Below the pieces are notes generated by a model that worked only from the letters and a program-made list of their open reading frames with translations, was not told the DNA's origin and made no database searches. From positions 372,001 to 436,000 of the forward strand of contig NZ_NFJF01000001.1 in the NCBI RefSeq assembly GCF_002159735.1: a DNA stretch of 64,000 bases, read 5' to 3'. Position numbers and translations under genes: made by a program. Source of the stretch: Olsenella sp. An270 (GTDB lineage Bacteria; Actinomycetota; Coriobacteriia; Coriobacteriales; Atopobiaceae). Shown in pieces: positions 1 to 64,000 of the stretch; the first letter of the stretch is position 1; each line of letters begins with the position of its first letter.

Positions 1-12
1 GAGGTGGCCTAG
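1..12 (+). CDS. possible 3' end of glyQ (partial)
   Basis: The codons GAG GTG GCC TAG end immediately before the glyS ATG. An upstream gene stopping here, most likely the glycyl-tRNA synthetase alpha subunit, would fit the usual glyQ-glyS order. Only three sense codons are visible, so the identity rests on context alone. Confidence 0.35.
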   Translation, partial: EVA

Positions 13-2109
13 ATGGCCGAGACCCGTGATTTCCTGCTCGAGATCGGCACGGAGGAGATGCCCTCCGCGCCTCTCATGAACGCCGCGCAGCAGCTCGGCA
101 CCCTCGTCGAGAGGGGCCTCGACGCCGCCGGCCTCGCCCACGGGGACGTCCGCGTCATCTCCACGCCCCGCCGCCTCGCCGCGCTGGTCTCCGACGTCGC
201 GGTCGCGACCGACGAGATCCACGAGGTCAAGCGCGGCCCCAAGGCCGCCATCGCCTTCGACGAGGCCGGCTCTCCCACCAAGGCGGCCCTCGGCTTCGCG
301 CGCAAGTGCGGCGCCGACGCGTCCGAGCTCGTCCGCAGGGTCGACGACGACGGCTGCGAGTACGTCTTCGCCGAGAGGAGCGTGCCCTCCAGGCCCGCCG
401 CCCCGATCCTGTCCGAGCTCTCCGCCGGCGTCATCGGCAGCCTGCAGTGGCCCAACTACCGCAGCCAGCGCTGGGGGTCGGAGCACGCCACGTTCGTCCG
501 CCCCATCCGCTGGATCTGCTCGCTTCTCGGCGACGAGGTCGTTCCGGTCACCTATGCCGACGTGACGTCCTCCAACACCACCCGCGGCCACCGCGTCCTT
601 GCCCCCGGCGAGCACGTCGTGGAGAGCGCGAGCGCCTACGAGGCCACGCTCGAGCGCGCCTACGTCCTCTCCGCCGAGCGTCGTGCCGAGGTGATCAGGG
701 ACGGCATCGCGCGCATCGAGTCCGAGCGCGGCGGCGCGCACGTTGACACCCCCAAGCGCATCTTCGACGAGGTCGTCAACCTCTGCGAGTGGCCCACGGT
801 GCTCGTGGGGACCTTCGACGAGGCGTTCCTCGACGTCCCGCACGAGATCATCTGCGAGTCGATGCTCTCCAACCAGCGCTACTTCCCGGTCTACGACGCC
901 TCCGGCAACCTCACGCGCGAGTTCGTGGTCGTCTCCAACGCCGACCCCCGCGTCTCCGAGACCGTCGTGTCCGGCAACGAGCGCGTTGTCCGCGCTCGCC
1001 TCGACGACGCGAAGTTCTTCTACGAGGAGGACCTGAAGCGCCCGATGGAGGAGTTCGTCCAGCGCCTCGGGACGGTCACGTTCCAGGAGCGCCTGGGCAC
1101 CATGCTCCAGAAGGTCGAGCGGACGGAGGGGCTCGCGGCGGCCGTCGCCTCACAGGCCGGCGAGGATGACTCCGTCGTCGAGCTGGCGGCGCGCGCCGCG
1201 CACCTCGCCAAGGCCGACCTCGTCTCCCAGACGGTCGTCGAGTTCACCAACCAGCAGGGTGTCATGGGCGGCTACTACGCCGCGGCCGCCGGCGAGCCGT
1301 CCGAGGTCTGCAGCGCCGTCCGCGAGCACTATCGTCCCCGCTTCGCGGGCGACGAGCTCCCCTCGGGCGTCTGCGGGCGCTGCGTCGCCATCGCCGACAA
1401 GCTCGACACCGTCTGCGGCATCTTCGCCATCGACGAGCCGCCCACCGGCTCCTCCGACCCCTACGCCGTGCGCCGCGCGGCGATCGGCATCATCGCCATG
1501 CTGCGCACGCTGCCCTCCTGTGACCTCAGGCAGCTCATCGGCCTCTCGCTCGGGGCCTATCTCGCCCAGGGGCTCGAGTTCGACCTGGAGTCGGTGTCCT
1601 CCGCGGTCATCCGCTTCTTCTCCGGTCGCCTGGTCGCCATCGCGCGCGACGAGGGCATCCGCCCCGACACGATCGAGGCGGTCACCGCCGTCGGCGTCGT
1701 CAACCCCGTCGAGTTCATGGCCCGCGCGCACGCCCTCGAGGACGCGCGCTCACAGCGCCCCGAGCTCTTCGACGACCTCGCGACCGCCTACGCGCGCGCC
1801 GCTCACCTCGGCGACGCCTCCCTGGGCGACTCCGTCGACGCCTCCCTGCTCGGCGACGCCGAGAAGGCACTTCTCGACGCCTGCGAGCAGGGGTCCGTCA
1901 ACGTCGGCGACGCACTCTCGCGTGACGACTACGCCGGCTCCCTCGCCGCCCTTGCCGAACTCAAGGCGCCCATCGACCGATTCTTCGATGACGTCCTTGT
2001 CATGGACGAGGATACTGCGGTAAGGGAGAACCGCCTGCGGCTGCTCAACCGCTTTGTGGGGGTCTTCGCCGGCGTCGCCGACATTGGCGCGCTCTCCCGC
2101 AAGAAGTAG
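13..2109 (+). CDS. glyS: Glycine--tRNA ligase beta subunit
   Basis: This is the beta chain of the alpha2-beta2 bacterial glycyl-tRNA synthetase, which works with GlyQ to charge tRNA-Gly in the cytoplasm. The 698-residue length is normal for the family. The N-terminal signature LLEIGTEEMPS is present at about residues 9-19, followed by the family blocks RPIRWICSLLGDE (about 162-174) and SNQRYFPVYD (about 286-295). The C-terminal third corresponds to the DALR-type anticodon-binding region. The ATG directly abuts an upstream stop codon, which suggests translational coupling with glyQ. The gene ends just before a palindrome at 2121. Confidence 0.96.
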   Translation: MAETRDFLLEIGTEEMPSAPLMNAAQQLGTLVERGLDAAGLAHGDVRVISTPRRLAALVSDVAVATDEIHEVKRGPKAAIAFDEAGSPTKAALGFARKCGADASELVRRVDDDGCEYVFAERSVPSRPAAPILSELSAGVIGSLQWPNYRSQRWGSEHATFVRPIRWICSLLGDEVVPVTYADVTSSNTTRGHRVLAPGEHVVESASAYEATLERAYVLSAERRAEVIRDGIARIESERGGAHVDTPKRIFDEVVNLCEWPTVLVGTFDEAFLDVPHEIICESMLSNQRYFPVYDASGNLTREFVVVSNADPRVSETVVSGNERVVRARLDDAKFFYEEDLKRPMEEFVQRLGTVTFQERLGTMLQKVERTEGLAAAVASQAGEDDSVVELAARAAHLAKADLVSQTVVEFTNQQGVMGGYYAAAAGEPSEVCSAVREHYRPRFAGDELPSGVCGRCVAIADKLDTVCGIFAIDEPPTGSSDPYAVRRAAIGIIAMLRTLPSCDLRQLIGLSLGAYLAQGLEFDLESVSSAVIRFFSGRLVAIARDEGIRPDTIEAVTAVGVVNPVEFMARAHALEDARSQRPELFDDLATAYARAAHLGDASLGDSVDASLLGDAEKALLDACEQGSVNVGDALSRDDYAGSLAALAELKAPIDRFFDDVLVMDEDTAVRENRLRLLNRFVGVFAGVADIGALSRKK

Positions 2110-2120
2110 AGGTATTCACC

Positions 2121-2142
2121 GTCGCCCGGCCGGCCGGGCGAC
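2121..2142. repeat. perfect 22-bp palindrome between glyS and the PPDK regulator
   Basis: The half-site GTCGCCCGGCC is followed directly by its exact reverse complement. A transcript would form a strong GC hairpin with a 4-nt loop. There is no downstream T-run, so this is either a weak or processing-type terminator or a protein-binding palindrome. Confidence 0.6.
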
Positions 2143-2166
2143 GACTGGGGGACACAGGAGGGCAAG

Positions 2167-2562
2167 ATGGCCAAGCTCGATCTGGATGACGACATCTTCG
2201 GTCAGGTCGTTCCTTTGATCTACGTTCTTTCCGACGCGCGCGGCGAGACCGCCAACACGGTCGTCATGGCCGCCGCCGCGCAGTTCAAGGACGCGTCCGT
2301 TGACATCGAGCGCCTCTCCAACGTCAAGGACGTCGACACGGTGCGCGCCTTCTTCGACGAGCGCTACGACCCCGACCGTCCCTGCGCCGTCTTCCACACC
2401 TTCGCCAACGGGACGCTCCGTCGCGAGATCCGTCGCGAGCTCGACCGCCGGGGCATCCCCTCGATCGACCTCCTCGGCCCGGCGGTGACCGTCATCTCCA
2501 CGCTCACCGGCGAGGAGCCCTCGCACGAGATCGGCGCCGTCTACGACAAGCCGCTCGTCTAG
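2167..2562 (+). CDS. PPDK regulatory protein homologue (PpsR/DUF299), N-terminal half only
   Basis: Full-length members of this family (about 270 residues) are bifunctional ADP-dependent kinase/Pi-dependent phosphorylases that switch PPDK off and on at a Thr next to its catalytic His. This 131-residue protein matches the family N-terminus: IYVLSDARGETANTV at about residues 18-32, the FHTFANGTLR region, and the helix ending IDLLGPAVTVISTLTGEEPS. It stops there. The C-terminal half with the P-loop (family form GVSRxxKTPxS) is absent, and a strong terminator begins 18 nt after the stop, so no missing second half follows. It lies directly upstream of the PPDK gene. The start is ATG with GGAGGG upstream. 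It could be a natural non-catalytic regulator or a truncation relic; the reading frame is intact. Confidence 0.8.
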   Translation: MAKLDLDDDIFGQVVPLIYVLSDARGETANTVVMAAAAQFKDASVDIERLSNVKDVDTVRAFFDERYDPDRPCAVFHTFANGTLRREIRRELDRRGIPSIDLLGPAVTVISTLTGEEPSHEIGAVYDKPLV

Positions 2563-2580
2563 GTTCCCAGAGCGCTCACC

Positions 2581-2612
2581 GGGGCGCCCGCATAGGCGGG
2601 CGCCCCTTTTCT
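2581..2612 (+). terminator. rho-independent terminator after the PPDK regulator
   Basis: A perfect 10-bp stem (GGGGCGCCCG and its complement at 2597-2606) with a 6-nt loop is followed by TTTTCTTT. It separates the regulator gene from the PPDK transcription unit. Confidence 0.85.
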
Positions 2613-2674
2613 TTGCGCTCGTGGAGCGAGGCTTGCAGCCCGCCGACGCAAGGGGTCCGGTCCCCACAAACTTC

Positions 2675-2702
2675 TTGCTGAAAGTTGATTCACTGCTAGA
2701 AT
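2675..2702 (+). promoter_or_regulatory. candidate promoter for ppdK
   Basis: A TTGCTG -35-like box and a TAGAAT -10 box are separated by 16 bp. They lie after the terminator and about 85 bp before the ppdK start codon. The -35 match is only partial. Confidence 0.45.
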
Positions 2703-2787
2703 GTGGCAGAGCGCGGGTTGTCCGTGCCCGCACGTCGTCGTAAGTGCGCCCCACGGGGCGTCCGGACATAGAAAGCAAGGGAGAACC

Positions 2788-5547
2788 ATGGCAGAAAAGC
2801 ACGTATACCGCTTTGGCTTCGACGCCAACGGCAACAACGTGACCGAGGTCGCGGGCGACTCGGTTGCCGAGGCCAAGTGGATCACGGGTGGCAAGGGCGC
2901 CAACCTCGCCGAGATGGCCAACATCGGCCTTCCCGTCCCTCCCGGATTCACCATCACCTGCCAGACCTGCGTCGCCTACTCCAGCGCCGGTAACGTCTGG
3001 CCCGAGGGCGTCCTCGACGAGATCGACGAGTACCGCAAGGACCTCGAGGAGCGCATGGGCAAGAAGCTCGGCGATTCCGAGGACCCGCTGCTCGTCTCCG
3101 TCCGCTCCGGCGCTCCCTTCTCCATGCCGGGCATGATGGACACCGTCCTCAACCTCGGCCTCAACGACGACTCCGTCCAGGGCCTCGCCAAGCAGACCGA
3201 CAACCCGCGTTTCGCCTACGACTCCTACCGTCGTTTCATCCAGATGTTCTCCGACGTCGTCATGGGCGTCTCGGGCCAGCTCTTCGAGGACGCCATCTCC
3301 GCGAAGAAGGCCGAGAAGGGCGTGAAGCTCGACACCGAGCTCGACGCCGACGACCTCAAGGACCTCGTCGCCACCTTCAAGCAGATCTTCGTCGACAACG
3401 TCGACGCCGAGAAGTACCCCGAGGTCGTCGTTGACGGCAAGGTGGCCTTCCCGCACGACCCGCTGCTCCAGCTGCGCCTCGCCGAGCAGGCCGTCTTCGG
3501 CTCCTGGAACACGGACCGCGCCATCCTCTACCGCAAGCAGAACAAGATCCCCGACGATCTGGGCACCGCCGTCAACGTCCAGGTGATGGCCTTCGGCAAC
3601 AAGGGCAACACCTCCGCCACCGGCGTCGCGTTCACCCGCAACCCCGCCGACGGCACCAACGAGCGCTACGGCGACTTCCTGGTCAACGCCCAGGGCGAGG
3701 ACGTCGTGGCCGGCATCCGCAACACCGAGCCGATCGCCGACCTGCCCAAGGTCCCCGGCCTGGAGGAGGCTGGCAAGGAGCTCTTCCACGTCTTCGAGAT
3801 CCTCGAGGACCACTACGCTGACATGATGGACCTCGAGTTCACCATCGAGCAGGGCAAGCTCTGGATGCTCCAGACCCGTGTGGGCAAGCGCACCGCCCTG
3901 TCCGCCCTCAAGGTCGCCATCCAGATGTACGAGGAGGGCCGCATCTCCAAGGAGGAGGCGGTCATGCGCGTTGCTCCCGAGCAGCTCGACCAGCTCCTCC
4001 ACCCGCAGTTCGACCCCAAGGCCGACTACAAGGTCATCGCCAAGGGCCTCAACGCCTCCCCGGGTGCCGCCGTCGGCGCCGTCGTGTTCTCCTCCGCTGA
4101 CGCCGAGGCCTACGCCGAGGCCGGCAAGCCCTGCATCCTCGTGCGCTGGGAGACCACGCCCGACGACCTCCACGGCATGGTTGCCGCCGAGGGCATCCTG
4201 ACCTCCCACGGTGGCAAGACCTCTCACGCCGCCGTCATCGCCCGCGGCATGGGCGCCCCGTGCGTCTGCGGCGTCGACGCCCTCCAGATCGACGCGGTCA
4301 ACAAGGTCTGCACCATCGCCGGCACCGACATCACCCTCCACGAGGGCGACGTCATCTCCATCGACGGCACCACCGGTGACGTCATCCTCGGCGAGGTCGC
4401 GCTCGTCCGTCCGGAGCTCGGCGGCGACCTCCAGACCATCCTCGACTGGGCCGACGAGGTCCGCAACAACGCCGAGCGTGGCCGCGTGATCGGCGTCCGC
4501 GCCAACGCCGACAACCCCGCCGACGCTCAGCTCTCCAAGGACAACGGCGCCTCCGGCATCGGCCTCTGCCGTACCGAGCACATGTTCCTCGGTGAGCGCA
4601 AGCAGCTCATCCAGAACTTCATCCTCGCCGACGACGATGCCGTCAAGGCCGACGCCGTCGAGAAGCTCGGCGCTGCCCAGAAGGGCGACTTCCTCGAGAT
4701 GTTCAAGGCCATGGACGGCATGCCCGTCATCGTGCGCCTGCTCGATCCGCCCCTGCACGAGTTCCTCGAGGACCCGCGTGACCTCGACGTCGAGATCGCC
4801 AAGGAGGAGGCCGAGGGCAAGGACGTCACCGAGAAGAAGGCCCTTCTCGCCAAGCTCGACTCCTTCCAGGAGGCCAACCCGATGCTCGGCCTTCGTGGCT
4901 GCCGCCTCGGCCTGGTCTACCCCGAGCTCAACGTCATGCAGGTGAAGGCCATCGCCTCCGCCACCGCCGAGCTCCAGAAGCAGGGCTTCAACCCCAAGCC
5001 GGAGATCATGATCCCGCTCGTGGCCTTCGAGGAGGAGCTCGCCCTCGTCCGCGAGGTCGTCGAGGAGAACATCAAGGCCGTCGCCGACGAGTACGGCGTC
5101 GAGCTCGACATCCCGGTCGGCACCATGATCGAGATTCCGCGCGCTGCCATCACCTCCGAGGACATCGCCAAGCACGCCGACTTCTTCTCCTTCGGCACGA
5201 ACGACCTGACCCAGATGGGCCTGGGCTTCTCCCGTGACGACGTCGAGGCCGCGTTCATGCCGCTCTACCTCGACAAGAAGATCTGCAAGACGAACCCGTT
5301 CGCCACGCTCGACAAGGGCGTTGCCAAGCTCGTCAAGATGGGCGTCGAGGGCGGCCACGCCGGCAACCCCGACATCGTCTGCGGCGTCTGCGGCGAGACC
5401 GGTGGTGACCCCGAGTCCATCCACATGTACTACGACCTCGGTCTCGACTATGTGTCCTGCTCGCCGTACCGCGTGCCCATCGCGCGCCTCGCGGCTGCCC
5501 AGGCCAAGATCGAGGCCAACGGCGGCGCCGAGAAGGTCGCCAAGTAA
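2788..5547 (+). CDS. ppdK: Pyruvate, phosphate dikinase
   Basis: This enzyme interconverts pyruvate + ATP + Pi with PEP + AMP + PPi in the cytoplasm, typically serving glycolysis or gluconeogenesis in anaerobes. The 919-residue length is standard. The nucleotide-binding domain is N-terminal. The swivelling phosphohistidine domain carries GGKTSHAAVIARGMG with catalytic His480 and the regulatory Thr478. The C-terminal PEP/pyruvate TIM barrel ends with GVCGE, whose catalytic Cys lies near residue 868. The ATG at 2788 is chosen because AAGGGAG precedes it at good spacing; an in-frame ATG at 2701 sits within the promoter. Its regulator homologue lies immediately upstream. Confidence 0.97.
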   Translation: MAEKHVYRFGFDANGNNVTEVAGDSVAEAKWITGGKGANLAEMANIGLPVPPGFTITCQTCVAYSSAGNVWPEGVLDEIDEYRKDLEERMGKKLGDSEDPLLVSVRSGAPFSMPGMMDTVLNLGLNDDSVQGLAKQTDNPRFAYDSYRRFIQMFSDVVMGVSGQLFEDAISAKKAEKGVKLDTELDADDLKDLVATFKQIFVDNVDAEKYPEVVVDGKVAFPHDPLLQLRLAEQAVFGSWNTDRAILYRKQNKIPDDLGTAVNVQVMAFGNKGNTSATGVAFTRNPADGTNERYGDFLVNAQGEDVVAGIRNTEPIADLPKVPGLEEAGKELFHVFEILEDHYADMMDLEFTIEQGKLWMLQTRVGKRTALSALKVAIQMYEEGRISKEEAVMRVAPEQLDQLLHPQFDPKADYKVIAKGLNASPGAAVGAVVFSSADAEAYAEAGKPCILVRWETTPDDLHGMVAAEGILTSHGGKTSHAAVIARGMGAPCVCGVDALQIDAVNKVCTIAGTDITLHEGDVISIDGTTGDVILGEVALVRPELGGDLQTILDWADEVRNNAERGRVIGVRANADNPADAQLSKDNGASGIGLCRTEHMFLGERKQLIQNFILADDDAVKADAVEKLGAAQKGDFLEMFKAMDGMPVIVRLLDPPLHEFLEDPRDLDVEIAKEEAEGKDVTEKKALLAKLDSFQEANPMLGLRGCRLGLVYPELNVMQVKAIASATAELQKQGFNPKPEIMIPLVAFEEELALVREVVEENIKAVADEYGVELDIPVGTMIEIPRAAITSEDIAKHADFFSFGTNDLTQMGLGFSRDDVEAAFMPLYLDKKICKTNPFATLDKGVAKLVKMGVEGGHAGNPDIVCGVCGETGGDPESIHMYYDLGLDYVSCSPYRVPIARLAAAQAKIEANGGAEKVAK

Positions 5548-5575
5548 GGTGATCTGACGCACGTTCACCGATGAT

Positions 5576-5609
5576 GGGGGAGGGGGCCTCTGGCCTCCTC
5601 CCCCTTCTC
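5576..5609 (+). terminator. terminator after ppdK
   Basis: A G-rich and C-rich stem (GGGGGAGG paired with CCTCCCCC, ending near 5604) with a short loop is followed by TTCTCT. It lies 30 nt after the ppdK stop. Confidence 0.65.
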
Positions 5610-5623
5610 TGTAAGGAGCAGCC

Positions 5624-6658
5624 ATGAGGGTCATGAGCAGACCGGAGCGGGAGCGCATCGAGCACGACCGCCTCTCCTCCGACGCCGCGTTTTCCGACGC
5701 GAGCTCGGGCAGGCTCGTCCCGGAGGTCCCCGACCCCCTCAGGACGTGCTACCAGTGCGACCGTGACCGGATCCTCCACAGCAAGAGCTTCAGGCGGCTC
5801 GCTCACAAGACGCAGGTTTTTCTCGCCCCCGAGGGGGACCACTACCGCACGCGCCTCATCCACACGCTCGAGGTCGGGCAGGTCGCGCGCTCCATCGCCC
5901 GGCCCCTCGGCCTCAACGAGGACCTGACGGAGGCCATAGCCCTAGGCCACGACCTCGGCCACACCCCGTTCGGGCACGTAGGCGAGCGGGCGCTCTCCGA
6001 CGCCCTGGCGCGGTATCGAGGCGTGAGCCGTGACGTCCCGCTCTTCGCCCACAACGAGCAGAGCGTGAGGATCGTGGACCTCCTCGAGCGCAACGGCCGC
6101 GGGCTCAACCTCAGCCGGGAGGTCGCCGACGGGATCTTGTGCCACACCGGTCCCGTCCGCGCACGGACCCTCGAGGGGAGGGTCGTCGCTCTCTCGGACA
6201 GAATTGCCTACGTGTGCCATGACATCGACGACGCCGAGCGCGCCGGGCTCCTGAGGGAGTCGGACCTTCCCGAGGACGCGCGCTCCGTCCTGGGCGGCAG
6301 CTCCTCCGAGCGCATCGACACGATGGTCCACGACGTTGTCGCCCATAGCGCCGAGTGCGGCGACATCCGGATGTCCGATCGCGTCTGGGACGCCATGATG
6401 TCGATGCGACGGTTCCTCTTCGAAAACCTCTACTCGCGCGGCGACGCAAAGTGGGAGGAGCCCAAGGCGTACGCCATGCTCGGCGAGCTCTTCGACTACT
6501 TCGTGTGCCATCTCGACGAGGTCCCCGACGAGTACCGGCTCCACGACGAGGACCGCCCCGAGGTCCAGGTCGCCGACTTCGTCTCGGGCATGACCGACCG
6601 CTATGCCGTCTGCGTGTACGAGGACCTCAAGGTCCCGCAGTCCTGGAAGCGTCGCTAG
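5624..6658 (+). CDS. dgt: dGTP triphosphohydrolase-like HD-domain protein
   Basis: Members of this family hydrolyse dNTPs to deoxynucleosides and triphosphate and so influence dNTP pools. The protein has 344 residues. The HD metal-binding core is visible as HTLEVGQVARSIA (about residues 83-95) followed by ALGHDLGHTPFGHVGE (about 106-121), and SKSFRRLAHKTQVF is a family-specific block near the N-terminus. AAGGAG lies 6 nt before the ATG at 5624; an alternative ATG follows at 5633. Substrate preference cannot be read from the sequence, so Dgt-like is the safe call. Confidence 0.9.
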   Translation: MRVMSRPERERIEHDRLSSDAAFSDASSGRLVPEVPDPLRTCYQCDRDRILHSKSFRRLAHKTQVFLAPEGDHYRTRLIHTLEVGQVARSIARPLGLNEDLTEAIALGHDLGHTPFGHVGERALSDALARYRGVSRDVPLFAHNEQSVRIVDLLERNGRGLNLSREVADGILCHTGPVRARTLEGRVVALSDRIAYVCHDIDDAERAGLLRESDLPEDARSVLGGSSSERIDTMVHDVVAHSAECGDIRMSDRVWDAMMSMRRFLFENLYSRGDAKWEEPKAYAMLGELFDYFVCHLDEVPDEYRLHDEDRPEVQVADFVSGMTDRYAVCVYEDLKVPQSWKRR

Positions 6659-6699
6659 CCCTTGTCCTATGATGGATGAGCGTGGGATTGGAGGCGCCG

Positions 6700-7656
6700 A
6701 TGAATCGACGTAGACGTGGCAGGGGAGCGCTGAGCGCCCTTCTCGTGGTCCTCTCCCTGTGCGTCTTCGCGGTCGGCGTCCTCGCCCTCCGCTACGTCCT
6801 GACCGAGTCAGCCGCGTCGGGGAGGAATGCCTCCGCCCCGGCATCACTCACCCCAAAAAAGTTTGCTGAGTACGACTGGGAGGAGCTCGCCGAGGTCGCG
6901 GCCCTCATAGCCGACGCCCCCTCGGATGAGGAGGGGGTCGAGCTCGCCAGCGACTGGGGCATAGAGGTCGGGGACACTAGGGCGCTGCCGCTCGAGGACG
7001 GTCATCAGGCAACCCTGACGGTTGTCGGAATCAGGTGCGACGAGCGCTCCGATGGCTCCGGAGCGGCAGGGATCACGCTCATGGCCTCCCCGATCTCCCT
7101 CGAGCCGATGCAGAACAGCGTGAGCAACGTCGGCGGTTGGGAGGTCAGCGCGCTCAGGGAGTGGCTCTCAACCGAGGGTCTTGCCCTCCTTCCCGAAGGT
7201 CTCTCGGAGGGTGTCGTTTCCGTGCGCAAGCGGACCAACAACGTCGGTGCCACCTCCGACGTCGACTCCGTCACGTCCACCGACGACGTCCTCTGGCCCT
7301 TCTCAGTCTCCGAGGTGTGCGGAACGGTCGACCTCTTCGCCGCAGAGTACGGGGACGAGGTTCGTTCTCGGACGGGGTACATTGACTACACCGCCTACGA
7401 TGTCGTGCTGAACGCCGAGGGTGCACAGTATCCCTACTTTGCCGAACGTGGCGTCACGTGTCACGGCGACCCGCAGGGCACGCTCGAGCTCGCCTATTCC
7501 GGCACGCCCTGCGGCTGGTGGTATCGAAGCGCCTACCCGCTCTCCTTCGGCAAGGGTGACGACTACTTCTTCTATCAGGTGATGGAGTCGGGATATCCCG
7601 TCACGCTCGGCTCCCCTGACCAGGCGGCGGGAGTCGTGGTCGGGCTGTGTCTGTGA
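6700..7656 (+). CDS. Membrane-anchored DUF6273-type protein, function unknown
   Basis: The 318-residue protein has Arg-rich residues (NRRRRGRG) followed by one hydrophobic segment (about residues 12-34), consistent with an N-terminal membrane anchor and an external remainder. The middle contains GGWEVSALREWLSTEG, VRKRTNNVG and WPFSVSEVCG, resembling the DUF6273 domain seen in surface proteins of Firmicutes and Actinobacteria. The C-terminus includes Cys and Trp/Tyr-rich blocks (CGWWYRSAYPLSF). The ATG at 6700 is preferred because TTGGAGG precedes it; another in-frame ATG is at 6676. No enzymatic motif was recognised. Confidence 0.65.
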   Translation: MNRRRRGRGALSALLVVLSLCVFAVGVLALRYVLTESAASGRNASAPASLTPKKFAEYDWEELAEVAALIADAPSDEEGVELASDWGIEVGDTRALPLEDGHQATLTVVGIRCDERSDGSGAAGITLMASPISLEPMQNSVSNVGGWEVSALREWLSTEGLALLPEGLSEGVVSVRKRTNNVGATSDVDSVTSTDDVLWPFSVSEVCGTVDLFAAEYGDEVRSRTGYIDYTAYDVVLNAEGAQYPYFAERGVTCHGDPQGTLELAYSGTPCGWWYRSAYPLSFGKGDDYFFYQVMESGYPVTLGSPDQAAGVVVGLCL

Positions 7657-7669
7657 TTTTGTGTCGTTC

Positions 7670-7698
7670 TTGTTCGTTTTGCCCAAGTACCCTATAAT
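7670..7698 (+). promoter_or_regulatory. promoter of rplS
   Basis: TTGTTC and TATAAT are separated by exactly 17 bp and lie 67 bp upstream of the rplS ATG. The -10 box is a perfect consensus. Confidence 0.75.
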
Positions 7699-7765
7699 GC
7701 CTCCCTGTGTGTAAACCTATGTGTCGTTCGCTCAGCGTCGGCACCTCTAGAGACAGGAAGAGGAC

Positions 7766-8110
7766 ATGGACTACATTCGTGCCATCGAGCGCCAGCAGAT
7801 TCGCGAGGACATCCCCGCCGTCAAGGTTGGCGACCACGTCAAGGTTCACTATCGCATCGTCGAGGGCGAGCGCACCCGTGAGCAGGTCTTCGAGGGTGAC
7901 GTCATCCGCATGAGCGGCGCGGGCGCCCGCGAGACCTTCACCGTCCGCAAGATCAGCTTCGGCGTTGGCGTCGAGCGCACCTTCCCGCTCCACAGCCCCA
8001 AGATCGCCAAGCTCGACGTCGTCCGTCACGGTGACGTCCGTCGCGCTAAGCTCTACTACCTCCGCGACCGCGTGGGCAAGGCCGCCCGCATCCGCGAGAA
8101 GCGCGACTAG
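7766..8110 (+). CDS. rplS: 50S ribosomal protein L19
   Basis: L19 is a large-subunit protein at the 30S-50S interface. The 114-residue length and sequence match the family: N-terminal [17 protein letters not shown], the [10 protein letters not shown] strand, and [17 protein letters not shown] near the middle. The start is ATG preceded by AGGAAGAGG. It appears monocistronic, with its own promoter and a terminator immediately after. Confidence 0.97.
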
Positions 8111-8132
8111 TCACTCGCCAGCAGCTCTCTTG

Positions 8133-8160
8133 GGCCGCCCCTTCGGGGGCGGCCTTCTTG
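8133..8160 (+). terminator. terminator after rplS
   Basis: A perfect 9-bp stem (GGCCGCCCC and GGGGCGGCC) closes a TTCG tetraloop and is followed by TTCTTGT. Confidence 0.85.
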
Positions 8161-8177
8161 TATCGAGGTGATTCGCT

Positions 8178-8969
8178 TTGGGTTTCGACGCGTCACGTCC
8201 GGTGACGGCCAGGGAGGTTGCGGCCACGCTCTCCGAGGCCCCGCTCGAGGAGGCCCGCCTCCTGGTCGAGCGCTACGCCGAGGATCCCCGCAAGCAGGTC
8301 GTCCGTGCCGTCGAGACGGCACGCAGAAGAATCGAGCGAGAAGAGGCCGAGCACCGGCGCGTCACAGACATGTATCGCCTCCAGCGCGAGCTCGGCGGGA
8401 CCGGCGTGATCGTCGGCGTCGACGAGGTGGGCAGGGGAGCCCTCGCCGGTCCGCTGACCGTCGCGGCCGTCTGCCTCCCCGACGAGCCGCCCATCTGGGG
8501 AATCAACGACTCCAAGCAGCTCTCGCCCCGCGAGCGCGAGCGTATCGCGGCCCTTGTCGCCGAGCGTGCCGTGGCCGTCGGCATCGCGCACGTCGAGCCC
8601 GCGTCGATCGACGCGGTGGGGATGGGGGCGGCCCTGCGGCACGCCATGAGGGCCGCCGTGCTCGACACCGGTCTCGAGCCCGACTGCGTGCTCATCGACG
8701 GCAACCCCGTCGGAGCGCACCCTGCCGAGAGGTGCATCGTGAAGGGGGATGCGCGCGTCGCCTGCATCGCGGCCGCCTCCATCGTCGCAAAGGTGACGCG
8801 TGACGCACTCATGGTCGCCTACGAGCAGGAGTACCCCGGCTACCACCTGGCCGCCTGCAAGGGCTATGGCTCACCGGAGCACATCGCCGCGATTCGCGAG
8901 CTCGGCCTCAGCCCGATTCATCGCTCGTCGTTCTGTGGAAACTTCGTGGAGCAGCCCCGTCTGTTCTGA
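8178..8969 (+). CDS. rnhB: Ribonuclease HII
   Basis: RNase HII nicks RNA-DNA hybrids and removes misincorporated ribonucleotides. The protein has 263 residues, including an N-terminal extension of about 70 residues before the catalytic fold, as seen in longer RnhB proteins. Catalytic Asp and Glu sit in GVDEVGRGALAGP (about residues 79-91), with VLIDGNP carrying the next acidic residue. The start is TTG at 8178, supported by GAGGTG 7 nt upstream. It is the first of a run of nucleic-acid genes (yraN, comM, dprA). Confidence 0.94.
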   Translation: MGFDASRPVTAREVAATLSEAPLEEARLLVERYAEDPRKQVVRAVETARRRIEREEAEHRRVTDMYRLQRELGGTGVIVGVDEVGRGALAGPLTVAAVCLPDEPPIWGINDSKQLSPRERERIAALVAERAVAVGIAHVEPASIDAVGMGAALRHAMRAAVLDTGLEPDCVLIDGNPVGAHPAERCIVKGDARVACIAAASIVAKVTRDALMVAYEQEYPGYHLAACKGYGSPEHIAAIRELGLSPIHRSSFCGNFVEQPRLF

Positions 8970-9142
8970 CTCGTTCCGCACGCGTGGCGTCTGGGCGACG
9001 CATGAGACGGGGCGTCCGAGCTCACGTCCTGTGACGCGTGCTAGCCTCGTGTCACCCTCGTGTCTCCCGTGTGTCTGGCATCGACACACCAGCCGTAAGC
9101 ACGACCGGCGAACCTTTGCTCACCAGAGCGAAGGGAGCTGCG

Positions 9143-9586
9143 ATGTGCGAGGTCTGTCTTGAGGTTCCGGTCGATTCGACGAGAGTGGGTGAGCGATGGC
9201 GCGTTGACCCCCACGAGCTCGGGAGGCGAGGGGAGGCCGTCGCCCAGAGGAGCCTTCTCGCCAGGGGTTGGCAGGTGTTGGGGAAGAACTGGCGCACGGG
9301 TTTTGGTGAGGTCGACATCATCGCCATCGACCCGGACGCCCGTCTGGGTACCGTGAGCCTCATCGAGGTAAAGACGCGGCTCGAGGGAGACGACGGCGAG
9401 GAGATCCTCCCCGAGATGGCGGTCGACGACCGCAGACAGCGTCGCTATCTCAACGCCGCGAACCTCTTCCTCCAGGCCAACGACTGGGCGAGCGTGGTGA
9501 GGTTCGACGTCATCGCCATCACCGTGAGCAAGGACGGCGTCGCACATCTCCATCACGTCAAAGACGCGTATGGGATAGACGGATGA
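9143..9586 (+). CDS. YraN/UPF0102 family nuclease-like protein
   Basis: The 147-residue protein belongs to a conserved family with a restriction-endonuclease-like fold and no firmly established role. The fold core is visible as ELGRRGEAVAQRSLLARGW, then FGEVDIIAID, then SLIEVKTR, giving the E-D-ExK pattern. The family is typically found next to rnhB and comM, as here. The ATG at 9143 is chosen for AAGGGA upstream; an open frame extends back to 9038 but lacks the family match. The stop overlaps the comM start. Confidence 0.85.
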   Translation: MCEVCLEVPVDSTRVGERWRVDPHELGRRGEAVAQRSLLARGWQVLGKNWRTGFGEVDIIAIDPDARLGTVSLIEVKTRLEGDDGEEILPEMAVDDRRQRRYLNAANLFLQANDWASVVRFDVIAITVSKDGVAHLHHVKDAYGIDG

Positions 9587-11070
9587 CGGGCACGGCTCCC
9601 GTCTCGGTGCGCGCGGCCGCGCTCAGCGGCGTGCACGCGCTCGAGGTGACGGTCGAGGTGAGCCTGTCCGGAGGCCTCCCGGGGCTCGACATCGTCGGCA
9701 TGCCCGACTCCTCCGTGCTCGAGGCACGCTCGCGGGTCCGCTGCGCGCTCCGCGCGAGCGGGTTCTCGATGCCCCGCGAGCACGTCACCATCAACTTGGC
9801 CCCCAGCGAGGTGAGGAAGTCGGGGACGGCGTACGACCTTCCCATAGCCGTGGCCATCCTCGTTGCGACCTCGCAGCTGCCTCCCTCGGTCACCGAGGAA
9901 ACGCTCTACGTCGGGGAGCTCGGGCTCGACGGGTCGGTGTGTCCCGTCCGCGGGGAGGTCGCCTATGCGATGCTCGCACGCGAGAACGGCGCCGGGCTCG
10001 TCGTCTCCGCGTCGAGCCCGCTGCCCGCCTCTCAGTCCGACGGCGCGCGCGGCATACGGTCGCTCGCACAGCTCAAAGACGGTGTCGGGGGACTACCGCT
10101 GCTGGGGGAGGGAGCGGTCGAGATGGGTCGACCGTCTCGCCCGACTCCCGACTTTGGCGACGTGGCCGATCAGGAGCTCGCCAAGCGCGCGATGGCGATC
10201 GCCGCCGTTGGGAGGCACGGGGTCCTGATGGTTGGACCACCTGGCTCGGGGAAGACCATGTTGGCGCGCTGCCTGCCCTCGATACTCCCGCCTCTCACGG
10301 AGGAGGAGGCCGCCTCTGCGATGCTCATCCATTCCGTCGCCGGCCAGCCGGTCGATCTCCTGGCGGAGGGGCTGCGTCCCTATCGGGCGCCCCACCATTC
10401 GATCTCCACCGGGGGACTCGTCGGCGGCGGACGGCCGGTTCTGCCCGGGGAGGTGTCGCTTGCGCACAACGGCGTGCTCTTCCTCGACGAGCTCCCCGAG
10501 TTCTCGCGCGGGACGCTGCAGGCGCTGCGTCAGCCCCTCGAGGACAAGGAGGTGCGCATCGTCCGTGTGGACGGCGTGTACCGGTTCCCCTGCGACTTCC
10601 AGCTCGTGGCCGCAGCCAACCCGTGCCCCTGCGGGCACCTCGGTGACCCTGGGCACGAGTGCACCTGCACGCAAGCTCGCATCGACGCCTACCAGGGCCG
10701 CATCGGCGGCCCCCTCATGGACCGCATCGACGTCGTCGTGGACGTGCCCAGGCCCGACACAGCCAAGGTGATAGAGGGTCGCGCGGACGTGGGCTCACGG
10801 GAGCTTTCGGAGCTCGTGATGGCCGCCCGGGAGTTCCGGGCATGGCGCCTTAAGGACGGGTCCGAGGGGCAGGTCCCTCCCTCCGCGATGCTCGACACGC
10901 GGGCCCGTCGCGCCCTTGAGTCACTAGCCCGCGGCCTGCTGCTGGGCGGACGCGGAATCATGCGCGTCACCAGGGTGGCGAGGACGATCGCCGACATCGC
11001 CGAGCACGAGCTGGTGGGAGAGGAGGACGTCGTCGAGGCGATGGCGTTCAGGTCGAGGATGCGAGGTTGA
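9583..11070 (+). CDS. comM: YifB/ComM family Mg-chelatase-like AAA+ ATPase
   Basis: ComM homologues are AAA+ helicases that promote branch migration during natural transformation in some bacteria. The 495-residue protein has the N-terminal ChlI-like domain (VEVSLSGGLPGLDIVGMPD). Walker A GPPGSGKTM is at about residue 219 and Walker B VLFLDELPEF at about 299-308. A Cys-rich CPCGHLGDPGHECTC segment near residue 350 is typical of this family. The ATG overlaps the yraN stop. It is coupled to dprA downstream, which supports a role in DNA uptake or recombination. Confidence 0.93.
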   Translation: MTGTAPVSVRAAALSGVHALEVTVEVSLSGGLPGLDIVGMPDSSVLEARSRVRCALRASGFSMPREHVTINLAPSEVRKSGTAYDLPIAVAILVATSQLPPSVTEETLYVGELGLDGSVCPVRGEVAYAMLARENGAGLVVSASSPLPASQSDGARGIRSLAQLKDGVGGLPLLGEGAVEMGRPSRPTPDFGDVADQELAKRAMAIAAVGRHGVLMVGPPGSGKTMLARCLPSILPPLTEEEAASAMLIHSVAGQPVDLLAEGLRPYRAPHHSISTGGLVGGGRPVLPGEVSLAHNGVLFLDELPEFSRGTLQALRQPLEDKEVRIVRVDGVYRFPCDFQLVAAANPCPCGHLGDPGHECTCTQARIDAYQGRIGGPLMDRIDVVVDVPRPDTAKVIEGRADVGSRELSELVMAAREFRAWRLKDGSEGQVPPSAMLDTRARRALESLARGLLLGGRGIMRVTRVARTIADIAEHELVGEEDVVEAMAFRSRMRG

Positions 11071-11075
11071 GCGAC

Positions 11076-11969
11076 ATGGCGCGCAGACATGACGGATGGA
11101 CCCTACAGCGGGGCGAGGACGGGTGGCCAGAGGCGCTCGACGACCTGAGAAACCCGCCAGACGAGATCTTTGGCCTCGGCGCGCCCGAGGCCCTGCTCGG
11201 CCCCTGCCTCTCGGTCGTCGGGGCGCGAAGGGCAACGCCCTACGGGCTCGCCGTCGCCGAGATGGCGGCCAGGGTCGCGGCGGAGTGTGGCGTCACCGTT
11301 GTCTCGGGAGGCGCCATGGGGTGCGACCACGCGGCGGGCATGGCGGCGCTCGCCGCCTCGGGCAGAACCGTCATCGTGTCGGGGTGCGGCGCCGACGTCG
11401 TCTACCCGAGCTCCTCGCGAGACCTCTACGAGGGGGCACTCGCCGCCGGCGGGGCGGTGGTTTCCCTGGAGGGATGGGGTCGGGGTCCCCAGAGATGGTC
11501 CTTCCCCAAGAGAAACGCGGTCATCGCGGCCCTCTCGCGCGTCCTCGTCGTCACCGAGGCGGGCATGAGGTCGGGCACCATGTCGACCGCTGAGGCGGCG
11601 ACCGAGCTCGACAGAATCGTCTACGCGATACCCGGTTCGATCTTCTCGCCCAACTCCTCGGGCACCAACCAGCTCGTCGCCGACGGCGCGCGCGTCATCG
11701 TTGACGAACGCTCCCTCCAGGTGTCGATCGCGCTCGACTACGGGCTTGCACGCGTGGGGCCGCAGTGCGTCCCACGCGAGACCGGCTCCGTGATGTCGGC
11801 GCTCGTGGCCTCCCCGTCGCGTCCCGACGAGCTTTCCGAGCGCCTCAACGAGAGCGTGCTCACCGTGCTGAGGACCCTGACCGACTACGAGGCCCGCGGG
11901 ATCGTCGAGCGCCTCCCCGACGGAAGGTACTCACCGACGCGGACCTACTATTTGGGGCACAATGGTTGA
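11076..11969 (+). CDS. dprA: DNA processing protein DprA
   Basis: DprA binds incoming single-stranded DNA and loads RecA. The roughly 297-residue protein shows the Rossmann-like core: VGARRATPYGL, then GGAMGCDHAAGMAAL, then PKRNAVIAALSRVLVVTEA, then YAIPGSIFSPNSSGTNQLVADGA (shown here in part by its ends). A C-terminal winged-helix-like segment follows. The start is uncertain: TTG at 11067 overlaps the comM stop, while ATG at 11076 has GAGG at 9 nt; the ATG is used here. Confidence 0.93.
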   Translation: MARRHDGWTLQRGEDGWPEALDDLRNPPDEIFGLGAPEALLGPCLSVVGARRATPYGLAVAEMAARVAAECGVTVVSGGAMGCDHAAGMAALAASGRTVIVSGCGADVVYPSSSRDLYEGALAAGGAVVSLEGWGRGPQRWSFPKRNAVIAALSRVLVVTEAGMRSGTMSTAEAATELDRIVYAIPGSIFSPNSSGTNQLVADGARVIVDERSLQVSIALDYGLARVGPQCVPRETGSVMSALVASPSRPDELSERLNESVLTVLRTLTDYEARGIVERLPDGRYSPTRTYYLGHNG

Positions 11970-12000
11970 GACGTGCCGACAACGCGGACCAGGAGGTTAC

Positions 12001-13335
12001 ATGGGGGAGATCGTCACGGTCGTGGGGGGCGGGCTCGCCGGAAGCGAGTGCGCGCTGCAGCTCGCCCGCCGAGGCGTGCGGGTGCGTCTGGTCGAGCAGC
12101 GTCCGGGGCACCCCTCGCCGGCGCACCACGGAGACGGGCTCGCCGAGCTGGTCTGCTCCAACTCGCTCAAGTCGACGAAGGAGGACACCGCGGCCGGCCA
12201 GCTCAAGTGGGAGCTGACCCGCCTCGGCAGCGTGCTGCTCGGCTGCGCGCGAGACTCCTCCGTCCCGGCCGGCGGGGCGCTCGCCGTCGACAGGGAGGCG
12301 TTCTCCTCCCGCGTCACGGCGCTCGTCGAGTCGAACGAGAACATCGAGCTCGTCAGGGAGCGCGTGGACGCCCTTCCCGAGGGCCCGGCCGTCATCGCGG
12401 CGGGCCCCCTCTGCTCGGGTGAGCTCTTCGAGGCAATCTCGGCGGCGGTTGGCGGCGAGCGGATGAGCTTCTACGACGCGGCGGCGCCAATCGTCGACGC
12501 TGAGTCCCTCAACCGCTCCGTGATCTTCGAGCAGTCCCGCTACCAGGGGGAGGGCTCGACGGGCGACTACCTCAACTGCCCGCTCGACCGCGAGAGCTAC
12601 GAGCTTCTCGTGCGGAAGCTCGTCGGGGCCGAGCGCGTGCTCGCCCGCGACTTCGAGCAGCGCGACCTCTTCTGCGCCTGCCAGCCCATCGAGGAGGTTG
12701 CCAGGACCGGTCTCGACACGCTCAGGCACGGCGCGCTCAAGCCGGTCGGCCTCGTCGACCCGCGGGACGGGCGCAGGCCGTGGGCGGTCGTGCAGCTCCG
12801 TGCCGAGAACGCCGCGCACACCGCCTACAACCTCGTCGGCTTCCAGACGAACCTCACCTGGCCCGAGCAGCGGCGCGTGCTTCGGATGATCCCCGGGCTC
12901 GAGGGCGCCGAGTTTCTGCGCTACGGCGTCATGCACAGGAACTCCTTCGTCGACTCGCCGCACGCGCTCGACGGGACCTTCTCGATCCCGGGCACCCGCG
13001 TCCGTCTCGCCGGGCAGATCACCGGCACGGAGGGCTATGTCGAGGCCATCGCCTCGGGACTGCTCGCCGCCCTCAACGTCTATGCCGACCTGCGCGGCAT
13101 CGCCCCGGTGCTCCTGCCCGCAACCGGCTCCCTCGGCTCGCTCGTTCGCTACGCAACCGACCCCGAGACGCGCGACTACCAGCCCATGCATGTCAACTTC
13201 GGGCTGTTCCCGCCGCTTTCGGATGCCCCACGCAACAAGGCGCTTCGACACGCCGCCCTCGTCGAGCGCGCCCGAACCGACCTCGATCGGTATCTCCAGG
13301 GCCGCCCCGAGCTGCTCTGCCCGGACGCCGCGTGA
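12001..13335 (+). CDS. trmFO: Methylenetetrahydrofolate--tRNA-(uracil-5-)-methyltransferase TrmFO
   Basis: TrmFO makes 5-methyluridine at position 54 of tRNA using methylene-THF and FADH2. The 444-residue protein starts with the FAD-binding motif VVGGGLAGSECALQLARRG, followed by the family block LVCSNSLKS. The catalytic-Cys segment is FCACQPIEE near residue 225. The ATG at 12001 has a strong AGGAGG just upstream; the frame is also open back to 11962 inside dprA. The adjacent downstream xerC/D-type gene is a frequent trmFO neighbour. Confidence 0.95.
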   Translation: MGEIVTVVGGGLAGSECALQLARRGVRVRLVEQRPGHPSPAHHGDGLAELVCSNSLKSTKEDTAAGQLKWELTRLGSVLLGCARDSSVPAGGALAVDREAFSSRVTALVESNENIELVRERVDALPEGPAVIAAGPLCSGELFEAISAAVGGERMSFYDAAAPIVDAESLNRSVIFEQSRYQGEGSTGDYLNCPLDRESYELLVRKLVGAERVLARDFEQRDLFCACQPIEEVARTGLDTLRHGALKPVGLVDPRDGRRPWAVVQLRAENAAHTAYNLVGFQTNLTWPEQRRVLRMIPGLEGAEFLRYGVMHRNSFVDSPHALDGTFSIPGTRVRLAGQITGTEGYVEAIASGLLAALNVYADLRGIAPVLLPATGSLGSLVRYATDPETRDYQPMHVNFGLFPPLSDAPRNKALRHAALVERARTDLDRYLQGRPELLCPDAA

Positions 13336-13337
13336 GC

Positions 13338-14270
13338 ATGGCGACCCAGGAGTCACAGAGACGAGGCGAGGCCCAGCTCTCGCTCGAGCGCTCGATTGAC
13401 GAGTACCTCGGGTTTCTCGGTGGCGTCAGACACCTCTCCGAGAACACGCTCCGTGCGTATCGCATCGACCTGACGGCCTTTCTCGACTGGTCGCGCAGGG
13501 AGGGCGTGTCGCCGCTTGAGCTCACGCATCGCGACGTCCGCTCGTACCTGCTCGAGCTCACCAGGGCCGGCTACACCACGAGGACGATCGGTCGTCGCCT
13601 CTCGGCGCTTCGCGGCCTCTATCGCTGGATGCAGCGCGAGGGCCGCTGCTCCTCCGGCGTCGTCACGGCGCTGTCGAGCCCCAAGCTCGCCCGTTCGCTG
13701 CCCAGGACGATGACAGATGACGACGCCCGAGCTCTGCTCGAGACCTGTTCGGGCGACGACCCGGTGAGCCTGAGGGACCGCGCCTTCCTTGAGCTCCTGT
13801 ACGCGACCGGCGCGCGCATCTCCGAGGCGGCGGGTCTGAGCGTCGATGACCTCGACCTCACGTCGGCGCAGGCGAGGCTGTTCGGAAAGGGGTCCAAGGA
13901 GCGCATCGTCCCCCTCTATCGCGAGGCGACCGATCACCTGGTGGCCTATCTGGAGTGGGGGAGGCCCGCGCTTTTGCGACCCGGCCGCGCCTGTCGCGCG
14001 CTCTTCGTGTCGACGAGGGGGAACCCCATGTCCGCCGACGCCCTGCGAACCGTGTTCGAGCGCCGCGTCGCCCAGGCCGGCCTCGACCCGTCGCTCACGC
14101 CGCACGCCATGCGCCACACGTTTGCGACCGAGCTCCTCGGCGGCGGCGCCGACCTGAGGAGCGTCCAGGAGCTCCTCGGCCACGAGAGCCTCGCCACGAC
14201 ACAGATATACACGCACCTTTCGGTCGACCGTCTGAAGGAGGCGGCCCAGCGCGCGCACCCGCGCTCGTAG
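13338..14270 (+). CDS. Tyrosine recombinase XerC/XerD
   Basis: The family resolves chromosome dimers at dif sites. The 310-residue protein has the N-terminal SAM-like DNA-binding domain (ENTLRAYRIDLTAFLDW). The full catalytic set is visible: Arg in ATGARISE, Lys in KGSKER, HAMRH, His in GHES, and Tyr in TTQIYTH. It starts at ATG 13338, or at GTG 13332 overlapping the trmFO stop. XerC and XerD cannot be separated by eye; the position after trmFO argues for XerC. Confidence 0.92.
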   Translation: MATQESQRRGEAQLSLERSIDEYLGFLGGVRHLSENTLRAYRIDLTAFLDWSRREGVSPLELTHRDVRSYLLELTRAGYTTRTIGRRLSALRGLYRWMQREGRCSSGVVTALSSPKLARSLPRTMTDDDARALLETCSGDDPVSLRDRAFLELLYATGARISEAAGLSVDDLDLTSAQARLFGKGSKERIVPLYREATDHLVAYLEWGRPALLRPGRACRALFVSTRGNPMSADALRTVFERRVAQAGLDPSLTPHAMRHTFATELLGGGADLRSVQELLGHESLATTQIYTHLSVDRLKEAAQRAHPRS

Positions 14271-14295
14271 AGCGACTGTGGAGGCCCATTTCTCC

Positions 14296-14324
14296 TCGAC
14301 ACGAGCGGACGCTGCGGCTATACT
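14296..14324 (+). promoter_or_regulatory. promoter of rpsB-tsf
   Basis: TCGACA (5 of 6 matches to the -35 consensus) and TATACT are separated by 17 bp, about 140 bp before the rpsB start codon. Confidence 0.75.
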
Positions 14325-14330
14325 GTCTAA

Positions 14331-14462
14331 TCGCTGTGCGTCCGCACGGCATACGTCACACGCGTGGCTACTCGAACACCGTGGTGCCCGTGGCTAGAAG
14401 CCAGGTCATGGGTGGTGTCACGAGGATGACCCCACGCGGAGGATCAACCACAGGAGGTTACC
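14331..14462 (+). promoter_or_regulatory. rpsB leader region
   Basis: About 130 nt of untranslated leader separate the promoter from the rpsB ATG. It holds complementary segments (for example CACCGTGGTG, and GGTGTCAC near a later GTGAC-like stretch) and ends in AGGAGG. S2 operons are often autoregulated through such leaders; no known leader motif was recognised here. Confidence 0.3.
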
Positions 14463-15236
14463 ATGGCTAAGATTACTATCCAGACCCTGCTCGACGCCGG
14501 CTGCCACTACGGTCACCAGACCCGCCGCTGGAACCCCAAGATGAAGCCGTACATCTTTGGCGACCGCAACGGCATCTACATCCTCGACCTCAAGCAGACC
14601 ATGCTCGGCGCCGACCGCGCCTACACCTTCCTCAAGGACACCGCCGCCAAGGGTGGCACCGTCCTGTTCGTCGGCACCAAGAAGCAGGCCCAGGAGCCCA
14701 TCTCCGTCCAGGCCGAGCGCTGCGGCATGCCCTACATCAACCAGCGCTGGCTCGGCGGCATGCTCACCAACTTCGTGACCATGCGCTCCCGCATCACCCG
14801 CATGGAGGAGCTCGAGGCCATGGTCGAGGACGGCCGCATGGCCACCCTGCCCAAGAAGGAGCAGGCGCTGCTCACCAAGGAGCTCGACAAGCTTCAGAAG
14901 AACCTCGGCGGCGTCCGCACCATGACCGCCCTGCCGCAGGCCATCTTCGTCGTCGACACCAAGCGCGAGGAGATCGCCATCCGCGAGGCCAACCGCCTGC
15001 ACATCCCCGTCGTCGGCCTGCTCGACACCAACTCCGACCCCGACGTGGTCGACTACGGCGTGCCCGCCAACGACGACGCCATCCGCTCCGTCTCCCTCAT
15101 GTGCGAGCTCGCCGCCGACGCCGTCCTGGCCGGCTCCGGCAAGGAGCAGATCAGCGCCGCCGAGATGGCCGGCGAGGCTGCCTCCGCCGAGGAGGCCCCC
15201 GTCGCCGAGGCTGCCTCCGAGCAGTCCGCTGAGTAG
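14463..15236 (+). CDS. rpsB: 30S ribosomal protein S2
   Basis: S2 is a small-subunit protein that assembles late. The 257-residue protein shows [19 protein letters not shown] near the N-terminus and [13 protein letters not shown] at about residues 92-104, both S2 signatures. The C-terminus is a low-complexity Ala/Glu-rich tail (about residues 235-257) beyond the usual core. AGGAGG precedes the ATG. It is followed by tsf, the canonical pair. Confidence 0.98.
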
Positions 15237-15270
15237 TCCGCGCTTTCCAGATTCCAGATAGGAGAAAACC

Positions 15271-16146
15271 ATGGCTCAGGTTACCGCCGCCCTCGTCAAG
15301 CAGCTCCGCGAGATGACCGACTCCCCGATGATGGAGTGCAAGAAGGCCCTCGTCGAGGCTGACGGCGACATTGACAAGGCCGTCGACATCCTCCGTACGA
15401 TGGGCATCGCCAAGGCCGTCAAGCGTGCCGGCCGCGACACCAACGAGGGCACCATCGCCGCCTATGTCTCCGAGGACGGCAAGCTCGGCGCCCTGCTCGA
15501 GCTTACCTGCGAGACCGACTTCGTGGGCACCAACCCCAAGTTCACCGGCTTTGCCCTCGACCTCGCCAAGATCGTCGCTGAGAACGACCCCGCAGACGTC
15601 GACGCCCTCAAGGCCTGCGCCATGGGCGAGTCCACGGTCGACGCCGAGCTCACCGAGATGATCCACGTCATCGGCGAGAACATGAAGGTCGCCCGCTTCC
15701 AGCGCGTCACCGCTGAGGACGGCGCCCTCGGCAGCTACGTCCACCTGGGCGGCAAGCTCGCCGACATCGTGACCTTCAAGCTCGGCAAGGCCGAGACTGC
15801 CGCCAACGAGCAGTTCAAGACCTTCGCGCACGACGTCGCCATGCAGGTCGCTGCCGCCGCGCCCGTCTCCGCCCGCCGTGATGACGTCCCCGCCGACGTC
15901 ATCGAGCACGAGCTGGCCATCTACAAGGCTCAGGCCGCCGAGTCCGGCAAGCCTGAGGCCATCCAGGAGAAGATGGCCCAGGGTCGTCTCGAGAAGTACT
16001 TCAAGGAGAGCGTCCTCACCGAGCAGGAGTTCGTCAAGGACAGCTCCCTCACGATCTCCCAGCTCGCCAAGAACGTCTCCAAGGACGTCGACGACACCAT
16101 CGAGGTCATGAGCTTCGTCCGCTACACCTTCGGCGACGCCGAGTAG
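15271..16146 (+). CDS. tsf: Elongation factor Ts
   Basis: EF-Ts is the nucleotide exchange factor for EF-Tu. The 291-residue protein begins with the UBA-like domain [19 protein letters not shown] and has the hallmark core [17 protein letters not shown] (TDFV motif). ATAGGAGA precedes the ATG. It is cotranscribed with rpsB and followed by a terminator. Confidence 0.98.
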
Positions 16147-16168
16147 CGAAGCGCTTCAGAGCATCACA

Positions 16169-16200
16169 CGGGGCCGGCGACAGTGTCGTCGGCCCCGTTC
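16169..16200 (+). terminator. terminator after tsf
   Basis: The stem CGGGGCCG plus GCGAC pairs with GTCGT plus CGGCCCCG around a 3-nt loop, followed by TTC. The T-run is short. Confidence 0.6.
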
Positions 16201-16306
16201 ATGTATGAAGAAGGTCGCGGCATGTCGGAGCGCCCTTCTCGCTCTGCTAGAATCAACTGAAGTCATCACATGCCCCGTCACGGGGAAGCGAGGAAAGCGA
16301 GACACA

Positions 16307-17029
16307 GTGTCTGACGTCAAGTACAAGCGCGTGCTGCTCAAGCTCTCGGGCGAGGCCCTCATGGGCGACCAGGACTACGGCATCGACCCCGCCGTCCCGC
16401 AGCGGCTGGCCGAGGAGATCAAGCCGGTCTGGGAGGCCGGCGTGCAGGTCGCCATCGTCGTGGGCGGCGGCAACATCTTCCGCGGCCTCACCGGCGCGGC
16501 CGCCGGCATGGACCGCGCACAGGGTGACAACATGGGCATGCTCGCCACCGTTATCAACTCGCTCGCCCTCCAGGACTGCTTCGAGCGCAACGGCATGGAC
16601 TGCCGCGTCATGAGCGCGATCGAGATGCGCCAGATCGCGGAGCCCTACATCCGTCGCCGCGCCATCCGCCACCTCGAGAAGGGCCGCGTCACGATCTATG
16701 CCGCCGGCACCGGCAACCCTTACTTCACTACCGACACTGCGGCCGCGCTGCGCGCCTGCGAGATCGGCGCCGAGGTCCTCATGAAGGCCACCAACGTCGA
16801 CGGCATCTACGACGACGACCCCCGGAAGAACCCCGACGCAAGGCGCTTCGACACCATCTCCTACCGCGAGGTCCTCAACCGCGACCTCAAGGTGATGGAC
16901 GCCACCGCCACCGCCCTCTGCCATGACAACCACATGCCCATCATGGTCTTTGACATCAAGCAGCCCGGTGTCTTCCTGAGCGCCGTTCAGGGCGAGACCG
17001 TCGGCACCACCGTCGTCGAGGAGGACTAG
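16307..17029 (+). CDS. pyrH: UMP kinase
   Basis: PyrH phosphorylates UMP to UDP in pyrimidine nucleotide synthesis. The 240-residue protein has the amino-acid-kinase fold: [14 protein letters not shown] at the N-terminus, [11 protein letters not shown] for phosphate binding, and [21 protein letters not shown] at 16307 is preferred on family alignment ([15 protein letters not shown]); AGGA upstream is rather distant, so the exact start is uncertain. A TAGAAT -10-like box is at 16248-16253. It heads the pyrH-frr-uppS-cdsA-dxr-rseP-ispG operon. Confidence 0.95.
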
Positions 17030-17031
17030 AC

Positions 17032-17577
17032 ATGAGCCAGTACACCGAGCGCGCCGAGAAGAACATGGGCAAGTGCATCGACGCGCTGAAGGCCAACTTC
17101 GCGCGCGTCCGCACCGGCCGTGCCAACGCCCAGATCCTGGCGCCCATCATGGTCGACTACTACGGGCAGCCCACGCCCATCACCCAGCTCGCCGGCATCA
17201 AGGTGCCCGAGGCCTCGATGCTCGTCGTCGAGCCCTGGGACAAGAGCGCCCTGCGCGCCATCGAGAAAGCCATCGAGAGCTCCGACCTTGGGATTACCCC
17301 GTCCAACGACGGCACGTCGATCCGCCTCCCGTTCCCCAAGCCCACGGAGGAGCGCCGCAAGGAGCTCGTCAAGGAGTGCAAGGAGCTCGCTGAGGAGGCC
17401 CGCGTCTCCGTCCGCAACGTCCGCCGCGACGTCAACGGCAAGATCGAGCGCGACGAGGAGCTCTCCGACGACGAGCAGTCCCGCGAGAAGAAGGCCGTGC
17501 AGAAGATCACCGACTCCTACGTCGCCAAGATCGAGGACATGCTCAAGGCCAAGAGCGCCGAGGTCATGGAGATCTAG
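17032..17577 (+). CDS. frr: Ribosome recycling factor
   Basis: RRF splits post-termination ribosomes together with EF-G. The 181-residue length is standard. Signatures are FARVRTGRANAQIL near residue 23 and RVSVRNVRRDVNGKI near residue 125. It begins 3 nt after the pyrH stop, so the genes are translationally coupled. Confidence 0.97.
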   Translation: MSQYTERAEKNMGKCIDALKANFARVRTGRANAQILAPIMVDYYGQPTPITQLAGIKVPEASMLVVEPWDKSALRAIEKAIESSDLGITPSNDGTSIRLPFPKPTEERRKELVKECKELAEEARVSVRNVRRDVNGKIERDEELSDDEQSREKKAVQKITDSYVAKIEDMLKAKSAEVMEI

Positions 17578-18362
17578 TGCTTCCCGACATCCAAAAGCTC
17601 AGGGAGTACTATTCCGAGGCTCCCGGGGACGTCTCGCTTGACGAGCTCGACCTCGAGCGCGTTCCGCGTCACGTCTCCATCATCATGGACGGCAACGGGC
17701 GATGGGCCACCGCGAGGGGCCTGGACCGCTCCAAGGGCCACGTCGCCGGCGTCGACGCGCTGCGCGAGGCGGTCACGACGAGCGTCCGCCTTGGCCTCGA
17801 CGTGTTCTCCGTCTACGCCTTCTCGACCGAGAACTGGCGCAGGCCCCAGCGCGAGGTCGACCTTCTCATGCACCTGTTTGCCACGACGCTTGTCAACGAG
17901 CTGCCGCTCTTTCACCAGGAGAACGTCAGGCTGCGCTTCCTCGGCGACCTCGAGGCGCTTCCTGAGCGCACGCGCGTCGTCTTCCAGCGCGGCCTCGACG
18001 AGACCGCCGACCACACCGGCATGGTCTTCGCCCTCGCTGTGAACTACGGCTCGCGCGCTGAGATCGCCCGCGCGGCCCGCTCGATCGCCCTTGACGTGCT
18101 CGAGGGCCGCCTCGACGCCTCCGATGTTGACGAGGGCGTCGTCTCGGACCGCCTCTATACCGCCGGGCTCCCGGACCCCGACCTCCTCATCAGGACGTCC
18201 GGTGAGCTCAGGCTCTCCAACTACCTCCTCTGGCAGCTTGCCTACACCGAGTTCTATGTGACGGACACCCTCTGGCCCGACTTCGACCGCTGGGACTACC
18301 TCCGCGCGGTCGTCGCCTTCCAGGGGCGCTCACGTCGCTTCGGGGGAGTGGTTCGCTCGTGA
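17577..18362 (+). CDS. uppS: Isoprenyl (undecaprenyl) diphosphate synthase
   Basis: This is a cis-prenyltransferase that makes the lipid carrier for cell-wall synthesis from IPP and a short allylic diphosphate. The 261-residue protein has the catalytic Asp in HVSIIMDGNGRWA (about residues 27-39), FSTENWRRP, and the C-terminal RTSGELRLSNYLLWQ block. It starts with GTG whose G is the last base of the frr stop. Chain length cannot be assigned from sequence alone. Confidence 0.95.
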   Translation: MLPDIQKLREYYSEAPGDVSLDELDLERVPRHVSIIMDGNGRWATARGLDRSKGHVAGVDALREAVTTSVRLGLDVFSVYAFSTENWRRPQREVDLLMHLFATTLVNELPLFHQENVRLRFLGDLEALPERTRVVFQRGLDETADHTGMVFALAVNYGSRAEIARAARSIALDVLEGRLDASDVDEGVVSDRLYTAGLPDPDLLIRTSGELRLSNYLLWQLAYTEFYVTDTLWPDFDRWDYLRAVVAFQGRSRRFGGVVRS

Positions 18363-19306
18363 GCCAGGTAAGGAAATCCGAAGGGGGCGCCGAGGGCGGT
18401 TGGCTCAAGCGGCAGATTGCCCTCCTCGAGGGTCACAGGGCATCGAGGGAGGAGGCGCGCGCCGCTGGCGGGCTGCGGGGCCAGAAGGCGAGGAGCTCCG
18501 CAGAGCGCCTGCTCACGCGCACGACCTCGGGTGCCATCTATGCCGTCGTCACGCTCGCGTGCGTCTTCTTTGGGCCTCTCACGACGGCCCTGCTCGTCGC
18601 CGCCGAGTCCTGGCTGTGCTGCTCCGAGTTCTTCCGCATCTGTCGCATGGGCGGCCGTATGCCCAACGAGTCCCTCGGGCTCGTCTTCGCGCTCCTCTTC
18701 CCGGCGGCCGCCTACCTCTCCGGCATCGTCGCATGCGCGCTCGCCGTCCTGCTCTTGCTCGCAGCCTGCGCGTGCTGGTACGTCTTCGCGCCCCGCGCCA
18801 ACGTGGCCGACGTCGCCGTCACGGCGTTCGGGCCGCTCTACACGTCGCTCGCGTTCTCGAGCGTCATCCTGACCCGCTGCATCGACCCCGGGATGACCGG
18901 CGCGCTGGTCACCCTCGGCGTCATGCTCTCCATCTGGGCTAACGACGCCTTCGCCTACTTCGTGGGGTCGGCGATCGGCTCGCACAAGCTCGCCCCTCGC
19001 ATCTCACCCAACAAGAGCGTCGAGGGGTTCGTCGGTGGCCTCGTCGGTTCCGTGCTCGTCTGGGTGCTTCTCGGCATCTTCGTCCTCACCTCGCTGCCGC
19101 TTCCCGTCGTCGCGCTCTTCGGCCTCGTCGTGGGCGTGGTGGGCGTGGTGGGCGACCTCTTCGAGTCCCGTCTCAAGCGCGGCGCCGGCGTCAAGGACTC
19201 CGGCAACGTCATTCCCGGCCACGGCGGGCTGCTCGACCGCTCCGACTCGATGCTCTTCGGGAGCACGGCCGCCCTCTTCCTTCTCGTCCTTGGAGGCGTC
19301 CTGTGA
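18359..19306 (+). CDS. cdsA: Phosphatidate cytidylyltransferase
   Basis: CdsA converts phosphatidic acid + CTP to CDP-diacylglycerol in the membrane. The 315-residue protein has a polar N-terminal extension of about 55 residues and then multiple hydrophobic segments. The family signature is at the C-terminal end: SRLKRGAGVKDSGNVIPGHG followed by GLLDRSDS. The GTG start overlaps the uppS stop. Confidence 0.94.
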   Translation: MSQVRKSEGGAEGGWLKRQIALLEGHRASREEARAAGGLRGQKARSSAERLLTRTTSGAIYAVVTLACVFFGPLTTALLVAAESWLCCSEFFRICRMGGRMPNESLGLVFALLFPAAAYLSGIVACALAVLLLLAACACWYVFAPRANVADVAVTAFGPLYTSLAFSSVILTRCIDPGMTGALVTLGVMLSIWANDAFAYFVGSAIGSHKLAPRISPNKSVEGFVGGLVGSVLVWVLLGIFVLTSLPLPVVALFGLVVGVVGVVGDLFESRLKRGAGVKDSGNVIPGHGGLLDRSDSMLFGSTAALFLLVLGGVL

Positions 19307-20505
19307 TGATCGTTCCCCAGCCTCCCGAAACCGAGCACCGCTCGGGAGAGACGCTCCGCGTCGCGGTGCTCGGCTGCACCGGCTCGATCGGGTCACAGAC
19401 CCTCGACGTGTGCCGTCGCCATCGCGACCGCGTGAGCGTCGTCGCCCTCTCCGCCGACTCGTCCACCGAAGCCCTCGTTTCTGCTGCGAGGGAGTTTGGT
19501 GCGACGCACGTTGCGGTCTCCGACCCCGATCACGCCCGCGACGCCTGCCTCGACGAGCTTCCGGACGCGTGCGTCGTCGGGGCCGGCGCCGAGGCTGTGA
19601 CCGAGCTCGCCACGCTGCCCGAGGTGGACGTCGTCGTCAACGCGCTCGTGGGCTTTGCCGGCATCCACGCCGGCTACGCCGCCCTTCTCGCCGACAAGGT
19701 GCTTGCCTACGCGAACAAGGAGTCGATCGTCTGCGGCGGCGACCTGCTTATGCCCCTCGTGCGCCCGGGGCGCCTCATCCCCGTCGACTCCGAGCACAGC
19801 GCCATATTCCAGTGCCTGATGGGGGAGAGGGGCCATGACCTGCGCAGGATCTGGCTGACCTGCTCTGGCGGCCCCTTCTACGGGCGCACGCGCGACGAGC
19901 TCGCGTCGGTGACGCTCTCCGACGCGCTCGCGCACCCCACCTGGTCCATGGGCGCCAAGATCACGATCGACAGCGCCACGCTCATGAACAAGGGCCTGGA
20001 ACTCATCGAGACCCATCACCTCTACGGGGTCGACGTCGACGACATCTGCGTGCTCGTCCACCGTCAGAGCAAGATCCACTCCATGGTCGAGTTCGCCGAC
20101 GGCATGGTCAAGGCCCAGCTCGGCGCCTCCGACATGCGCGGCCCCATCCAGTACGCGCTCAGCTTCCCCGAGCGCTGGGAGGCGAGCGCCGAGGCCGTCA
20201 ACTGGTGGGAGTGCGGTCCCCTGACCTTCGACGAGCCTGACGAGGGGACCTTTGGGTGCCTTGCGCTCGCCCGCGAGGCAGGACGTCGGGGCGGCACGCT
20301 CCCGTGCGCGATGAACGCCGCCAACGAGGTCGCAAACGCCGCCTTCTGCCAAGGTTTGTGCGGGTTCCTCGACATCGAGCGCGTCGTCTCGCGTGTCATG
20401 GATGAGACCGAGGTCGAGCGGGTAGAGACTCTCGAGCAGCTCGACGAGGTCGACGCGCGCGCCCGGGCGCGCGCCGCGGCCGTTCTCTCGGAGGTCAGCA
20501 GGTGA
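19306..20505 (+). CDS. dxr: 1-deoxy-D-xylulose 5-phosphate reductoisomerase
   Basis: Dxr makes MEP from DXP with NADPH, the committed step of the MEP pathway. The roughly 399-residue protein has the NADPH motif VLGCTGSIGSQTLDV, ANKESIVCGG, the metal and substrate site PVDSEHSAIFQ, and KITIDSATLMNKGLE. The ATG at 19306 overlaps the cdsA stop, with GGAGG 9 nt upstream; a GTG at 19303 is also possible. Confidence 0.96.
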   Translation: MIVPQPPETEHRSGETLRVAVLGCTGSIGSQTLDVCRRHRDRVSVVALSADSSTEALVSAAREFGATHVAVSDPDHARDACLDELPDACVVGAGAEAVTELATLPEVDVVVNALVGFAGIHAGYAALLADKVLAYANKESIVCGGDLLMPLVRPGRLIPVDSEHSAIFQCLMGERGHDLRRIWLTCSGGPFYGRTRDELASVTLSDALAHPTWSMGAKITIDSATLMNKGLELIETHHLYGVDVDDICVLVHRQSKIHSMVEFADGMVKAQLGASDMRGPIQYALSFPERWEASAEAVNWWECGPLTFDEPDEGTFGCLALAREAGRRGGTLPCAMNAANEVANAAFCQGLCGFLDIERVVSRVMDETEVERVETLEQLDEVDARARARAAAVLSEVSR

Positions 20506-21869
20506 GCGAAGCGCTCGGCGTCGTCTGGACCGTCTTCTGGGGCGTCCTCGTCCTCTCCTTTCTCGTCTTCATCCACGAGGCGGGTCACTACCTCGTCTCG
20601 CGTCTGCTGAACGTGCGTGCGACCGAGCTCTTCCTTGGCTTTCCCTGCCGCTTCAAGCTCTCGTTCAAGAGCCGTAAGGTCGGCACCGAGTTTGGCGTCA
20701 CCCCCGTGCTCCTGGGCGGCTACACCCGCATCTGCGGCATGGAGGGCATGCGAGACGAGCTCCTCGCGCCCGCGCTGGACCTCGTCACCAAGCGGGGGCG
20801 CATCACGGCGCAGGAGCTCGCCGACGAGCTCGGCATCGACCTCGACCGCGCCTACGGCCTGCTCGAAGGCCTCTGCGAGTGGGCGAGCGTCCAGCCCGGG
20901 GACCATGACGACAAGGCCTCGTACCCCGACGTCTACCTGAGCGTCGCCCGTGACGCGAACCTGCTGACCGAGTACGACCGCGGCCACGACTTCACGCAGG
21001 CCGGCTCGACGGCGGCCGGGGAGCCCCGCGAGACCGGGCTTCCGCCCGAGGAGTTTCTCGCCATGGAGCGTGGCAGGACGTACGAGGGGGCGAGCTTCCC
21101 CAAGCGCCTCGCGATGCTCGCCGCCGGCCCCGTCGTGAACGTGGTCTTTGCCTTCCTCGTCGTCACCGCGGCCCTCATGATCCGCGGCGTCGACTACGTC
21201 TCCAACGTCAACGTCCTCGGCTCGGTGGAGGCCGGCTCTCCCGCCGCGGTCGCCGGTCTCGAGGCCGGCGACGAGCTCACCGTGGTCGACGGCACGGACG
21301 TCGACTCCTGGGAGGGGATAGTCGAGGCGCTCGCGGCCCCGCTCGCCGAGGGGCGGGACTTCGACGTCACCTTCGTGCGCGACGGGAGCGAGCGCACCGT
21401 GACCGTCGACCTGCCCGACGGGGAGCCCACGGACCTCGTGGGCGTCACGGCGACGGTGGAGACCTACCACCCCGACCTCGTCGAGGCCTCCTCATTCACC
21501 CTCGACTACGTCCGACAGGTCGCCGTCGCGATCTCGCGCCTCCTCCAGCCGCAGCACACGATGGAGGTTCTCGACCAGTCGTCCTCCGTCGTCGGCATCG
21601 CCGTGATGGCCTCCTCGGCCGCCTCGGCCGGCGTCTACGACCTCGCGGTTGTTGTCGCCGCGATTTCCCTCTCGCTCGGCCTCATGAACCTCCTGCCCAT
21701 ACCGCCCTTCGACGGGGGGAAGATACTCATCGAGGTCGTGCAGGCCGTCATCCGCCGGCCCCTGCCGCCCCGCGCCGTTGCGGCCCTGAGTTACGTGGGC
21801 CTCGCGTTCGTCCTGTTTGTGTTCGTCGTCGTGCTGAAGAACGACGTCGTCCGCATCTTCCTCGGTTAG
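20502..21869 (+). CDS. rseP: RseP-type site-2 metalloprotease with inserted winged-helix-like region
   Basis: Intramembrane zinc proteases of family M50 cleave membrane regulators or signal-peptide remnants. The 455-residue protein has HEAGH (residues 25-29) in the first membrane segment, a PDZ-like domain at about 215-300, and a second motif NLLPIPPFDGG near residue 400 where the family usually has LDG. Unusually, residues about 82-192 form an extra polar stretch between GGYTRICGMEG and the segment FPKRLAMLAAGP. It includes RGRITAQELADELGIDLDRA, which resembles a helix-turn-helix. The GTG start overlaps dxr. Confidence 0.9.
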   Translation: MSEALGVVWTVFWGVLVLSFLVFIHEAGHYLVSRLLNVRATELFLGFPCRFKLSFKSRKVGTEFGVTPVLLGGYTRICGMEGMRDELLAPALDLVTKRGRITAQELADELGIDLDRAYGLLEGLCEWASVQPGDHDDKASYPDVYLSVARDANLLTEYDRGHDFTQAGSTAAGEPRETGLPPEEFLAMERGRTYEGASFPKRLAMLAAGPVVNVVFAFLVVTAALMIRGVDYVSNVNVLGSVEAGSPAAVAGLEAGDELTVVDGTDVDSWEGIVEALAAPLAEGRDFDVTFVRDGSERTVTVDLPDGEPTDLVGVTATVETYHPDLVEASSFTLDYVRQVAVAISRLLQPQHTMEVLDQSSSVVGIAVMASSAASAGVYDLAVVVAAISLSLGLMNLLPIPPFDGGKILIEVVQAVIRRPLPPRAVAALSYVGLAFVLFVFVVVLKNDVVRIFLG

Positions 21870-21877
21870 GAGTGCCC

Positions 21878-22957
21878 ATGAGCAAAATCGATGCCCGACT
21901 CCCGCGTGAGCTCACCCACCGGGTGAGCGTCGGCGGCGTCAAGGTCGGTGGGGGAGCCCCCGTCTCCGTCCAGTCCATGTGCACGACCGACACCGCCGAC
22001 CCCACGGCCACCCTCGCACAGATCCGCGAGCTCGCCGACGCGGGCTGCGAGATCATCCGCGTGGCGATCCCCGGTGCCGCGGCGCTCGACGGCTTCCGTG
22101 AGATCTGCGCCGCCTCGCCGCTCCCCGTCGTCGCGGACATCCACTTCGACCACACGCTCGCCATCGAGGCATGCCGCCGCGGGGCCGCCGCCCTGCGCGT
22201 CAACCCCGGCAACATCGGCAGCTGGGACAAGGTCGACGCTGTCATCGACGAGGCCGGCGCCGCCGGGATCCCCATTCGCATCGGCGTCAACGCCGGCTCG
22301 CTCGACCCCGCGTTCGCCGAGCGCGAGGACCTCACGTTCGTCGAGAAGCTCGTGGGCTCCGCCACGTCCTTCGTCGCGCACTTCCGCGACCGCGGCTTCG
22401 ACGACATGGTGCTCTCCGCGAAGGCGCACGGCGTTCCCACGACCGTCGAGGTGAACCGCGCGCTGTCGCGCGAGCTGCCCGAGGTCCCGCTGCACATCGG
22501 CGTCACCGAGGCCGGGACGGCGCGCCAGGGCACCGTCAAGAACGCGGCCGCCGTCGGTGCGCTCCTCATGGAGGGCATCGGGGACACGATCAGGCTCTCG
22601 CTCACCGCCGACCCGGTGGAGGAGGTCAACGTCGCGTGGGACCTGCTCTCCGCCGTCGGCCTGCGCCAGCTTCGGCCGGAGCTTGTGAGCTGCCCCACCT
22701 GCGGTCGCTGCCAGTGGGACCTCATGGGCGTCGCCTCCGAGGTCGAGCGTCGCCTGAGCGGCGTCCGCTCTCCCATCACGGTGGCCGTCATGGGCTGCGT
22801 GGTGAACGGGCCGGGCGAGGCAAGGGGCGCCGACATCGGGCTCGCCGGCGGCCGCGGCAAGGCGGTCCTCTTCGCGTCCGGCGAGAAGATCCGAACCGTC
22901 GACGAGGCCGACGCCGTCGACGAGCTCTTCGCCGAGATCGAGCGTCGCTTCTCGTAG
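21878..22957 (+). CDS. ispG: 4-hydroxy-3-methylbut-2-en-1-yl diphosphate synthase
   Basis: IspG (GcpE) is a 4Fe-4S enzyme that makes HMBPP from MEcPP. The 359-residue protein begins KIDARLPRELTHRVSVGG and has PVSVQSMCTTDT and LRVNPGNIG. The C-terminal cluster ligands are in SCPTCGRCQWD and GCVVNGPGEA. AGGAG lies 5 nt before the ATG at 21878. With dxr here and ispH at 40.9 kb, three MEP genes are in the window. Confidence 0.97.
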   Translation: MSKIDARLPRELTHRVSVGGVKVGGGAPVSVQSMCTTDTADPTATLAQIRELADAGCEIIRVAIPGAAALDGFREICAASPLPVVADIHFDHTLAIEACRRGAAALRVNPGNIGSWDKVDAVIDEAGAAGIPIRIGVNAGSLDPAFAEREDLTFVEKLVGSATSFVAHFRDRGFDDMVLSAKAHGVPTTVEVNRALSRELPEVPLHIGVTEAGTARQGTVKNAAAVGALLMEGIGDTIRLSLTADPVEEVNVAWDLLSAVGLRQLRPELVSCPTCGRCQWDLMGVASEVERRLSGVRSPITVAVMGCVVNGPGEARGADIGLAGGRGKAVLFASGEKIRTVDEADAVDELFAEIERRFS

Positions 22958-22980
22958 CAGAGTTCTGCCGCCACTGCGCG

Positions 22981-23224
22981 GTCCTTCTCGCCCGCCTGCG
23001 CGGTCCTTCTCGCCCATCGCTCCATCGAGTGTACGAGTTTGAACTCATACGCTTGAGCGTGTGAGCATACGTGCATAGGTCAACTGGGCAAATGCACATC
23101 CACGTTTGACTGAATTCAAGCCATGAGACGGAAACTCGTACACTCGCGGAGAGGGGCAAGGGGGACCGGGTGGCAAGAGCGGCCGAGAAGGACGTGCCCG
23201 TCGAGATGGTGGGACGAGAAGAAC
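22981..23224. repeat. nested palindromic intergenic element, copy 1 (core TCAACTGGGCA)
   Basis: The gap 22958-23278 holds no gene but is highly structured. The outer arm GTCCTTCTCGCCC occurs twice (22981-22993 and 23003-23015, inside a 20-bp direct repeat of period 22). It is matched in inverse by GGCCGAGAAGGAC (23181-23193) and GGGACGAGAAGAAC (23211-23224). The inner arm CGAGTGTACGAGTTT (23026-23040) has an exact inverted copy at 23132-23146 and also forms a local palindrome at 23031-23050. Between them lies TCAACTGGGCA (23080-23090). A second element at 41776 shares the outer arms, the core and the order of parts. Confidence 0.8.
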
Positions 23225-23278
23225 GCCGTATTGTCGTAGAATCATGAGCGTTGCATGTTGGACAGAAGGGAACCGCAC

Positions 23279-24994
23279 GTGAAGCGCTATCAGAAGATGT
23301 CCCGGCTCTACGCCCCCACGCTCAAGGAGGACCCCGCCGAGGCGGAGCTCGCGAGCCACCGCCTGCTGCTGCGGGCCGGCATGATTCGCAAGACCGCCGC
23401 CGGCCTCTACAGCTACCTGCCGCTCGCCTGGCGCTCGATCAACAAGATCGAGGCCGTGATCCGCGACGAGATGGAGGCCATCGGCGCCCAGGAGATGATG
23501 GTGCCCGTCCTCACGCCCGCCGAGCTCTGGCACGAGTCGGGCCGCTGGGACGCCTACGGCCCCGAGCTCATGCGCATCTCCGACCGTCACGGCCGCGAGT
23601 TTGCCCTGGGCCCCACGCACGAGGAGACGTTCACGGACCTCGTGAAGAACGAGCTGCGTTCCTACAAGCAGCTCCCCTGCACGCTCTACCAGATCCAGGA
23701 CAAGTTCCGCGACGAGATGCGCCCCCGCTTTGGCCTCATGCGCGGCCGCGAGTTCATCATGAAGGACGCCTACAGCTTCTCCGCCACGCAGGAGTCGCTC
23801 CAGGAGTGCTACGAGCAGGAGAAGGCTGCCTACGCGCGCATCGCCGAGCGCTGCGGCATCTACGCGCTGCCCGTCGTGGCCGACTCCGGCCAGATCGGCG
23901 GCGACACCTCCGTTGAGTTCATGGCGCTCGCCGACTCCGGCGAGGCCGAGCTCGTCTGGTGCGACTGCGGCTTTGCCGCCGACGTCGAGGCGGCCGCCAC
24001 GAAGGTCCCCGTGACCGAGGGCCCCGGCGACGGGACGCTCACGAAGGTCCACACCCCCGGCCTTGGCTCCATCGAGGCCGTGGCCGACTTCTTTGGCTTC
24101 CCCGAGAACGGGACGCGCAAGTCGCTCGCTCTCGTGGCCGGGGACGGCACCAACGTCGTTGCCATCGTCCCCGGCGACCACGAGCTCAACGAGATCAAGG
24201 CGGGCAAGCTCTTTGGCGCCTATCACCTCATGAGCGACGAGGAGCTCGAGCTGGCCGGCCTGCACAAGGGCTTCATCGGCCCCGTAGGCCTGCCCGAGGG
24301 GGTGCGCCTGGTCTGCGACGAGTCCCTGCGCGAGAGCCAGAGCTGGACCTGCGGCGCCAACGAGGTCGACTACCACTTCACCGGCGCCCGTCCTGGCCGC
24401 GACTTTGAGGTCGACGAGTGGGCCGACCTCGTGAGCGTCCACGAGGGCGACCCCTGCCCGCACTGCGGGGCGGCCCTCAAGAGCGCGCGCGGCATCGAGA
24501 TCTCCCAGGTCTTCCAGCTCGGCACCAAGTACTCCGAGTCCATGGGCGCCACCTTCGCCGACGAGGACGGCGTCGAGCGGCCGTTCCTCATGGGCTGCTA
24601 CGGCATCGGCGTCTCCCGCACGCTGGCTGCGGTTGTGGAGCAGCACAACGACGAGCACGGCATCTCCTGGCCCGTCTGCGTGGCCCCCTACGAGGTCGAG
24701 GTCGTTCCGCTCGCCGTGAACGACGACGTGGTCACGCCGGTCGCCGAGAAGGTCGTGGACGAGCTCAGCGCGGCCGACCTCGAGGTCCTTCTCGACGACC
24801 GCAAGGAGCGTCCGGGCGTCAAGTTTGCCGACGCCGACCTCATTGGCATCCCGTACCAGGTGATCCTGGGCAAGCGCGGCGTCGCGAACGGCATGGCCGA
24901 GGTCAAGGTTCGCGAGACCGGCGAGCGCTTCGACGTCCCGATGGACGAGCTCGTCTCCTGGCTTACCGAGCGCATCGTCCCCGCCCGCGCCTAG
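23279..24994 (+). CDS. proS: Proline--tRNA ligase
   Basis: ProS charges tRNA-Pro. The 571-residue length fits the bacterial-type enzyme with an inserted editing domain (about residues 225-400). Class II motif 1 lies around MIRKTAAGLYSYLPL, motif 2 at YQIQDKFRDEMRPRFGLMRGR (read in two blocks), and motif 3 at GCYGIGVSRTLAAVVEQ. The C-terminal anticodon domain ends the protein. The GTG at 23279 is chosen for AAGGGA 8 nt upstream; the frame is open to 23255. It follows structured element 1. Confidence 0.96.
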   Translation: MKRYQKMSRLYAPTLKEDPAEAELASHRLLLRAGMIRKTAAGLYSYLPLAWRSINKIEAVIRDEMEAIGAQEMMVPVLTPAELWHESGRWDAYGPELMRISDRHGREFALGPTHEETFTDLVKNELRSYKQLPCTLYQIQDKFRDEMRPRFGLMRGREFIMKDAYSFSATQESLQECYEQEKAAYARIAERCGIYALPVVADSGQIGGDTSVEFMALADSGEAELVWCDCGFAADVEAAATKVPVTEGPGDGTLTKVHTPGLGSIEAVADFFGFPENGTRKSLALVAGDGTNVVAIVPGDHELNEIKAGKLFGAYHLMSDEELELAGLHKGFIGPVGLPEGVRLVCDESLRESQSWTCGANEVDYHFTGARPGRDFEVDEWADLVSVHEGDPCPHCGAALKSARGIEISQVFQLGTKYSESMGATFADEDGVERPFLMGCYGIGVSRTLAAVVEQHNDEHGISWPVCVAPYEVEVVPLAVNDDVVTPVAEKVVDELSAADLEVLLDDRKERPGVKFADADLIGIPYQVILGKRGVANGMAEVKVRETGERFDVPMDELVSWLTERIVPARA

Positions 24995-25005
24995 TCCGAC
25001 CCCAC

Positions 25006-25038
25006 GTGCCCCGGTCTCCACGCCGGGGCACCTTTCTG
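25006..25038 (+). terminator. terminator after proS
   Basis: A perfect 9-bp stem (GTGCCCCGG and CCGGGGCAC) with an 8-nt loop is followed by CTTTCT. Confidence 0.75.
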
Positions 25039-25053
25039 TCGAGAGGAACGATC

Positions 25054-26094
25054 ATGAGCTACGAGGAGCTGGCCCGAGCCGCACGCGGCAACATCGGGCC
25101 CTTCTGCAAGGCGTGTCCCGTCTGCGACGGGCGCGCGTGCGCCGGCGTGATGCCCGGCCCGGGCGACAAGGGCGTGGGTCGCGTGGCGCACGGCAACTGG
25201 GAGGCATGGCAGAACCTCCGCGTGAACATGGACACCCTGCACGGGCCCTTCTCGGCAGATACGCGCGCGACGGTGCTCGGGTGCGAGCTCTCCGTACCCG
25301 TGATGGTCGGCCCGGTCGGCGACGTCCAGCGCCACTATGGCGAGAGATACGACACCGTGACCTACAACCGCTGCGTGCTGGAGGCGGCGGCGGGGGAGGG
25401 CACGCTCGCGTGGACGGGCGACGGCCTCGACGCTTCCATCATGACCGAGGCCTGCGACCTCATCGCAAGCCTGGGCGGGCGCGGCTTGCCCACGGTGAAG
25501 CCCTGGGACGCGGCGACCCTGGACGCCAAGCTCGACCAGGCGCTCGAGGCGTCCCCGGCGGCCGTCGCCATGGACATCGACGCTGCGGGCCTACCGTTTT
25601 TGCGCGGCCAGGAGCCGCCGGCGGGGGCAAAGTCTGCCGCCGAGGTCGCAGAGATCGTCTCCCGCTGTCACGAGCGCAACGTGCCCTTTGTCCTCAAGGG
25701 CGTGATGACGCCGCGAGCGGCCGCCAGGGCCGCCGAGGCGGGCGTCGACGCAATCGTGGTCTCCAACCACGGCGGCCGCGTCCTGGACGGCACCCCGGCG
25801 ACCGCTGAGGTGCTCCCTGACATCGTCTCGGCCGTAGGGGACGAGGTTGAGGTCCTCGTTGACGGAGGCATCAGGAGCGGGCTCGACGTGTTTCGCGCGA
25901 TCGCCCTCGGAGCCCGCGCCTGCCTGGTGTGCCGACCGTTCGTGGTCTCCGCCTTCGGCGGGGGAGAGCGTGGCGTCAGGGACTATCTGGGGCAGCTCCG
26001 CTCCGAGCTCGCCGACGCGATGGAGATGTGTGGGACGCCGTCTCTGCGCGACATCTCTCGCGAGGCGCTCTGGGCTCCCTGCGGCGATCGGTGA
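25054..26094 (+). CDS. FMN-dependent alpha-hydroxy-acid oxidase/dehydrogenase
   Basis: Members oxidise L-2-hydroxy acids such as lactate on an FMN-bearing TIM barrel. The 346-residue protein shows the barrel end: KGVMTPRAAARAAEAG, the catalytic His in VVSNHGGRVLDG, and the FMN phosphate site EVLVDGGIRSGLDVFRAIAL. The N-terminus carries an unusual Cys-rich segment CKACPVCDGRACAG (about residues 17-30), not found in classical lactate oxidase. GAGAGGAA precedes the ATG. It lies alone between a terminator and the tRNA promoter. The substrate is unknown. Confidence 0.85.
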   Translation: MSYEELARAARGNIGPFCKACPVCDGRACAGVMPGPGDKGVGRVAHGNWEAWQNLRVNMDTLHGPFSADTRATVLGCELSVPVMVGPVGDVQRHYGERYDTVTYNRCVLEAAAGEGTLAWTGDGLDASIMTEACDLIASLGGRGLPTVKPWDAATLDAKLDQALEASPAAVAMDIDAAGLPFLRGQEPPAGAKSAAEVAEIVSRCHERNVPFVLKGVMTPRAAARAAEAGVDAIVVSNHGGRVLDGTPATAEVLPDIVSAVGDEVEVLVDGGIRSGLDVFRAIALGARACLVCRPFVVSAFGGGERGVRDYLGQLRSELADAMEMCGTPSLRDISREALWAPCGDR

Positions 26095-26111
26095 GGTTCT
26101 CAAAAAACTTG

Positions 26112-26139
26112 TTGACCCTGCCGCGAGGTCTGGTATAGT
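26112..26139 (+). promoter_or_regulatory. promoter of the tRNA-Ala/tRNA-CAU unit
   Basis: TTGACC and TATAGT are separated by 16 bp and lie 17 bp before the first base of tRNA-Ala. Confidence 0.8.
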
Positions 26140-26156
26140 TGCTTACGCACCAACGC

Positions 26157-26232
26157 GGGGATATAGCTCAGTTGGGAGAGCGCGTGACTGGCAGTCACGA
26201 GGTCAGGGGTTCGAACCCCCTTATCTCCACCA
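26157..26232 (+). tRNA. tRNA-Ala (anticodon GGC), copy 1
   Basis: The 76-nt cloverleaf is complete: acceptor GGGGATA paired with TATCTCC, anticodon stem CGTGA/TCACG with loop CTGGCAG (anticodon GGC), T arm AGGGG-TTCGAAC-CCCCT, and an encoded CCA. An identical copy lies at 26870. Confidence 0.97.
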
Positions 26233-26242
26233 CGTAAATGAG

Positions 26243-26269
26243 GGCGGCGGCTTCGGTCGCCGCCTTTTT
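26243..26269 (+). terminator. terminator between tRNA-Ala and tRNA-CAU
   Basis: A perfect 7-bp stem (GGCGGCG and CGCCGCC) with an 8-nt loop is followed by TTTTT. Confidence 0.8.
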
Positions 26270-26274
26270 CATAC

Positions 26275-26350
26275 GGGCTCATGGCGCAACGGTTAGCGCA
26301 GGGGACTCATAATCCCTGGGTTGCAGGTTCGAATCCTGCTGGGCCCACCA
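26275..26350 (+). tRNA. tRNA with anticodon CAU (elongator Met or Ile2)
   Basis: The 76-nt cloverleaf has acceptor GGGCTCA paired with TGGGCCC, anticodon stem GGGGA/TCCCT, loop CTCATAA (anticodon CAU), and an encoded CCA. The arm GACTCATAATC resembles that of lysidine-modified tRNA-Ile2, but elongator Met cannot be excluded by eye. The C1-A72-type mismatch of initiator tRNA is absent. Confidence 0.9.
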
Positions 26351-26359
26351 GATTGTCTC

Positions 26360-26395
26360 CGGCCCGGATGCCCGCACGGCGTCCGGGCCGTCGTC
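26360..26395 (+). terminator. strong hairpin after tRNA-CAU
   Basis: A 13-bp stem (CGGCCCGGATGCC with GGCGTCCGGGCCG, one G-U) encloses a 5-nt loop. No clear T-run follows, so terminator function is likely but not certain. Confidence 0.5.
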
Positions 26396-26404
26396 GTATC
26401 GGCC

Positions 26405-26703
26405 CGGGCATATCCGAGAATTGCCGGTCTTATCACGCGAGCGTCTAGGAATTGGCGCTCTTGTCGCTAGGGCCTCTAAGAATCGACGCCCTTGTCCCGT
26501 GCTTTTCTAAAGAATTGAGTGGTTGTCCGTCCAGGCGCCCTACAACAAGGACAACCCCTTGAATTTCTAGAGGCATGAGTGACAAAGGCGCGAATTTCTA
26601 GAAGCGAGAAGGACAAGGGCCGTAGTTTCTGGAGGCTGTCAGGACAAGGGCGCGACTTCCTGGAGTGCGTACGTGACGACGTCGAATACGCAGCGCAAAT
26701 GTA
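26405..26703. repeat. inverted array of exactly 31-bp-spaced degenerate units
   Basis: The gap 26351-26792 holds no protein gene. Its right half has units with GGACAA-like starts at 26549, 26580, 26611 and 26642, and a decayed one at 26673. Each consists of GGACAA, 6-7 variable bases, GAATT and TCTAG-like bases, then a variable tail. Its left half has the reverse complement, with TTGTC-like boxes at 26430, 26461, 26492 and 26523. All steps are exactly 31 bp. A 20-bp centre (26529-26548) joins the halves, so each left unit faces a right unit and could pair with it; the innermost pair gives 16 Watson-Crick and 3 G-T pairs over 22 positions. Confidence 0.85.
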
Positions 26704-26792
26704 GGCTAAAGGTGGTGCGTCGGCGAATTGGATGAGCGATTTGGATTTTCTCGTGCCTTCCGCGCCGAGTTCTGATAGGATGTACCCCGCAC

Positions 26793-26867
26793 GGGCGATT
26801 GGCTCAGGGGTAGAGCACTTCCTTCACACGGAAGGGGTCGCTGGTTCGAATCCAGCATCGCCCACCA
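26793..26867 (+). tRNA. tRNA-Val (anticodon CAC)
   Basis: The 75-nt cloverleaf has acceptor GGGCGAT paired with ATCGCCC, anticodon stem CTTCC/GGAAG with loop TTCACAC (anticodon CAC), T loop TTCGAAT, and an encoded CCA. A TAGGAT -10-like box lies at 26776-26781. Confidence 0.97.
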
Positions 26868-26869
26868 GC

Positions 26870-26945
26870 GGGGATATAGCTCAGTTGGGAGAGCGCGTGA
26901 CTGGCAGTCACGAGGTCAGGGGTTCGAACCCCCTTATCTCCACCA
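26870..26945 (+). tRNA. tRNA-Ala (anticodon GGC), copy 2
   Basis: This copy is identical over 76 nt to the one at 26157 and starts 2 nt after tRNA-Val, so the two are probably cotranscribed. A strong terminator follows. Confidence 0.97.
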
Positions 26946-26953
26946 GACGCTCA

Positions 26954-26993
26954 CGGGCCGTCGGGTTCTCATGCCCGACGGCCCGTTTCGTTT
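26954..26993 (+). terminator. terminator after tRNA-Val/tRNA-Ala
   Basis: A perfect 12-bp stem (26954-26965 with 26974-26985) is followed by TTTCGTTT. Confidence 0.85.
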
Positions 26994-27012
26994 GAGACGG
27001 GGGAGACCGCCT

Positions 27013-27954
27013 ATGATCCATGTCGGCAAGGAGCGCGTCTACAACACCCTCGACGCGGCGCACGAGCCTGCGGCCACGGTCGCCCCGGGCAGCGTGGTCG
27101 AGATCGAGACTCAGCTCAACGGCGGGGACTGGCTCAACGGCATCGAGGACCTCTGGGACCCCAGCAAGAGCCGCGGACCCAACCTGACGACCGTCGTGGC
27201 CGTGGAGGGGGCGCGTCCCGGGGACACCCTCGTCGTCGAGGTGCTCGACGTGGTCCCCGGACCGCTCGGCTATACCGGCTTCGCCGGCTGGAGAAACCCG
27301 CTCTCGCAGCTCATCTGGGAGAACGACTGGGACGTCGTCACCAAGACGGTGCGCATCGAGGACGGGCGGGTTCTCTGGAGCGACGGCCTCAGCCTGCCCG
27401 TGCGCCCCATGATCGGCACGATCGCCACGGCGCCGGCGGGGGAGCCGCAGACGAACCGCTACGCCTATCGCAACGGCGGCAACATGGACGTCCAGGAGAT
27501 CTGCCCCGGGACGACGCTCTACCTGCCGGTCGAGGTCGAGGGCGCGCTGCTGCACGTGGGGGACTGCCACGCCATCATGGGCGACGGCGAGATCCCCCAC
27601 GGAGGCGCCATCGAGTGCGCGGCCACGGTGACGCTCAGGCTCTCCCTGAGACCCGGGTACGCGTCGCACGGCTGGCTTCGCGCCGAGAACGACACCCACA
27701 TCATGACGATCGCGAACCTCGACCGGATGAAGGACTCGTTCTGCGCCGCGTGTCGCGAGCTCATCTGGTGGATGGTCGAGGACTACGGCTTCGACCCCAA
27801 GGAGGCCTACCTCCTGCTCGGCCAGGTGCTCGAGGCGCGTTGCACCATGCTGCACGGCGACGACGGCCCCTTCAGCCCCTACGTCTGCAAGGTCGAGAAG
27901 CGCTTCCTCGTGCCCGAGGGCAGCGTGGCGCGCTCGGGAGAGGAGCGGTCATGA
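27013..27954 (+). CDS. Acetamidase/formamidase family protein
   Basis: The family hydrolyses short amides such as formamide or acetamide to acid and ammonia. The 313-residue protein shows the family blocks GPLGYTGFAGW, GGNMDVQEICPGTTLYLPVE, and LLHVGDCHAIMGDGEIPHGG, which carry likely metal and active-site residues. The ATG at 27013 is preferred (GGGGGAG upstream). The stop overlaps the ATG of the PdxA-like gene, indicating an operon. The true substrate is not clear. Confidence 0.85.
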   Translation: MIHVGKERVYNTLDAAHEPAATVAPGSVVEIETQLNGGDWLNGIEDLWDPSKSRGPNLTTVVAVEGARPGDTLVVEVLDVVPGPLGYTGFAGWRNPLSQLIWENDWDVVTKTVRIEDGRVLWSDGLSLPVRPMIGTIATAPAGEPQTNRYAYRNGGNMDVQEICPGTTLYLPVEVEGALLHVGDCHAIMGDGEIPHGGAIECAATVTLRLSLRPGYASHGWLRAENDTHIMTIANLDRMKDSFCAACRELIWWMVEDYGFDPKEAYLLLGQVLEARCTMLHGDDGPFSPYVCKVEKRFLVPEGSVARSGEERS

Positions 27955-29015
27955 GCCGAGAGGAGCGGCCCGTCGTTGCGATCACGATGGGCGACCCGGC
28001 CGGGAACGGCCCCGAGCTCTGCGTCAAGGCCCTCTCCGACGCGGCGCTCTATGACCGGTGCCGACCTGTCGTCGTGGGAGACGCGGGCGTGATAGACCGT
28101 GCGCGGGGCTACGTGAGCCACCCGGAGATCAGGGTCAACGCCGTCTCCGAGGTGTCCGACGCGAGCTTTGTCCCCGGCGTCATCGACGTGCTCGACCTCG
28201 CGCTCGTGCCGGACGTCGCTGCGCTCCCGCTGGGCTGCGTCTCTGCGGAGGCAGGCTGGGCCGCCTTCGAGAGCGTGCGGACGACCATCGAGCTCGCGCT
28301 CGCCGGCGAGGTCGACGCGACGGTCACCAACGCACTCAACAAGGAGGCGCTCAACCTCGCCCTCAGCCCGCGCGGCATGCACTTCGACGGCCACACAGAG
28401 ATCTACGCCCACTACACGCACACCGCCAGCTACGCCATGATGCTCTGCCATCACGACTTTCGCGTCGCGCACGTGTCCACGCACTGCTCCCTCAGGGAGG
28501 CGTGCGAGCGCGTGCGCATGCCCCGCGTGCTCGAGGTGATCCGTCTCGCGTGGCGGGCCTGCCGCGACCTCGGCATCGAACGACCTCGCGTCGCCGTTGC
28601 CGGCCTCAACCCGCACGCAGGGGAGAGCGGCCTCTTCGGAACCGAGGAGATCGAGGAGATCATCCCCGCGATCGAGGCCGCGCGCTCCGAGGGGATCGAC
28701 GCCCGCGGGCCCCTCCCGCCTGACAGTGTCTTCCCCGAGATGAACGGCGGCTGGTACGACATCGTCGTCTGCATGTACCACGACCAGGGGCACATACCCA
28801 CCAAGATGCTCGGGTTCCGCTTTGACCGCAAGCAGGGCGCATGGGACGCCGTCGAGGGCGTGAACGTCACGCTCGGGCTCCCGATCATCCGCACGTCCGT
28901 CGACCACGGGACGGGGTTCGCGCTGGCCGGGACCGGAGAGTCGAGCGAGCGTTCGCTCGTCAACGCCATCGACTACGCGATCCGCCTGTCCTTCGGGCGG
29001 CCTAGCGTCCGGTGA
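27951..29015 (+). CDS. PdxA-family 4-hydroxythreonine-4-phosphate dehydrogenase
   Basis: PdxA enzymes oxidise and decarboxylate 4-phosphohydroxy-L-threonine; the PdxA2 branch acts on other 4-phospho-sugar acids. The 354-residue protein has ITMGDPAGNGPEL at the N-terminus, VTNALNKEALN, the metal-binding FDGHTEIYAHYT, and CMYHDQGHIPTKMLGF. The ATG overlaps the amidase stop. No other vitamin B6 gene is nearby, and the amidase partner suggests a catabolic PdxA2-like role, which is an inference. Its 3' end overlaps the converging acyltransferase gene by 14 bp. Confidence 0.87.
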   Translation: MSREERPVVAITMGDPAGNGPELCVKALSDAALYDRCRPVVVGDAGVIDRARGYVSHPEIRVNAVSEVSDASFVPGVIDVLDLALVPDVAALPLGCVSAEAGWAAFESVRTTIELALAGEVDATVTNALNKEALNLALSPRGMHFDGHTEIYAHYTHTASYAMMLCHHDFRVAHVSTHCSLREACERVRMPRVLEVIRLAWRACRDLGIERPRVAVAGLNPHAGESGLFGTEEIEEIIPAIEAARSEGIDARGPLPPDSVFPEMNGGWYDIVVCMYHDQGHIPTKMLGFRFDRKQGAWDAVEGVNVTLGLPIIRTSVDHGTGFALAGTGESSERSLVNAIDYAIRLSFGRPSVR

Positions 29016-30954
29016 CGGCCTGGCGGAGCATGGTCACGTAGGCGTCGGCGCCCTCGGGCCTGAGGTGCGTCCCGTCGTCCCAGAAGTACTCGTCGTGACC
29101 CGCGCTTGCGGCGTACCAGTCCACGACCTCGACGTTGTCGTACTCGGAGGCCATCTGCGCGTAGAGCGAGTTGTTGTAGTCCTGCTGCGCCCCCGGGACG
29201 CGCGTGTTGACGAGAAGGACGCGCCGCTCGGACCCACAGGCGTCTATGAGTGCGCGCACGTCCGACTCGGACGCCGGGCCGTTGCTGCCGAGCGCGAAGA
29301 TGACGACGGGCGCGTCGTGCCCGGTGACCGAGCAGGCACGGTAGACGTCGATGCCAACGCTCACCTGGCGGCTTATCGCCGAGTCCATCCATCCGTTGGG
29401 GAATATCTCGTTGAAGCGCTCCTGCGCGCCGAGGGAGACGGAGTCGCCGACGAGCAGGACCTCCGCGTCGGTGACGCCGGTCTCCGGGTCGACCGTGTAG
29501 TCGGACGGATCGGGCACGACGACCTCGTCCTTCTCGGTGTCTTCCTCCTCGCCCTTCTCGGACTCGTCCTTGTCGTCTGACCCCTCGGCGTCCTGCTGGT
29601 CGACGACCTCCTGGGAGCTCTCCGCCTGCTGGCCCACCGGGACCCCGGTCTGGGCAGACTCGATGGGAGCGACGGCGAGCACGAGAAGCGCGACGGCAGT
29701 GACGGCGTAGAGCGCGACGCGCACCCTGCTCTGGCCGAGGAGCCACGGCCTTCCCTCGCCGCGCTCTACGAAGACGTACGAGGCGACGCTCACAACGGCG
29801 ATGAGGGCAAACTCGAGCACCCATCCCCACCAGGGAAGCTCGGTGGTCCGCGTGGCGGGGTTCATCACGAGAAGCAGCGGGTAGTGCCAGAGATAGAGCG
29901 AGAAGGACACGGCGCCAGCGGCGACGAGCGGCGGGGCGCCAAGGACGCTGCCGAGCACTCCGCCGCGACAGACGACGCCCACGAGCACGGCGGCGAGAAG
30001 GGCGGCGACGAGCGTCCCACCGTAGTAGGTGAGCGGCGAGAACCCGTCGATCGCAAACGTCATGACCACGAGCAGCGCGAGCGCGGCGACGCCGGCGACC
30101 TCGTAGCACCAGCCGGGGAGCGGGAAGCGCTCCTTGCCGTCATGTGTCGACCTGGCGAGCTGCCAACCCGCGCCCTCGGTTGCGAGCGCGCAGAGGGCGC
30201 CCACGAGGAGCTCGGCGGCGCGCGTGTCGAGCCCGTAGTAGACGCGGCTGGTGTCCGAGGGGTCGTAGAGGACGGCCATCTCGATGGCCGAGGCAAGCAC
30301 GAGGGCGCCCACGGCGACGAGAAGGGCCCGGCGCGTGGGACAGACGCGACGCAGCAGGAGGAGCAGGAGCGGCCACACGAGGTAGAACTGCATCGTGACG
30401 CCGAGGAACCACAGGTGCGTCAGGGGAGAGGGGAGTCCCGCCGCCGCGAAGTAGGGGACGTCGCTGACGATGTAGTGGATGTTCTCGAAGAAGAGGAGCG
30501 CGCTCAGCGCGTCGGACTTGAGCTTGGGGAGCAGGGGATGGGCGAAGAGCGCGCAGAGGACGGTCGTCACTCCCACGGCCACGACGACCGACGGGACGAG
30601 GCGGGCGAGGCGGCGGACTATGAACCGGGCGTAGTCGAGACGTCCGTCGCGCTCGAGCTCGCGTTCGAGCGAAAGCGTCGTGAGATAGCCGGTGAGCACG
30701 AAGAAGACGGAGACGCCGAAGAAGCCCCCGGGAAGCCACGAGGGGTCGGCGTGGTAGAGCAAGATGGCGACGATGGAGAGGGTGCGGATGCCCTCCAAGG
30801 CGCCGATACGTCCCCTGGCCCCGCTCGCCTCGCGACGAGCAGGGGGCTCGACGGAGCCGCGGTTGGGCCTGTAGCTCGGGCGCGACGAACGCTGGGGTCT
30901 CGCACGGTCGATCCGATGATCCAAGGTGTCCACCACATTCTCAAGTCGTGTCAA
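29002..30954 (-). CDS. OatA/OafA-type membrane O-acyltransferase with SGNH domain
   Basis: Such proteins O-acetylate peptidoglycan or surface glycans. The N-terminal two thirds (about residues 48-420 of 650) is an acyltransferase-3 membrane domain beginning ALEGIRTLSIVAILLYHADP, with roughly ten hydrophobic segments. An acidic, low-complexity Asp/Glu/Lys linker (about 440-475) joins a C-terminal SGNH hydrolase-like domain with LLVGDSVSLGA and DDGTHLRPEGA. It is the only gene on the minus strand in this stretch. The start is uncertain: TTG at 30954 gives the longest frame, and GTG codons follow at 30936 and 30933. A minus-strand TATAAT is at 30963-30968. Confidence 0.87.
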   Translation of the reverse strand: MTRLENVVDTLDHRIDRARPQRSSRPSYRPNRGSVEPPARREASGARGRIGALEGIRTLSIVAILLYHADPSWLPGGFFGVSVFFVLTGYLTTLSLERELERDGRLDYARFIVRRLARLVPSVVVAVGVTTVLCALFAHPLLPKLKSDALSALLFFENIHYIVSDVPYFAAAGLPSPLTHLWFLGVTMQFYLVWPLLLLLLRRVCPTRRALLVAVGALVLASAIEMAVLYDPSDTSRVYYGLDTRAAELLVGALCALATEGAGWQLARSTHDGKERFPLPGWCYEVAGVAALALLVVMTFAIDGFSPLTYYGGTLVAALLAAVLVGVVCRGGVLGSVLGAPPLVAAGAVSFSLYLWHYPLLLVMNPATRTTELPWWGWVLEFALIAVVSVASYVFVERGEGRPWLLGQSRVRVALYAVTAVALLVLAVAPIESAQTGVPVGQQAESSQEVVDQQDAEGSDDKDESEKGEEEDTEKDEVVVPDPSDYTVDPETGVTDAEVLLVGDSVSLGAQERFNEIFPNGWMDSAISRQVSVGIDVYRACSVTGHDAPVVIFALGSNGPASESDVRALIDACGSERRVLLVNTRVPGAQQDYNNSLYAQMASEYDNVEVVDWYAASAGHDEYFWDDGTHLRPEGADAYVTMLRQAVTGR

Positions 30955-31032
30955 GTCAGCCCATTATAGAGCCGCGCGCGGACGTCATTGGTATTACCAT
31001 GCATCTAACCGTTGAGAGCAGGAGGTCGTACG

Positions 31033-32112
31033 ATGAGGATCACCAACGTCAGGATCGAGAGGTTCTCCGCCCCGCTCAAGCAGCCGTTTCGCGTCGCCTA
31101 CGGAACGATGGACAGCGCCGACAGCTGGATGGTGCGACTCGAGACCGACGAGGGGCTCTACGGCCTTGGCTCCGCGGCGCCGCTGCCCTTCGTCACGGGC
31201 GAGACCATGGACACCTGCCGACTGGTGCTCAAAGACCTCGCCGATGCGCTCATGGGCGCCGACGCGCTCGACATCGCGGGCGCACACGTGCTCATGGACG
31301 CCCGCATCCACGGCAACGGTTCGGCCAAGTGCGCCTTTGACCTCGCGCTTCACGACATCGCCGGCAAGTATCACGGCGTGCCTCTGTACAGACTGCTGGG
31401 CGGGTCCGACCCCGTCGTGGTGAACGACATAACGGTCGGCATCGACACGCCCGAGAACATGCGACGCGAGGCCAAGCGCTGCGTGTCCGAGATGGGCTTC
31501 GACATCCTTAAGGTCAAGATAGGGCTCGACCTGGAGCACGACCTCGAGGCGCTCTCGGCCATCAGGTCGAGCGTGGGTGACGACGTCCGGATCCGCGTCG
31601 ACGCCAACCAGGGCTATACCGTCGAGACCGCCCTCGCCGCGCTCGTCGAGCTCGAGGCGCTCGGGGTCGACGCAGCCGAGCAGTTCCTGCCCTGGTGGGA
31701 CTTCGACGGGGCTGCCGAGCTCATGCGCAGGAACACAACGTCGGTCAAGCTCATGCTCGACGAGTCCATCCATGACGTACACGACGCTCGTCGCGCGGCG
31801 GCCCTGCACGCCGCAGACTTCTTCAACATCAAACTCATGAAGTGTGGAGGCCTGCTCGGCGGGGCTGAGATCGCCGACGTCGCGGAGCGCTCCGGTGTGG
31901 GCTGCATGGTCGGCTGCATGATGGAAAACAAGATCAGCCTCACCGCCGGGATCAGCCTCGTCGCCGCCAAGAGTGCGGTCGTCGAGGCAGACTGCGACAG
32001 CTTCACCTTCTTCGTGGGTGACGACGACGGCATCGAGGGCGGCTTCACGCGTGAGGGCGGCACGTTCCGGCTGCTCGACAAGCCCGGCCTCGGCATCGAG
32101 CTTGACTTCTAG
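31033..32112 (+). CDS. Enolase-superfamily dipeptide epimerase-like protein
   Basis: Enolase-superfamily epimerases invert dipeptides such as L-Ala-D-Glu; muconate-type cycloisomerases share the fold. The 359-residue protein has the catalytic KxK in FDILKVKIG (about residues 157-165), the metal ligands in RVDANQGY, AEQF and LMLDES, and the opposite Lys in NIKLMKCGG. AGGAGGT precedes the ATG. It is followed after 39 nt by a serine hydrolase gene, which supports a role in breakdown of peptides or cell-wall fragments. The substrate is inferred, not shown. Confidence 0.82.
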   Translation: MRITNVRIERFSAPLKQPFRVAYGTMDSADSWMVRLETDEGLYGLGSAAPLPFVTGETMDTCRLVLKDLADALMGADALDIAGAHVLMDARIHGNGSAKCAFDLALHDIAGKYHGVPLYRLLGGSDPVVVNDITVGIDTPENMRREAKRCVSEMGFDILKVKIGLDLEHDLEALSAIRSSVGDDVRIRVDANQGYTVETALAALVELEALGVDAAEQFLPWWDFDGAAELMRRNTTSVKLMLDESIHDVHDARRAAALHAADFFNIKLMKCGGLLGGAEIADVAERSGVGCMVGCMMENKISLTAGISLVAAKSAVVEADCDSFTFFVGDDDGIEGGFTREGGTFRLLDKPGLGIELDF

Positions 32113-32151
32113 ACGCAGCGACGCGAGCGCAGGAAGAGACGGGGGCATGTG

Positions 32152-33645
32152 ATGGCAGGCTTCTTCGACGAACTCAGCGACATGGCCGAGCGTGGGCTCG
32201 AACTCTGGGAGAGCCCGTCGGTCGCTCTCGGCGTCACCTATCGTGGCGAGACCGTGTTCTCGGGCGCCTTCGGCCTGCGTGACGTCGAGCGGGGCCTCTC
32301 CGCCGACTCCCAGACCCTCTATCAGATCGCGAGCTGCACGAAGGCGTTCACCGCCGCGCTCGCCGCGATGCTCGTCGAGGAAGGTGTGCTCGACTGGGAC
32401 ACCCCGGTGAGGGAATACGTCCCGGAGGTCCGCTTCTATGACGATTACGCCACGCGAACGGTCAGCGTGCGCGACCTCCTGTGCCATCGCACGGGACTCC
32501 CGCGCCACGAGTACTCCTGGTACGGGACCGACTACACGCGCGACGACATCATCCACAACCTGCGCTTCCTTGAGCCAAACCACCCGATTCGCACGACCTT
32601 CCAGTACAACAACCAGTGCTACGTGCTTGCCGGCCGTGTCCTCGAGCACCTCACCGGAACGACCTTCGAGGAACTCGTGAGTCGTCGCATCCTCGAGCCC
32701 CTCGGCATGTGTCGCAGCAGGCTCTACCTCGACGAGCTCGCCGCGGACGAGAACCATGCCGTCGGCTACGGGCGTCCCGACGGGCGCGACCCCGTCCACG
32801 GGCGCGTTCCCATTCCGTACTACAGGAGTTCCGTCGAGGATCGCTCCGCCGGCGTCGGCTCTCCCTTCGCACCCGCCGGCTGCATCAGCTCCTGTGTCGA
32901 CGACCTGCTCGTCTGGGCTCGCCTCCACCTCGGTGACGACTCGGTGCCCACAGGCGTCCTCTCGCCGGCCTCCCTCGCGACGCTCCACGCGCCGCAGATG
33001 ATCCTCGACCGCCCGCTGGACATGCCGCAGGCCGAGTCCGCCTTCCACTGCTACGGACTGGGCTGGTTCGTCGAGTCCTACCGTGGCCGCAGGTTCGTCC
33101 ATCACAGCGGCAACATCGACGGCTTCTCATCGTTCGTCGGGCTCCTCCCCGACGAGGACCTCGGTGTCGTCGCCCTCACCAACATGAACGGGAGCCTGCT
33201 GCACGCTGCGCTCGCGCACGAGGCGCTCGATCATTACCTCGGCGTGAGCGGGGGAGACTGGATCAGGCGCTATCACGACCATGCCGTCGAGAAGGGCGAG
33301 AAGGAGGCCCAGATGGCCGCGCGGCTCAGGGGCGAGCGGGTCCTGGGCACCGCGCCCTCGCATGCGCTCGCAGACTACGTCGGCACCTACGCGAGGCCCG
33401 GCTATGAGCAGGTCCGCGTCACGTGCGAGGCCGGCGCGCTCGCCCTGGAGTTCAACCACTGGCACCTGCCTCTCGACCACTTCCACTACGACACCTTCGT
33501 GCTCGACGACGTCCTCGGGGAGCTTCCGCCCGGCATGCCTGTCCACTTCCACCTGGCCGAGACGGGCGGCTCGGTCGACGGTCTGGCCATGCCGCTCCAC
33601 ACCGAGCCGGGCTGCGACCTCGTGTGCTTCCGCCGCGTGGACTAG
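32152..33645 (+). CDS. Beta-lactamase-family serine hydrolase
   Basis: Class C beta-lactamase-like hydrolases include D-aminopeptidases, esterases and DD-peptidases. The 497-residue protein has the nucleophile motif SCTK (in IASCTKAFTAALA), a Tyr-x-Asn-like FQYNNQCY, and HHSG (VHHSGNIDGF) in the position of the KTG motif. A C-terminal extension from about residue 400 (ALADYVGTYARPGYE onward) resembles the DUF3471 barrel. No signal peptide is evident, so a cytoplasmic location is likely. It probably forms an operon with the epimerase gene. The substrate is unknown. Confidence 0.85.
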   Translation: MAGFFDELSDMAERGLELWESPSVALGVTYRGETVFSGAFGLRDVERGLSADSQTLYQIASCTKAFTAALAAMLVEEGVLDWDTPVREYVPEVRFYDDYATRTVSVRDLLCHRTGLPRHEYSWYGTDYTRDDIIHNLRFLEPNHPIRTTFQYNNQCYVLAGRVLEHLTGTTFEELVSRRILEPLGMCRSRLYLDELAADENHAVGYGRPDGRDPVHGRVPIPYYRSSVEDRSAGVGSPFAPAGCISSCVDDLLVWARLHLGDDSVPTGVLSPASLATLHAPQMILDRPLDMPQAESAFHCYGLGWFVESYRGRRFVHHSGNIDGFSSFVGLLPDEDLGVVALTNMNGSLLHAALAHEALDHYLGVSGGDWIRRYHDHAVEKGEKEAQMAARLRGERVLGTAPSHALADYVGTYARPGYEQVRVTCEAGALALEFNHWHLPLDHFHYDTFVLDDVLGELPPGMPVHFHLAETGGSVDGLAMPLHTEPGCDLVCFRRVD

Positions 33646-33752
33646 CCGCGCGCGTCTGCCGCACGTGCGATATTCCGATGGGGCTTTTCGGCAGCCCTCT
33701 GCCTGTCGTCCTTCTCGCCTATACTGGACGGGTTGACTACAGGGAGGACCGC

Positions 33753-34139
33753 ATGAACACGTCAGAGAACCCCGCCGAGCTCTTTGGGCTCAGGCTCGCC
33801 CACGTTGGCATCAACACGAACACGCCCGAGGAGGCCGCATCCACGGCGGACGCGCTCTGCGCCCTGCTTGGCATCAAGCGCGGCGAGGAGCCCTTCCCGG
33901 TGTCCTCCTTCGCTGGCAGCCTCGTCGAGGTCATGAACAACGGCGGCCGTGGCGAGAAGGGCCACATCGGGCTGCACGTCGACGACATCGACGCCGCCCA
34001 GGCGTGGTACGAGGCGCGCGGCGTCGAGTTCAACGAGTCCTCGCGCACGCTCTGCCCCGACGGCTCCGGCCGCACCTACCTCATCTACTTCAAGGAGGAG
34101 ATCGCCGGCTTTGCGATCCACCTCACCATCGCCGACTAG
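33753..34139 (+). CDS. VOC-fold protein resembling the C-terminal domain of KDPG-aldolase fusions
   Basis: The 128-residue protein has a single VOC/glyoxalase-like fold: LRLAHVGINTNTPEEA, then FAGSLVEVMNNGGRGEKGHIGLHVDDI, then YLIYFKEEIAGFAIHLTIAD (listed by their ends). It resembles the VOC extension attached to some KDPG/KHG aldolases, but no aldolase domain is present here. AGGGAGG precedes the ATG at 33753. A TATACT box lies upstream at 33720-33725 without a good -35. Its role is unknown. Confidence 0.7.
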   Translation: MNTSENPAELFGLRLAHVGINTNTPEEAASTADALCALLGIKRGEEPFPVSSFAGSLVEVMNNGGRGEKGHIGLHVDDIDAAQAWYEARGVEFNESSRTLCPDGSGRTYLIYFKEEIAGFAIHLTIAD

Positions 34140-34154
34140 CTCCGGGGCAGCCAC

Positions 34155-36132
<1,978 letters not shown>

Positions 36133-36140
<8 letters not shown>

Positions 36141-36435
36141 TCTCACGGCCTCCCGGGTCGTCCAGAACCTCGCGCGCGTCTGCCGCGTGGCCGCATGGCT
36201 TCTCGTCGCGCTCGTCGCGGCCGGGGCGGTGCTCCCCGCCGGCCCCCGATCGCTGCTCCTCGGCGTGAACAACCTCGTCTCGGGGCTCGTGCCGGAGGCC
36301 GTCTCGGGACTTCTCGTCTTCGTCACCCCCTTTGGGGGCGCCTTCAGGGGCGACTTCGCCATCCTGGCGGTCATCCTGCTGCTCGTCGACTGGGCCCTGT
36401 GCCGCCTCGCCGCCGCGATCCGTCGTCCAAGATAG
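36133..36435 (+). CDS. Small membrane protein, unknown
   Basis: The 100-residue protein is predicted from a GTG that overlaps the end of the ABC-F gene by 8 bp. It has two hydrophobic segments (about residues 19-36 and 75-90) around a short Gly/Val-rich middle, and a basic C-terminus (IRRPR). No family was recognised. Tight packing between two real genes in the same direction supports it being translated. Confidence 0.55.
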
Positions 36436-36442
36436 GGGAGGC

Positions 36443-37135
36443 ATGGGATACTCCATCGACACCATCGTCTCGGTCGTCATCACGGTCTTGCTCGTCATGG
36501 CGTCGGCGATCGTCCACGAGGTCGCTCACGGGTGGGCGGCGCTCCTCTGCGGCGACACCACCGCGCGTGACGCGGGTCGCCTCACGCTCGACCCCCGGGC
36601 GCATCTCGACGGCTTTGGGTCGCTTCTGCTCCCGCTCGTCATGGCGCTTCTCGGCGGCCCGGTCTTTGCGTTTGCCAAGCCGGTCCCCTACAACCCGTAC
36701 AAGCTGAGGCACCCGCGCCGCGACGAGCTGCTCGTCGCCCTGGCAGGCCCCGCCTCCAACCTCGCGCAGGCCCTGCTCGGCGCCGTCGTCCTCAACCTCT
36801 CGTGGAGCGCCATCGTCGAGGGGGTCCTGACGGGGGCGCTCTCGACCGACGTGGCGTCCCTGCTGCTCCAGGTGCTCTCCACCTACGTCATGGTCAACCT
36901 CGTGCTCTGCTTCTTCAACCTCATCCCGCTCCCGCCGCTCGACGGTTCCAAGGTGGTCCTGTTCTTCCTGAGCGGGGAGGCGCGTGCGCGCTACTATCGA
37001 CTCGAGCAGTACGCCATGCCGATCCTCATCATCGCGCTCTACGTCCTGCCGTCCCTGCTCCGCCTCGACCCCGTTGGCATCTACCTCGACTGGACCGCCG
37101 GCGGGCTCTACGACCTTCTCCTGACGGGACTCTAG
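36443..37135 (+). CDS. M50-family site-2-type membrane metalloprotease
   Basis: The 230-residue protein is a short M50B-like peptidase with HEVAH (about residues 25-29) in the first membrane segment and NLIPLPPLDGSKV near residue 160 carrying the third zinc ligand. It has about five hydrophobic segments and no PDZ domain, unlike the RseP homologue at 20502. GGGGAGG precedes the ATG at 36443. This group is often next to scpA, as here; its substrate is unknown. Confidence 0.88.
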   Translation: MGYSIDTIVSVVITVLLVMASAIVHEVAHGWAALLCGDTTARDAGRLTLDPRAHLDGFGSLLLPLVMALLGGPVFAFAKPVPYNPYKLRHPRRDELLVALAGPASNLAQALLGAVVLNLSWSAIVEGVLTGALSTDVASLLLQVLSTYVMVNLVLCFFNLIPLPPLDGSKVVLFFLSGEARARYYRLEQYAMPILIIALYVLPSLLRLDPVGIYLDWTAGGLYDLLLTGL

Positions 37136-37137
37136 CC

Positions 37138-37992
37138 ATGGCATCCTACCGCGTGTCCACACAGGCGTACTCAGGTCCCTTCGACCTGCTGCTCCAGCTG
37201 GTGAGCAGGCAGCGGGTGACCATCGGCTCCATCTCCATCTCCGAGGTCGCGAGCCAGTACCTCGAGGAGGTCGAGCGCATGCGCGACCTCGACCTCGACG
37301 TCGCGAGCGACTTCGTGCTCGTCGCCTCGACGCTCCTCGACATCAAGGCGGCGTCGCTGGTGCCTGACGAGCCGCTGACCCGCTCTGCCGACGAGCTCGA
37401 CGACGAGGATGACGCCGACCTCGAGGGGCTGAGCCCCGACGAGGCGCGCGAGGTCCTCATCGCCCGCCTCATCGCCTACAAGCAGTTCCGTAGCGCGGCG
37501 GCCGCCCTCGGCGCCCGTGCCGAGGCCGAGTCCCGCATGCTTCCCAGGACCGTGGGCGCCGACCCGGAGTTCCTCGACCTCATGCCCGACTACCTTGAGG
37601 GCATCACGCTCCGAAGCCTCGCCGTCATCTGCGCCGACATCGACAGCCAGCACGAGACGTTCCTCCTCGAGGCCGAGCACGTCGCCCCGCGCCGCGTCCC
37701 CGTCGCGCTCACGATCGCCGCGGTCGACCGCCTGGTCCGCGGGCGAGGGCGCGTCACGTTCTCCGACCTGCTCGACGGCCAGGACGCCCCCGAGGTCGTC
37801 GTCGCAAACTTCCTCGCCGTCCTCGAGCTCTACAAGCGCGGGCTCGTCGACGTCACCCAGAGCGAGCTCTTCGGCGAGATCGACGTCACCCACGTCGAGG
37901 GCGCCCCTGCCTACGAGCTCGACGAATCCGTCCTCGCCGAGCTCGGCGAGGAGCCCGCGGACGAGAAGAACCTGGAGGTTTCACATGCCTGA
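37138..37992 (+). CDS. scpA: Segregation and condensation protein A
   Basis: ScpA is the kleisin that bridges SMC heads in the bacterial condensin. The 284-residue protein shows the N-terminal family block YSGPFDLLLQLVSRQRVTIG, followed by ASDFVLVASTLLDIKAASLVP, an acidic middle, and a C-terminal winged helix (FLAVLELYKRGLVDVTQ). The ATG at 37138 lies 2 nt after the M50 gene. The 3' end overlaps scpB by 8 bp. Confidence 0.94.
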   Translation: MASYRVSTQAYSGPFDLLLQLVSRQRVTIGSISISEVASQYLEEVERMRDLDLDVASDFVLVASTLLDIKAASLVPDEPLTRSADELDDEDDADLEGLSPDEAREVLIARLIAYKQFRSAAAALGARAEAESRMLPRTVGADPEFLDLMPDYLEGITLRSLAVICADIDSQHETFLLEAEHVAPRRVPVALTIAAVDRLVRGRGRVTFSDLLDGQDAPEVVVANFLAVLELYKRGLVDVTQSELFGEIDVTHVEGAPAYELDESVLAELGEEPADEKNLEVSHA

Positions 37993-38674
37993 CCTGAACC
38001 GTCTTGACTCCTCGTCGCTGAAGGGGCTTCTCGAGGCGCTCCTGCTCGTCTCGGACGACTCTGTCCCCGCGACCGACCTGGCGCGTGCCGCCGGCGTAGA
38101 GCCGGGGGAGGCCGCCCAGGCGCTCGCCGAGCTCTCCGCCGAGTACGCCGACGCCAACCGCGGGTTCCAGCTCCGCGAGGTCGCGGGCGGCTGGCGCCTG
38201 TTCACGCACCCTGCCTACCACGACCAGGTGGCCGACTACGTGCTCTCCTGGGACACGCGCCGGCTCTCACAGGCCGCCCTCGAGACGCTCGCGGTCGTTG
38301 CCTACCACCAGCCCGTCACCCGCGAGGGCGTTCGCGCGATCCGCGGCGTCAACTCCGACGGCGTGATCGCCTCGCTCAGGGAGAAGGGGCTCGTCCGCGA
38401 GGTCGGGCGCGACCGCGACCACGGCGGCGCCCAGCTCTGGGGCACCACGCGCCTCTTCCTGGAGCACTTTGGCCTGAAGAGCCTCCGCGAGCTCCCGCCA
38501 CTCGAGGACTTTGCCCCGGACGAGGAGTCGCGCCGCTTCATCCGCGAGCGCCTCTCCGGGCGCTCCATCGCCTCCACGCTCGAGGAGACCGCCGAAGACA
38601 TGGACGACGAGCGCGAGCTCCTCGACGACTACGAGTCCGACGAGACCGAGCCCTCGGACGCGAGCGATGAGTGA
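37985..38674 (+). CDS. scpB: Segregation and condensation protein B
   Basis: ScpB is the winged-helix partner of ScpA in condensin. The 229-residue protein contains LKGLLEALLLVSDD, FQLREVAGGWRLFTHP and LSQAALETLAVVAYHQPVTR followed by IRGVNSDGVIASL, all family blocks. It ends with an acidic tail of about 40 residues. It overlaps scpA and the next gene, so translation is coupled. Confidence 0.95.
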   Translation: MPDLNRLDSSSLKGLLEALLLVSDDSVPATDLARAAGVEPGEAAQALAELSAEYADANRGFQLREVAGGWRLFTHPAYHDQVADYVLSWDTRRLSQAALETLAVVAYHQPVTREGVRAIRGVNSDGVIASLREKGLVREVGRDRDHGGAQLWGTTRLFLEHFGLKSLRELPPLEDFAPDEESRRFIRERLSGRSIASTLEETAEDMDDERELLDDYESDETEPSDASDE

Positions 38675-39503
38675 CCCCATCCGCGAGAGCGGCGTCTATC
38701 CCATGCGACTGCAGCGCTTCCTCGCGCGCGCCGGCGCCGCCAGCCGGCGCGGCTCCGAGCGCCTCATGACCGAGGGGCGCGTGCGCGTCAACGGCGTGGT
38801 CGTCACCGAGCTCGGCAGCAAGGTCGACCCCGAGCGTGACGAGGTGACCGTCGACGGCCGGCCAGTGCGCCTCGAGGAGCGGCCGGTGACCATCGTGCTC
38901 AACAAGCCCGCGGGCTACGTCACCACCATGAGCGACCCCCAGGGCAGGCGCACCGTCGCCGAGCTCGTGCCCACGAGGGAGCACCCCGGCCTCTTCCCGG
39001 TGGGAAGGCTCGACCTCGACACGACGGGGCTTCTGCTGTTCACCACAGACGGTGACCTGGGCCAGGCGCTGCTCCATCCCTCGCGCCACGTCGAGAAGCA
39101 CTACGTCGCGCTCGTCTCGGGCACGCCTAGCGAGATCGACCTCGACCGGCTCCGTCGCGGTATCATGCTCGACGACGGTCCTGCGGCGCCCGCCAAGGCC
39201 CGCCTGGTCGGCCCCGACGAGCGGTCCTTCTCGACGGTCGCCCCGCATGGTGCCGGCAGGACGGGAGGCGGCGAGCCTAACGCCGTCGTCGGCCTAACCA
39301 TCCACGAGGGTCGCAAGCACCAGGTCAAGAAGATGATGCTCGCCATCGGCCATCGCGTGCTCGCGCTCCACCGCGACGCCTTCGGGCCCGTTCGGCTCGG
39401 GGGCGTCCGCGAGGGGGAGTGGCGCGAGGTGACCGAGGCCGAGCGCGCGGAGCTCGACGGGATCTGCACACGGACAAGGAGAGACCATGATCGTAGCCAT
39501 TGA
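38667..39503 (+). CDS. RsuA/RluB-family pseudouridine synthase
   Basis: Members isomerise specific uridines in 16S or 23S rRNA. The protein has up to 278 residues, with an N-terminal S4-like RNA-binding domain (MRLQRFLARAGAASRRGSE) and the catalytic Asp in FPVGRLDLDTTGLLLFT. IHEGRKHQVKKMM is the family C-terminal block. The longer ATG at 38667 overlaps scpB; an ATG at 38703 matches the usual family N-terminus better and may be the true start. Confidence 0.92.
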   Translation: MSDPIRESGVYPMRLQRFLARAGAASRRGSERLMTEGRVRVNGVVVTELGSKVDPERDEVTVDGRPVRLEERPVTIVLNKPAGYVTTMSDPQGRRTVAELVPTREHPGLFPVGRLDLDTTGLLLFTTDGDLGQALLHPSRHVEKHYVALVSGTPSEIDLDRLRRGIMLDDGPAAPAKARLVGPDERSFSTVAPHGAGRTGGGEPNAVVGLTIHEGRKHQVKKMMLAIGHRVLALHRDAFGPVRLGGVREGEWREVTEAERAELDGICTRTRRDHDRSH

Positions 39504-40197
39504 CGGGCCGTCCGGCTCCGGGAAGTCCTCCGTCGCGAGAGAGATCGCGCGGCGCTGTGACCTCACCTATCTCGACACCGGCGCGATGTACCGCTCGGTC
39601 GCCTACGTCTGCCTGGAGCGCGGCGTGGACCCCGATGATGCGGACGCCGTGGCCAAGGTCGCCCGTGACGTCACGATCGAGTTCGTCCCGGACGGCGACG
39701 GCCAGCGGGTGCTCGCCAACGGCGAGGACGTCACCGCTCAGATCAGGACGCCCGAGGTCGAGCTCGCGGTCTCGCCCGTCTCCGCCAACCCGAGGGTCCG
39801 CGAGACCATGGTCGCCCTCCAGCGCGCAGCCGGCGAGCGGGGCGACGTCGTGGCCGAGGGTCGCGACATCGGCACCGTCGTCTTCCCCGGGGCCGACGTG
39901 AAGGTCTTTCTTAGCGCCTCGCCCGAGGCCCGCGCGCGCCGGCGCGCGGTGCAGCGCGGTGGCGGCAACCTCGCGACGGGCGATGCCGTGAGCGTTGACG
40001 CCCGCGCCGAGCAGAAGATTCTCGAGGACCTCGTGCGCCGCGACGCCTACGACTCCTCCCGCGAGGCCTCCCCGCTGCGGCCCGCCGACGACGCGCACCA
40101 CATCGACTCCTCCGAGCTTTCGTTCGAGGACGTCGTGAGCGCCATCCTGGGGCTCTCCCCGGAGCTGGCCACCCGCGCCGAGGGGAGGCTCGCATGA
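39487..40197 (+). CDS. cmk: Cytidylate kinase
   Basis: Cmk phosphorylates CMP and dCMP. The 236-residue protein has the P-loop IAIDGPSGSGKSSVAREIA, YLDTGAMYRSVAY, and the CMP-binding block VVAEGRDIGTVVFPGADVK. AAGGAGAG precedes the ATG, which overlaps the upstream gene by 17 bp. It is followed by plsC and ispH, a frequent cluster. Confidence 0.96.
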   Translation: MIVAIDGPSGSGKSSVAREIARRCDLTYLDTGAMYRSVAYVCLERGVDPDDADAVAKVARDVTIEFVPDGDGQRVLANGEDVTAQIRTPEVELAVSPVSANPRVRETMVALQRAAGERGDVVAEGRDIGTVVFPGADVKVFLSASPEARARRRAVQRGGGNLATGDAVSVDARAEQKILEDLVRRDAYDSSREASPLRPADDAHHIDSSELSFEDVVSAILGLSPELATRAEGRLA

Positions 40198-40922
40198 GCT
40201 CCGCCGACGAGAGGGGAGGGCGCATGCACGCCTTCTCCGGCAACAGCTTTGACGACTACTACGACCACGACATCCGCGAGCACCCGCTCCCCGGAAGGCT
40301 CCTGATCGGCGCCGTCGTCCGCATCCTGTGGGTCATCACCAAGTTCCTCTGGCCCTGGCGCATCGAGAACGCCGAGCTGCTCACGAACGACCCGCGCGGT
40401 CGCGTCATCATCATGAACCACGAGTCCATGCTCGACCCGGTCGTGATCGTCGTGTCACTGTGGCTCGCAGGCGTGCCCGTCCGCACCGTGTACAAGGGCG
40501 ACTTCGACAAGATCTTGCCGGCGACGTGGCTCTTCTCGCGCGCGGGAGGTTTCCCGGTGCAGCGCGGCACCGCCGACATGAAGACCGTGCGCCGCGCCCG
40601 TGCGATGCTCATGCGCGGCGAGAGCGTTCTCATCTACCCCGAGGGCACCCGCGTCCGCAACGACGCCGACCAGGAGGCCCACGGAGGCTACGCGATCATG
40701 GCGCAGCTCGCCAAGGCCCCGGTCCAGCCCGTCGCCATCATCGGGGCCCGTCACCTGAGCTTCCGCAGGCCCGTCTACGTGAGGGCCGAGAAGCCCATCG
40801 AGTGGTCTGAGATCGGCGCCGAGAAGCGCAAGGAGCAGCTCGCCGAGATGGAGCGCATCGGCATGGCGTGCGTCTACGCCCTGCGCGACCAGCTTCGCGA
40901 AGACTACCCCGGGGTTGACTGA
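40194..40922 (+). CDS. plsC: 1-acyl-sn-glycerol-3-phosphate acyltransferase
   Basis: PlsC-like enzymes add the second acyl chain in phosphatidic acid synthesis. The 242-residue protein has a hydrophobic N-terminal segment (about 37-55) and the HX4D motif NHESMLD. FPVQRGTADMK and VLIYPEGTRVR provide the glycerol-phosphate contacts. The ATG overlaps the cmk stop. Together with cdsA, plsY and the pgsA-like gene it covers phospholipid synthesis. Confidence 0.9.
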   Translation: MSSADERGGRMHAFSGNSFDDYYDHDIREHPLPGRLLIGAVVRILWVITKFLWPWRIENAELLTNDPRGRVIIMNHESMLDPVVIVVSLWLAGVPVRTVYKGDFDKILPATWLFSRAGGFPVQRGTADMKTVRRARAMLMRGESVLIYPEGTRVRNDADQEAHGGYAIMAQLAKAPVQPVAIIGARHLSFRRPVYVRAEKPIEWSEIGAEKRKEQLAEMERIGMACVYALRDQLREDYPGVD

Positions 40923-40923
40923 C

Positions 40924-41766
40924 ATGCCGGAAATTCGCGTCGCGAGCGAGGCGGGCGCCTGCTACGGCGTCGAGCGCGCCCTGCAGATGGTCGAGGCCGC
41001 CGCGGACGAGCGGACGGGCGCCGTGCACACGCTCGGGCCGCTTATCCACAACCCGCGGGTGGTCTCCGACCTCGCTGCGCGCGGGGTCGACGCGGTCGAG
41101 CGCCCCGAGCAGGCCGCGGGCGACACGCTGCTTCTGCGCACGCACGGGACCGCCCCCGCCGAGGAGGCGCGCGCCCGCGAGCTCTGCGCCCGCGTCCTGG
41201 ACGCCACGTGCCCGTTCGTGAAGAAGGTGCACCTGGCGGCCGAGCGCCTCTCGCGCGAGGGCTACCAGGTCGTCGTCGTGGGAGAGGCGGGTCACCCCGA
41301 GGTCGAGGCCACGCTGCCGCACGCCCCGGGCGCCGTCGTGGTGGGCTCCGCCGACGAGGCCCGCGCGCTGCCGCACGCCCGCAAGGTGGGGGTCGTGGTG
41401 CAGACGACGGCTCGTCGCGCCCTTCTCGCCGAGGTCGTGGAGGCGCTTCTCGGCCGCGCCGAGGAGGTCCGCGTGATCAACACGATCTGCGAGGCCACGG
41501 CCGGGCACCAGGCCGCCGCCGACGAGCTCGCCCGTGAGGCGGACGTCATGGTGGTGATCGGCGGGCGCATCTCGGCCAACACCACACGCCTCGCCGAGAT
41601 CTCCGCCGCCCGCTGCCCGCGGACGCACCACGTCGAGGGTGCCGACGAGCTCAGGCCCGAGTGGTTCGAGGGCGCCGAGGTCATCGGGATCACCGCCGGC
41701 GCGAGCACCCCGGCGAGCCAGATCGAGGCCGTGCGTGCAGAGATCGCCCGCATGGTGGGGGAGTAG
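40924..41766 (+). CDS. ispH: 4-hydroxy-3-methylbut-2-enyl diphosphate reductase
   Basis: IspH converts HMBPP to IPP and DMAPP, ending the MEP pathway. The 280-residue protein has the three cluster Cys in ACYGVERA, DATCPFV and NTICEAT, plus LGPLIHNPRVV and TAGASTPASQ, the latter a substrate-binding block. The ATG at 40924 starts 1 nt after the plsC stop. A structured intergenic element follows. Confidence 0.96.
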   Translation: MPEIRVASEAGACYGVERALQMVEAAADERTGAVHTLGPLIHNPRVVSDLAARGVDAVERPEQAAGDTLLLRTHGTAPAEEARARELCARVLDATCPFVKKVHLAAERLSREGYQVVVVGEAGHPEVEATLPHAPGAVVVGSADEARALPHARKVGVVVQTTARRALLAEVVEALLGRAEEVRVINTICEATAGHQAAADELAREADVMVVIGGRISANTTRLAEISAARCPRTHHVEGADELRPEWFEGAEVIGITAGASTPASQIEAVRAEIARMVGE

Positions 41767-41775
41767 CGAGCGTAC

Positions 41776-41901
41776 GTCCTTCTCGCCCCGGGGCAAATAA
41801 CGCACAAAATCGTACATGTGCGTTATTTTCAACTGGGCATATAGATTGTTGTGCTTGATTTTGTACGTTATTGGTCGCGGGAAGCATCGGGCGAGAAGAA
41901 C
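41776..41901. repeat. nested palindromic intergenic element, copy 2 (core TCAACTGGGCA)
   Basis: The outer arms GTCCTTCTCGCCC (41776-41788) and GGGCGAGAAGAAC (41889-41901) are inverted with one mismatch. The inner arm AATAACGCACAAAATC (41796-41811) pairs with GATTTTGTACGTTATT (41857-41872) with one mismatch. It also pairs locally with GTGCGTTATT (41818-41827), so two alternative hairpins are possible. TCAACTGGGCA lies between at 41829-41839. Outer arms, core and part order match the element at 22981, while the inner arms differ in sequence. Confidence 0.8.
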
Positions 41902-41912
41902 GGGGGCCGTTG

Positions 41913-43298
41913 ATGGCGGAGCAGAAGCGCGCGGACTACGCCTCCACGAGGCCGCAGGCGGACGGCGCCTGGGTCGCCGCCGTTGAGGAGGGGAGCCCCG
42001 CCTGGGAGGCTGGCATCGAGCCGGGCATGCGCATCGAGCGCGTGAACGGCGCCGTGCCGCGCGACCTCATCGACTGGCGCTGGGAGGCGGACGGCGCCTG
42101 CTGCGAGCTCGAGGTCTTTGACCCGCGCGACGGCACGACGACCCCCTGCGAGCTCTGGCGCGAGCCCGGACAGGACTGGGGCGTCGACTTCACCGACGTC
42201 CTCTTTGACGGGATCCGCACCTGCGTGAACGCCTGCCAGTTCTGCTTCATGGCGATGCTGCCGCCGGAGGCCCGCGCCACGCTCACGCTGCGCGACGACG
42301 ACTACCGTCTCTCCTTCCTGCAGGGCAACTTCGTGACGCTCACCAACGTCTCCGACGACGAGGCCGAGCGCATCGTCACCTGCGGGCTCTCGCCGATGAA
42401 CGTATCCATCCACGCGATCACGCCCGAGGTGCGTCGTGACCTCATCGGCAGGCGCGCCGACCGAGGCATCGAGGTGCTCGAGCAGCTGCTCGCGGGCGGC
42501 ATCGAGGTCCACGCGCAGATCGTGCTCTGCCCGGGCATCAACGACGGGGACGAGCTTGCCGCCACGCTCGACTGGGTCGAGGCACGCCCCGGCATCACCT
42601 CGCTCGCCATCGTGCCGCTCGGCTACACCAAGCACAGCCGGCGCTTCAAGAGCTCCTACTCAGACGACGTCGAGGCCTCGCGGGCGGTGGTCCGTCTGCT
42701 CGAGCCCTACCAGGAGCGGGCGAGAAGGACGCTCGGCATCACGCGCTTCCAGCTCTCCGACGAGTTCTATGTCGACGCCGGCCTGCCCGTGCCGCCAGCC
42801 GCGACCTACGACGGCTACCCGCAGTTCTACGACGGCATCGGCATGCTGCGGAGCTTCCTCGACGAGACGGCCCTCGTCGCGCAGGGTCGCCACGACGACC
42901 TGCGACGCATTGACGATGCGCTTGCCGAGAAGGACCTCCGCCTGGAGCTCGTCTGCGGAGAGGCGGCGGCCGAGACGATCGACGTGTTCTGCCGCGAGCT
43001 CTCGCCCGCAGGTCGCGTGCGCACCCGCGCGATCAGAAACGACTACTTTGGCGGCGACGTCAACGTCACGGGCCTCATCGTCTCCGAGGACCTGCTCGCA
43101 CAGCTGCCCGCCGACCTCATCGGCACGATCGTCGTCCTCCCCGAGGTGATGTTCAACTTTGACCGGCTCACCCTCGACGGCGACACGCAGGACCACATTG
43201 TCGATGAACTCCGAAGCCGCGGCGCGCTCGTGACCGTGAGCGTCCCCAACCCCGGGGACTACCTCGACGCCATTCTCAGCTTGCTGAAGAACGCGTGA
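41913..43298 (+). CDS. DUF512 radical SAM protein with PDZ-like domain
   Basis: This is a conserved family of unknown reaction found beside der in many Firmicutes and Actinobacteria. The 461-residue protein has an N-terminal PDZ-like domain (VEEGSPAWEAGIEPGMRIERV). The radical-SAM Cys motif is CVNACQFCFMAMLP (CX3CX2C, about residue 100), followed by LSPMNVSIHAITPEVR. The C-terminal DUF512 includes TRAIRNDYFGGDVNVTGLI. The ATG at 41913 is used; the frame is open to 41871 inside the repeat element. Confidence 0.9.
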   Translation: MAEQKRADYASTRPQADGAWVAAVEEGSPAWEAGIEPGMRIERVNGAVPRDLIDWRWEADGACCELEVFDPRDGTTTPCELWREPGQDWGVDFTDVLFDGIRTCVNACQFCFMAMLPPEARATLTLRDDDYRLSFLQGNFVTLTNVSDDEAERIVTCGLSPMNVSIHAITPEVRRDLIGRRADRGIEVLEQLLAGGIEVHAQIVLCPGINDGDELAATLDWVEARPGITSLAIVPLGYTKHSRRFKSSYSDDVEASRAVVRLLEPYQERARRTLGITRFQLSDEFYVDAGLPVPPAATYDGYPQFYDGIGMLRSFLDETALVAQGRHDDLRRIDDALAEKDLRLELVCGEAAAETIDVFCRELSPAGRVRTRAIRNDYFGGDVNVTGLIVSEDLLAQLPADLIGTIVVLPEVMFNFDRLTLDGDTQDHIVDELRSRGALVTVSVPNPGDYLDAILSLLKNA

Positions 43299-43354
43299 CG
43301 GACCTCGACGCCGTCGCGCTAGAATTGCCCTAGCAACTGAGACGGAGGCCCCGC

Positions 43355-45592
43355 ATGAGCATGACGTCAGGACAGAGGTCTGTATGCGTCTTCGCCTGTG
43401 AGGCGGACGAGAGGGTCGCCTCTGTCGTCAGGGATGTCGCCCGCTCCGAGGGGCTCAGGGTGGTCGCGGCCAGCACGGGTGACGCTCCTGCGGACCTCTG
43501 CATCGTCTTGATGTCTCTCTCGGCCGTCCGGGACCACGAGTTCCTCCGCATCGCAAACGCGGTGTCCTCGAACGCATCCGTCACCATTCCCGTGCGCCTC
43601 GACGAGGTGCGTCCCGAGCAGGCGGGCGAACCTGGGTCGCCCATAAGGGAGCGTAACTGGGCCGACTTCTCCCAGAGCTCGGGTCGAGACCAGGAGCCCT
43701 GGGAGCTCCTCATGCGCTCCAACGTGGATCTCTATGACGACTTCTACGATCTTGACGAGCGTGCGCGGCGCTGGGAGCTATGCGACCACGACGCGAGCTA
43801 CCTGCTGCAGGACGTCAAGGCTGCCGCGCGGGCCCATGAGGTGCTCGACGCCCTCGCGGACGATCCCTATCAGCGACCGAACAAGGTGATGCGGGACTAC
43901 GTCGAAGCGTCGACGCAGCATGCGGCAAAGGAGCGCAGGCGACTTGGAAATCGATGGGTGCGAACCATCTGCGCAGCGCTCTTTATCGTCATCGCGTTCG
44001 TTCTATCAAACGTGGTGCTTCAGTACTATCAGTTCCACGCCGAGCTGTTGAGAGAGTCCATGGACGGGCTCGACACAAACAACGACCCGGAATACGCCGC
44101 ACTACGACTGCTCCAAATCGGCGCGAACGAGAACGTCAACTCGGACACCGGCTTCTACCAGACCATCGACGCCCTCTCCTCCATCTGGAAGATCTCCGAG
44201 CTCGGCCTCGCGGAGGCGGAGGCCGGGACCGGTGCCCAAGGGGAGGCGGTCTTCACCGACGACGGTGAGAGGGTCTTTGTTGCCGGGGCGGAGGGGACCG
44301 TTCAGTCCTGGGTCCCGAGAACCGCGGAAGCCGCGGACAACCGCTACGTTTCCGCACGCGATCGGTTCACCTTCGACGCTACGCCGGATGGCGCGCTTCT
44401 CGTCGTCGCGGACGAGGACGGTCTGAGGCGCTTTGACACCAGCACATGGGAGAGGGTCGACCTGGGGTATGACGGCCCCGCTATCGAGAGCGTCGCGGTC
44501 TCGGCGGACGGAATGCGAGCGCTCGGGGCGACCGAGGACGGAATCGTGCTCGTCGACCTTGACGACGGGACGGTCGCGGCCAAGCTCGCCGCAGATTCCA
44601 CGCTGGCCGTCGAGCGAACGCCAGACGGTCTCCGCGCGCTCGTTCGTACCGACTCCGACGTGCAGTTTGTTGACGGGGAGAGCTTGAATCCGCTCGCACG
44701 TGCCACGATTCCCGAGAGCGCTGACTGTGTCGGCGCGATTGGCGAAATCGGCGCCGTCATCTGGTCTGACGGACGACTCGGCTTGCTCGCCCCGAGCGCT
44801 GACGAGCTTTCCCCGATTGCCTTCTCAACGAAGAGCCGGCCTCTCGACCTCGCCATCTCGGGGAAGAGCGTCATCGTTGTCACAGAGGAGGGTGGCGCGC
44901 AGGTCGTCGACGTTCCCACCGGGGCGACCCTGGCCAGGCTAGGCACGAGCATGGCCGGCGTCGTCTTTGCAGACGCAACGGAAGCGGGCCTTATGAGCTG
45001 CGGGAACGGCGTCACGACGAGCATCTACTCCCTCGAGGGCATCGCACCCGGAGACGAGGCCCCGAGTGGGGCGCTGGTCAGCGAGTCACTGGAATGCAGC
45101 ACGTCGGATGGAACCTTCGCCATCCGTTCGGACGGTGCCGAGAAGTTCGTCCTGACCTATGGCGGGAAGGACCACGACTACACCTTCCAGGGAACCCATG
45201 GGGAGCGCGACGACATCACGGCAGCTGCATGCGCGTATCTGCCGGCTCGCTACGTCATTGGCACACGGTCGGGAGGGGTCACCACCTACACGATGCTACA
45301 GGGCGAGGACGGCATCACCATGGTCTCCACGCGGGAGTGGGACACGCCAGACGGCTCTTCCGTCGAGGCCGTGGGATGGAGTGAGGACGGCGAGCGCCTC
45401 GTCGTGAGGGCCGGAGGACGCTGGTGGACCCCCTATGCCAACTCCGATGCCATCGGTCTGCAGGGGATCGCCTCCACCATCAAGGAGCGCGAGCCGGCCG
45501 TGTGGACCAAGACGGAGATTGAGTCGTTCCCCGAGGACTTCGTCGAGAGCATGGGGATGCGCGTGGCGACCCCCTTGCCTGAGCCCCGCTAG
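43355..45592 (+). CDS. TIR-like/transmembrane/beta-propeller protein A
   Basis: The 745-residue protein was not assigned to a named family. Residues 8-105 look like a diverged TIR fold: RSVCVFACEADERVASVV, then ADLCIVLMSLSAVRDHEFLRI, then VTIPVRLDEV. The usual W-C-x-x-E catalytic block is not evident. A basic stretch precedes one transmembrane segment (about 202-222). The remaining 500 residues are short beta-rich repeats such as EAVFTDDGERVFVAGAEGTV and VEAVGWSEDGERLVVRAGG, typical of WD40/PQQ-like propellers. GGAGG lies 6 nt before the ATG. TAGAAT at 43320-43325 may be the -10. The stop is 9 nt before gene B, which has the same layout. Confidence 0.75.
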   Translation: MSMTSGQRSVCVFACEADERVASVVRDVARSEGLRVVAASTGDAPADLCIVLMSLSAVRDHEFLRIANAVSSNASVTIPVRLDEVRPEQAGEPGSPIRERNWADFSQSSGRDQEPWELLMRSNVDLYDDFYDLDERARRWELCDHDASYLLQDVKAAARAHEVLDALADDPYQRPNKVMRDYVEASTQHAAKERRRLGNRWVRTICAALFIVIAFVLSNVVLQYYQFHAELLRESMDGLDTNNDPEYAALRLLQIGANENVNSDTGFYQTIDALSSIWKISELGLAEAEAGTGAQGEAVFTDDGERVFVAGAEGTVQSWVPRTAEAADNRYVSARDRFTFDATPDGALLVVADEDGLRRFDTSTWERVDLGYDGPAIESVAVSADGMRALGATEDGIVLVDLDDGTVAAKLAADSTLAVERTPDGLRALVRTDSDVQFVDGESLNPLARATIPESADCVGAIGEIGAVIWSDGRLGLLAPSADELSPIAFSTKSRPLDLAISGKSVIVVTEEGGAQVVDVPTGATLARLGTSMAGVVFADATEAGLMSCGNGVTTSIYSLEGIAPGDEAPSGALVSESLECSTSDGTFAIRSDGAEKFVLTYGGKDHDYTFQGTHGERDDITAAACAYLPARYVIGTRSGGVTTYTMLQGEDGITMVSTREWDTPDGSSVEAVGWSEDGERLVVRAGGRWWTPYANSDAIGLQGIASTIKEREPAVWTKTEIESFPEDFVESMGMRVATPLPEPR

Positions 45593-45601
45593 GAGGAGAG
45601 C

Positions 45602-47821
45602 ATGTCGCACGTCTTTGTCTCCTATGCCAGAGTTTGCAAGAACTACGTCGACCGCCTCGCCGACGAGCTGGAGGAGCGTGGCATCCCCGTGTGGCAGGAT
45701 ACGGAGCAGCTCCGCTTTGGCGAGGTCTGGGACGCGCGCGTCAACGACGCGATACGAGGGGCGAGCCTGGTGGTGCTCGTCGTCTCGCGCGAGTGGTGTG
45801 ACTCGGAGCCCTGCCAGAACGAGGCGAGTCAGGCCCGCTACTACAAACGTCCGATTCTGGAAGTTTCGCTTGAGCGCGACGTCGAAAGAACGGCCGTCCA
45901 AATTGCCAACGAGTATCGGCGCGTCTCACCGATCTCCAGCCTCACTGCAACGGTCGAGACGCGCGCAGAGGGTTGGCTGAAGGGCGGTCATAGACGGAGA
46001 GACCTGCTCAGAGGGCGGAGCCTCCGTGAGATGACTCGCATGCGAAAAAAGACACGGGGCACGTCGCCTCTGACGGTTAACGCAGAGAGATACGTGCGTG
46101 CTTCGAGGCGACACGCCCGAGGCGTGCGTGTCTTCGCAGTCATCTCTGCCCTAATCGTATTTTGGGCTTTCTCCGCATATAACCAGGTTCGAAACGCAGC
46201 TCGCGAAACGTCGCTCGTCGGAAGTCGCAGCTATGCAAACTCAATGCTCGTCTATGCCAGCGCTGTCGGCAATCGGGTCAACCCATACGTCACTGCCGAC
46301 GGGACCCTTCGCCTGCTTGACGATGAGGGGTACGCACAGGACGCTGCGCTCAACGACGGTTATTCGACGCAGCTGATGATGAGGTCGGCGCTCGACGCCA
46401 TCACGCCCACCGAGCAAATGGACGCGGAAGAGGCGGACTCTCGCGGCTTCTCCTTCCCGGACGCCGCCCGAACGAGGGCCGCCGTGGAGGCCTCCGGCGT
46501 CACCGCCGAGCTGAGCGAGAACGGGGCGGTCGTGACCCTCTCGACGGATGGCGACTCAGGCACCCTTGTGACCGCCCGCCTCGAGATGCCGAGCTTTGAC
46601 CTGTCCTTCTCGCCCGACGGACGCTACCTTGCGGTCCTTGGTGAGGGCGGCATCGCCATCCTGGACGGACATCAGGGCTCCCAGCTGCTCTTCCTCAACG
46701 GAACGCAGAATCCGGAGGGCAGCACGCTGGCATGGAGCCCGGATGGCTCCCTTGTGGCGGTGCGCACGCCGCAGGACTACGTTTTCTCCTGGTCGGTCAG
46801 GCAGGACACGACGATACTTGCGACGACCGGCAGCACGTTCGTCGACGGTGCGAGTGTCAAAGGCGGCGAGCTAGCCGCATTTCTCGCCAGCGACGGCTCG
46901 ATCACCTTCGTCGACGTCACGTCCGGCTCAATTGAGGACGTAGATGAGTCGCTCGAGGCCGCAGAGGCCCTCCACCTGGCCCCGGGACCGGGCGAAAAGG
47001 ACTTCTACGTGGTCGCCCTCCTCGCCGACGACCCGGATGCGACCCGGCTCATTCACGTGGACTGCGCCGCCGGGACCGTCGCGGAGCTGCCGCTCCCTGA
47101 CGGGCTGGTCCCAACGTGCGTCTCCGCCGTGGCGGGTGGCTCCGAGCTGGCGGTCGGGTGCGAGGGCGCGCTCCTCGTGCTCGACGCCACGGGAGGCGTG
47201 CAGAACAGGGTCGACGGCCTGAATGTCTCCGCCGTCGCCATGGATGCCGACGGCCGCGTGTTCGCCGGGACCCAGAGCGGGGACCTTGTCGTCCTGGAGC
47301 CTGGCGCGTCCGAGGTCTCTCGCCCGGAGTCTGCCGTCACGCATGGAGGCACGACACCGCTCGCCATCGCCGTGGGCTCAGGTAGGGCCGTGTCGGTGGG
47401 GAAGGGGACCGCGTGCGGGAACGGCTCGCGGTCGCTCACCCGAGAATGGGGGACTTGGGTCGAGCGGGACGGCATTACGTCCAGCATGACCGACTCCGCC
47501 TCGCCCTACGCGCGGACGATCGCCGCGTCCTCTGACGGGTCGCTCTTTGTCTGCGGCCTCTCGGACGGCACGCTCGTGACGTTCTTCCCCGAGGACGGCT
47601 TTGGCGTGAGCGCCCGGCACGAGCTGGGCAGCGAGCTGCGCGGCATCGTCATCTCATCGGACCGCACGAGCATCATAGGCGCCGCCGGGGACGGGACCAT
47701 CGTGCGCGTTGCTGTTGACCTTGCCGCAAACGACCAGCAGGCGCTCCGAGACCGACTCGACGAGCGTGTCCGGCAGGGCCTCGAGTTTGGCCTCTATCAC
47801 AACGAGGCCGACATCTCCTAG
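45602..47821 (+). CDS. TIR-domain/transmembrane/beta-propeller protein B
   Basis: The 739-residue protein starts with a clear TIR domain: SHVFVSYARVCKNYVDRLAD (2-21), IPVWQDTEQLRFGEVWDARV, then ASLVVLVVSREWCDSEPCQ-NE (54-74). Glu74 sits at the position of the catalytic Glu of TIR NADases. A basic linker (about 128-175) leads to one membrane segment (about 176-193). A propeller-like domain follows with WD40-type repeats (LSFSPDGRYLAVLGEGGIAI, LAWSPDGSLVAVRTPQDY). AGGAGGAG overlaps the gene A stop, so the genes are coupled. The TIR would be cytosolic and the propeller external if the membrane segment is real. NADase or signalling activity is an inference. Confidence 0.8.
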   Translation: MSHVFVSYARVCKNYVDRLADELEERGIPVWQDTEQLRFGEVWDARVNDAIRGASLVVLVVSREWCDSEPCQNEASQARYYKRPILEVSLERDVERTAVQIANEYRRVSPISSLTATVETRAEGWLKGGHRRRDLLRGRSLREMTRMRKKTRGTSPLTVNAERYVRASRRHARGVRVFAVISALIVFWAFSAYNQVRNAARETSLVGSRSYANSMLVYASAVGNRVNPYVTADGTLRLLDDEGYAQDAALNDGYSTQLMMRSALDAITPTEQMDAEEADSRGFSFPDAARTRAAVEASGVTAELSENGAVVTLSTDGDSGTLVTARLEMPSFDLSFSPDGRYLAVLGEGGIAILDGHQGSQLLFLNGTQNPEGSTLAWSPDGSLVAVRTPQDYVFSWSVRQDTTILATTGSTFVDGASVKGGELAAFLASDGSITFVDVTSGSIEDVDESLEAAEALHLAPGPGEKDFYVVALLADDPDATRLIHVDCAAGTVAELPLPDGLVPTCVSAVAGGSELAVGCEGALLVLDATGGVQNRVDGLNVSAVAMDADGRVFAGTQSGDLVVLEPGASEVSRPESAVTHGGTTPLAIAVGSGRAVSVGKGTACGNGSRSLTREWGTWVERDGITSSMTDSASPYARTIAASSDGSLFVCGLSDGTLVTFFPEDGFGVSARHELGSELRGIVISSDRTSIIGAAGDGTIVRVAVDLAANDQQALRDRLDERVRQGLEFGLYHNEADIS

Positions 47822-47914
47822 CACGCGGACACCCCGTGAATTTCTCGCGCTCACCGGCGATTTGTTGCCGCTCGTGGTAAGCTGAGCAGGTCAAACGAAT
47901 AGCGAGGAGAACAG

Positions 47915-49246
47915 ATGCCCAAACCCGTAGTCGCCGTGGTCGGCCGGCCCAACGTCGGCAAGTCCACGCTTGTGAACCGCATCGCGGTGAGCCGGGACGC
48001 CATCGTGCACGAGTCGCGCGGCGTGACTCGAGACCGCTCCTATCACGACGCCGACTGGAACGGTCGCGACTTCATCCTGATCGACACCGGCGGCATCGAG
48101 TCCGTCAAGTCCAAGGACGTCTTCGCCCCGCGCATTCGCGAGCAGGCGCTGATGGCCTGCGAGGAGGCCGACGTCATCGTCTTCGTCGTCGACGGCTCGA
48201 CCGGCGTGACCGACGAGGACGAGGAGGTCGCCCGCGTCCTGCGAAGGCAGGACAAGCCCGTCTTCCTCGTCGTGAACAAGAAGGACAACCCCGCCACCGA
48301 GCAGGACGGTCTCTGGGACTTCTACGCCCTCGGCGTCGGCGAGCCCCGCCCGCTCTCCGCGAGCCATGGGCACGGCACCGGCGACCTGCTCGACGACATC
48401 GTCGACGCCCTGCCCGAGCCGCAGGAGGACGAGGCCGAAGACGACGTCCTCTCGCTCGCGATCGTCGGCCGTCCCAACGTGGGCAAGTCCAGCCTCGCCA
48501 ACCGCCTCGCCAACAAGAAGCGCTCCATCGTCTCCGACGTCGCCGGAACCACGCGCGACGCCATCGACACCATGATCGAGTGGAAGGGCCAGCCGATCAA
48601 GCTGGTCGACACCGCGGGAATGCGCAAGAAGTCCCAGGTCCACGAGGACGTCGAGTACTACAGCCTCGTCCGCGGCCTCCAGGCCATCGACCGCGCCGAC
48701 GTCTGCCTCCTGGTGGTCGACGCCACCGTCGGCGTGACCGAGCAGGACCAGAAGGTCGCCGGCATGGCGATCGACCGCGGCTGCGGTCTGGTCCTCGTGC
48801 TCAACAAGTGGGACCTCGTCGAGACCGACCAGCAGCGTGACGAGATCGTCTCGTCCATCGACAAGCGCCTCGCCTTCGCGTCGTGGATCCCCACGGTCAA
48901 CGTCTCCGCGCTCACCGGCCGCGCCACCGACAAGGTCCTCGAGCTGGCCGTCCGAGCCGCGGCGGCCCACGCGTCCCAGGTGAGGACCTCCGAGCTCAAC
49001 GCCCTTCTCGCCGAGATTCGCGAGAGCGGCCACACCCGCAGCGAGCGGGGCCGCCGCCTCAAGATCAACTACGCCACGCAGACCGGCTCCAAGCCCCCGG
49101 TCTACACCTTCTGGTGCAACGCGCCCGACCTCGTTGACGACAACTTCGAGCGCTTCCTCGAGAACCGCCTGCGCAGCCGCCTGGACCTCACCGGCACGCC
49201 GATTCGCCTCAAGTTCCGTCGCAAGAGCGAGGGAGGGGAGCGATGA
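47915..49246 (+). CDS. der: GTPase Der (EngA)
   Basis: Der is a double-GTPase needed for 50S assembly. The 443-residue protein has two G domains, each with GRPNVGKS (about residues 10 and 188) and NKKD or NKWD specificity motifs, and a C-terminal KH-like domain ending TPIRLKFRRKSEG. GCGAGGAGAA precedes the ATG. It is followed by plsY with a 4-bp overlap. Confidence 0.97.
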   Translation: MPKPVVAVVGRPNVGKSTLVNRIAVSRDAIVHESRGVTRDRSYHDADWNGRDFILIDTGGIESVKSKDVFAPRIREQALMACEEADVIVFVVDGSTGVTDEDEEVARVLRRQDKPVFLVVNKKDNPATEQDGLWDFYALGVGEPRPLSASHGHGTGDLLDDIVDALPEPQEDEAEDDVLSLAIVGRPNVGKSSLANRLANKKRSIVSDVAGTTRDAIDTMIEWKGQPIKLVDTAGMRKKSQVHEDVEYYSLVRGLQAIDRADVCLLVVDATVGVTEQDQKVAGMAIDRGCGLVLVLNKWDLVETDQQRDEIVSSIDKRLAFASWIPTVNVSALTGRATDKVLELAVRAAAAHASQVRTSELNALLAEIRESGHTRSERGRRLKINYATQTGSKPPVYTFWCNAPDLVDDNFERFLENRLRSRLDLTGTPIRLKFRRKSEGGER

Positions 49247-49917
49247 GCGAGCTCCAGATCGTCACGGTCCTTCTCGCCCTGGGGGCCTATCTCGTCTGCG
49301 GCGTGCCCTTCGGGCTTCTCATCGCCAGCGCGATGGGTCACGTCGACGTCCGCACCATCGGCTCGGGCAACATCGGCACCACGAACGTCGCCCGTTCCGT
49401 GGGCAAGGGCGCTGCGGCGCTCACCCTCCTGCTCGACCTGAGCAAGGGCCTCGTGTGGATGCTCGTCTCGAGGGCCGTGCTCGCGTTTCTCGTGTTTGGC
49501 GGAGACTTCGCGTCGCTCGACCACACGACGGTCTTTGGGACCTCGCTCACCGTGGTCTTCCTCGCCTGCATCTGCGGGCACGTGTTCTCGCCTTACCTGC
49601 GCTTCCATGGCGGCAAGGGGATCGCCGTCGGCTTTGGCGCCGCACTGGGTCTCTACTGGCCCATCGGCGTCGGGCTGCTCGCGCTCTTCCTCCTGCTCGT
49701 CATCCCCACGCGCTTCGTCTCCCTCGGGTCGGTCGTCGCGGCCGCGTCGCTGCCCGTGTGGTGCCTCATCTTTGGCTTCCCGTTTGTCTCGATTCTCCCG
49801 GTGGCCGTCGCCGCCGTGGTGGTCATCTGGTCGCACAGGGAAAACGTCCGACGGCTCGCCCGCGGCGAGGAGCGTCGTTTCTCGTTCCACAAGTCTGAGA
49901 AGAAGGAGAGTCGCTGA
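49243..49917 (+). CDS. plsY: Acyl-phosphate:glycerol-3-phosphate acyltransferase
   Basis: PlsY adds the first acyl chain to glycerol-3-phosphate from acyl-phosphate. The 224-residue membrane protein has about five to six hydrophobic segments and the family motifs GSGNIGTTNVARSVGKGAA and HVFSPYLRFHGGKGIAVGFG. The ATG overlaps the der stop. The der-plsY order is widespread. Confidence 0.94.
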   Translation: MSELQIVTVLLALGAYLVCGVPFGLLIASAMGHVDVRTIGSGNIGTTNVARSVGKGAAALTLLLDLSKGLVWMLVSRAVLAFLVFGGDFASLDHTTVFGTSLTVVFLACICGHVFSPYLRFHGGKGIAVGFGAALGLYWPIGVGLLALFLLLVIPTRFVSLGSVVAAASLPVWCLIFGFPFVSILPVAVAAVVVIWSHRENVRRLARGEERRFSFHKSEKKESR

Positions 49918-50594
49918 TGAACGCGCCCATACTCATTGCCCCCTCCGTTCTTGCCGCCGACTACGGCCACATCGCCGACGAGGTCGCCGAGGCCAAGACC
50001 GCCGACCTCATCCACGTTGACGTCATGGACGGCCACTTCGTGCCCAACATCTCGTTCGGCGTCGACTTCCTGCGCACCGTGAAGGAGTCGACGGAGCTGC
50101 CCGTCGACGTCCACCTCATGATCTCCAACCCCGACCAGAAGGTCGAGAGCTACCTCGACGCCGGGGCCGACATCCTCACCTTCCATTACGAGGCCGCCAC
50201 GCACGCGCATCGCATCGTCTCGGTCATTCACGACCGCGGCGCGAAGGCGTCCATCGCCCTCAACCCCGCCACGCCCGTGAGCGTCCTCGAGCCCATCATC
50301 GAGGACCTCGACATGGTCCTCATCATGACCGTCGACCCGGGCTACGGCGGGCAGCGCTTCATCGAGTCCTCCCTCAAGAAGCTGCGTCGCCTGCGTCGCC
50401 TCTGCGCCGAGCATGGCGTCAACCCGCGCGTCGAGGTCGACGGCGGGATCGTCATGGGCAACGTCGCCCAGGCCGTGGCGTCGGGCGCCAACGTCATCGT
50501 GGCCGGGTCCTCGGTCTTCCGTGCGGCCGACCGCGCCGTTGCCATTCGCGAGCTGCGCCGCCACGCCGAGCGCGGCGTCTCCAAGATGGCCTAG
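49917..50594 (+). CDS. rpe: Ribulose-phosphate 3-epimerase
   Basis: Rpe interconverts ribulose 5-phosphate and xylulose 5-phosphate in the pentose phosphate pathway. The 225-residue TIM-barrel protein has IAPSVLAADYGHI at the N-terminus, LIHVDVMDGHFVPNISFG with metal ligands, VDVHLMISNPD, MTVDPGYGGQRFI, and EVDGGI. The ATG overlaps the plsY stop by one base; GAAGGAGAG lies upstream. Confidence 0.96.
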   Translation: MNAPILIAPSVLAADYGHIADEVAEAKTADLIHVDVMDGHFVPNISFGVDFLRTVKESTELPVDVHLMISNPDQKVESYLDAGADILTFHYEAATHAHRIVSVIHDRGAKASIALNPATPVSVLEPIIEDLDMVLIMTVDPGYGGQRFIESSLKKLRRLRRLCAEHGVNPRVEVDGGIVMGNVAQAVASGANVIVAGSSVFRAADRAVAIRELRRHAERGVSKMA

Positions 50595-50601
50595 GTGCGC
50601 C

Positions 50602-51780
50602 ATGCCCGACCAGCTCGAATATCTCGACTACGCGGCGTCTGCGCCCATGCGCCAGGAGGCCCTCGAGGCCGAGCGCGCATATGAGCGCGCACCCTACGCC
50701 GGCGCCAACCCCAACTCGCTCCACACGCTCGGACGCCAGGCCGCTCGCGCGCTCGACGGTGCGCGCCGAGACCTCGCCGCGGTGCTCGGGGGCGGCTTCA
50801 GGCCCTCCGACGTGACCTTCACCTCGGGTGGCACCGAGTCCAACAACCTCGCGCTCATCGGCATCGCCGAGGGCGTGCGGGCGAGGGCCGCCCGTCGCAG
50901 GCGCGTGGTCATCTCCGCGATCGAGCACGACTCCGTCCTCGACCTCGCGGGTCCGCTCCGCGCGCGCGGGTTCGAGGTCGAGCTTGCCGGCGTGCGCCGC
51001 GACGGCATCGTCGACCCGGCAGCCCTCGAGCCCCTGCTCGACGACACATGCGCCCTCGTCTCTGTCATGGCTGCCAACAACGAGACGGGCGTGATCCAAC
51101 CCGTCGCCGAGCTCGCCCGCCGCGCGCACGCGTGCGGGGCGATCTTCCACACCGACGCCGTCCAGGGCTTCTGCCACGTGCCGCTCGACCTCTCCGATGT
51201 CGACGCCGTGAGCGTGGCCGCGCACAAGATCGGCGGTCCGGTCGGCGTCGGCGCGCTCGCCGTTCGCGGCCGCGTGCCGCTGAGGCCCCAGCTCGTGGGC
51301 GGGGGGCAGGAGGCCGGGAGGCGCGCCGGGACCCAGGACGTCCGCGGCGCCCTCGCCTTCGCGGCGGCAGCGCGCGCGTGCGACGCCACGCTCGCCGAGA
51401 CCCGTGCCCTTGTCGCCCGCCGTGCGAACGCGCTCTACGAGCACGTCTGTGCACCGGGGACGGGCATCCTGCCCACCACCTCCGCCGTCGTCGACGACGG
51501 CCGACTGCCCGGCATCGTGAGCCTCATGGTGCCCTCCGTCGACTCCGAGACGCTGATCCTCTCGCTTGACCAGGCGGGCTTCGAGGTCTCCGCGGCCTCG
51601 GCCTGCTCCTCCGGCTCGCTCGACGCGAGCCATGTCCTGCTCGCCATGGGCGTTCCCCGAGACCAGGCGCTCGGCTCGTTGCGCGTCAGCTTTGACGAAC
51701 GCGTGTCGGAGGATGTCCTGAACCGCTTTGCCAGCACCCTCGTGAACATCGTCGCCGAGCGCTCGGGCGCACGGCGCTGA
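50602..51780 (+). CDS. Cysteine desulfurase (NifS/IscS-like)
   Basis: This PLP enzyme takes sulfur from cysteine for Fe-S clusters or tRNA thiolation. The 392-residue protein has YLDYAASAP at the N-terminus, TFTSGGTESNNLALIG, the PLP Lys in SVAAHKIGGPVG, and the catalytic Cys in SAASACSSGS (about residue 332). The ATG at 50602 lies 7 nt after rpe. No scaffold or thiI gene follows, so its sulfur acceptor cannot be inferred here. Confidence 0.92.
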   Translation: MPDQLEYLDYAASAPMRQEALEAERAYERAPYAGANPNSLHTLGRQAARALDGARRDLAAVLGGGFRPSDVTFTSGGTESNNLALIGIAEGVRARAARRRRVVISAIEHDSVLDLAGPLRARGFEVELAGVRRDGIVDPAALEPLLDDTCALVSVMAANNETGVIQPVAELARRAHACGAIFHTDAVQGFCHVPLDLSDVDAVSVAAHKIGGPVGVGALAVRGRVPLRPQLVGGGQEAGRRAGTQDVRGALAFAAAARACDATLAETRALVARRANALYEHVCAPGTGILPTTSAVVDDGRLPGIVSLMVPSVDSETLILSLDQAGFEVSAASACSSGSLDASHVLLAMGVPRDQALGSLRVSFDERVSEDVLNRFASTLVNIVAERSGARR

Positions 51781-51793
51781 GAGAAAGGTACCC

Positions 51794-52516
51794 ATGACCG
51801 CCGCAACGACTCTGTTCAAGCTCCAGGAGGTCGACCTCGAGCTGCTCAAGCACGCCTCCACGCTCTCCGCCATGCCGCAGCGCAAGCGCCTGCAGACGAT
51901 CGAGCTCGCCGCTCGCAAGGTGGCCACCGAGCTCAAGGGCATCGTGGGCCAGCGCAAGGACGCCGAGACCGAGATCGCCGACGCCGAGGAGGCCCTTGAG
52001 CACTATCGCGAGAAGACCGCCGAGGTCCAGGCGGCCGCCGACGCCGGCGAGCACACCCATCGCGAGATCCGCGACTTCGAGCAGCAGCTGACCTCGCTCG
52101 CCAAGAGGATCGAGAAGTCCGAGTACACGCTGCGGCCCCTGCGCGAGCGCCTCGAGAAGCTTGAGCTCGCCGAGAGGAACGCGCGCGCAACGGCCGAACG
52201 TCTCGAGGCCGAGCGCTCGGCGACCGAGTCCGCGCTCTCCGAGGGCACCGCCTCGCTGCGCGCGGAGATCGTCCGTCTCTCCCGTGAGCGCGACGAGCTC
52301 GCCGGGAGCCTCTCGCCCGAGCTCCTCGAGCGCTACGAGGCCGCGCGCAAGCGCTTCAAGGGGCTTGCCGTCGAGCGTCTGCGCGGCAACGTCCCCTCGG
52401 TCTGCCGCGTGAAGCTCCAACCGAGCTCCTTCCACGACCTCGCCCAGGGCGAGGAGATCACCGAGTGCCCGTACTGCCACCGCATCCTCGTCACCTCCGA
52501 GGAGGGCCAGGAGTGA
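51794..52516 (+). CDS. Coiled-coil protein with C-terminal zinc ribbon
   Basis: The 240-residue protein is mostly alpha-helical, with heptad-like Glu/Lys/Ala/Leu-rich residues from about 30 to 185. It ends with VCRVKLQPSS and ECPYCHRIL, a zinc-ribbon-like pair with only one Cys in the first knuckle (usually CxxC). Such proteins are common in Actinobacteria near RNase H-like or Nif3 genes; their function is not settled. AAAGG precedes the ATG, and the gene overlaps coaBC. Confidence 0.75.
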   Translation: MTAATTLFKLQEVDLELLKHASTLSAMPQRKRLQTIELAARKVATELKGIVGQRKDAETEIADAEEALEHYREKTAEVQAAADAGEHTHREIRDFEQQLTSLAKRIEKSEYTLRPLRERLEKLELAERNARATAERLEAERSATESALSEGTASLRAEIVRLSRERDELAGSLSPELLERYEAARKRFKGLAVERLRGNVPSVCRVKLQPSSFHDLAQGEEITECPYCHRILVTSEEGQE

Positions 52517-53709
52517 GCGGCGAGAGGGGTCGCGTCCTGCTCGCCGTCTGCGGGGGCATCGCGGCGTACAAGGCGTGCGAGGTCCTGCGCGCTCTCCAGA
52601 AGTCCGGCTGCGAGGTGCGCGTGACCATGACCGAGGACGCGACGCGCTTCGTGGGTCCCGTGACGTTCGAGTCCCTCTCTGGCGCTCCCGTCGCCACGTC
52701 GCTCTACGACTACCCGGGCTCCGCCATCCCGCACATCTCGCTCGCCGAGTGGGCTGACGTTGCCGTGGTGGTGCCCGCCACCGCCAACGTCCTCGCGAAG
52801 ATGGCGTGTGGAATCGCGGACGACTGCCTCACGACGACGCTTCTCGCCTGCGCCTGCCCCGTGCTCGTGGCGCCGGGCATGAACGTCCACATGTGGCAGA
52901 ACCCGGCCACGCAGGCCAACGTGTCCACATTGCGCGAGCGAGGCGTGCGATTCGTCGGCCCCGACAGCGGCCGGCTGGCCTGCGGAGAGGTGGGCGAGGG
53001 CAAGCTCGCCAGCGTCGACGAGGTCGTCGAGGCGGCGCTCGCCCTTCTCGCGCCGCGCGACCTCGCGGGATTTCGCGTCCTGGTGAACGCCGGCCCCACG
53101 CACGAGGCCATCGACCCGGTTCGCTACATCGCCAATCGCTCCACCGGCAAGATGGGCTATGCCATCGCGGCTGCGGCCGCGCGACGCGGTGCGGAGGTGA
53201 CGCTCGTCTCCGGACCCACGTCGCTCGTCACGCCCGCGGACGCGCGACGCGTGGACGTCGTGAGCGCGGCGCAGATGCATGACGCGATGCTCGCCGCCTT
53301 CGACGCTGCTGACGTCGCCATCTGCAGCGCAGCCGTGGCAGACTACACGCCCGTCGCGCCCGCCGACCACAAGCTCAAGAAGTCCCACGAGCATCTGGAC
53401 GCGATCCAGCTCACGGAGACCGCCGACATCCTGGCTGACCTCTGCGCGACGAAGGGCGCGCGCGTCGTCGTGGGCTTTGCCGCCGAGACGGATGACCTTC
53501 TCGCCCACGCGCAGGAGAAGGTCGACCACAAGGGCGCCGACCTCATCGTGGCCAACGACGTGAGCCGGCCCGAGTCGACCTTCGGTGCCGACACCAACCG
53601 CGTCGCGCTCGTGACCGCGAACGGCATCGAGCAGCTCGACACCATGCCGCTCGCCAACGTGGCCGACGCCATCCTGGACTGGGTCCGGAATCACGCCTCC
53701 AGGCAGTGA
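52513..53709 (+). CDS. coaBC: Bifunctional CoaBC (phosphopantothenoylcysteine decarboxylase/synthetase)
   Basis: CoaBC makes 4'-phosphopantetheine from phosphopantothenate in coenzyme A synthesis. The 398-residue protein has the N-terminal FMN decarboxylase domain with VCGGIAAYKACEVLRAL, VPATANVLAKMACGIADD and PGMNVHMWQNPAT. The C-terminal synthetase domain has VNAGPTHEAIDPVRYIANRS and AAVADYTP. The GTG start overlaps the zinc-ribbon gene by 4 bp with GGAGGGCCAGGA upstream. Confidence 0.95.
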   Translation: MSGERGRVLLAVCGGIAAYKACEVLRALQKSGCEVRVTMTEDATRFVGPVTFESLSGAPVATSLYDYPGSAIPHISLAEWADVAVVVPATANVLAKMACGIADDCLTTTLLACACPVLVAPGMNVHMWQNPATQANVSTLRERGVRFVGPDSGRLACGEVGEGKLASVDEVVEAALALLAPRDLAGFRVLVNAGPTHEAIDPVRYIANRSTGKMGYAIAAAAARRGAEVTLVSGPTSLVTPADARRVDVVSAAQMHDAMLAAFDAADVAICSAAVADYTPVAPADHKLKKSHEHLDAIQLTETADILADLCATKGARVVVGFAAETDDLLAHAQEKVDHKGADLIVANDVSRPESTFGADTNRVALVTANGIEQLDTMPLANVADAILDWVRNHASRQ

Positions 53710-53718
53710 CCCACGACG

Positions 53719-53876
53719 CTTCTGCCCTCAGAGCCGACTTCTGAACAGATTTGCCCTCAAAGCGGTGTGTATCGGGTGGCCACGTGAGAAAGAATCGCAG
53801 GTGGATTTTGTTTGAGCATTGATTTCTCCGCCTCGGCACCCGAAATCTATTCAGAAGTCAGCCTAGAAGGCAGGTT
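53719..53876. repeat. 160-bp palindromic element, copy 1
   Basis: Imperfect terminal inverted repeats of about 34 bp (53719-53752 and 53843-53876) share the nearly identical core GACTTCTGAACAGATTT / AAATCTATTCAGAAGTC. The roughly 90-bp interior contains TCGCAGGT and GTTTGAGC. A second copy lies at 58410 with the interior in reverse orientation. No obvious target-site duplication was seen. Confidence 0.8.
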
Positions 53877-53935
53877 CTCCTGGATTCTCGCCGCTCGGCT
53901 TACGATAGACCTCTTGATTGTCGACTGGAGCTGAC

Positions 53936-54790
53936 ATGAAAGACCTGCTTTTAGGCTGTCACCTCTCCACATCCAACGGCTATGCCGCCATGGCTGCCGA
54001 CGCCGTCTCGATCGGCGCCACCACGTTCGCCTTCTTCACGCGCAACCCGCGCGGCGGCAACGCGCGCGAGCTCGACGCACAGGATCTTGAGGGGTTTTTC
54101 GCCACGCTCGATGGGCACGGGATCGGGCCGCTCGTGGCCCATGCGCCCTACACCTACAACCTCTGCTCCTCCAAGCCGGAGACCGTGGAGTTCGCTCGTC
54201 GTGCGATGCGCGAGGACCTGGAGCGAATGGAGCGGATGCCCGGCCACCTCTACAACTTCCATCCCGGCGCGCACGTCAAGCAGGGCGTGGACGAGGGGAT
54301 CCGTCTTATCTGCGAGGGTCTGAACGAGGTCCTCGTGCCCGGCCAGCGCACGACGGTGCTGCTGGAGACCATGGCCGGAAAGGGCACCGAGGTGGGCCGC
54401 AGCTTCGAGGAGCTGGCGCGCATCATCGAGGGCGTTGAGCACGACGAGCTCCTCGGCGTGTGCCTGGACACCTGCCACGTGGCCGACGCGGGGTACGACA
54501 TCGTACGCGACCTCGACGGGGTGCTCGACGAGTTTGACCGTGTGATCGGACTCGCGCGCCTGCGCGCCCTCCACCTGAACGACTCCAAGAACCCGCTTGG
54601 CTCCCACAAGGACCGTCACGAGCGGATAGGGGAGGGAACGCTCGGGCTCGAGACCTTCCGTGCCGTCGTCACCAATGCGCGCCTGGCTGGGCTGCCCATG
54701 GTCCTTGAGACCCCCCAGGACGGGCTCGAGGGCTGGGCGCGAGAGATCGCGCTGCTTAGAACCCTCGCGACGCGAGAGGACGCATCGTAA
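53936..54790 (+). CDS. nfo: Deoxyribonuclease IV (AP endonuclease)
   Basis: Endonuclease IV cleaves DNA at abasic sites in base excision repair. The 284-residue TIM-barrel protein shows LLLGCHLSTSNGYAAMA, LYNFHPGAHVKQG, VLLETMAGKGTEVG, CLDTCHVADAGYDI, LNDSKNPLGSHKDRHERIG-EG and LETPQDG, giving the full set of zinc ligands. TGGAG precedes the ATG at 53936. The stop overlaps the start of the next ABC-F gene. Confidence 0.95.
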   Translation: MKDLLLGCHLSTSNGYAAMAADAVSIGATTFAFFTRNPRGGNARELDAQDLEGFFATLDGHGIGPLVAHAPYTYNLCSSKPETVEFARRAMREDLERMERMPGHLYNFHPGAHVKQGVDEGIRLICEGLNEVLVPGQRTTVLLETMAGKGTEVGRSFEELARIIEGVEHDELLGVCLDTCHVADAGYDIVRDLDGVLDEFDRVIGLARLRALHLNDSKNPLGSHKDRHERIGEGTLGLETFRAVVTNARLAGLPMVLETPQDGLEGWAREIALLRTLATREDAS

Positions 54791-56589
54791 TGGGAATCCT
54801 CATCGGACTTGAGCATGTGGGGCACGAGTGGCCCGGCAAGCGCGTGCTCGAGGACCAGACCATCGGCATCAACGAGGGCGAGCGCATCGGCATCGTCGGC
54901 CGCAACGGCGACGGCAAGTCGACGCTGCTGGAGATCGTGGGTCACGTGCTTGAGCCCGACTCCGGCACGGTGACCTGGCGCCGGGGCATCTCGGTTGGCT
55001 ATCTCGGCCAGACCGACGAGCTCTCTGACGCCGACCCGGTGCGCCGCGCGATCTTTGGCGACGTCCCGGAGTACACGTGGGCCTCGGACGCCCGCATCCG
55101 CGCCATCCTTGACGAGCTCGTGGGCGATCTCGACCTGAGCGGCCTCGTGGGCGAGCTCTCCGGCGGCCAGCGCCGCCGCGTGGACCTCTGCCGCGTGCTC
55201 TGCCACACCTGGGACGTCATCCTCATGGACGAGCCCACCAACCACCTCGATCTCGCAGCTATCGAGTGGCTTGCGGACCATCTGCGCCGCCGCTGGCCGG
55301 CAGGGGAGGGCGCGCTGCTCGTGGTAACGCACGACCGATGGTTCCTCGACGAGGTCTGCGAGCACATGTGGGAGGTCCACGACCGTCGCATCGAGCCCTT
55401 CGAGGGCGGCTACTCCGCCTACATCCAGCAGCGTGTGGAGCGCGAGCGCCAGGCCGCCGTCATGGAGGAGCGCCGCCAGAACACGCTGCGCAAGGAGCTC
55501 AACTGGCTGGCGCACGGCGCCAAGGCCCGCACGAGCAAGCCGAAGTTTCGCATCGAAGCGGCGCGTGCCCTCATCGCCAACGACCCGCCGCTCAGAAACC
55601 CGCTCGAGCTCAAGCGCCTCGCCGTGAGCCGCCTGGGCAAGCAGGTAATCGAGATGAAGGACGTGAACTTTGCCTATCCCGGCGGTCCGCGCGTGATCGA
55701 CGGTGTCTCGTGGCTCATCGGACCCGGCGACCGCTACGGCATCCTCGGAGCCAACGGCGCCGGCAAGTCAACGCTGCTCGCGCTCATGACGGGGTCGCTC
55801 GAGCCTACGAGCGGCACCGTGAAGATCGGCGCGTCCGTGCGCTTCGGCTTCATGAGCCAGCATCTCGACGCGCTGGGCGAGAAGGACGACTGGCGCGTCC
55901 TCGAGGTGCTCGGCCGCTACAAGCGCAGCTACCTCGTGGGCGGCAAGATGCAGAGTCCCACGCAGCTCATCGAGCGTCTGGGTTTCGAGCAGCGCGAGCT
56001 GCAGAACTTCATCAAGGACCTCTCCGGCGGACAGCGGCGCCGCCTGGCGCTTCTGTGCGTGATCCTCGAGGAGCCCAACGTTCTCGTGCTCGACGAGCCC
56101 GGAAACGACCTCGACACGGACATGCTCGCCGTGATGGAGGACCTGCTCGACAGCTGGCCGGGAACGCTGCTCGTGGTGAGTCACGACCGCTACCTCATGG
56201 AGCGCGTGACCGACGACCAGTTTGCCCTCTTGGACGGCCACGTCCGACACGTCCCCGGCGGTGTCGACGAGTACCTGAGGCTGCTCGCCGAGAAGGACGA
56301 CGTTCAGACGGAGGAGGCTACGAAGGAGGAAGGTTCTTCTCGTCCAGCTGACTCCGGCCTCACCAACCAGGAGCGCCGCGAACTCAAGAAGCGCTTCGAC
56401 GCGGTGAGCCGCAGACTCGAGAAGACGGCAGGGGAGCCCGATCGCCTGCGAGCCGAGATGGCTGCCGTGAACGCGAGCGACTACGCCGCCCTCATGGCCG
56501 CGCAGGAGGCGCTGGATGCCTGCCTCGCCGAGCGCGGAGAGCTCGAGGACGAGTGGCTCGAGCTCTCAGAGAGGCTTGGAATCGAGTAA
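54790..56589 (+). CDS. ABC-F family ATPase (Uup-like), copy 2
   Basis: This second soluble twin-ATPase ABC-F protein has 599 residues. It has Walker A GRNGDGKST and GANGAGKST, signatures LSGGQRRR in both halves, and Walker B with [10 protein letters not shown] and VLDEPGNDLD. The linker ELNWLAHGAKARTSKPKFRI is characteristic of Uup-type members, as is the C-terminal charged coiled coil (about 520-599). It is fused by a 1-bp overlap to nfo. Uup-like proteins act on ribosomes or branched DNA; which applies here is unknown. Confidence 0.9.
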   Translation: MGILIGLEHVGHEWPGKRVLEDQTIGINEGERIGIVGRNGDGKSTLLEIVGHVLEPDSGTVTWRRGISVGYLGQTDELSDADPVRRAIFGDVPEYTWASDARIRAILDELVGDLDLSGLVGELSGGQRRRVDLCRVLCHTWDVILMDEPTNHLDLAAIEWLADHLRRRWPAGEGALLVVTHDRWFLDEVCEHMWEVHDRRIEPFEGGYSAYIQQRVERERQAAVMEERRQNTLRKELNWLAHGAKARTSKPKFRIEAARALIANDPPLRNPLELKRLAVSRLGKQVIEMKDVNFAYPGGPRVIDGVSWLIGPGDRYGILGANGAGKSTLLALMTGSLEPTSGTVKIGASVRFGFMSQHLDALGEKDDWRVLEVLGRYKRSYLVGGKMQSPTQLIERLGFEQRELQNFIKDLSGGQRRRLALLCVILEEPNVLVLDEPGNDLDTDMLAVMEDLLDSWPGTLLVVSHDRYLMERVTDDQFALLDGHVRHVPGGVDEYLRLLAEKDDVQTEEATKEEGSSRPADSGLTNQERRELKKRFDAVSRRLEKTAGEPDRLRAEMAAVNASDYAALMAAQEALDACLAERGELEDEWLELSERLGIE

Positions 56590-56592
56590 GAC

Positions 56593-57066
56593 CTAGAGCG
56601 CGCCGCGCAGAGCCTCCTCGAAGGCGTCGAGGTCGGCGGCGTCGGGGTGACCAAGCGCGCGGTCGTAGTTCTCGATCATGGGCTCGAACTTCTTTGGGTC
56701 GTGCTCGGCCATCTTGACGTAGCGCTCACGGACGGCGGGCGGCATCTGTCCCTGGCACATGAAGCGACCGACCACCTGGGCGCCCTCCGGCAGCGCCGCG
56801 GCAAAGCGGTCGAGCACGCGGTCATAGTACGCCTGGCTTCCGCCAAAGCCGCAGGTGCCAAAGAGGAAGACGCGCTTGCCCACAAGCTGGGGGAGCGAGT
56901 CTGCGAGCGCGGGGTCCATGCCGCCCTTGTCGGTCCAGGAGCCAAGAAGAACGAGGTCGGCGTCGGCCACCGGTCCCTCGCCCTTCTCACCCAGCACCTC
57001 GCGGGCGCGCTGTGCGAGCTTCTCGGTGTTGCCGGTCTTAGAGCTGCAGATGATTGCGTACGACAT
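56593..57066 (-). CDS. Flavodoxin-family protein
   Basis: The 157-residue protein has the FMN phosphate loop SSKTGNTEKLA (about residues 8-18), DLVLLGSWTDKGG, and FGTCGFGGS, which are flavodoxin-like loops. The C-terminal FMCQGQMPPAVRERY block resembles small flavodoxins that partner with flavin reductases (the BilS-like group is one possibility), but no such partner gene is adjacent. On the minus strand AAGGAGGA precedes the ATG. It converges with the ABC-F gene and has its own upstream palindrome. Confidence 0.8.
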   Translation of the reverse strand: MSYAIICSSKTGNTEKLAQRAREVLGEKGEGPVADADLVLLGSWTDKGGMDPALADSLPQLVGKRVFLFGTCGFGGSQAYYDRVLDRFAAALPEGAQVVGRFMCQGQMPPAVRERYVKMAEHDPKKFEPMIENYDRALGHPDAADLDAFEEALRGAL

Positions 57067-57098
57067 GGGTCCTCCTTGGTCGTGTTCGGGTCGTATAT

Positions 57099-57111
57099 AC
57101 CCATATTGGGT
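57099..57111. promoter_or_regulatory. operator-like palindrome upstream of the flavodoxin gene
   Basis: The sequence ACCCATATTGGGT is a 5-bp inverted repeat around TAT. It lies 33 bp upstream of the minus-strand ATG and next to TATATA at 57095-57100. It is a plausible repressor site overlapping a promoter. Confidence 0.35.
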
Positions 57112-57340
57112 CGTTGGCGAGAACTTGTGAGCGTGCTGTGGAGGCCGCGCGTCCCGATTTCACGCGGGTCCGGTAGTGGTGCGTCGCATCTGTCTCTGAG
57201 GAACTTCCTTGCCTGCGCGTTTGTGATGAATCGCCGCGGGTGGCAGCCACGTGGCAGCGCGCCGCCAGGCTGCCGTGAGCCATCGGCATTTTCGTGGAAG
57301 GTCGCCTTGAGACGATTGTCCCTCGCGAGAGGGGGAAACC

Positions 57341-58383
57341 ATGACGACGTGCATCTCACACTGGACGGCGCTCCACTGGCATCTCCGTCGGGTCTGCTGG
57401 TCGAGCGTGATGGCATCTGACGGCGACGAGCCTCGGGTGCCCGACGTCGGGCCGACCGCCGCCGAGGTGGCGGATGTGATGAGGGCGCTCGAGCCCTACC
57501 TGCCCGAGGTCCCCGGCCGCGCGCCGTCGATTGACGTGCTCGTGGCGAGCGACCGGGGACGTCGAAAGATCGCGGGCGTCACCAGCCACGTCTGCTCGAC
57601 ACCCTTACCAAGGGGATCGATCCAGCCGACCGGTCTGCGCGGCTACGACATCGTGGTCACCTCGCCGGAGCTCACGTTTATCCAGATCGCCGCGACCGAG
57701 GACCTGCGCGTCGCGGCCTATGTTGGCATGGCGCTGTGTTCGTCCTTCAGGTTGGACGACTTCTCGACGTCCGGGCTCGCGAGGCGGGAGGAGCCGGAGG
57801 AGCCGCTGACCTCGGTCAAGAAGATCGCGGCCTACTGCGACGTGCGAAGGGACTCTATGGGGTGGACGAGGCCCGTCGCGCTCTGAGGTACGTCCGCGAC
57901 GGCGCGCTCTCGCCACCTGAGGGCGGCATTGGGCTGCTTGCCATGCTCCCGTGTAAGTGCGGCGGGTTTGGGTGGAAGGACGTGAGGCTGAACGTCGCGC
58001 TGCGTGTCTTCGAGCGAATGGATGCGCGTGGGAAAAGTCGCTACACGACTCGCTACCCGGATGTCGTGATCGTGGGCAAGACCGCAGGTGGTGAGCGCCG
58101 CATGGTGGGAATCGACTTCGACCCCGAGGTCACGCACGGCGGAGAGGCAAAGCGCAAGAGCGACGTGAGGAGGGGAAACCAGATCAGCGGCGTCCGTCGC
58201 CTCGTGCATTTCACGTTCACCGAGGACGAGCGCACGTCGTATCCCGCGTGGCGCAGCTCGATGGAGCGGATTCGCAGGGCGCTCGGAAAGCGTAAGGCCA
58301 GGAGAGACGGCAAGGCAGACGACTACGACAACGAGCGCTGGGAGGCGTGGCACCTGCTGCTCAACCATCCGCCGGTGCTCTAG
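57341..58383 (+). pseudogene. frameshifted AbiEi-antitoxin-like/DUF559-like gene
   Basis: Two overlapping frames read as one protein. Frame 1 (from ATG 57341, with GAGAGGGGG upstream) gives CISHWTALHWHLRRV and PSIDVLVASDRGRR through IAAYCDVR. The matching continuation KGLYGVDEARRALRYVRDG is in another frame and runs to 58383. One base is missing (or two extra) at about 57840-57855. The C-terminal part (RYPDVVIVGKT, MVGIDFDPEVTHGGEAKRKS, GVRRLVHFTFTEDE) has the layout of DUF559/Vsr-like nuclease folds attached to AbiEi-type N-termini in Actinobacteria. This family call is from memory of such architectures. The gene is likely inactive unless the shift is an assembly error. Confidence 0.6.
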
Positions 58384-58409
58384 GGGCCGCTGGCAACATG
58401 ACTTGCAAA

Positions 58410-58569
58410 GAACCTGACTTCAAAGCCGACTTCTGAACATATTTCTACCGCAAGGGGTCAAACATTCGAATTTCAACTTCGCTTACCTGCGGTTTCATAG
58501 CCAAGAAGGGCCCACTCGGAAGGGTCCTGGGTGGAAATCTATTCAGAAGTCGGTATTGAAGGCAGGTTC
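58410..58569. repeat. 160-bp palindromic element, copy 2
   Basis: Terminal inverted repeats of about 35 bp (58410-58444 and 58535-58569) share GACTTCTGAACATATTT / AAATCTATTCAGAAGTC, extended outward by AACCTGACTTCAAAGCC and its near complement TTGAAGGCAGGTT. The interior contains ACCTGCGG and GGTCAAAC, which match in reverse the CGCAGGT and GTTTGAGC of copy 1, so this copy is inverted relative to 53719. It directly follows the frameshifted gene. Confidence 0.8.
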
Positions 58570-58592
58570 GCTCGAAACAGGGGATCGCTGCA

Positions 58593-58919
58593 TCATTCGA
58601 CCAGGCCCAGCTCCCAGGCACAGGCGTCCATGTCCACGCGCCCGTCCGGCAGGAAGCGCACTCCCTCGGACTCGAGCATACGACGCTGCTCGCCGGGGCC
58701 ACCAAACGCGAAACCCGGAGCCAGCGAGCCGTCCGCAAAGACCACGCGATGGCACGGCACGCCGCCCGCGACCCCAGGGCTCGCGTGCATGGCAAACCCC
58801 ACCTGCCGCGCGCAGCGAGGCGCCCCCATGAGACGAGCCACCTGCCCGTAGCTGGCCACGCGCCCCTCGGGAATCTGTCGCACCACGTCCCAGGCTCGCT
58901 CGAAGAACGACTCCTCCAC
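58593..58919 (-). CDS. MGMT-family protein, methyltransferase DNA-binding domain only
   Basis: The 108-residue protein corresponds to the C-terminal domain of O6-alkylguanine-DNA alkyltransferases: VVRQIPEGRVASYGQVARLMGAP (in two blocks) with the helix-turn-helix, and GVPCHRVVFADGSLA with the acceptor Cys. Alkyltransferase-like (ATL) proteins have Trp in place of this Cys; here Cys is kept, but the N-terminal domain of Ada/Ogt is absent. GTG start with TTGGAGG upstream on the minus strand. It is divergent from the isochorismatase gene. Confidence 0.85.
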   Translation of the reverse strand: MEESFFERAWDVVRQIPEGRVASYGQVARLMGAPRCARQVGFAMHASPGVAGGVPCHRVVFADGSLAPGFAFGGPGEQRRMLESEGVRFLPDGRVDMDACAWELGLVE

Positions 58920-58972
58920 AGATCCTCCAATCCGCTATGCTTCAGGCTACCACCCAACCGAGAGGGGATTCC

Positions 58973-59530
58973 ATGGAGCTCGACAAGAACACTACCGCCC
59001 TGCTCGTCATCGACGCCATCGAGGCTGTGGGCGACGACTCGCTCTACGATCCTGACGCCGCGACCGCCGCCTACCGCGCCGCCGTCGCGCGCTCCGTCGC
59101 CTCCTGCCATGCGGCTGGCATCCCGGTCATCTACTGCAACGACGCACATATCCGCGGCCTCGACCGCGAGCTCGACCTCTGGGGCGAGCACGGCGTCGCC
59201 GGCGAGGTGCGCGTCTTCCCCGAGATCGGGCAGGCCACCGGCGACATCACCATCCCCAAGCGCCGCTACTCCGGCTTCTTCCAGACCGACCTCGACCTCA
59301 CCCTGCGCGAGCTGGGCGTCACAACCGTCATCGCCGTGGGCGCCGACACCAACATCTGCGTGCTCCACACCCTCGCCGACGCCTACTTCAACAACTACGC
59401 CTCAGTCGTGGTGACCGACGCCACGATGACCTTCCTCTGCGGCACCCAGGAGGGCGCGCTCGAGCACTGCGAGAAGTGCTACGGCTCGGAGCTCGTGACC
59501 GTCGCGGAGCTCGAGGCGGCCCTGGCCTAG
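58973..59530 (+). CDS. Isochorismatase/nicotinamidase-family cysteine hydrolase
   Basis: The 185-residue protein has the Asp-Lys-Cys triad of this superfamily: LLVIDAIEAV, TIPKRRYSGFFQTDL, and AVGADTNICVLHTLADAY (Cys at about residue 132). The substrate could be nicotinamide, a ureido compound or an isochorismate-like molecule; metal-ligand Asp and His typical of nicotinamidase (YCNDAHIRG) are suggestive. GAGAGGGGA precedes the ATG at 58973; the frame is open to 58937. Confidence 0.85.
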   Translation: MELDKNTTALLVIDAIEAVGDDSLYDPDAATAAYRAAVARSVASCHAAGIPVIYCNDAHIRGLDRELDLWGEHGVAGEVRVFPEIGQATGDITIPKRRYSGFFQTDLDLTLRELGVTTVIAVGADTNICVLHTLADAYFNNYASVVVTDATMTFLCGTQEGALEHCEKCYGSELVTVAELEAALA

Positions 59531-59550
59531 CGGGGTCCCAATCTCCCGCT

Positions 59551-59579
59551 TGCACACGACGGCGAGGGATGCTATAGTT
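59551..59579 (+). promoter_or_regulatory. promoter of tRNA-Pro
   Basis: TTGCAC and TATAGT are separated by 17 bp and lie 13 bp upstream of the first tRNA base. Confidence 0.8.
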
Positions 59580-59592
59580 CTTCCTCGCACGA

Positions 59593-59669
<77 letters not shown>

Positions 59670-59677
59670 GCACTTTC

Positions 59678-59710
59678 GAGGCCAGGGAGCAGTCCCTGGC
59701 CTCTTTTCGT
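59678..59710 (+). terminator. terminator after tRNA-Pro
   Basis: A perfect 11-bp stem (GAGGCCAGGGA and its complement) with loop GCAG is followed by TTTTCGTTT. Confidence 0.88.
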
Positions 59711-59803
59711 TTCAGGCTCGCAAACGACGCGCGACCGCCGGCGCCCACGCGTCCGGGCACGCCTAAGATGTCCTCACGGCAAGACCAACCATTGGAGGAT
59801 CTT

Positions 59804-60880
59804 ATGGCACGCGTGTACAACTTCTCCGCCGGTCCCGCCGTGCTGCCCGAGGACGTCCTCAAGCGGTGCGCGGACGAGATGCTCGACTACGCCGGCTGCG
59901 GCATGAGCGTCATGGAGATGAGCCACCGATCTTCCGTCTTCAAGGGCATCATCGAGGGCGCCGAGGCGCGCCTGCGCTCCCTCATGAACATCCCCGACAA
60001 CTACAAGGTCATCTTCACCCAGGGCGGCGACTCGCTGCTCTTCTCCACGGTCTTCATGAACCTCGCCCTGAACGGCAAGGCCGACTACGTGATCACCGGC
60101 AACTGGGCCAAGAAGGCCTTCCAGGAGGCGCAGATCCTCGGCGACGCCGTCGCGGTCGCCTCCTCGGCCGACAAGAACTTCTCCTACATCCCCGACTGCT
60201 CCGACCTGCCCATCCGCGAGGACGCGAGCTACCTCTACATCTGCGAGAACAACACGATCTACGGCACCAAGTACCCCGAGTTGCCCAACACCAAGGGCCA
60301 CGTGCTCGTGGCAGACCAGAGCTCGATGTTCCTCTCCGAGCCGGTCGACGTCACCCGCTACGGCCTCATCCACGCGGGCGTCCAGAAGAACGTCGGCCCC
60401 GCCGGCGTCCAGATCGTGATCGTGCGCGAGGACCTCATCCCCGAGGACCTGCCCGGCGTGCCCACGATGCTGCGCCTCAAGACCCAGGCGGACGCCGGCT
60501 CGCTCTACAACACGCCCAACTGCTGGGGCATCTACGTCTGCGGCCTCGTCTTCGAGTGGATCGATCGATGCGGCGGCCTTGTGGCGATGGGGGAGCGCAA
60601 TGCCGAGAAGGCGGCCGTGCTCTACGACTTCCTCGACGAGTCCGAGCTCTTCTCGTCCACGGTCGACCCGTCCTGCCGCTCGCTCATGAACGTGCCCTTC
60701 GTCACGGGCGACAAGGACCTCGACGCCGAGTTCGTCAAGGAGGCCGCCGAGAAGGGCCTCGTCAACCTCAAGGGTCACCGCTCCGTGGGCGGCATGCGCG
60801 CCTCCATCTACAACGCAATGCCGCGCGAGGGCGTGGAGGCGCTCGTGAGCTTCATGAAGGACTTCGAGGCGCGCCACTAG
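59804..60880 (+). CDS. serC: Phosphoserine aminotransferase
   Basis: SerC converts 3-phosphohydroxypyruvate to phosphoserine with glutamate. The 358-residue PLP protein begins RVYNFSAGPAVLPEDVL and has MSHRSSVF, FTQGGDSLLFS, VADQSSMFLSEPVDV and the PLP Lys in HAGVQKNVGPAG. KGHRSVGGMRASIYNAMP is the C-terminal signature. GGAGGA precedes the ATG at 59804; the open frame upstream runs through the tRNA and is not coding. serA follows. Confidence 0.96.
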   Translation: MARVYNFSAGPAVLPEDVLKRCADEMLDYAGCGMSVMEMSHRSSVFKGIIEGAEARLRSLMNIPDNYKVIFTQGGDSLLFSTVFMNLALNGKADYVITGNWAKKAFQEAQILGDAVAVASSADKNFSYIPDCSDLPIREDASYLYICENNTIYGTKYPELPNTKGHVLVADQSSMFLSEPVDVTRYGLIHAGVQKNVGPAGVQIVIVREDLIPEDLPGVPTMLRLKTQADAGSLYNTPNCWGIYVCGLVFEWIDRCGGLVAMGERNAEKAAVLYDFLDESELFSSTVDPSCRSLMNVPFVTGDKDLDAEFVKEAAEKGLVNLKGHRSVGGMRASIYNAMPREGVEALVSFMKDFEARH

Positions 60881-60887
60881 GCGCAAA

Positions 60888-60920
60888 ACCTGACAAAGGT
60901 GCCTGGGTAGTTTGTCAGGT
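60888..60920 (+). promoter_or_regulatory. inverted repeat between serC and serA
   Basis: ACCTGACAAA (60888-60897) is followed after 13 nt by its perfect inverted copy TTTGTCAGGT (60911-60920). It lies 26 nt before the serA start. It could be an operator or an mRNA hairpin; no T-run follows. Confidence 0.5.
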
Positions 60921-60946
60921 AGTCTGACATCTCTGAGAGGACCGCT

Positions 60947-62122
60947 ATGTACGCAATCCACTGCATGAACAACATCTCGACCGTCGGCACCGACGCGCTC
61001 GAGAGCGCCGGCTACGAGTTCGTCGACGATCCCAACGAGGCCGACGCCTGGCTCGTCCGCAGCGCCAACCTGCACGAGATCGAGGCGCCCCAGTCGCTGC
61101 TCGCCATCGCCCGCGCCGGCGCCGGCGTGAACAACATCCCGGTCGAGCGCTGCGCCGAGCGCGGCATCGTCGTCTTCAACACCCCCGGCGCCAACTCCAA
61201 CGCCGTCAAGGAGCTCGTCATCTGCGGCATGCTGCTCGCCTGCCGAGACATCATCGGCGGCATCGAGTGGGTCCGCGACGCCGTGGACGACCCGCAAATC
61301 GCAAAGCGCGCCGAGAAGGCCAAGAAGCGCTTCGCAGGCTGCGAGCTCGCCGGCAAGCGCGTCGGCGTGATCGGCCTCGGTGCCATCGGAGCCCAGGTCG
61401 CCGACGCCCTCATCGCGCTCGGCGCCGAGGTCATGGGCTACGACCCCTACCTCTCCATCAACGCCGCATGGGGGCTGGACCGCAGGATCGAGCACGCGAC
61501 CGACCTCGACCAGCTCCTCACCTCCTGCGACTTCGTCACGCTCCACGTCCCCGCGACCGACGCCACGAAGGGCATGATCTCCGCCGAGGCCATCTCCAAG
61601 ATGAAGCGCGGCGCCGTGCTGCTCAACTTCGCCCGCGACGCGCTCGTCGACGAGCAGGCGCTCGCCGAGGCACTCGACGACGGCCACCTCGCACGCTACG
61701 TCACCGACTTCGCCAACCCCGCCTCCGCGAACATGAAGAACGCCATCGTCCTGCCGCACCTCGGCGCCTCCACGGGAGAGGCCGAGGACAACTGCGCCGT
61801 CATGGCCGCGCGTCAGCTCCGTGACTACCTCGAGAACGGAAACATCACCAACTCGGTCAACTTTGGCCGCGTCGACCTCGGGCCGCTGGTGGGCGACTGG
61901 CGCATCGCCGTGTTCCACCAGAACGCCCAGGGCGTCATCGGCCAGCTCTCGCAGATCCTCGCCGACGCCGGGCTCAACATCGAGAACATGAGCAACGTGA
62001 GCCGCGGTGCCGACGCCTACACCCTCATCGAGGTCAACGCACCCGTCAGCGACGAGGTCGTCACCAAGCTCACCGCCCTCGAGCACGTGAGAAGGGTCCG
62101 CGCGATCTCCCCGAGCGCCTAG
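60947..62122 (+). CDS. serA: D-3-phosphoglycerate dehydrogenase with ACT domain
   Basis: SerA oxidises 3-phosphoglycerate to 3-phosphohydroxypyruvate, the first step of serine synthesis. The 391-residue protein has the NAD motif VGVIGLGAIGAQVA (about residues 141-154), catalytic Arg and Glu regions around LLNFARDALVD, and catalytic His in LPHLGASTGEAEDN. A C-terminal ACT-like domain (about 320-391, FHQNAQGVIGQLSQILADAG) suggests serine feedback. GAGAGGA precedes the ATG. It pairs with serC; serB is not in the window. Confidence 0.94.
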   Translation: MYAIHCMNNISTVGTDALESAGYEFVDDPNEADAWLVRSANLHEIEAPQSLLAIARAGAGVNNIPVERCAERGIVVFNTPGANSNAVKELVICGMLLACRDIIGGIEWVRDAVDDPQIAKRAEKAKKRFAGCELAGKRVGVIGLGAIGAQVADALIALGAEVMGYDPYLSINAAWGLDRRIEHATDLDQLLTSCDFVTLHVPATDATKGMISAEAISKMKRGAVLLNFARDALVDEQALAEALDDGHLARYVTDFANPASANMKNAIVLPHLGASTGEAEDNCAVMAARQLRDYLENGNITNSVNFGRVDLGPLVGDWRIAVFHQNAQGVIGQLSQILADAGLNIENMSNVSRGADAYTLIEVNAPVSDEVVTKLTALEHVRRVRAISPSA

Positions 62123-62137
62123 GCAGCGGAGAAGAAC

Positions 62138-63535
62138 GTGACGAAGAGCTTTGACCCCTTCGCCCACTTTGCGCACGAGGACGACTACCCCGAGCTCGAC
62201 TGCGAGGCCGCCTGTCGCCGCCTCGCGGCGGCGCTCGCCCTGAGGACCGTCTACACGACGCCGGAGCAGACCGACTTCGCGCCCTTCGACCGGCTCTACG
62301 ACCTCGTCAGGGGCGCGTATCCCAACGTCGCCCGCCCCGGGACGTTCGAGCGCGTGGGCCACTCCGTCCTCGTCACGATCCCTGGCACCGACGAGTCGCT
62401 CCCCGCCGCGCTCCTTCTCGCCCACCAGGACGTCGTCGACGTGGTCCCCGGAACGGAGGGCCAGTGGCTTCACGACCCCTTTGGCGGGCACCTCGACGAC
62501 GAGTGGGTCTGGGGTCGCGGCGCCATCGACATCAAGGAGATGCTCATGGGGGAGCTCGAGGCCGTCGAGCTGCTCCTCGTGCGCAACGGGCGGCCGAGAA
62601 GGACCGTGATTCTCGCGTTCGGCGAGGACGAGGAGGTCACGAGCCGCGGCGCCACCGCGCTTGCCGCCGAGCTCGCCAGCAGGGGCGTGCACGCTGCCTT
62701 CTCTCTCGACGAGGGCGTGTCGACGTTTGCCGACGCGGCGCCCTACGGCGCGCCCGGGACCACGCTCATCGACGTCTGCCTCTCGCAGAAGGGGTACCTC
62801 GACCTGCGGCTCATTGCCCGCGGGGCCGGCGGTCACTCCTCGAACCCCTTCGGTGGCACATCGCTCGAGCGCATCTGCGTCGCCGTGGCGGCGCTCGCCG
62901 AGCGTCGCCCTAAGCCGAGGCTCACGCCCCCCGTCGCCTCGACCTTCCGCGCGCTCGCGCCGCACATCGTAGAGGGACCGTTCCGGGGGCTCGCCGACGA
63001 CGTCGACGCCAACGCGGGGGCCATCGCGCGCGAGGCCGCCTCCATGCGGGAGCTCCACCCCCTCGTCTGCACCACGATGGCCGTCGACCAGATCGGGGGC
63101 AGCGCCCCCTCACCCAACGTCATGCCCGGGGACGCCAGCGCGACCGTCAACTTCCGGCTGCTTCCCGGGACGACGGTCGAGGACGTCGTCTCCTGGGTCA
63201 GGGAGACGGTGGGGGAGGGCGTCGAGGTCGAGGTGCTCCACCACACGCCCGCAGGCCGGCTCGACGAGGCGGGTGGTCTCGGGTACGACGAGCTCGTCGA
63301 CGTGCTCGAGAGATACCACCCGCAGACGACGGTCGTCCCGTCGATCGTCTGCGGCGGGACCGACTCGATCCGCTACGAGGGCGTCTGCGACAAGCTGCTG
63401 CGCGTGACGCCGTTCAGGCCGGCTCCCGACGAGTTCTCCCGCGGGCTCCACGGGGTCAACGAGCGCATCTCGAGGCGCGTGTACGCCCAGGGCATCCGCG
63501 TCATCCTCGCCCTGCTCGAGCGCACCACCCTCTAG
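62138..63535 (+). CDS. M20-family zinc metallopeptidase
   Basis: M20 enzymes remove amino acids or acyl groups from peptides and related amides. The 465-residue protein has the metal motif LLAHQDVVDVVPG (HxD), the bridging Asp in WGRGAIDIKEMLMGELEA, and the catalytic Glu pair in FGEDEEVTSRG. A dimerisation-type insert (about 215-350, including GGHSSNPFGGTSLERI) is present. Overall it resembles the carboxypeptidase-S branch. The GTG start at 62138 has GGAGAAG upstream, 15 nt after serA. No signal peptide. Substrate unknown. Confidence 0.88.
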   Translation: MTKSFDPFAHFAHEDDYPELDCEAACRRLAAALALRTVYTTPEQTDFAPFDRLYDLVRGAYPNVARPGTFERVGHSVLVTIPGTDESLPAALLLAHQDVVDVVPGTEGQWLHDPFGGHLDDEWVWGRGAIDIKEMLMGELEAVELLLVRNGRPRRTVILAFGEDEEVTSRGATALAAELASRGVHAAFSLDEGVSTFADAAPYGAPGTTLIDVCLSQKGYLDLRLIARGAGGHSSNPFGGTSLERICVAVAALAERRPKPRLTPPVASTFRALAPHIVEGPFRGLADDVDANAGAIAREAASMRELHPLVCTTMAVDQIGGSAPSPNVMPGDASATVNFRLLPGTTVEDVVSWVRETVGEGVEVEVLHHTPAGRLDEAGGLGYDELVDVLERYHPQTTVVPSIVCGGTDSIRYEGVCDKLLRVTPFRPAPDEFSRGLHGVNERISRRVYAQGIRVILALLERTTL

Positions 63536-63614
63536 GCCACGCGGGCCGGGTATCAATTTGCGTTAAGATGGGTACCTTGTGGACGTGAGTCAACCGTAGT
63601 GAGGGGCGTCATTC

Positions 63615-64000
63615 GTGTCTGAGAAAGCAGCGAGAGCAGCGAGAGCCAAGGAGCGTGTCAAGGAGCGCGCCAAGACCATCGCCGACACCGACGCTGCCGA
63701 GGCGCAGGTACAGGGCACGACGGAGAGTCCCGTCGGAACCTCCGACAACCCGTCCTCCCAGGTATTCACGATCGCCAACGTCATCACATTCTGCCGTCTC
63801 GGGCTCACCCTCGCCTTCCTCGCGCTGTTCGCCGGCGGGCACCAGCGCACCGCGGCCCTCGTCTGCTACGTCGTCGCCGCGACGACCGACTTCCTCGACG
63901 GCCAGGTGGCGCGCCGCACGCAGACCGTGAGCTGGCTCGGAAAGATCATGGACCCCATCATGGACCGCGTCCTGCTCTTCACCGGCGTGCTCGGCCTGCT
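63615..64000 (+). CDS. CDP-alcohol phosphatidyltransferase (PgsA-like), 5' part only
   Basis: The frame opens at GTG 63615 and runs off the window after about 128 codons. A polar N-terminal extension of about 50 residues (Ala/Arg/Glu/Thr-rich) precedes FTIANVITFCRLGLTLAFLAL, the first membrane segment. The family catalytic motif DX2DGX2AR...GX3DX3D is visible as DFLDGQVAR with GKIMDPIMD. PgsA makes phosphatidylglycerophosphate from the CDP-diacylglycerol produced by CdsA; a related enzyme is possible. TAAGAT at 63564-63569 may be a -10 box. Confidence 0.85.
   Translation, partial: MSEKAARAARAKERVKERAKTIADTDAAEAQVQGTTESPVGTSDNPSSQVFTIANVITFCRLGLTLAFLALFAGGHQRTAALVCYVVAATTDFLDGQVARRTQTVSWLGKIMDPIMDRVLLFTGVLGL

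Follow-up and report, generated by a model that had tools for sequence, protein, structure and literature searches.

Between a tRNA-Met and a tRNA-Val gene of Olsenella sp. An270 (Atopobiaceae; RefSeq assembly GCF_002159735.1) lies an array of diverged repeat units with constant spacing, and the question raised by this locus is what keeps such units in phase. A folded transcript, a protein bound along one face of the DNA, a mobile element and plain tandem repetition could each be considered. In what follows, the window is the whole 64-kb stretch of DNA that was analysed, G000 is the genome to which it belongs, and other G numbers are related genomes.

The array at the tRNA locus

The array is intergenic (26405-26672) and consists of eight units in two face-to-face arms (Table 1). 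Every same-strand step is 31 bp, and the two arms are separated by 20 bp with a dyad at 26538.5. The original prediction placed boxes at 26430, 26461, 26492 and 26523 on the left and at 26549, 26580, 26611 and 26642 on the right, in exact 31-bp steps, as mirror halves about position 26538 and between tRNA genes. All eight boxes were found there with matrix scores of 11.4 to 33.6 bits, and the period, the symmetry and the two flanking tRNA genes were likewise confirmed. A further "decayed unit" proposed at 26673 scores -50 bits and is no unit.

Window units were scored with a matrix of 754 units of other loci, from which the window array and its two orthologues were excluded. Beyond the array, just two isolated matches above 11 bits are present in the window (13.3 and 11.5 bits). 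In 100 control windows, made by shuffling bases within blocks of 500 bp, best scores had a median of 9.3, matches above 13 bits averaged 0.2 per window and the top single score was 22.9. Since shuffled sequence can reach such scores, a lone unit could occur by chance, while eight phased units hardly could.

Table 1. Features of the array locus, in window coordinates
Feature	Position	Strand	Score or evidence
tRNA-Met (cat), left neighbour (context)	26275..26350	+	ARAGORN and Rfam
GC-rich hairpin between tRNA-Met and array	26360..26390	+	13-bp arms, 92% complementary
Unit L4, outermost left	26405..26435	-	18.0 bits, leave-window-out matrix; 31 bp including 8-bp spacer
Unit L3	26436..26466	-	33.6 bits
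Unit L2	26467..26497	-	33.3 bits
Unit L1, innermost left, degenerate	26498..26528	-	11.4 bits; could be reached by chance alone; placed by the 31-bp step
Variable centre, 20 bp, holding the dyad at 26538.5	26529..26548		18 of 20 bases the same in the orthologous array of G023
Unit R1, innermost right	26549..26579	+	18.0 bits
Unit R2	26580..26610	+	27.8 bits
Unit R3	26611..26641	+	23.6 bits
Unit R4, outermost right	26642..26672	+	23.4 bits
tRNA-Val (cac), right neighbour (context)	26793..26867	+	ARAGORN and Rfam

Rfam at gathering thresholds yields tRNAs in the window and no other curated RNA family. At the GC-rich hairpin that precedes the array, a consensus terminator scan called no terminator; in G014 a hairpin followed by TTTTT occupies its place. 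Two tRNA-Ala (ggc) genes (26157-26232 and 26870-26945) bracket the block of tRNA-Met, array and tRNA-Val, and the order of tRNA genes in this block is identical in G023 and G014.

The array itself is also present between the matching tRNA gene pair in G023 and G014, and both relatives keep the 31-bp phase. The test by which the original prediction was to fail, close relatives without this phase or a lack of similar arrays in other places, did not refute it. Compared with its G023 orthologue, the window array shows substitutions together with one gain and one loss, each of exactly 31 bp, as the only indels inside. A 31-bp stretch over parts of R1 and R2 (approximately 26558-26591) is absent from G023, and G023 has an extra unit on the left.

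Distribution and genomic surroundings of the family

The window array is one of at least 47 in its own genome, and many more are found in three sister species (G003, G014 and G023), demonstrating a dispersed intergenic family. A 442-base query from the locus gave 26 matches in G000, 22 in G003, 20 in G014, 11 in G023 and 2 in G022 among 40 genomes; G001 and G018 had one tRNA-region match each and the remaining 33 genomes none. A sequence-only model built from 37 arrays was run on 31 genomes of the genus and matched 11 of them. Matches listed were at least 140 in G000, 134 in G003, 127 in G014, 113 in G023, 37 in G040, 34 in G004, 11 in G022, 4 in G006, 3 in G044, 2 in G013 and 1 in G042, numbers in which one array is commonly matched on both strands and repeatedly. 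A single-unit pattern was found 137 times in G000, 125 in G003, 114 in G014, 65 in G023 and 5 in G022, with 0 or 1 match in each of the other 26 genomes, and the reversed control pattern matched once across all 31.

At greater distance, a two-unit pattern matched only G000, G003, G014 and G023 among 140 genomes of the family (35 genera). A near-identical two-unit pattern searched against 84,980 species genomes gave 46 stretches, belonging to Olsenella uli An820, an uncultured Olsenella bin, Atopobium sp. UBA1382 and one 3.8-kb contig labelled as uncultured Collinsella (L095, CASEEY010000155.1). The latter contains the two-unit pattern twice, reflecting either transfer or wrong binning. All five single-unit matches of G022 fall in one segment (L071, G022:C3:332400-345500) with two 31-bp arrays 6.8 kb apart. 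Stretches of this segment are 87% and 97% identical to G000, and judging from this similarity the G022 arrays were probably acquired by transfer. The two-unit pattern had no match in IMG/VR, and the array at L029 had none in plasmid and phage records; on these searches a phage, plasmid or viral origin was rejected. In the open-access literature searched, such arrays were not found for Olsenella or its relatives. A proS tree of the genus, meant to place gains and losses, was mostly unresolved and nothing here is built on it.

Genes around the arrays were called by a simple script, which assigned both neighbours for 43 arrays of G000. These lie between codirectional genes in 23 cases, convergent genes in 11 and divergent genes in 9. 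Gene 3' ends that face an array (window excluded) lie within 35 bp of it in 30 of 47 cases, and nine of the other 17 have a terminator-like hairpin before the array, as compared to 2% of random segments. Given these distances, transcription may extend into many arrays, which could then serve as terminators or roadblocks. Overlap of array and gene end by 13 bp occurs in six cases, where the TAG stop codon comes from CTAG in the outermost unit. The convergent locus L023 has no array in G006, G024 and G001, the two terminators there being close together; in G000 and G003 an array sits between the terminators, and in G023 the place holds other or decayed sequence. A palindrome (GTCCTTCTCGCC/GGCGAGAAGGAC; L187:2713-2753 and other loci) is found repeatedly beside genes and arrays of several congeners, perhaps as a terminator type that they share.

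No protein family predominates among the 75 neighbours scanned out of 87 distinct ones, and the commonest Pfam domain, that of ABC transporters, occurs in six. A regulon of a single pathway was rejected since the neighbours are diverse.

Spacing, constraint and pairing

Geometry was measured on the stretches fetched from the four 31-bp species (G000, G003, G014 and G023), considering arrays of at least three units. These comprise 89 arrays and 780 units, including 47 arrays of G000, one of them single-armed near a contig end and one with a single unit on one side, and part only of the arrays of the other three species. Over the 89 arrays, the same-strand step is 31 bp in 568 of 593 cases (255/266 in G000, 39/41 in G023, 118/119 in G014 and 156/167 in G003). 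Single steps off this period measure 30 (nine), 32 (three), 29 (one), 41 (three) or 20 bp (one), so that most are off by 1-2 bases and four by a full turn; the others are approximately double or longer. Of 93 centres, 69 are 20 bp long and 12 more have 51 = 20 + 31 bp. Each unit is an asymmetric element of about 23 bp with two conserved blocks, within GGACAAGGGC and GATTCCTAGA, plus a spacer of about 8 bp; by direct inspection its consensus, GGACAAGGGCGGCGATTCCTAGA, is non-palindromic. Arrays contain up to 25 units.

Motif and spacing are both constrained. Identity of the 8-bp spacers between arrays is 0.340, matching the 0.344 expected from base composition, so the spacer is free to vary in sequence but not in length, while ten core positions have an identity of 0.871 between arrays. 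In five of seven orthologous pairs of G000 and G023 (L031/L040 and L180/L035, differing by more than 25%, were dropped) differences were counted at 21 of 341 core positions, 94 of 442 in the middle of the unit and 59 of 255 in the spacers, with 28 of 108 in the centre and 66 of 506 in the 60-bp flanks. In the orthologous pairs other than that of the window, which are more diverged, alignment gaps are irregular and not multiples of 31. The original prediction suggested selection on phasing, and the geometry argues for it: a period of 31 bp is kept while the spacers are saturated.

Two further congeners, G040 and G004, use a shifted motif (approximately GGGGAACCTCGCCGATTCCGGGACG), and the spacing of their related arrays is shifted by a whole turn. 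In 41 arrays (22 of G040 and 19 of G004), the 188 same-strand steps comprise 160 of 41 bp, 25 of 31 bp, two of 42 bp and one of 40 bp. Of the 41 centres, 30 are again 20 bp long, two measure 19 or 21 bp, and nine are close to 0, 10 or 30 bp. At least 10 of the 22 arrays in G040 and at least 7 of the 19 in G004 share their locus with an array of a 31-bp species, as judged by matches of both flanks; these are lower bounds, the arrays of G003, G014 and G023 being covered in part. At one shared locus G000 has two arrays about 5 kb apart. In the two arrays of G006, eight steps are 41 bp, two 31 bp, one 40 bp and one 30 bp. Such 10-bp differences, in steps as in centres, would follow from rotational phase on B-DNA and are unexpected for an RNA helix. 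Against a reading in whole turns stand the steps of 29, 30 and 32 bp and the irregular alignment gaps given above, and the genus also has dispersed arrays with periods of 19 bp (G001) and 30 bp (G044).

Several other arrays were noticed in the genus. One in G013 (L139, G013:C32:105513) has a strongly diverged unit, TGGTACAGAGGGC..TTTTCTCGGCA, with same-strand steps of 41, 41, 41 and 32 bp. In G017 (L237 and L252:18508; G017:C46, near 78.5 kb) the locus corresponding to L187 carries CGCAACGACCGCGATTCCCTAAC with two units per arm and 41-bp steps, and a seed search of 135 kb of this genome found one such four-unit array. The same kind of search in 140 kb of G001 found few arrays, of another period. 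G001 has another inverted family (L225, L256:13885) with unit GTGCGCACAACCG and steps of mostly 19 bp; at L225 (G001:C1:157600-158350) its arms have four and three units, and the same intergenic place has a 31-bp array in G000. G044 (L129, L138, L143) has small alternating arrays of GCGTTCCCGAAAGTG..GCTGTGGCAC with 30-bp steps, and in G042 (L130) units of AACGTGACTTTG.GCGAG alternate at distances of about 30 bp.

One simple possibility is that the arrays are plain tandem repeats, functionless minisatellites in which slippage or unequal exchange keeps the period. Spacer identity is indeed higher between neighbouring units of one arm (0.419) than between units from different arrays (0.340), indicating that units are gained and lost whole, and the window locus itself shows a gain and a loss of 31 bp. 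However, the spacers are randomised between arrays in which the ten core positions are still 87% identical, and core positions differ less than spacers between orthologues. Slippage would also not give a common 20-bp centre, opposed arms or a 41-bp period throughout G040 and G004. We regard this explanation as very improbable.

Another possibility is that the arrays are transcribed and that a long RNA hairpin is selected, whether as a small RNA, for protection of mRNA 3' ends or as a terminator. The arms are inverted, and many arrays start right after a stop codon, in accordance with the short distances to facing 3' ends given above. The hairpin of about 290 nt foreseen in the original prediction does fold well, with z-scores of -4.6 and -3.9 on the two strands of the window array, but any inverted array must do so. 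In 37 arrays, the covariation score was reached by just 31 of 500 shuffles and the percentage paired by 39 of 500, both values being a little high. Opposed units were also slightly more similar over positions 1-23 than shuffled partners (0.693 vs 0.684, p 0.0065; in a smaller set p was 0.06 for these positions and 0.77 for the spacer). The latter comparison precedes the control for unit index. Within a species, units that share an index but come from different arrays show even higher similarity (0.702) than the opposed units of a single array, the interaction being -0.011, and the p value of 0.0065 is thus explained by an effect of unit position.

Counts of the pairs themselves point the same way. 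Pairs changed on both sides number 42 in the 37 arrays vs 41.0 in shuffles, and pair types 122 vs 122.1, so that compensatory changes between opposed units, proposed as a check on a selected fold, are no more frequent than in shuffles. Complementarity of opposed spacers is no better than chance (p 0.52). In 22 of the 40 arrays of G040 and G004 that could be assessed, the two arms differ in their first step, and opposed units in these arrays cannot pair in register because of this inequality. Nine of the 43 assigned G000 arrays lie between divergent genes, and the array at L023 sits between two terminators that face each other. On pair counts, index control and arm register, we rejected the long RNA hairpin as a conserved feature; the folded RNA suggested as the object of selection is scarcely credible.

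Known repeat classes and a putative protein on one helical face

The usual explanations for dispersed bacterial repeats are transposase-mobilised palindromes and RNA hairpins. Other classes of phased or modular repeats are also known. CRISPR repeats have one orientation and unique spacers of about repeat length, and this class was rejected given the two opposed arms and 8-bp spacers found here. Iterons and parC-type centromeres offer phased sites, in some cases as two sets, to a single oligomerising protein, and they occur as single loci next to rep or par genes. The phased repeats described here resemble them, but occur in at least 47 chromosomal copies beside unrelated genes; with no common family in 75 neighbouring proteins and no match of L029 in plasmid records, an iteron or centromere array was rejected. 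BOX elements of Streptococcus pneumoniae are dispersed modular intergenic repeats with a variable number of differing A, B and C modules. On this description they share with our arrays the dispersed, intergenic and modular nature and the variable number, but in our arrays a single unit makes both arms.

REPs are 20-40-bp palindromes reported mainly between unidirectional and convergent ORFs (PMC3733652), and many REPs and BIMEs are associated with RAYTs or carry GTAG or CGTC tags (PMC2817692, PMC3733652). Our arrays resemble REPs, BIMEs and REPINs in being dispersed, intergenic, species-specific and multicopy, in occurring in both orientations and in diverging between species. They differ in that the unit is asymmetric and placed head to tail in two arms with steps of 31 or 41 bp, and, from REPs as reported, in that 9 of 43 arrays are between divergent genes. 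The RAYT-type family PF01797 has no match in G000 (98.6% complete), while 28 of the 31 genus genomes have some. Around seven PF01797 genes of five array-bearing genomes (G003, G014, G023, G040 and G004) no array was present in the fetched surroundings, which gave single weak matches of 16.5 and 15.9 bits in two stretches. We rejected the REP/BIME/REPIN class since the unit is not palindromic and G000 has no cognate RAYT gene flanked by the repeat.

The BrickBuilt MITE of Porphyromonas gingivalis is intergenic, with 19 copies in one genome and a tandem 23-nt repeat; its repeats are unspaced and lie between a leader and a tail with small inverted ends (PMC4596501). The likeness is that of an intergenic multicopy element with a tandem repeat of about 23 nt. 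The difference is that our arrays have spacers, opposed arms and a common centre, and that a leader or tail was not seen in them. The element is filed under none of the known classes compared, and for the tested classes other than MITEs the original prediction was right in seeing no fit to a known one.

A non-autonomous mobile element is the strongest rival explanation. Here the arrays would be MITE-like, with arms of repeated sites for a transposase that is lost or unknown, and the phasing would be that of a transposition complex. The presence of arrays at no fewer than 47 dispersed places in a few species, their variable unit number, the empty and filled states of L023 and the two-array segment of G022, which looks like transfer, are consistent with such mobility. 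On the other hand, no fixed ends were noticed, a comparison by eye of filled and empty L023 showed no target duplication, and unit number varies up to 25. PF01797 gives no support either, being without a match in G000 and without arrays beside it in the five genomes mentioned above, and plasmids, phages and IMG/VR contain no match at the sensitivity used. Many loci are common across species despite differing unit and period. Taken together, we consider a mobile element unlikely.

We favor the explanation that the arrays are binding platforms for a putative sequence-specific protein that would assemble on one helical face, and give it a probability of roughly two in three. Motif and spacing are constrained, species differ by whole turns and pairing is not conserved, and a row of protein sites on one face is the simplest reading of these properties. 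The binding of a protein to one DNA face was already proposed in the original prediction, and the geometry supports it: in G040 and G004 the step is mostly 41 = 31 + 10 bp and the centres fall near 0, 10, 20 or 30 bp.

Each asymmetric site of about 23 bp would be bound by a putative sequence-specific DNA-binding protein. Since sites recur every 31 bp (three turns), or every 41 bp (four turns) in G040 and G004, bound molecules would share one face of the DNA and could touch their neighbours. The two arms would meet head to head about two turns apart, resulting in a protein-covered intergenic tract of roughly 200-400 bp. For such a tract we infer that the most likely role is architectural or insulating, by separating transcription units or organising the chromosome, because the neighbours are unrelated and all gene orientations are represented. 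A roadblock to transcription from genes that end at an array is also possible. Placement on one face predicts that insertions of 10 bp are tolerated better than insertions of 5 bp.

A more tentative extension, to which we give less than an even chance, is that the arrays and a co-evolving DNA-binding protein form a chromosomal system in Atopobiaceae. The reach of the protein would have changed by one helical turn, from 31 to 41 bp, and its motif would have drifted, with arrays throughout the genome following at the same loci. The arrays of G006 and G013, which are on the 31/41 ladder and one of which has a strongly diverged unit, would then be further dialects. Arrays following their proteins would be a likeness to eukaryotic satellite and centromere arrays. 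What is conserved looks like a rotational phase on B-DNA, with three turns in some species and mostly four in others. Should a protein be responsible for the arrays, they would represent a new kind of chromosome-wide nucleoprotein element, and these species would offer a natural experiment in which a DNA-binding protein and dozens of its arrays have changed together.
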